Shown here piece after piece: positions 1-12,216 of a stretch of DNA of 12,216 nt. Under the pieces are notes generated by a model. That model saw only the letters and a list, made by a program, of their open reading frames with translations. It did not search any database and had not been told where the DNA came from. The stretch is from NCBI GenBank assembly GCA_022827045.1, contig JAJDTQ010000176.1, forward strand, positions 1 through 12,216. The letters run 5' to 3'. How positions within the stretch are numbered: the stretch's first letter is position 1; every line of letters starts with the position of its first letter. A program made the position numbers and the translations under genes. This DNA comes from Candidatus Binatia bacterium. Lineage in GTDB: Bacteria; Desulfobacterota_B; Binatia; UBA9968; JAJDTQ01.

Positions 1-66
1 GTGCCCCACGACACTTGCTGACGATGGTTCCGGTCATGCGGACGCGGACGGGTTTGACCCCCGCCC

Positions 67-918
67 CTACAGTTCACCCCACTTGAGCTTGCTGCGAAGC
101 ACGTCGAAGTAGGATCGGGTCGGCACCCGCACCAAAGACACCGGCGACTTGTGGCGGCGCACCTCCACGCGGTCGCCGTTGTGCAGCAGGATCCCCTCCT
201 GGCCGTCCGGAATCAGCACCACGGTGTCCCCGGCGGACCTCAGGGTCGTGCGGATCCTGGCATCGCTGGCGATGACGATGGGCCGGTTGGTGGTGAGCGT
301 ATGGGGGCAGATGGGGCAAAGGATGATGGCTCCCATGGCCGGATGGAGAATCGGACCGCCGGCCGCCAGCGAGTACGCCGTCGAGCCCGTGGGCGTGGAG
401 ATGATCAGCCCGTCGGCCCGGTAGGTGCACAGGTAGTCGCTGCCCACGTAGGTTTCCAGATCGATGATCTTGGATCGCGCCCCCTTGGTGATGACCGCGT
501 CGTTGAGGATCCTCAGGCTGCGGACGCCGTCCTGGCCCGAGATGCCCACGCTCAGGGTCATGCGTTTCTCGATGGTGTAGTTCTCCGCGATGGTGCTGGC
601 CAGGACCTCCTCGAGTTCGTCCATGGCGATCTCGGTGATGAAGCCGAGGCCTCCGAGGTTCACGCCCACGATGGGCACCTCGGGCCGTTCGACGAGCCGG
701 GCGATGCTCAGGAGCGTGCCGTCTCCTCCCAGTACGATGATCAGGTCGGCGCGCTCGGCCATCTCCGCCTTTCGCGCCACGCGGCCGCCGGTGGTGCCGA
801 ACTCGGCCTCCACCAGCACCTCCATGCCGCGGCCTTCGAGCCACGGGATGGTGCTCCTCATGAGCGTCTCGGCCTTCTCTTCACCGTACTTGGCGACGAT
901 TCCGACGATGTTCACCAT
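67..918 (-). CDS. nadK: NAD kinase
   Basis: Phosphorylates NAD to NADP in the cytoplasm with ATP (or polyphosphate) and so sets the NADP(H) pool. The 283-residue product has the family motifs in order: GGDGT at residues 64-68 (phosphate and catalytic loop), LGFITE near 91-96, the ND pair at 139-140 before TKGARSKIIDLE, STPTGSTAYSL at 174-184, and CPICPHTL near 201-208. Length is normal. I chose the ATG at 918 because the protein then begins MVNIVGIVAK, as family members usually do. A GTG at 942 would add eight residues. Neither start has a clear Shine-Dalgarno sequence. The gene ends in TAG and is divergent from the nitroreductase gene. The partner usually found downstream of nadK would lie outside the window. 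Function is confident; the start is not. Confidence 0.95.
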   Translation of the reverse strand: MVNIVGIVAKYGEEKAETLMRSTIPWLEGRGMEVLVEAEFGTTGGRVARKAEMAERADLIIVLGGDGTLLSIARLVERPEVPIVGVNLGGLGFITEIAMDELEEVLASTIAENYTIEKRMTLSVGISGQDGVRSLRILNDAVITKGARSKIIDLETYVGSDYLCTYRADGLIISTPTGSTAYSLAAGGPILHPAMGAIILCPICPHTLTTNRPIVIASDARIRTTLRSAGDTVVLIPDGQEGILLHNGDRVEVRRHKSPVSLVRVPTRSYFDVLRSKLKWGEL

Positions 919-975
919 GTTACTGTCGGTGTTGTGTCTCACGAACAGGTGTACAAAGATGCGCAGGATTGCGTG

Positions 976-988
976 GGACAGGACACTA
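976..988 (+). repeat. solo copy of the GGACAGGACACTA repeat end
   Basis: The 13-mer GGACAGGACACTA (14 bases counting the preceding G) is identical to the right end of the 163-bp inverted-repeat element at 9635-9797 and to the right end of the repeat at 11459-11532. It lies in the divergent gap between nadK and the nitroreductase gene, 67 nt before the proposed nitroreductase start. No matching opposite end is visible nearby, so it looks like a decayed or solo end. Exact recurrence in three separate intergenic places is seen in the sequence; its origin as a mobile-element remnant is inferred. Confidence 0.55.
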
Positions 989-1055
989 ACACAGGGTGGG
1001 GAAGGATGCCATCTTGTACGGGAACAAGCCGGCCGTCGGCCGCAAGGAGAACACC

Positions 1056-1703
1056 GTGGAGGCAGACAAACTACTGGAAGTGATGGCGACCCGGCGTAGC
1101 GTGCGAGTCTACAGGAGCGGGCGGATAACCGACGAACAGCTCCGGCTCATGTTCGAAGCCGCGCGCTTGGCTCCCTCCGGCGCCAACAGCCAGCCCTGGG
1201 AGTTCATCGTGACACGGGACCGGGCCAAGATGAGGAAGGTCCGGCAGATCTACTCCCACGAGTGGAATCAGCGCAAGCTGGAAGATCCGGTGCACTACAA
1301 GGGGCTCAAGAAAGACTACGTGGGCGACGTGAGCGCCCTGATCCTGGCATGCGGGGATGCGCGCACCAAACGGGTGTACCTGACCACGCGCCAGCCGTCC
1401 GACAGGGAGAAGCTGTTTCAGGCCAACGTGGCAAACGCGGTGGAGCACATGATGCTCGTTGCCGCCGGCATGGGGTTCGGCACGGTGTGGGTCTCGGTCC
1501 GCAAGGAAGTGGAGCCCGAGCTGCGGGCGTTGTTCAAGGTTCCCAGGGCGCTCCGTCTTCTCTGGGTCGTCCCCGTGGGCCGCGCCCGAAACTGGCCCAA
1601 AGCCAAGCCGCGCCGCAAGGTCGCGGACTTCGTCCACTGGGAAACCTACGACAGGAGCAAGCTGCGCCCCGAGTCGCAGATTACGTCCTGGCCCAAGTCG
1701 TAG
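1056..1703 (+). CDS. nitroreductase family protein (FMN-dependent oxidoreductase)
   Basis: A member of the nitroreductase/NADH-oxidase-like flavoprotein fold, normally a homodimer with FMN at the interface that uses NAD(P)H to reduce nitro groups, quinones or other acceptors. The physiological substrate cannot be told from sequence. The 215-residue product shows the FMN-phosphate motif RRSVR at residues 13-17, the APSGANSQPWEF segment at 39-50, AGMGFGTVW at 137-145 and the C-terminal VPVGRARNWPKAKPRR segment at 172-187. I start it at GTG 1056 because AAGGAG at 1044-1049 lies six bases upstream and the protein then begins EADKLLEVMATRRSVR, as the family does. An in-frame GTG at 996 would add twenty residues of unlikely sequence. 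It is a single gene, divergent from nadK and convergent with the molybdenum hydroxylase gene; stop is TAG. Confidence 0.9.
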   Translation: MEADKLLEVMATRRSVRVYRSGRITDEQLRLMFEAARLAPSGANSQPWEFIVTRDRAKMRKVRQIYSHEWNQRKLEDPVHYKGLKKDYVGDVSALILACGDARTKRVYLTTRQPSDREKLFQANVANAVEHMMLVAAGMGFGTVWVSVRKEVEPELRALFKVPRALRLLWVVPVGRARNWPKAKPRRKVADFVHWETYDRSKLRPESQITSWPKS

Positions 1704-1783
1704 GAGGCGTGAGGAAACCCTTGGGTCGTCATTCCCGTGCAACAGGCTGTGCCAAGCTCCTGAGGCGACGACGTACCAACCCT

Positions 1784-1811
1784 GTCATTCCGGCGAAAGC
1801 CGGAATCCAGG
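1784..1811. repeat. REP-like palindromic repeat with a GAAA loop
   Basis: ATTCCGGC (1787-1794), GAAA, then GCCGGAAT (1799-1806) is a perfect 8-bp stem closed by a GNRA-type tetraloop. It sits inside the familiar GTCATTCC...GGAATCCAGG intergenic repeat seen in many bacteria, which in other frames yields the spurious peptide VIPAKAGIQ. A truncated half copy, GTCATTCCCG, occurs at 1727-1736 in the same orientation. The repeat lies between the convergent nitroreductase and molybdenum hydroxylase genes, where it could serve as a hairpin or attenuator for both. No T-run follows, so terminator function is unproven. Confidence 0.8.
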
Positions 1812-1829
1812 GGCGGGGCGGGAGGCCGT

Positions 1830-4046
1830 TCATCCCTCCTGTAGCGCGTTGAACACCTTCTCCGCGGTGATGGGGAGGTCGAGGATGCGCACGCCCACCG
1901 CCGCCTCCACGGCGTTGGCGATGGCCGGCGCCGTGGGCACGATGCTCATCTCCCCGATGGCCTTGGCGTTGTAGGGGCCGGGCCCGGTCTGGTCTTCCAC
2001 CAGCACGGTTTCGAGCGGCGGCAGGTCCTTGACGCACGGCACGCAGTAATCGCCGAGGTTCAGGGTGGTGACCCGGGGTCCGTCCTTGAGCATTTCCTCC
2101 ATTACCGCGTAGCCCAGGCCCTGCACGAAGCCGCCGTCGATCTGCCCCTGGTGGCCCAGCGGGTTGATGATGGTGCCGACGTCGTGGGCCGTCACCACCC
2201 TCTTCACGTCCACGGTGCCGGTCTCGCGGTCCACCGCCACCTCCGCCACCTGGACGAAGAACGCCGGCACCGGGGAGCGCTGGGGCTGGTAGGACTTGCG
2301 TACCGACAGGTCCTTTTCTTCGGCGATGAGCCTCCCGGCCACGTCCGCGAAGGCCAGCGTCGCGGCGCCGGCGCTGAAGCGGCCGTCGGCCAGGGTGACC
2401 TCGTCCGCCCTGCAGCCGAGGGCGTCGGCGGCGGCCTCGGTGATCCGGTCGCGCAGTTCCTCCACGGCTTCCACTAGGCCGCGCCCGACCATGGCGGTGA
2501 TCTTGCTGCCGCCGGGCTCGGCGTCGGTGTCGAATGTATCGGTGTCGCCGCGGGCCACCTGGACCTGTTCGGCGGGCACGGTCAGCAACTCCGCCGTGAT
2601 CTGCCGCAGGAGCGTGTGGGTGCCGGTGCCGATGTCGGGAATCGCGGTCAGCACCGTGACTTCGCCGCCGGAGTTGCACGAGACTTCCAGGTTGACGGTG
2701 CCGCTGCCGCCGGTGTGCCGGAAGCCCAGAGCCATGCCCCGGCCGGTGTCCACTCCCGGTTTGTCTCCGTGCCAGCCGGCGGCCGCCAGCGCGGCCTCGA
2801 TGGTCTCGCGGCAGCGGATCTTTTCCATCCCCCGCTTGTTGGGCAGCACGTCGCCGTCCTGCATCAGGTTCCTGAGCCGTATCGCCACCGGATCCAGGTC
2901 CAGCTCCCGGGCCAGCATGTCCAGCAGCGACTCGATGGCGAAGACCGCCTGCGGCTGTCCCGGCGACTTCATGTAGCCGCCCGGGACGCCGTTGGTATAG
3001 ACGTTGTAGGTGCGGATGGCGTAGTTGGGGATGCGGTAGGCGTTGACGACGTACGAGCCGTCGATTTCCGACGGCTTGAAGCCCGAGTAGGCGCCGCTGT
3101 CGAAGTAGATGTCGCTGTCCAGCGCCACCAGGGCCCCGTCGCGCTTCGCCCCGAGCTTGACGCGCATGACCGAGGGGTGGCGCGGGTCGCCGGCCATGAG
3201 CTCCTCGGTGTAGTTCATCACCATCTTCACCGGGCGCCCGGCGGCCCGGGAGAGGTAGTAGCAGACCGGCACGTCCATCTGGGATCCCTTGCCGCCGAAG
3301 TCGCCGCCCAGGGCCACGCCGTGGACGTGGATGTTCTCCTCTTCCAGCGCCAGTTGCGCGGCCAGCATCTTCTTGAGCCGGAACGGCGCCTTGCACGACG
3401 CCCACACGTCGATGCGCCCGTCGTCGCCGGTCGATACCACGGTGGCGTGGGGCTCGAGGTAAACTTGGTGGACTCCCGGCGTGCGAAAGGTGTGCTCGAC
3501 CACCACCTCGGCCTCCGTCATGCCCTGCGCCACGTCGCCCGCGGTGTGTTCCTTGAGCGACAGGACGTTGGGTTGGTCGTCGGGACGGCTAGGCACGCCC
3601 GCATAGCCGGCGAGCCCCTCGTGAATCACCGGGGCGCCGTCGGCCAGGGCATCTTCGACGTCGGCGACGGCGGGCAGTTCCTCGTACTCCACCTCGATCA
3701 GCGACAGCGCCTGTTCGGCCGCATCCGGGGTGTCGGCCGCCACCGCGGCGATCTTGTCCCCAATGAAGCGGACCTTGTCCCGCGCCAGCACCGACAGGTC
3801 CTCGAGGCTGACCCCCACGCGAACATCCGGCACGTCTTCTCCGGTCAGCACCGCTTGGACCCCGGGCACCTGTCGTGCCCGCGATGCGTCCACGCGCGCC
3901 AGCCGGGCGTGCGCCATGGTGCTGCGCAGGCACTTGCCCCAGAGCGCATCCGGCGCGTCCACGTCCGCCGTGTAAACCATACGCCCCGAGACCTTGTCCG
4001 GTCCCTCCACGCGCCCGATCGGCTGCCCTACGACCTTGAGATCCAT
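1830..4046 (-). CDS. xanthine dehydrogenase family protein, molybdopterin-binding subunit
   Basis: Large catalytic subunit of a molybdenum hydroxylase, a family that inserts a water-derived oxygen into aldehydes, purines or N-heterocycles. The 738-residue product has the aldehyde oxidase a/b hammerhead domain at about residues 12-125, then the molybdopterin-binding domain with GGDFGGKG at 247-254, GQPQ at 363-366, DIGTGTHT at 471-478, GQIDGGFVQGLGYA at 634-647 and KAIGEM at 695-700. E699 matches the catalytic glutamate. ATG 4046 is chosen over an in-frame start at 4100 because TAGGAG lies six bases upstream. The active-site loop reads YMKSPGQPQ (358-366), so this is not a CO dehydrogenase (no VAYRCSFR or AYRGAGR). 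The canonical GEPP is GEMS here. No 2Fe-2S or FAD subunit gene is adjacent, so the partners must be elsewhere. Substrate unknown. Confidence 0.92.
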   Translation of the reverse strand: MDLKVVGQPIGRVEGPDKVSGRMVYTADVDAPDALWGKCLRSTMAHARLARVDASRARQVPGVQAVLTGEDVPDVRVGVSLEDLSVLARDKVRFIGDKIAAVAADTPDAAEQALSLIEVEYEELPAVADVEDALADGAPVIHEGLAGYAGVPSRPDDQPNVLSLKEHTAGDVAQGMTEAEVVVEHTFRTPGVHQVYLEPHATVVSTGDDGRIDVWASCKAPFRLKKMLAAQLALEEENIHVHGVALGGDFGGKGSQMDVPVCYYLSRAAGRPVKMVMNYTEELMAGDPRHPSVMRVKLGAKRDGALVALDSDIYFDSGAYSGFKPSEIDGSYVVNAYRIPNYAIRTYNVYTNGVPGGYMKSPGQPQAVFAIESLLDMLARELDLDPVAIRLRNLMQDGDVLPNKRGMEKIRCRETIEAALAAAGWHGDKPGVDTGRGMALGFRHTGGSGTVNLEVSCNSGGEVTVLTAIPDIGTGTHTLLRQITAELLTVPAEQVQVARGDTDTFDTDAEPGGSKITAMVGRGLVEAVEELRDRITEAAADALGCRADEVTLADGRFSAGAATLAFADVAGRLIAEEKDLSVRKSYQPQRSPVPAFFVQVAEVAVDRETGTVDVKRVVTAHDVGTIINPLGHQGQIDGGFVQGLGYAVMEEMLKDGPRVTTLNLGDYCVPCVKDLPPLETVLVEDQTGPGPYNAKAIGEMSIVPTAPAIANAVEAAVGVRILDLPITAEKVFNALQEG

Positions 4047-4082
4047 GATTGCTCCTACTGGTAGTTCGATAGCCCAGGCCTT

Positions 4083-4120
4083 CACTCGGCCTTCGGCCAC
4101 CCTCTCCCAGAGGGAGAGGG
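4083..4120 (+). repeat. GGCC/CCCTCTCCC hairpin repeat, forward copy
   Basis: Shares GGCCTTCGGCCACCCTCTCCC with the copies at 7571 and 11459 and contains the inverted repeat CCCTCTCCC-AGA-GGGAGAGGG. With the reverse copy at 4171-4203 and a small hairpin between them (GCTCTCC and GGAGAGC, 4135-4151), it forms a cluster of three hairpins in the divergent gap between the molybdenum hydroxylase and amidohydrolase genes. Confidence 0.75.
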
Positions 4121-4170
4121 TTAATATGGCTCCGGCTCTCCTTGGGAGAGCGGCTCACCTCCCTCTGTCC

Positions 4171-4203
4171 CCCTCTCCCTCTGGGAGAGGGTCGGGGTGA
4201 GGG
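4171..4203 (-). repeat. GGCC/CCCTCTCCC hairpin repeat, reverse copy
   Basis: CCCTCTCCC-TCT-GGGAGAGGG followed by TCGGGGTGAGGG is the reverse complement of the family unit, with the GGCC arm degraded. Paired head to head with the copy at 4083-4120. The remaining bases of this 349-bp gap (4204-4395) hold only a weak promoter-like pair and the ribosome-binding site of the amidohydrolase gene. Confidence 0.7.
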
Positions 4204-4287
4204 TCCCCTGGAAGAACATCGCGCGGGAAGTTTGGCCGATTGGAGCGAAAAGGGCAACGACGTTGGTGAGGGGTCAAGCGGCAACGG

Positions 4288-4316
4288 TTGCGCTCGCGCA
4301 TGTGATTCAATATGCT
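4288..4316 (+). promoter_or_regulatory. possible sigma70-type promoter for the amidohydrolase gene
   Basis: TTGCGC (4288-4293), 17 bases, then TATGCT (4311-4316). The -35 matches three and the -10 four of six consensus bases, at ideal spacing, about 75 nt before the translation start. Only a weak match, and no better candidate is visible between the repeats and the gene. Confidence 0.3.
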
Positions 4317-4395
4317 GCATTCCGCGAACAGGGGTTGCGGGACGGGCCGGTGGCCCCGTTGTTCTCCACGCATTGCGACCAAGGAGGACTTGTCC

Positions 4396-6096
4396 ATGGA
4401 ATATGATCTGCTGATTCGCGGAGGCCGCGTTGCCGACGGTTCCGGACTGCCGTCCCACACGGCGGATGTCGGCGTGAAGGACGGCAAGATCGCCGACGTG
4501 GGCCGCCTCAAGGGGTCGGCGGACCGCACCATCGACGCCGCCGGCCTGGTGGTTGCGCCGGGGTTCATCGACCATCACACCCACATGGACGCGCAGATCC
4601 TCTGGGATCCCCACGGCACCTCCGAGCCGCAGCACGGCATTACCTCCATCGTCATGGGAAACTGCGGGTTGGCCCTGGCACCCGTGGACGACGGCGGCGA
4701 GGACGCCCTGGTCAAGAGCTTCGTGCGGGTGGAGGCGATCCCCCGCTTCGCGCTGGAAAAGGGCGTGACCTGGCGCTGGCACAGCTACGGCGAGTATCTC
4801 GACGCCCTGGAGGGCAAGCTCGGCATCAACGCCGGCGGCCTGGTGGGACACATCGCGGTGCGCCAGAACGTCATGGGCGAGGAGTCGGTGGAGCGCAAGG
4901 CCACGGCCGCGGAAGTCCAGAAGATGAAGGGCCTGGTCCGGGACGCCATGGATGCCGGCGCGCTGGGATTCTCCACCAACCGCAACGAGCGGCACATGCG
5001 GGAGGACGGCAAGCCCGTGGCGAGCCGCCTCGCGGACGACGACGAGCTCTACGCGCTGTGCGACGTCCTCGGCGAGCTCAACAGCGGCATCATCGAGACC
5101 ATCCTCGGCCGCAACAAGATGGAGCACTTCGACAACTACTACGACCTGGCCAGCCGCACGCAGCGGCCGATCATCTGGCAGAGCGTGCATCACCGCTGGG
5201 CCGAGCCGACGCTGTGGCAGGAGCAGTTGGACGCGGTGTCGCGGATCTTCCGGGATGGCTACCGCGCCTACGGGCTCACCCAGACGGTTCCCCTGGTGCG
5301 GCACTTCAACCTGCAGAACGCCCAGCTCTTCGATGAGTTCCCCAACTGGAAGAACATCATGTTCCTGCCGGTGGAGGTGCGCCAGCAGGCGTTCGCCGAT
5401 CCTGCCACGCGTGAGAAGCTGCGCGAGGACCTGGCCACCAAGCGCATGACCAATTTCCACAGGCGCTGGGACATCGTGCAGGTGGAGAAGGTGGTCAAGG
5501 AAGAGAACAAGCGCTACGAGGGCAAGAGCGTGGCCGAGATGGCGGTCATGCGCAACCAGGATCCGGTGGACGCGCTCCTCGACCTCTCGTTGGAGGAGGG
5601 TCTGCTGACCACCTTCCAGAACGCCAACACGGGCGGCGACGCACAGGCCATGGGCGAGATCCTGCGCAGCCCCTACGTCCTGGTGGGGACATCGGATGCC
5701 GGCGCCCACGTGCTCTACGGCGCCGACTTCGGCTACGGCACGACGCTGCTGGGCTTGTGGGTCCGGGAGCGGGGTCTCATGACGCTGGAAGAGGCGGTGC
5801 ACAAGCTCACCTTCCACGTGGCTTCGGTCTACGGCCTCGAGGGCAGGGGGCTCATCCGGCCGGGGTACGCGGCGGACCTGACGCTGTTCGACCCCGAGAC
5901 CGTGCGCGCGTACGAGCCGGAGTGGGCCGAGGACTACCCCGCCGGAACCAAGCGGCTGATCCAGCGCTCCGAAGGCATCCACTACACGGTCGTGAACGGC
6001 GGCGTGATATACGAGGACGGCCGCTTGAGCGGCGACCTGCCGGGGCAGGTGCTGCGCGGCTCCGCCTACGCCCCGTCCCGCGCGGCCGCCGCCTAG
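4396..6096 (+). CDS. N-acyl-D-amino-acid deacylase family amidohydrolase
   Basis: A metal-dependent hydrolase of the amidohydrolase superfamily, D-aminoacylase branch; relatives split N-acyl-D-amino acids or similar amide and cyclic-amide substrates. The 566-residue product has PGFIDHHTHMD at 55-65 with H61 and H63 as the HxH metal pair, GNCGLALAP at 88-96 whose C90 matches the metal-bridging cysteine of D-aminoacylases, a possible metal histidine site at SVHHRW (263-268), TSDAGAH at 432-438 with the catalytic aspartate D434, and the C-terminal beta-sandwich segment GLIRPGYAADLTLFDP at 485-500. ATG 4396 is fixed by AAGGAGG at 4381-4387, eight bases upstream. Length fits the family. It diverges from the molybdenum hydroxylase gene, so the two may belong to one catabolic route, but that is inference. 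The exact substrate is unknown. The TAG stop lies inside a 12-bp repeat. Confidence 0.88.
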   Translation: MEYDLLIRGGRVADGSGLPSHTADVGVKDGKIADVGRLKGSADRTIDAAGLVVAPGFIDHHTHMDAQILWDPHGTSEPQHGITSIVMGNCGLALAPVDDGGEDALVKSFVRVEAIPRFALEKGVTWRWHSYGEYLDALEGKLGINAGGLVGHIAVRQNVMGEESVERKATAAEVQKMKGLVRDAMDAGALGFSTNRNERHMREDGKPVASRLADDDELYALCDVLGELNSGIIETILGRNKMEHFDNYYDLASRTQRPIIWQSVHHRWAEPTLWQEQLDAVSRIFRDGYRAYGLTQTVPLVRHFNLQNAQLFDEFPNWKNIMFLPVEVRQQAFADPATREKLREDLATKRMTNFHRRWDIVQVEKVVKEENKRYEGKSVAEMAVMRNQDPVDALLDLSLEEGLLTTFQNANTGGDAQAMGEILRSPYVLVGTSDAGAHVLYGADFGYGTTLLGLWVRERGLMTLEEAVHKLTFHVASVYGLEGRGLIRPGYAADLTLFDPETVRAYEPEWAEDYPAGTKRLIQRSEGIHYTVVNGGVIYEDGRLSGDLPGQVLRGSAYAPSRAAAA

Positions 6097-6102
6097 GCGC
6101 TC

Positions 6103-6137
6103 GCCCTGATCCTCTCCCAGAGGAAGAGGATCAGGGC
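6103..6137. repeat. 13-bp-arm perfect hairpin after the amidohydrolase gene
   Basis: GCCCTGATCCTCT (6103-6115) pairs perfectly with AGAGGATCAGGGC (6125-6137) around a 9-nt loop. It begins six bases after the amidohydrolase stop codon. The stem is strong enough for a transcript 3' end, but the next bases are CGCTACAACCCC with no T-run, so it may act as an mRNA-stabilising hairpin rather than an intrinsic terminator. Confidence 0.55.
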
Positions 6138-6145
6138 CGCTACAA

Positions 6146-6190
6146 CCCCTCTCCCTCTGGGAGAGGGTGGCCGCAGGCCGGGTGAGGGCC
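6146..6190 (-). repeat. GGCC/CCCTCTCCC hairpin repeat, reverse copy
   Basis: CCCTCTCCC-TCT-GGGAGAGGG followed by TGGCCGCAGGCCGGGTGAGGGCC is the reverse complement of the unit found at 7571 and 11459. It lies between the amidohydrolase and Rieske genes, inside the pair of 12-bp direct repeats. Confidence 0.75.
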
Positions 6191-6217
6191 TAGGCGCTCA
6201 CCAAACCCGAGTTCAAG

Positions 6218-6246
6218 GCACGGGCGGGTTCCGAACCCGCCCGTGC
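6218..6246. terminator. 14-bp-arm perfect hairpin just before the Rieske gene
   Basis: GCACGGGCGGGTTC (6218-6231), one base, then GAACCCGCCCGTGC (6233-6246): perfect arms, followed by GTCTTTCT. It could end transcripts from the amidohydrolase gene, although the T-run is weak. The stem ends only eight bases before the GGAGG of the Rieske gene, so on a read-through transcript it would stand directly against the ribosome-binding site. It belongs to the GGGCGGGTT palindrome type common in bacterial intergenic DNA. Confidence 0.5.
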
Positions 6247-6263
6247 GTCTTTCTGGAGGTTGC

Positions 6264-6581
6264 GTGGGAATCACATACATTCCAGTGGCGCAGGCCGGTG
6301 AGCTGGAGCCCGGGCAAAGGAAGGCCATCGATCTGAACGGGCGTCCCGTCGTTGTCACGCGCGTGGACGATGGCTATTTCGCGTTCTCCCGCTATTGTCC
6401 GCACGAGAGCGCGGACCTTATGAACGGTCCCATCGTGGCAGGCAAGGTGCGCTGCGACAATCACGGCTATTGCTTCGATCTCGACTCGGGAGAGTGCGTG
6501 CTGCCCAAGGGCGGCGACCCGCTGACGGTGCTTCCGGTGGAGGAACGGGGGGAAGAGGTCTGTATCCGTATCGAGTGGTAA
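6264..6581 (+). CDS. small Rieske [2Fe-2S] ferredoxin-like protein
   Basis: A 105-residue soluble Rieske protein, most like the ferredoxin components of ring-hydroxylating dioxygenases or the NirD-type domain. The cluster ligands are visible: C45-P-H47 (YCPHE) and C64-D-N-H67 (CDNHGYCFD), sixteen residues apart, in the normal Rieske arrangement. No signal peptide or membrane anchor, so it should act in the cytoplasm as an electron carrier. I start at GTG 6264 because GGAGG lies at 6255-6259; the spacing of four bases is short. An in-frame GTG at 6243 falls inside a perfect hairpin and adds seven unlikely residues. No oxygenase or reductase gene is adjacent. The next gene, a ferrochelatase, begins 21 nt after its stop, so the pair is probably co-transcribed. 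Its redox partner is unknown. Confidence 0.9.
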   Translation: MGITYIPVAQAGELEPGQRKAIDLNGRPVVVTRVDDGYFAFSRYCPHESADLMNGPIVAGKVRCDNHGYCFDLDSGECVLPKGGDPLTVLPVEERGEEVCIRIEW

Positions 6582-6602
6582 TCCCGCGCCGCTCCCATCT
6601 CC

Positions 6603-7571
6603 ATGACCCTTGATCCATCACCGGCGGGAAGGGCGGGTCCGGCCGGCGACATCCGGAGCCCCTTTGACGCGATTCTCCTCATCGCCTTCGGCGGTCCGGA
6701 AAGACCCGGCGAGATCCGCCCGTTCCTCGAACGCGTGACCGCCGGACGGCGCATCCCGCCGGCGCGCCTCGAGGCGGTGGCGCGTCACTACGAGTTTATC
6801 GGCGGCCGCTCGCCGCTGAACGAGCTCACCCGCGCACAGGCCGATGCCTTGCGCCGGCGGCTGGAGGGGCGCGGAGCGGCCGTCCCGGTTTACGTGGGAA
6901 TGCGCAACTGGCGCCCGTTTCTGGACGAGGCTCTGGCCGAGTTGACGGCGGACGGTTGCCGGCGGGTGTTGGGGATCATCCTCTCGGCGTTCCAGACCGA
7001 GGCATCCTGGGGCCGGTATATCAGCGCCGTGGAAACCGCCCGCGAGGCCATGACGGTCGGCACCCCCGCGGTGGAGTATGCCCGGCCCTGGTCGCGCCAT
7101 CCGCTGTTCATCCAGGCCGTGGCCGACCGCGTGTCCGCCACCGCCGGCGAGATGCCGCAGGCTTTTCGGGATGCCCCGCTGGTGTTCACCGCCCACAGCA
7201 TACCACGGCCCATGGCCGATGGTTCCCCCTACGCCGCCCAGTTCCGGGAGGCGTCGCGGCGGGTGGCCCAAAGTCTCGGGCGGTCCCACTGGACGCTGGC
7301 GTACCAGAGCCGCAGCGGCAACCCCCGCGACCCCTGGCTGGAGCCCGACGTGGGCGACGTCATCGAGGAACTGGCGAGAGCGGGTGAGAAGGCGGTCATC
7401 GTGGTGCCCATCGGTTTCGTCTGCGACCATGTCGAGATCCTCTACGACCTCGATGTCGACGCCCGGCAAAGAGCTCGGGAGCTGGGAATGGACTTCTACC
7501 GGGCTCCCGCGCTCAACGACCACCCCTTGTTCATCGACATGCTCGCCGAGATCGTTTCGGCATCCCGTTAG
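6603..7571 (+). CDS. hemH: ferrochelatase (proto- or coproporphyrin)
   Basis: Inserts Fe2+ into a porphyrin during heme synthesis. The 322-residue product is of normal length for the single-domain bacterial enzyme. Visible signatures are AFGGP at 28-32, the VGMRNWRPFL segment at 98-107, VFTAHSIP at 194-201 with the metal-binding H198, and GFVCDHVEILYDLD at 271-284 with the conserved acid E278. Only two cysteines are present, so the 2Fe-2S cluster of some ferrochelatases is unlikely. Whether it uses protoporphyrin IX or coproporphyrin III cannot be settled here; no chdC/hemQ, hemG or hemY neighbour is visible. ATG 6603 has no clear Shine-Dalgarno sequence, but no better start precedes AFGGP, and it follows the Rieske gene by 21 nt. 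The first 20 residues are a low-complexity extension before the core. Stop TAG abuts a repeat. Confidence 0.92.
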   Translation: MTLDPSPAGRAGPAGDIRSPFDAILLIAFGGPERPGEIRPFLERVTAGRRIPPARLEAVARHYEFIGGRSPLNELTRAQADALRRRLEGRGAAVPVYVGMRNWRPFLDEALAELTADGCRRVLGIILSAFQTEASWGRYISAVETAREAMTVGTPAVEYARPWSRHPLFIQAVADRVSATAGEMPQAFRDAPLVFTAHSIPRPMADGSPYAAQFREASRRVAQSLGRSHWTLAYQSRSGNPRDPWLEPDVGDVIEELARAGEKAVIVVPIGFVCDHVEILYDLDVDARQRARELGMDFYRAPALNDHPLFIDMLAEIVSASR

Positions 7572-7637
7572 GCCCTCACCCGGCCTTCGGCCACCCTCTC
7601 CCATGGGGAGAGGGGTTGTGTTTGATTACTCGGACAG
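7571..7637 (+). repeat. 67-bp composite repeat, probably the hemH 3' end
   Basis: Begins GGCCCTCACCCGGCC at the last base of the hemH stop codon, carries the hairpin CCCTCTCCC (7594-7602), ATG, GGGAGAGGG (7606-7614) followed by GTTGTGTTTG, and ends TTGATTACTCGGACAG. The unit at 11459-11525 is the same length and nearly identical. The stem plus T-rich tail makes it a plausible terminator for hemH. It then reads ACTCCC instead of GACACTA, so its right end has diverged. Confidence 0.75.
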
Positions 7638-7651
7638 ACTCCCAGGCTGTG

Positions 7652-7680
7652 TTGACCGGACCGGATTCCGGCTATAGGAT
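7652..7680 (+). promoter_or_regulatory. probable sigma70-type promoter of the substrate-binding protein gene
   Basis: TTGACC (7652-7657), 17 bases, TAGGAT (7675-7680): five of six and four of six consensus bases. The translation start is at 7739. The spacer contains the perfect palindrome CCGGATTCCGG (7661-7671), a possible operator between the two promoter boxes. Motif spacing is seen; activity is inferred. Confidence 0.45.
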
Positions 7681-7738
7681 GGCGGATGGGACAGGATACG
7701 GCCGTCCCGCTCATGTCCATCGCGAAGGGAGGGGGATC

Positions 7739-8743
7739 ATGCTCTCCAGATTCCTGAGTTCGCTGGCGGCGGCATTCCTTGCGGTGTTGACGTTCGTTTC
7801 GGTCTCCGCGGGATCGGAAAGGATGCGTGTCCGGGTCGCCTACGCAGGCTTCGGCGCGGGCACCATCGTTACCTCCATCGCCAGGGACAAGCATTTCTTC
7901 GCGAAGTACGGTCTCGACCTCGACGCCGTCTACCTCGACAGAGCCGCCACCGGCGGCGTGCAGTCCCTTCTGGGGGTCGACGTCTTCGTCTCCTCCGAGG
8001 ACGTGTTGCCCGCGCTGGAGGCCGCCGGTGAAGGCGCCGACCTGGTGTTTTTCGGAGGCCACGTGAGGCCGGAGAATTATCGCTTCGGCGTGGCCTCCTA
8101 CGTCGATCACCTCGCGCAGCTCAAGGGCAAGAAGGTGGGCGTGTCGAACCTCGGCAGAAAGTCCGACCTGATCGCGCGCGTGGTCCTCAGACGGGCGGGG
8201 CTGGACCCGGTGAAAGACGTGGAGATGGTTCCCATCGGCTTTTCGCCGCAAAGAATGGCCGCCATCTATCGCAACATCGTCCAGGGCGCGCCGCTGGTGC
8301 CCCAGGTGGCCGCGGAGGCGCGGAGGGTGGGCATCAAGGTCCTCGACATCGGCCAGGTCAACCTGGTGAACGACCTGCTGGTTACCTCGCGGTCTTTTGC
8401 CAACCGCAACCCCGACGCGCTGCGACGCTTCCTGATGGCCTATCTCAACGGCGTCCAGCATTTCCTCACCCAACGCGCCGACAGTATGCGGATCATGAAA
8501 GAGCACGTGACCCTGCCTCAGGGGACTTCCCTCCGCGAGGCCTACAACTGGCTCGCCCACGGGCTGGAACCGCTGCCGCTGCCGCACGCCGAGGCGCTCC
8601 AGGCGCTGATCGACGCGGTCTCGGTCACCGACCCGCGCGCCCGTGAACTCGATCCCCGTCGGCTGCTCGAACTGGATCCCCTCGGGCAACTCGAGCGGGC
8701 CGGCTTCATCAAGGGGCTGTATTCGGAGAAGATCGAGTTGTAG
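7739..8743 (+). CDS. ABC transporter substrate-binding protein, NMT1/SsuA-like
   Basis: Periplasmic ligand-binding protein of the type-2 fold used by nitrate/sulfonate/taurine and thiamine-precursor (NMT1) importers. The 334-residue product begins MLSRFLSSLAAAFLAVLTFV, a classical signal peptide with a probable cleavage after VSA at residue 24. The mature part shows the usual start RVRVAYAGFGAGTIVTSIARDKHFFAKYGLDLDAVYL (quoted in part: residues 30-66), then a LKGKKVGVSNLGRKSD segment near 128-143 that in this family begins the second lobe. ATG 7739 is set by GGGAGG at 7727-7732, six bases upstream; the longer open frame upstream is non-coding repeat and promoter. No permease or ATPase gene is near, so it is an orphan component. 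The ligand cannot be predicted. Stop TAG. Confidence 0.88.
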   Translation: MLSRFLSSLAAAFLAVLTFVSVSAGSERMRVRVAYAGFGAGTIVTSIARDKHFFAKYGLDLDAVYLDRAATGGVQSLLGVDVFVSSEDVLPALEAAGEGADLVFFGGHVRPENYRFGVASYVDHLAQLKGKKVGVSNLGRKSDLIARVVLRRAGLDPVKDVEMVPIGFSPQRMAAIYRNIVQGAPLVPQVAAEARRVGIKVLDIGQVNLVNDLLVTSRSFANRNPDALRRFLMAYLNGVQHFLTQRADSMRIMKEHVTLPQGTSLREAYNWLAHGLEPLPLPHAEALQALIDAVSVTDPRARELDPRRLLELDPLGQLERAGFIKGLYSEKIEL

Positions 8744-8780
8744 ATGCGCCTTGGCGGCGCTCGCGCGGACCGCCCTAAAA

Positions 8781-8809
8781 TTGCATTCGCCGCCCGGATC
8801 CCCTAAAAT
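8781..8809 (+). promoter_or_regulatory. possible promoter of plsC
   Basis: TTGCAT (8781-8786), 17 bases, TAAAAT (8804-8809); the -10 matches five of six bases. TAAAAT is part of CCCTAAAAT, which occurs twice here (8773-8781 and 8801-8809). Immediately downstream, CGGGCTC (8814-8820) and GAGCCCG (8827-8833) form a 7-bp hairpin that would lie in the 5' leader. Confidence 0.4.
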
Positions 8810-8866
8810 GAAACGGGCTCGGACCTGAGCCCGCCAACGGGCACGGGTATACACGCCGCCAACAGC

Positions 8867-9637
8867 ATGTACACGCTAAAGCTGGCCCTGATCGTCCTTG
8901 GAAGCATTCTCCAGAGCATTCCCATCATCGCCCTCGGGCTCGTGGACCCCAACGGCAGGCGCGTCTATCCCATGTTCCGGTTCTGGTCGTGGTGCGTGCT
9001 CAAGACCGGCGGCGTGGGGCTGACCGTCCGTCAGGTCGGGCGTTTGGATCCGGAACAGACCTACGTCTTCATGGCCAATCACCAGAGCAACATCGACATA
9101 CCGGTGCTGGTGCGGGCGCTCGGGCCGTTTCAGCTGCGGTGGATGGCGAAGCGGGAGCTGCTCCGCATCCCGTTCTTCGGCTGGGCGCTGTGGGCCTCCA
9201 AGCACATTGTCGTCAAACGCGCCCGATCGAAAGACGTGGCGGTGGCCATGGCGACCGCCTGCGAGAAGCTGGGAAAGGGGATATCGGTGGTGGTGTTTCC
9301 CGAAGGCACCCGTAGCGTGGACGGACAGCTTCTGCCGTTCAAGCGAGGCGGGTTTCGCCTGGCCGAGAAGGCAGGCGTTGCCATCGTGCCGGTCACCATC
9401 AACGGCTCCGGTTTGCTGATGAAGCGGGGAGACTGGCGTCTCAAGCCCGGGACCGTCGAGGTCGTCATCGGCGAGGCGATTCCTTCCGACGACGCGGACG
9501 ATCGTTCCCGTCGCCAGATGCAGCGGGTCCGGGAGGCCATAGGCTCGAACCTGGCACGGCCCGGTGCGGGGTCCGGCGAGAGCGCCCCGATGTGGCGTAC
9601 CGAGGGCCTCCCGCCTGCCACAGGCCGTGAGGTCTAG
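8867..9637 (+). CDS. plsC: 1-acyl-sn-glycerol-3-phosphate acyltransferase
   Basis: Acylates lysophosphatidic acid to phosphatidic acid at the inner membrane, the second acylation of phospholipid synthesis. The 256-residue product starts with a hydrophobic segment (residues 5-26) that should anchor it. It has the catalytic NHQSNID block with H72 and D77, WMAKRELLRIPFFGW at 92-106, the substrate-binding FPEGTRS at 144-150 and VPVTING at 174-180. Length fits the family. ATG 8867 has no clear Shine-Dalgarno sequence. After about residue 230 the sequence is low-complexity and probably dispensable. The stop codon TAG (9635-9637) is made by the first three bases of the inverted-repeat element that follows. 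Without the element, the stop would directly abut the ATG of rnj, so the two genes were probably a translationally coupled pair. Confidence 0.92.
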   Translation: MYTLKLALIVLGSILQSIPIIALGLVDPNGRRVYPMFRFWSWCVLKTGGVGLTVRQVGRLDPEQTYVFMANHQSNIDIPVLVRALGPFQLRWMAKRELLRIPFFGWALWASKHIVVKRARSKDVAVAMATACEKLGKGISVVVFPEGTRSVDGQLLPFKRGGFRLAEKAGVAIVPVTINGSGLLMKRGDWRLKPGTVEVVIGEAIPSDDADDRSRRQMQRVREAIGSNLARPGAGSGESAPMWRTEGLPPATGREV

Positions 9638-9797
9638 TGTCCTGTCCCGTAAATTCGCGTGATAAGTCGCGCAGGATTTTTCGTCGTCGGCAAGGCGCGA
9701 TGACGAGCAGTGGCGGGCACCACGCGAGGAAGAGCAACGCAGCCGACGGCGAAAAAGACAAGCGAATTATCATGCGAATTTACGGGACAGGACACTA
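9635..9797. mobile_element. 163-bp MITE-like inverted-repeat element
   Basis: The ends are TAGTGTCCTGTCCCG (9635-9649) and its exact complement CGGGACAGGACACTA (9783-9797). The outer 31 bases of each arm match at 30 positions. Pairing resumes further in (TTTTTCG...CGTCGGC against GCCGACG...CGAAAAA), giving about 56-bp arms around a roughly 50-base centre. There is no coding capacity. Both ends are TA within CTAG, and removing the element with one TA leaves CTAG, matching the TA-duplicating, CTAG-preferring insertion described for IS630-type transposons. Which transposase mobilised it is not visible in the window. Confidence 0.85.
9789..9792 (+). promoter_or_regulatory. AGGA ribosome-binding site of rnj, inside the element end
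   Basis: AGGA ends six bases before the rnj ATG and is part of the element's right arm (ACAGGACACTA). In the folded RNA it would pair with TAGTGTCCT at the left arm, so the site is buried unless a ribosome or nuclease opens the base of the stem. The presumed ancestral site, GAGG at 9629-9632, now lies on the far side of the element. Confidence 0.5.
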
Positions 9798-9798
9798 G

Positions 9799-11454
9799 AT
9801 GGAGTCCCTGAGGGTCGTGCCTCTCGGAGGCCTGGGAGAGTTCGGCTGCAACATGCTGGCGGTGGAGTGGGGCGATGCCGTGATCGCCGTCGACTGCGGC
9901 GTGATGTTCCCTGGCCCCGAGCTCCTGGGCGTCGATCTCGTGATTCCCGACATCAGCTATCTGGTGGATCAGGGGAAGAACCTCGGCGCCATCGTCCTGA
10001 CCCATGCCCACGAGGATCACATCGGCGCGTTGCCCTACGTCCTCCGGCGCTGCCCGGTTCCCGTATACGGCACCCGCCTCACCCTGGGCTTCGTGCGCCA
10101 CAAGCTGCGCGAGCACAGGCTCGAGGAATCCGTCGATCTCGTTGAAATCGTACCCGGCGAGCGTTTCACGCTCGGTCCTTTCACGATCGAGGGGATATCC
10201 GTAACCCACAGCCTGGTAGACTGCATCGGCCTGGCCATCGAGACGCCGGTGGGTTGCATCGTGCACACCGGCGATTTCAAGATCGACAACACCCCAGTGG
10301 GTGGCGAGAGCTTCGACTTTCATCGTTTCGCGGCCTACGGAGACAACGGCGTCCTGCTGTTGCTCTCGGACTCCACCAACGTCGAGCGCGCGGGCAGCAC
10401 GCCGTCGGAACGCGCGGTCGGGGAAGGGCTTCGGGGGGTCTTCGGGTCCAGTCCGGGACGGATCTTCATCGCCACGTTCGCCTCCCACATCCCGCGCATT
10501 CAACAGGTGGCGGAGCTGGCCGCCGATTTCGGGCGCAAGCTGGTGCTGAGCGGCCGGAGCATCATCAACAACACCGGTATCGCCGCGGACCTGGGCTATC
10601 TCCGCCTGCCGCACGACGTCATGACGGACAGCCAGAGCTGGCAGGACTTCGCCGACGACCAGCTCTGTTTCCTCACCACCGGAAGCCAGGGAGAGCCCCT
10701 TTCCGTCCTGCACCGCGCCGCCTTCGAGGAGCACCGGTCCATCAGGATCCAGCCGGAGGACACCGTGGTGCTGTCGGCGAGGTTCATCCCCGGAAACGAG
10801 AAGATCATCGGCAACCTCATCGATCACCTCTACCGGCGGGGCGCCCGCGTCCACTACGAACGCACCTCGGAGATTCACGTGTCCGGGCACGCCAGCCAGG
10901 AAGAGCTGAAGACCATGATCCGGCTCACCCGGCCGCGCTACTTCGTCCCCGTGCACGGAGAGCTCCGGCAACTGAGCAAACACGTCGAGCTGGCGCGAGC
11001 CGTGGGCGTACCGGCGGACCATTGTTTCCTCCTGGAGAACGGCGACGCGCTGGAATTGACCGCGGACGACGCCTGGCGCGTGGAGCCGGTGGCCACCGGC
11101 AGGGTCTTCGTCGACGGCAAGGGCATCGGCGACGTGGAGGACGTCGTCATCCGGGACCGCCGGCACCTGAGCGAGGACGGGCTCGTGGTGGTGGCCATGG
11201 CGGTTCATCAGCGCACCGGCGAGGTGGCCGCGGGCCCGGACCTGCTGGCCCGGGGCTTCATGCGTTCGGAGGAAGAGGAAGAGGTCCTGGGCACGGCCAG
11301 GACCTCGTTGCGGGAGTACATCGACGGTTGCGGTGTGGAGATCCGCACCGACTCCGCCGAGCTCAAGGAAGGCATACGGAGGTCGTTGCGCAAGTTCTTC
11401 GAGAAGAGGCTGCACCGCCGGCCGGTGATCGTGCCTTATATCATGGAGATGTAG
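9799..11454 (+). CDS. rnj: ribonuclease J
   Basis: A metallo-beta-lactamase/beta-CASP nuclease with 5'-to-3' exonuclease and endonuclease activity in mRNA decay and rRNA maturation. The 551-residue product, normal for RNase J, opens VVPLGGLGEFGCNM and has the zinc motif THAHEDH at 68-74, H137 in SVTHSLVD, and HTGDFKID at 156-163. The beta-CASP domain follows with GRSIINNT, TTGSQGEP, SARFIPGNE and HVSGHA. A C-terminal domain, from about residue 450, ends in SLRKFFEKRLHRRPVIVPYI. ATG 9799 lies one base outside the inverted-repeat element, whose end supplies the AGGA ribosome-binding site. Upstream is plsC, downstream ftsK. The gene is intact with no missing active-site residue. Stop TAG. Confidence 0.96.
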   Translation: MESLRVVPLGGLGEFGCNMLAVEWGDAVIAVDCGVMFPGPELLGVDLVIPDISYLVDQGKNLGAIVLTHAHEDHIGALPYVLRRCPVPVYGTRLTLGFVRHKLREHRLEESVDLVEIVPGERFTLGPFTIEGISVTHSLVDCIGLAIETPVGCIVHTGDFKIDNTPVGGESFDFHRFAAYGDNGVLLLLSDSTNVERAGSTPSERAVGEGLRGVFGSSPGRIFIATFASHIPRIQQVAELAADFGRKLVLSGRSIINNTGIAADLGYLRLPHDVMTDSQSWQDFADDQLCFLTTGSQGEPLSVLHRAAFEEHRSIRIQPEDTVVLSARFIPGNEKIIGNLIDHLYRRGARVHYERTSEIHVSGHASQEELKTMIRLTRPRYFVPVHGELRQLSKHVELARAVGVPADHCFLLENGDALELTADDAWRVEPVATGRVFVDGKGIGDVEDVVIRDRRHLSEDGLVVVAMAVHQRTGEVAAGPDLLARGFMRSEEEEEVLGTARTSLREYIDGCGVEIRTDSAELKEGIRRSLRKFFEKRLHRRPVIVPYIMEM

Positions 11455-11458
11455 GCCA

Positions 11459-11532
11459 GGCCCTCACCCGGCCTTCGGCCACCCTCTCCCAGGGGGGGAG
11501 GGATTGTATTTGATTACTCGGACAGGACACTA
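11459..11532 (+). repeat. composite repeat ending in GGACAGGACACTA
   Basis: The first 67 bases match the unit at 7571-7637 with few differences: GGCCCTCACCCGGCC, the hairpin CCCTCTCCC against a G-run, TTGTATTTGATTACTCGGACAG. It then continues into GACACTA, so its last 13 bases equal the right end of the 163-bp element and the solo copy at 976-988. It fills nearly all of the 84-bp gap between rnj and ftsK and places an AGGA eleven bases before the ftsK ATG. Confidence 0.75.
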
Positions 11533-11538
11533 CGACTC

Positions 11539-12216
11539 ATGCAGAAAGGCTCTCGACTGAATCGTGAACTTTGGGGCTCGGTGGTCCTGGTCACCGCCTG
11601 TTTCGCCGTGCTCAGCCTGTTTTCCTACAGCCCCATGGACCGCTCCTTCAACGTCCCGTCGGGTTCCCCGGACCCCATCAACCTGGGCGGACTGGTGGGC
11701 GCCTACTTGGCGGACGCGTTGCTGCAGGGACTGGGCGTGATCGCTTACGTGTTGCCGGTCATCCTGTTGCTGCTGTCCTTTCGCCTGTTCCGCCGCGATC
11801 CCGGCAGGCCCAGGATCCTCAAGGTCCTCGGATACGGCGTGTTGGTGTGGGGCCTGGCGCTCCTGGTGAGTCTCGTCCACGAAATGGATCTGGCGCGGGA
11901 AAGCGGCGGCGTCCTCGGCGGGTTTTCGAGGGAGTTCCTGACCCAGATGTTCGGCTATGCGGGGACCTGTGTCATCACGGTGTTCCTGCTGCTGGCGGCG
12001 GCGATGCTGCTGTCCCAGACCTCCATGCTGGCGTGGTGGGGCCAGCTCGCGGGGGCCCACCGGAGGCTTCGTTCGACTCTGGGCGCCGGGGTCACCTCGG
12101 GTTGGCGCAAGGTGGAGGGGAAGCCTCCCGCCAACCTCAAGAAGGAGCGGGAGTTCAAGGCGCCGCCCATCGTCATGGAAGAGGAGATCTCCAAGGAACG
12201 CCCCAAGGCGCGCCGC
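11539..12216 (+). CDS. ftsK: DNA translocase FtsK, N-terminal part (runs off the window)
   Basis: FtsK anchors at the division septum and pumps chromosome DNA through to resolve dimers and clear the terminus. Only the first 226 codons lie here, with no stop before the end. The visible part is the 4-TM domain: hydrophobic segments at about residues 11-30, 53-81, 95-114 and 138-160. The conserved loop INLGGLVGAYLADALLQGLG occupies 47-66, as in known FtsK proteins. A charged linker begins after about residue 172. The RecA-like motor and gamma domain would lie beyond the window. ATG 11539 is the only start in this frame near the first membrane segment; AGGA at 11524-11527 is eleven bases upstream, so the ribosome-binding site is weak. 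It follows rnj by 84 bp of repeat. Confidence 0.93.
   Translation, partial: MQKGSRLNRELWGSVVLVTACFAVLSLFSYSPMDRSFNVPSGSPDPINLGGLVGAYLADALLQGLGVIAYVLPVILLLLSFRLFRRDPGRPRILKVLGYGVLVWGLALLVSLVHEMDLARESGGVLGGFSREFLTQMFGYAGTCVITVFLLLAAAMLLSQTSMLAWWGQLAGAHRRLRSTLGAGVTSGWRKVEGKPPANLKKEREFKAPPIVMEEEISKERPKARR

Follow-up and report, generated by a model that had tools for sequence, protein, structure and literature searches.

What is the long palindrome that separates plsC from rnj, and how did it come to lie exactly between a stop codon and a start codon? In the stretch of DNA analysed here (the window, 12,216 nucleotides), the gap between a gene for a plsC-type acyltransferase (Pfam Acyltransferase PF01553, E 1.7e-31) and rnj, whose product has RNase J domains in Pfam, is wholly occupied by a 159-bp imperfect palindrome at 9637-9795 that reads GTGTCC...GGACAC and has TA on either side (9635-9636 and 9796-9797; 163 bp including both TAs). 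The plsC stop is the TAG at 9635-9637, and rnj starts with the ATG at 9799. The arms (38 nt, 9633-9670 and 9762-9799) are 95% complementary, and the predicted RNA fold of the element strand reaches -109 kcal/mol, compared with -50.7 +/- 3.8 for 200 shuffles (z -15.5). The element is short, is without a transposase gene, and has terminal inverted repeats. A first-pass annotation had described an inverted-repeat element filling this gap, with GAGG at 9629-9632 and AGGA six bases 5′ of the rnj ATG, and each was found at its place. The features of the locus are as follows.

8867-9637, plus strand: plsC-type acyltransferase gene, from its ORF and PF01553; the last base of its stop TAG (9635-9637) is common to the element
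9635-9636, no strand: left TA, target duplication and also the TA of the plsC stop, from the sequence and the G001 empty site
9637-9795, plus strand (the core orientation): IS630-type MITE, 159 bp, GTGTCCTGTC...GACAGGACAC, from arms, copies and ends
9637-9670, plus strand: left arm, which pairs with the right arm and covaries between subfamilies, from the arm comparison
9690-9707, plus strand: conserved core, 5′ half, GCAAGGCGCGATGACGAG, from core alignments
9708-9725, plus strand: variable apical stem-loop of the core, from core alignments
9726-9742, plus strand: conserved core, 3′ half, GAGGAAGAGCAACGCAG, from core alignments
9762-9795, plus strand: right arm, from the arm comparison
9789-9792, plus strand: Shine-Dalgarno-like AGGA, six bases 5′ of the rnj ATG and predicted to be buried in the stem, from fold prediction
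9796-9797, no strand: right TA, target duplication, from the sequence and the G001 empty site
9799-11454, plus strand: rnj, ribonuclease J, from its ORF and Pfam

We compared the locus with nine congeneric genomes (G001-G009), a set to which the window's own assembly does not belong. A match to rnj was present in 92 of the 97 relatives searched, including all nine congeners, the nearest of which, G001, shares 50% of the window's sampled 31-mers. Removing the element and one TA from the window leaves GAGGTCTAG directly followed by ATGG, which is identical to the G001 junction; the joined window flanks align with G001 over 300 bases with 0 gaps at 96.3% identity, and the 49 columns around the junction are the same in both. 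The empty TAGATG form that had been deduced for the ancestral plsC-rnj junction is therefore present in G001, as an exact TAG-ATG, and the full element occurs at this junction in none of the nine congeneric genomes. When the joined flanks of those copies described below that have at least 100 bases on each side were searched among the loci compared, only the window gave a clean empty site; in one further match, L281 to L316, the junction sequence was diverged.

Copies elsewhere identify the element as a member of a dispersed family. Copies with perfect 10-bp ends and a length of 157-183 bp number 72 in eight of the nine congeneric genomes (7, 12, 32, 2, 11, 0, 1, 2 and 5 in G001 to G009), and a reversed-pattern control gave 0 matches in the same nine. 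G005 alone holds 39 exact TAGTGTCCTGTC ends and none of the reversed pattern. With the window included there are 73 copies, some of them not independent (L251/L280 and L270/L279, at the least, have a common flank in two genomes), of which 51 are 159 bp; TA flanks the element on both sides in 55 of the 73, and CTA..TAG in 39. The earlier description of the element as MITE-like is borne out by these further copies, all found in congeners since the window's own genome lay outside the search, and the proposed TA duplication and CTAG target agree both with the G001 empty site and with these flanks. No copies were found in 72,556 plasmid records (E 1e-5).

A non-mobile origin, with the hairpin serving the plsC-rnj operon as an ordinary regulatory RNA between the genes or as a terminator, would suit its very stable fold and a conserved core with covarying stems. 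Against this, the full element is absent here from all nine congeners, with G001 cleanly empty, the copies are dispersed and mostly framed by TA, no T-run follows the stem in the window sequence, and no Rfam family matched the window region or 15 relatives' loci at E 0.01. We consider such an origin extremely improbable, and a native operon regulatory RNA at plsC-rnj was ruled out, the site being empty in G001 and the copies dispersed. Judged by sequence comparison, the element is a mobile MITE insertion.

A transposase with matching ends had also been anticipated, and an IS630-family gene in G007 (L223) comes close. Matches to PF13358 (DDE_3) occur in four of the nine genomes (G002, G005, G007 and G009), and neither of the two closest relatives, G003 and G001 (76% complete), gave one. 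The L223 element begins at the contig start; its protein has DDE_3 (1.5e-23) and HTH_29 domains, and its own stop TAG is made up of the right TA and the next base. The element reads TAGTGTCCCGTCCCA ... GACAGGACACTA, and its second end, inverted, is TAGTGTCCTGTCCCA; one of the two ends matches the MITE exactly over 12 bases and the other has one mismatch. Another IS630 relative, L227 in G002, has ends less close to those of the MITE. The element is thus very probably a non-autonomous IS630-type MITE: an IS630-family transposase would have moved it in trans into the TA of the CTAG that holds the plsC stop codon, and its terminal G and C would have restored CTAG, and with it the stop, at the edges.

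Other end types were also seen. At L224 in G009, a MITE (L224:97-259) with ends like GTGTGGTGTC abuts an IS630 (258-1388) with different ends, GTGTTGCGTTTCC, and the ends of another MITE, L324:2586-2748, are close to those of the L224 IS630; MITE end types seem to follow transposase types. The idea that the IS630 copies themselves carry the conserved core was rejected: among eight PF13358 loci only a MITE adjoining the L224 IS matched. Longer variants of 180-204 bp, about 21-22 or 45 bp above 159, occur in G003, G001 and G005 (for example L245, L275 and L288), and the G001/G003 long form has an alternative apical hairpin, TGGGGGCGACCGTAGGTCGCCCCAGGG, in place of CAGTGG.

Why should the insertion coincide with a stop codon? 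With a G at its start and a C at its end, the element restores its target CTAG, and hence TAG, at either edge, and the claim that the element's TAG end rebuilds the plsC stop follows directly. The accompanying idea, that selection kept this insertion for preserving expression of the nuclease, found no support in that form: any CTAG insertion keeps the stop automatically, and the same arrangement is common elsewhere. Using gene calls from a home-made codon-usage gene finder, we found that an element edge is the neighbouring gene's stop codon in 38 of the 73 copies (the left edge in 24, the right in 15, both in L259), a count larger than the number of events because the sites of L251/L280 and L270/L279 are common to two genomes. 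In a wider, overlapping set of copies with a flank of at least 300 bases and recognisable ends (L149-L158, L167 and L168 left out), the figure was 43 of 90. Of 3115 TA sites in general, 73 fall within stop codons. The window insertion follows a rule that holds for the family and does not amount to a special rescue of RNase J.

The distribution of the target itself helps to explain this rule. CTAG occurs only 62 times in 220 kb of G005, against expectations of 684 by composition and 237 under a Markov model, with 19 sites at stop codons, 7 in coding sequence and 36 between genes, so that 55 of the 62 sampled sites lie at stops or between genes; with element ends removed, the 58 free sites divide into 18, 7 and 33, respectively. 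Because CTAG is scarce inside genes and frequent at stops, stop codons commonly offer the element a safe place to land. Stop use nevertheless exceeds this availability (28 of the 39 CTA..TAG copies versus 18 of those 58 free sites; Fisher p = 1.5e-4), suggesting that insertions elsewhere were purged or that the transposase likes gene ends. The excess speaks for a reading in which the element inserts widely and only gene-preserving insertions survive, so that selection and not target choice sets the stop/start position. Set against that reading, the CTAG sites are themselves clustered at stops and in intergenic stretches, rebuilding of the stop by the ends is mechanical, and 35 of the 73 copies lie away from stops; we regard it as possible, though short of probable, and selection may add something beyond target choice. 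Target choice at CTAG, with the stop rebuilt by the element's ends, suggests a low-cost way for a parasite to spread in a gene-dense genome. We found no description of a MITE inserting into stop codons in the accessible parts of PMC2229807, PMC3049150, PMC3189936, PMC4853749, PMC2700814, PMC2996986 and PMC2170065, a set that most subscription journals fall outside.

The first-pass annotation held that the insertion left both genes working. The plsC stop is indeed retained; for rnj, the predicted fold pairs the whole AGGA (9789-9792) within the hairpin, with an unpaired probability of 0.00 at all four bases. Because the AGGA is predicted to be buried, rnj expression may well be changed: it is doubtful that the AGGA alone would keep rnj translated in the modelled fold, and translational coupling or hairpin processing would be needed. 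A transcribed hairpin that hides the rnj ribosome site would be expected to alter rnj expression, perhaps via RNA processing. The window and G001 make a natural with/without pair for RNase J.

The same junction in the other congeners is not uniform. G004, G007 and G008 have TAG-ATG with a different plsC tail, G006 has TAA-ATG, and G005 has TAG, five bases and ATG. In G003 the junction reads ...CCACAGGACACTAGG directly before ATG, a 12-base match to the right end of the element, its TAG included, and in G002 it reads ...GGCAGGACACTAG before ATG, with a match of 11 bases that again includes the TAG; plsC ends in ...GH and the stop in both. The first five of the 12 G003 bases, ACAGG, are likewise present at the end of plsC in G001, and the G003 remnant looks as if a deletion had run between short repeats. 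The match in G009 (...GGGGCACTAG before ATG) covers only 6 bases and may be chance. The plsC-rnj junction thus exists among relatives in filled, empty and probable scar states. Flanking pieces of the window are 95.5-97.2% identical to G001 and 95.6-96.7% identical to G003, identities that do not give the branching order of the three, so the change at the rnj junction carries no date as gain or loss.

A second junction shows a related pattern. Another copy, L273 in G004, ends in TAG-ATG; at this site, where its contig begins, G003 carries the element's right part at the least, G007 and G006 have right-end remnants, G008 is different, and G002 gave no match. The site is empty in G001, G005 and G009, where an ATGA stop/start overlap was read by eye. 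Since these empty genomes read GTCGC or GCCGC in place of CTAG, not every target need have been CTAG. Remnants before a start codon at two junctions suggest that element ends may be left behind as gene ends. Exaptation of element ends as a general rule found no support: of the 39 exact ends in G005, 16 lack a partner end, and among the 11 of these 16 whose loci were examined, a gene stop lies at the edge in 2 and a start within 40 bases in 2.

In MITEs, the ends are usually better conserved than the inside, and here the pattern is reversed, pointing to an RNA or mobility function that spans a phylum and is open to testing. Between subfamilies the arms are very different, yet within each copy they match. 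Over arm positions 11-34 of 49 distinct 159-bp copies (from the 51, with L272 excluded and identical rows merged), 1038 of 1176 cells are Watson-Crick pairs, compared with a mean of 623 (sd 29) and a maximum of 717 in 500 shuffles that dealt the right arms to other copies; positions 45-63 were left out, as the printed pairing there ignores the arm offset. Conserved inside the arms is GCAAGGCGCGAYGACGAG...GAGGARGAGCAACGCAG, in which the middle letters are T with A in 61 of 92 cores, C with G in 18, and rarer forms in 13. The core's asymmetric loop, CAAGGCGCG/GCAACGCAG, is nearly invariant, stacked C-G, G.A and A.G triplets would form in nearer families, and the middle letters would fit C-G pairs set apart by tandem G.A/A.G pairs. 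In a sequence-only alignment of 24 cores, covariation was 0.443 versus 0.153 +/- 0.013 for shuffles (0 of 500 as high), with slid structures reaching at most 0.188; a model-fitted alignment gave 0.570 versus 0.156.

The same core lies within other arms in more distant genomes, and L153, L157 and L158 have quite different ends. Of 395 genomes sampled from the phylum, 38, belonging to 29 of 246 genera, gave matches to a model of the core (R1) at E 0.001, frequently several each, and the other 357 gave none; at most 11 candidates per genome were scored, under stricter filters, so copy numbers are lower bounds. In named genomes, 80 rnj loci totalling 925 kb gave 0 matches to R1 at E 0.1, which serves as a specificity control only. 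Across the matches CAAGGCGCG and GCAACGCAG are mostly retained while stems and ends vary. A conserved folded inner motif that is also present in more distant relatives suggests that the element is more than junk. In G427 (C5, C7 and C9) and L331, the core was seen in tandem pairs about 100 bases apart.

Matching arms could also arise from DNA template switching (quasipalindrome correction) with no RNA function. Such correction would account for arms that differ between subfamilies yet match within each copy, and for the L223 element, whose two ends agree at 15 of the first 16 bases and diverge beyond. The mismatches that remain are a further guide, since selected RNA should show an excess of G.T over A.C whereas DNA arm correction should not. 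On the core strand, the arms of 76 copies carry 38 G.T and 16 A.C events by crude clustering (p = 0.004); 106 loci had yielded 101 usable ones, and 76 were left after an arm check and removal of identical arms, including a few from distant genomes (such as L149, L152 and L156). The lower stem of the core has 26 G.T versus 1 A.C cells in the sequence-only alignment, which become 10 versus 1 after 90% clustering and only 3 versus 1 after 80%, and 14 versus 1 at 70% clustering in the model-fitted alignment, which is biased towards G.U. The apical stem runs the other way, with 1 G.T versus 7 A.C in the model-fitted alignment, as template switching would allow, although the A.C excess is perhaps an alignment effect around the gap there. 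The asymmetry might also stem from strand-biased mutation in transcribed copies. An orientation bias with flanking genes is only suggestive (39 copies agree and 23 are opposed, p 0.056; 32 versus 19 in another count, p 0.09). The surplus of G.U over A.C on one strand in most stems is a hint of selected RNA, and, together with core loops conserved across the phylum, it stands against template switching as the whole explanation, which we think rather unlikely.

Conservation of the core implies that the folded element is under selection, probably as RNA, and selection at the RNA level is our leading inference. More tentatively, the core may be a structured RNA domain that spans the phylum and travels in IS630-type MITEs; their ends would be replaced to suit different transposases, their landing in stop codons would make the core a transcribed module between operon genes, and their ends might be left as new gene ends and ribosome sites. 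We put this broader proposal forward as a conceivable one, with the balance still against it.

Known elements share parts of this picture. RUP of Streptococcus pneumoniae, according to parts of PMC2229807 and PMC3049150, is 107 bp, has ends like IS630-Spn1, a TA target, about 110 intergenic copies and a predicted RNA fold. It resembles the present MITE in its IS630-like inverted ends, TA target, intergenic copies and fold, and differs in that those parts describe it from pneumococcus, whereas the present MITE prefers CTAG and the stop codon and has a core common across a phylum with different ends. Correia/NEMIS elements of Neisseria are MITE hairpins for which RNase III cleavage in adjacent-gene transcripts is proposed in a section of PMC2229807; the likeness is one of description, and RNase III processing is hypothetical here. 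IS630 of Shigella sonnei and ISY100 duplicate TA and have a transposase of the Tc1/mariner group (PMC2170065, in part), and a CTAG preference of IS630 is given in a 1991 title cited there. The present MITE is like both in its TA duplication and like IS630 in CTAG; unlike it, they are autonomous, and stop-codon landing goes unmentioned in the portion of PMC2170065 available. MITEPsy1 of Pseudomonas syringae, as partly described in PMC3189936, is 100 nt, inserts at CTAG or YTAA with a 4-nt duplication, and is ascribed to an IS5-type element; it is short and uses CTAG like the present MITE, and differs in its duplication and its IS5-type source. The 'multicopy nucleotide sequences' catalogued in Geobacter (excerpts of PMC2700814 and PMC2996986) are palindromic multicopy intergenic families in a deltaproteobacterial genus, comparable with the present MITE by description only. 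The mechanism, IS630-type insertion at TA in CTAG, is ordinary; the stop-codon rule is instructive and the conserved core unexpected.

Further repeats lie in the window. Between rnj and the next gene (11455-11538), which has an FtsK 4TM domain and by frame an ATG at 11539, lies another repeat that ends in GGACAGGACAC-TA (11520-11532), the same right end as the MITE. This rnj-FtsK gap is empty in G001, TAGGGGCTCATG, and in G003 it holds a MITE copy four bases after the rnj stop, cut by the contig end. A second multicopy repeat, AGGCCCTCACCCGGCC...CCCTCTCCC...GGGAGAGGG, occurs at 4076-4143, 6124-6195 (inverted), 7570-7637 and 11458-11525; these four copies in 12 kb have 66-94% identity, and two of them continue as GATTACTCGGACAG.
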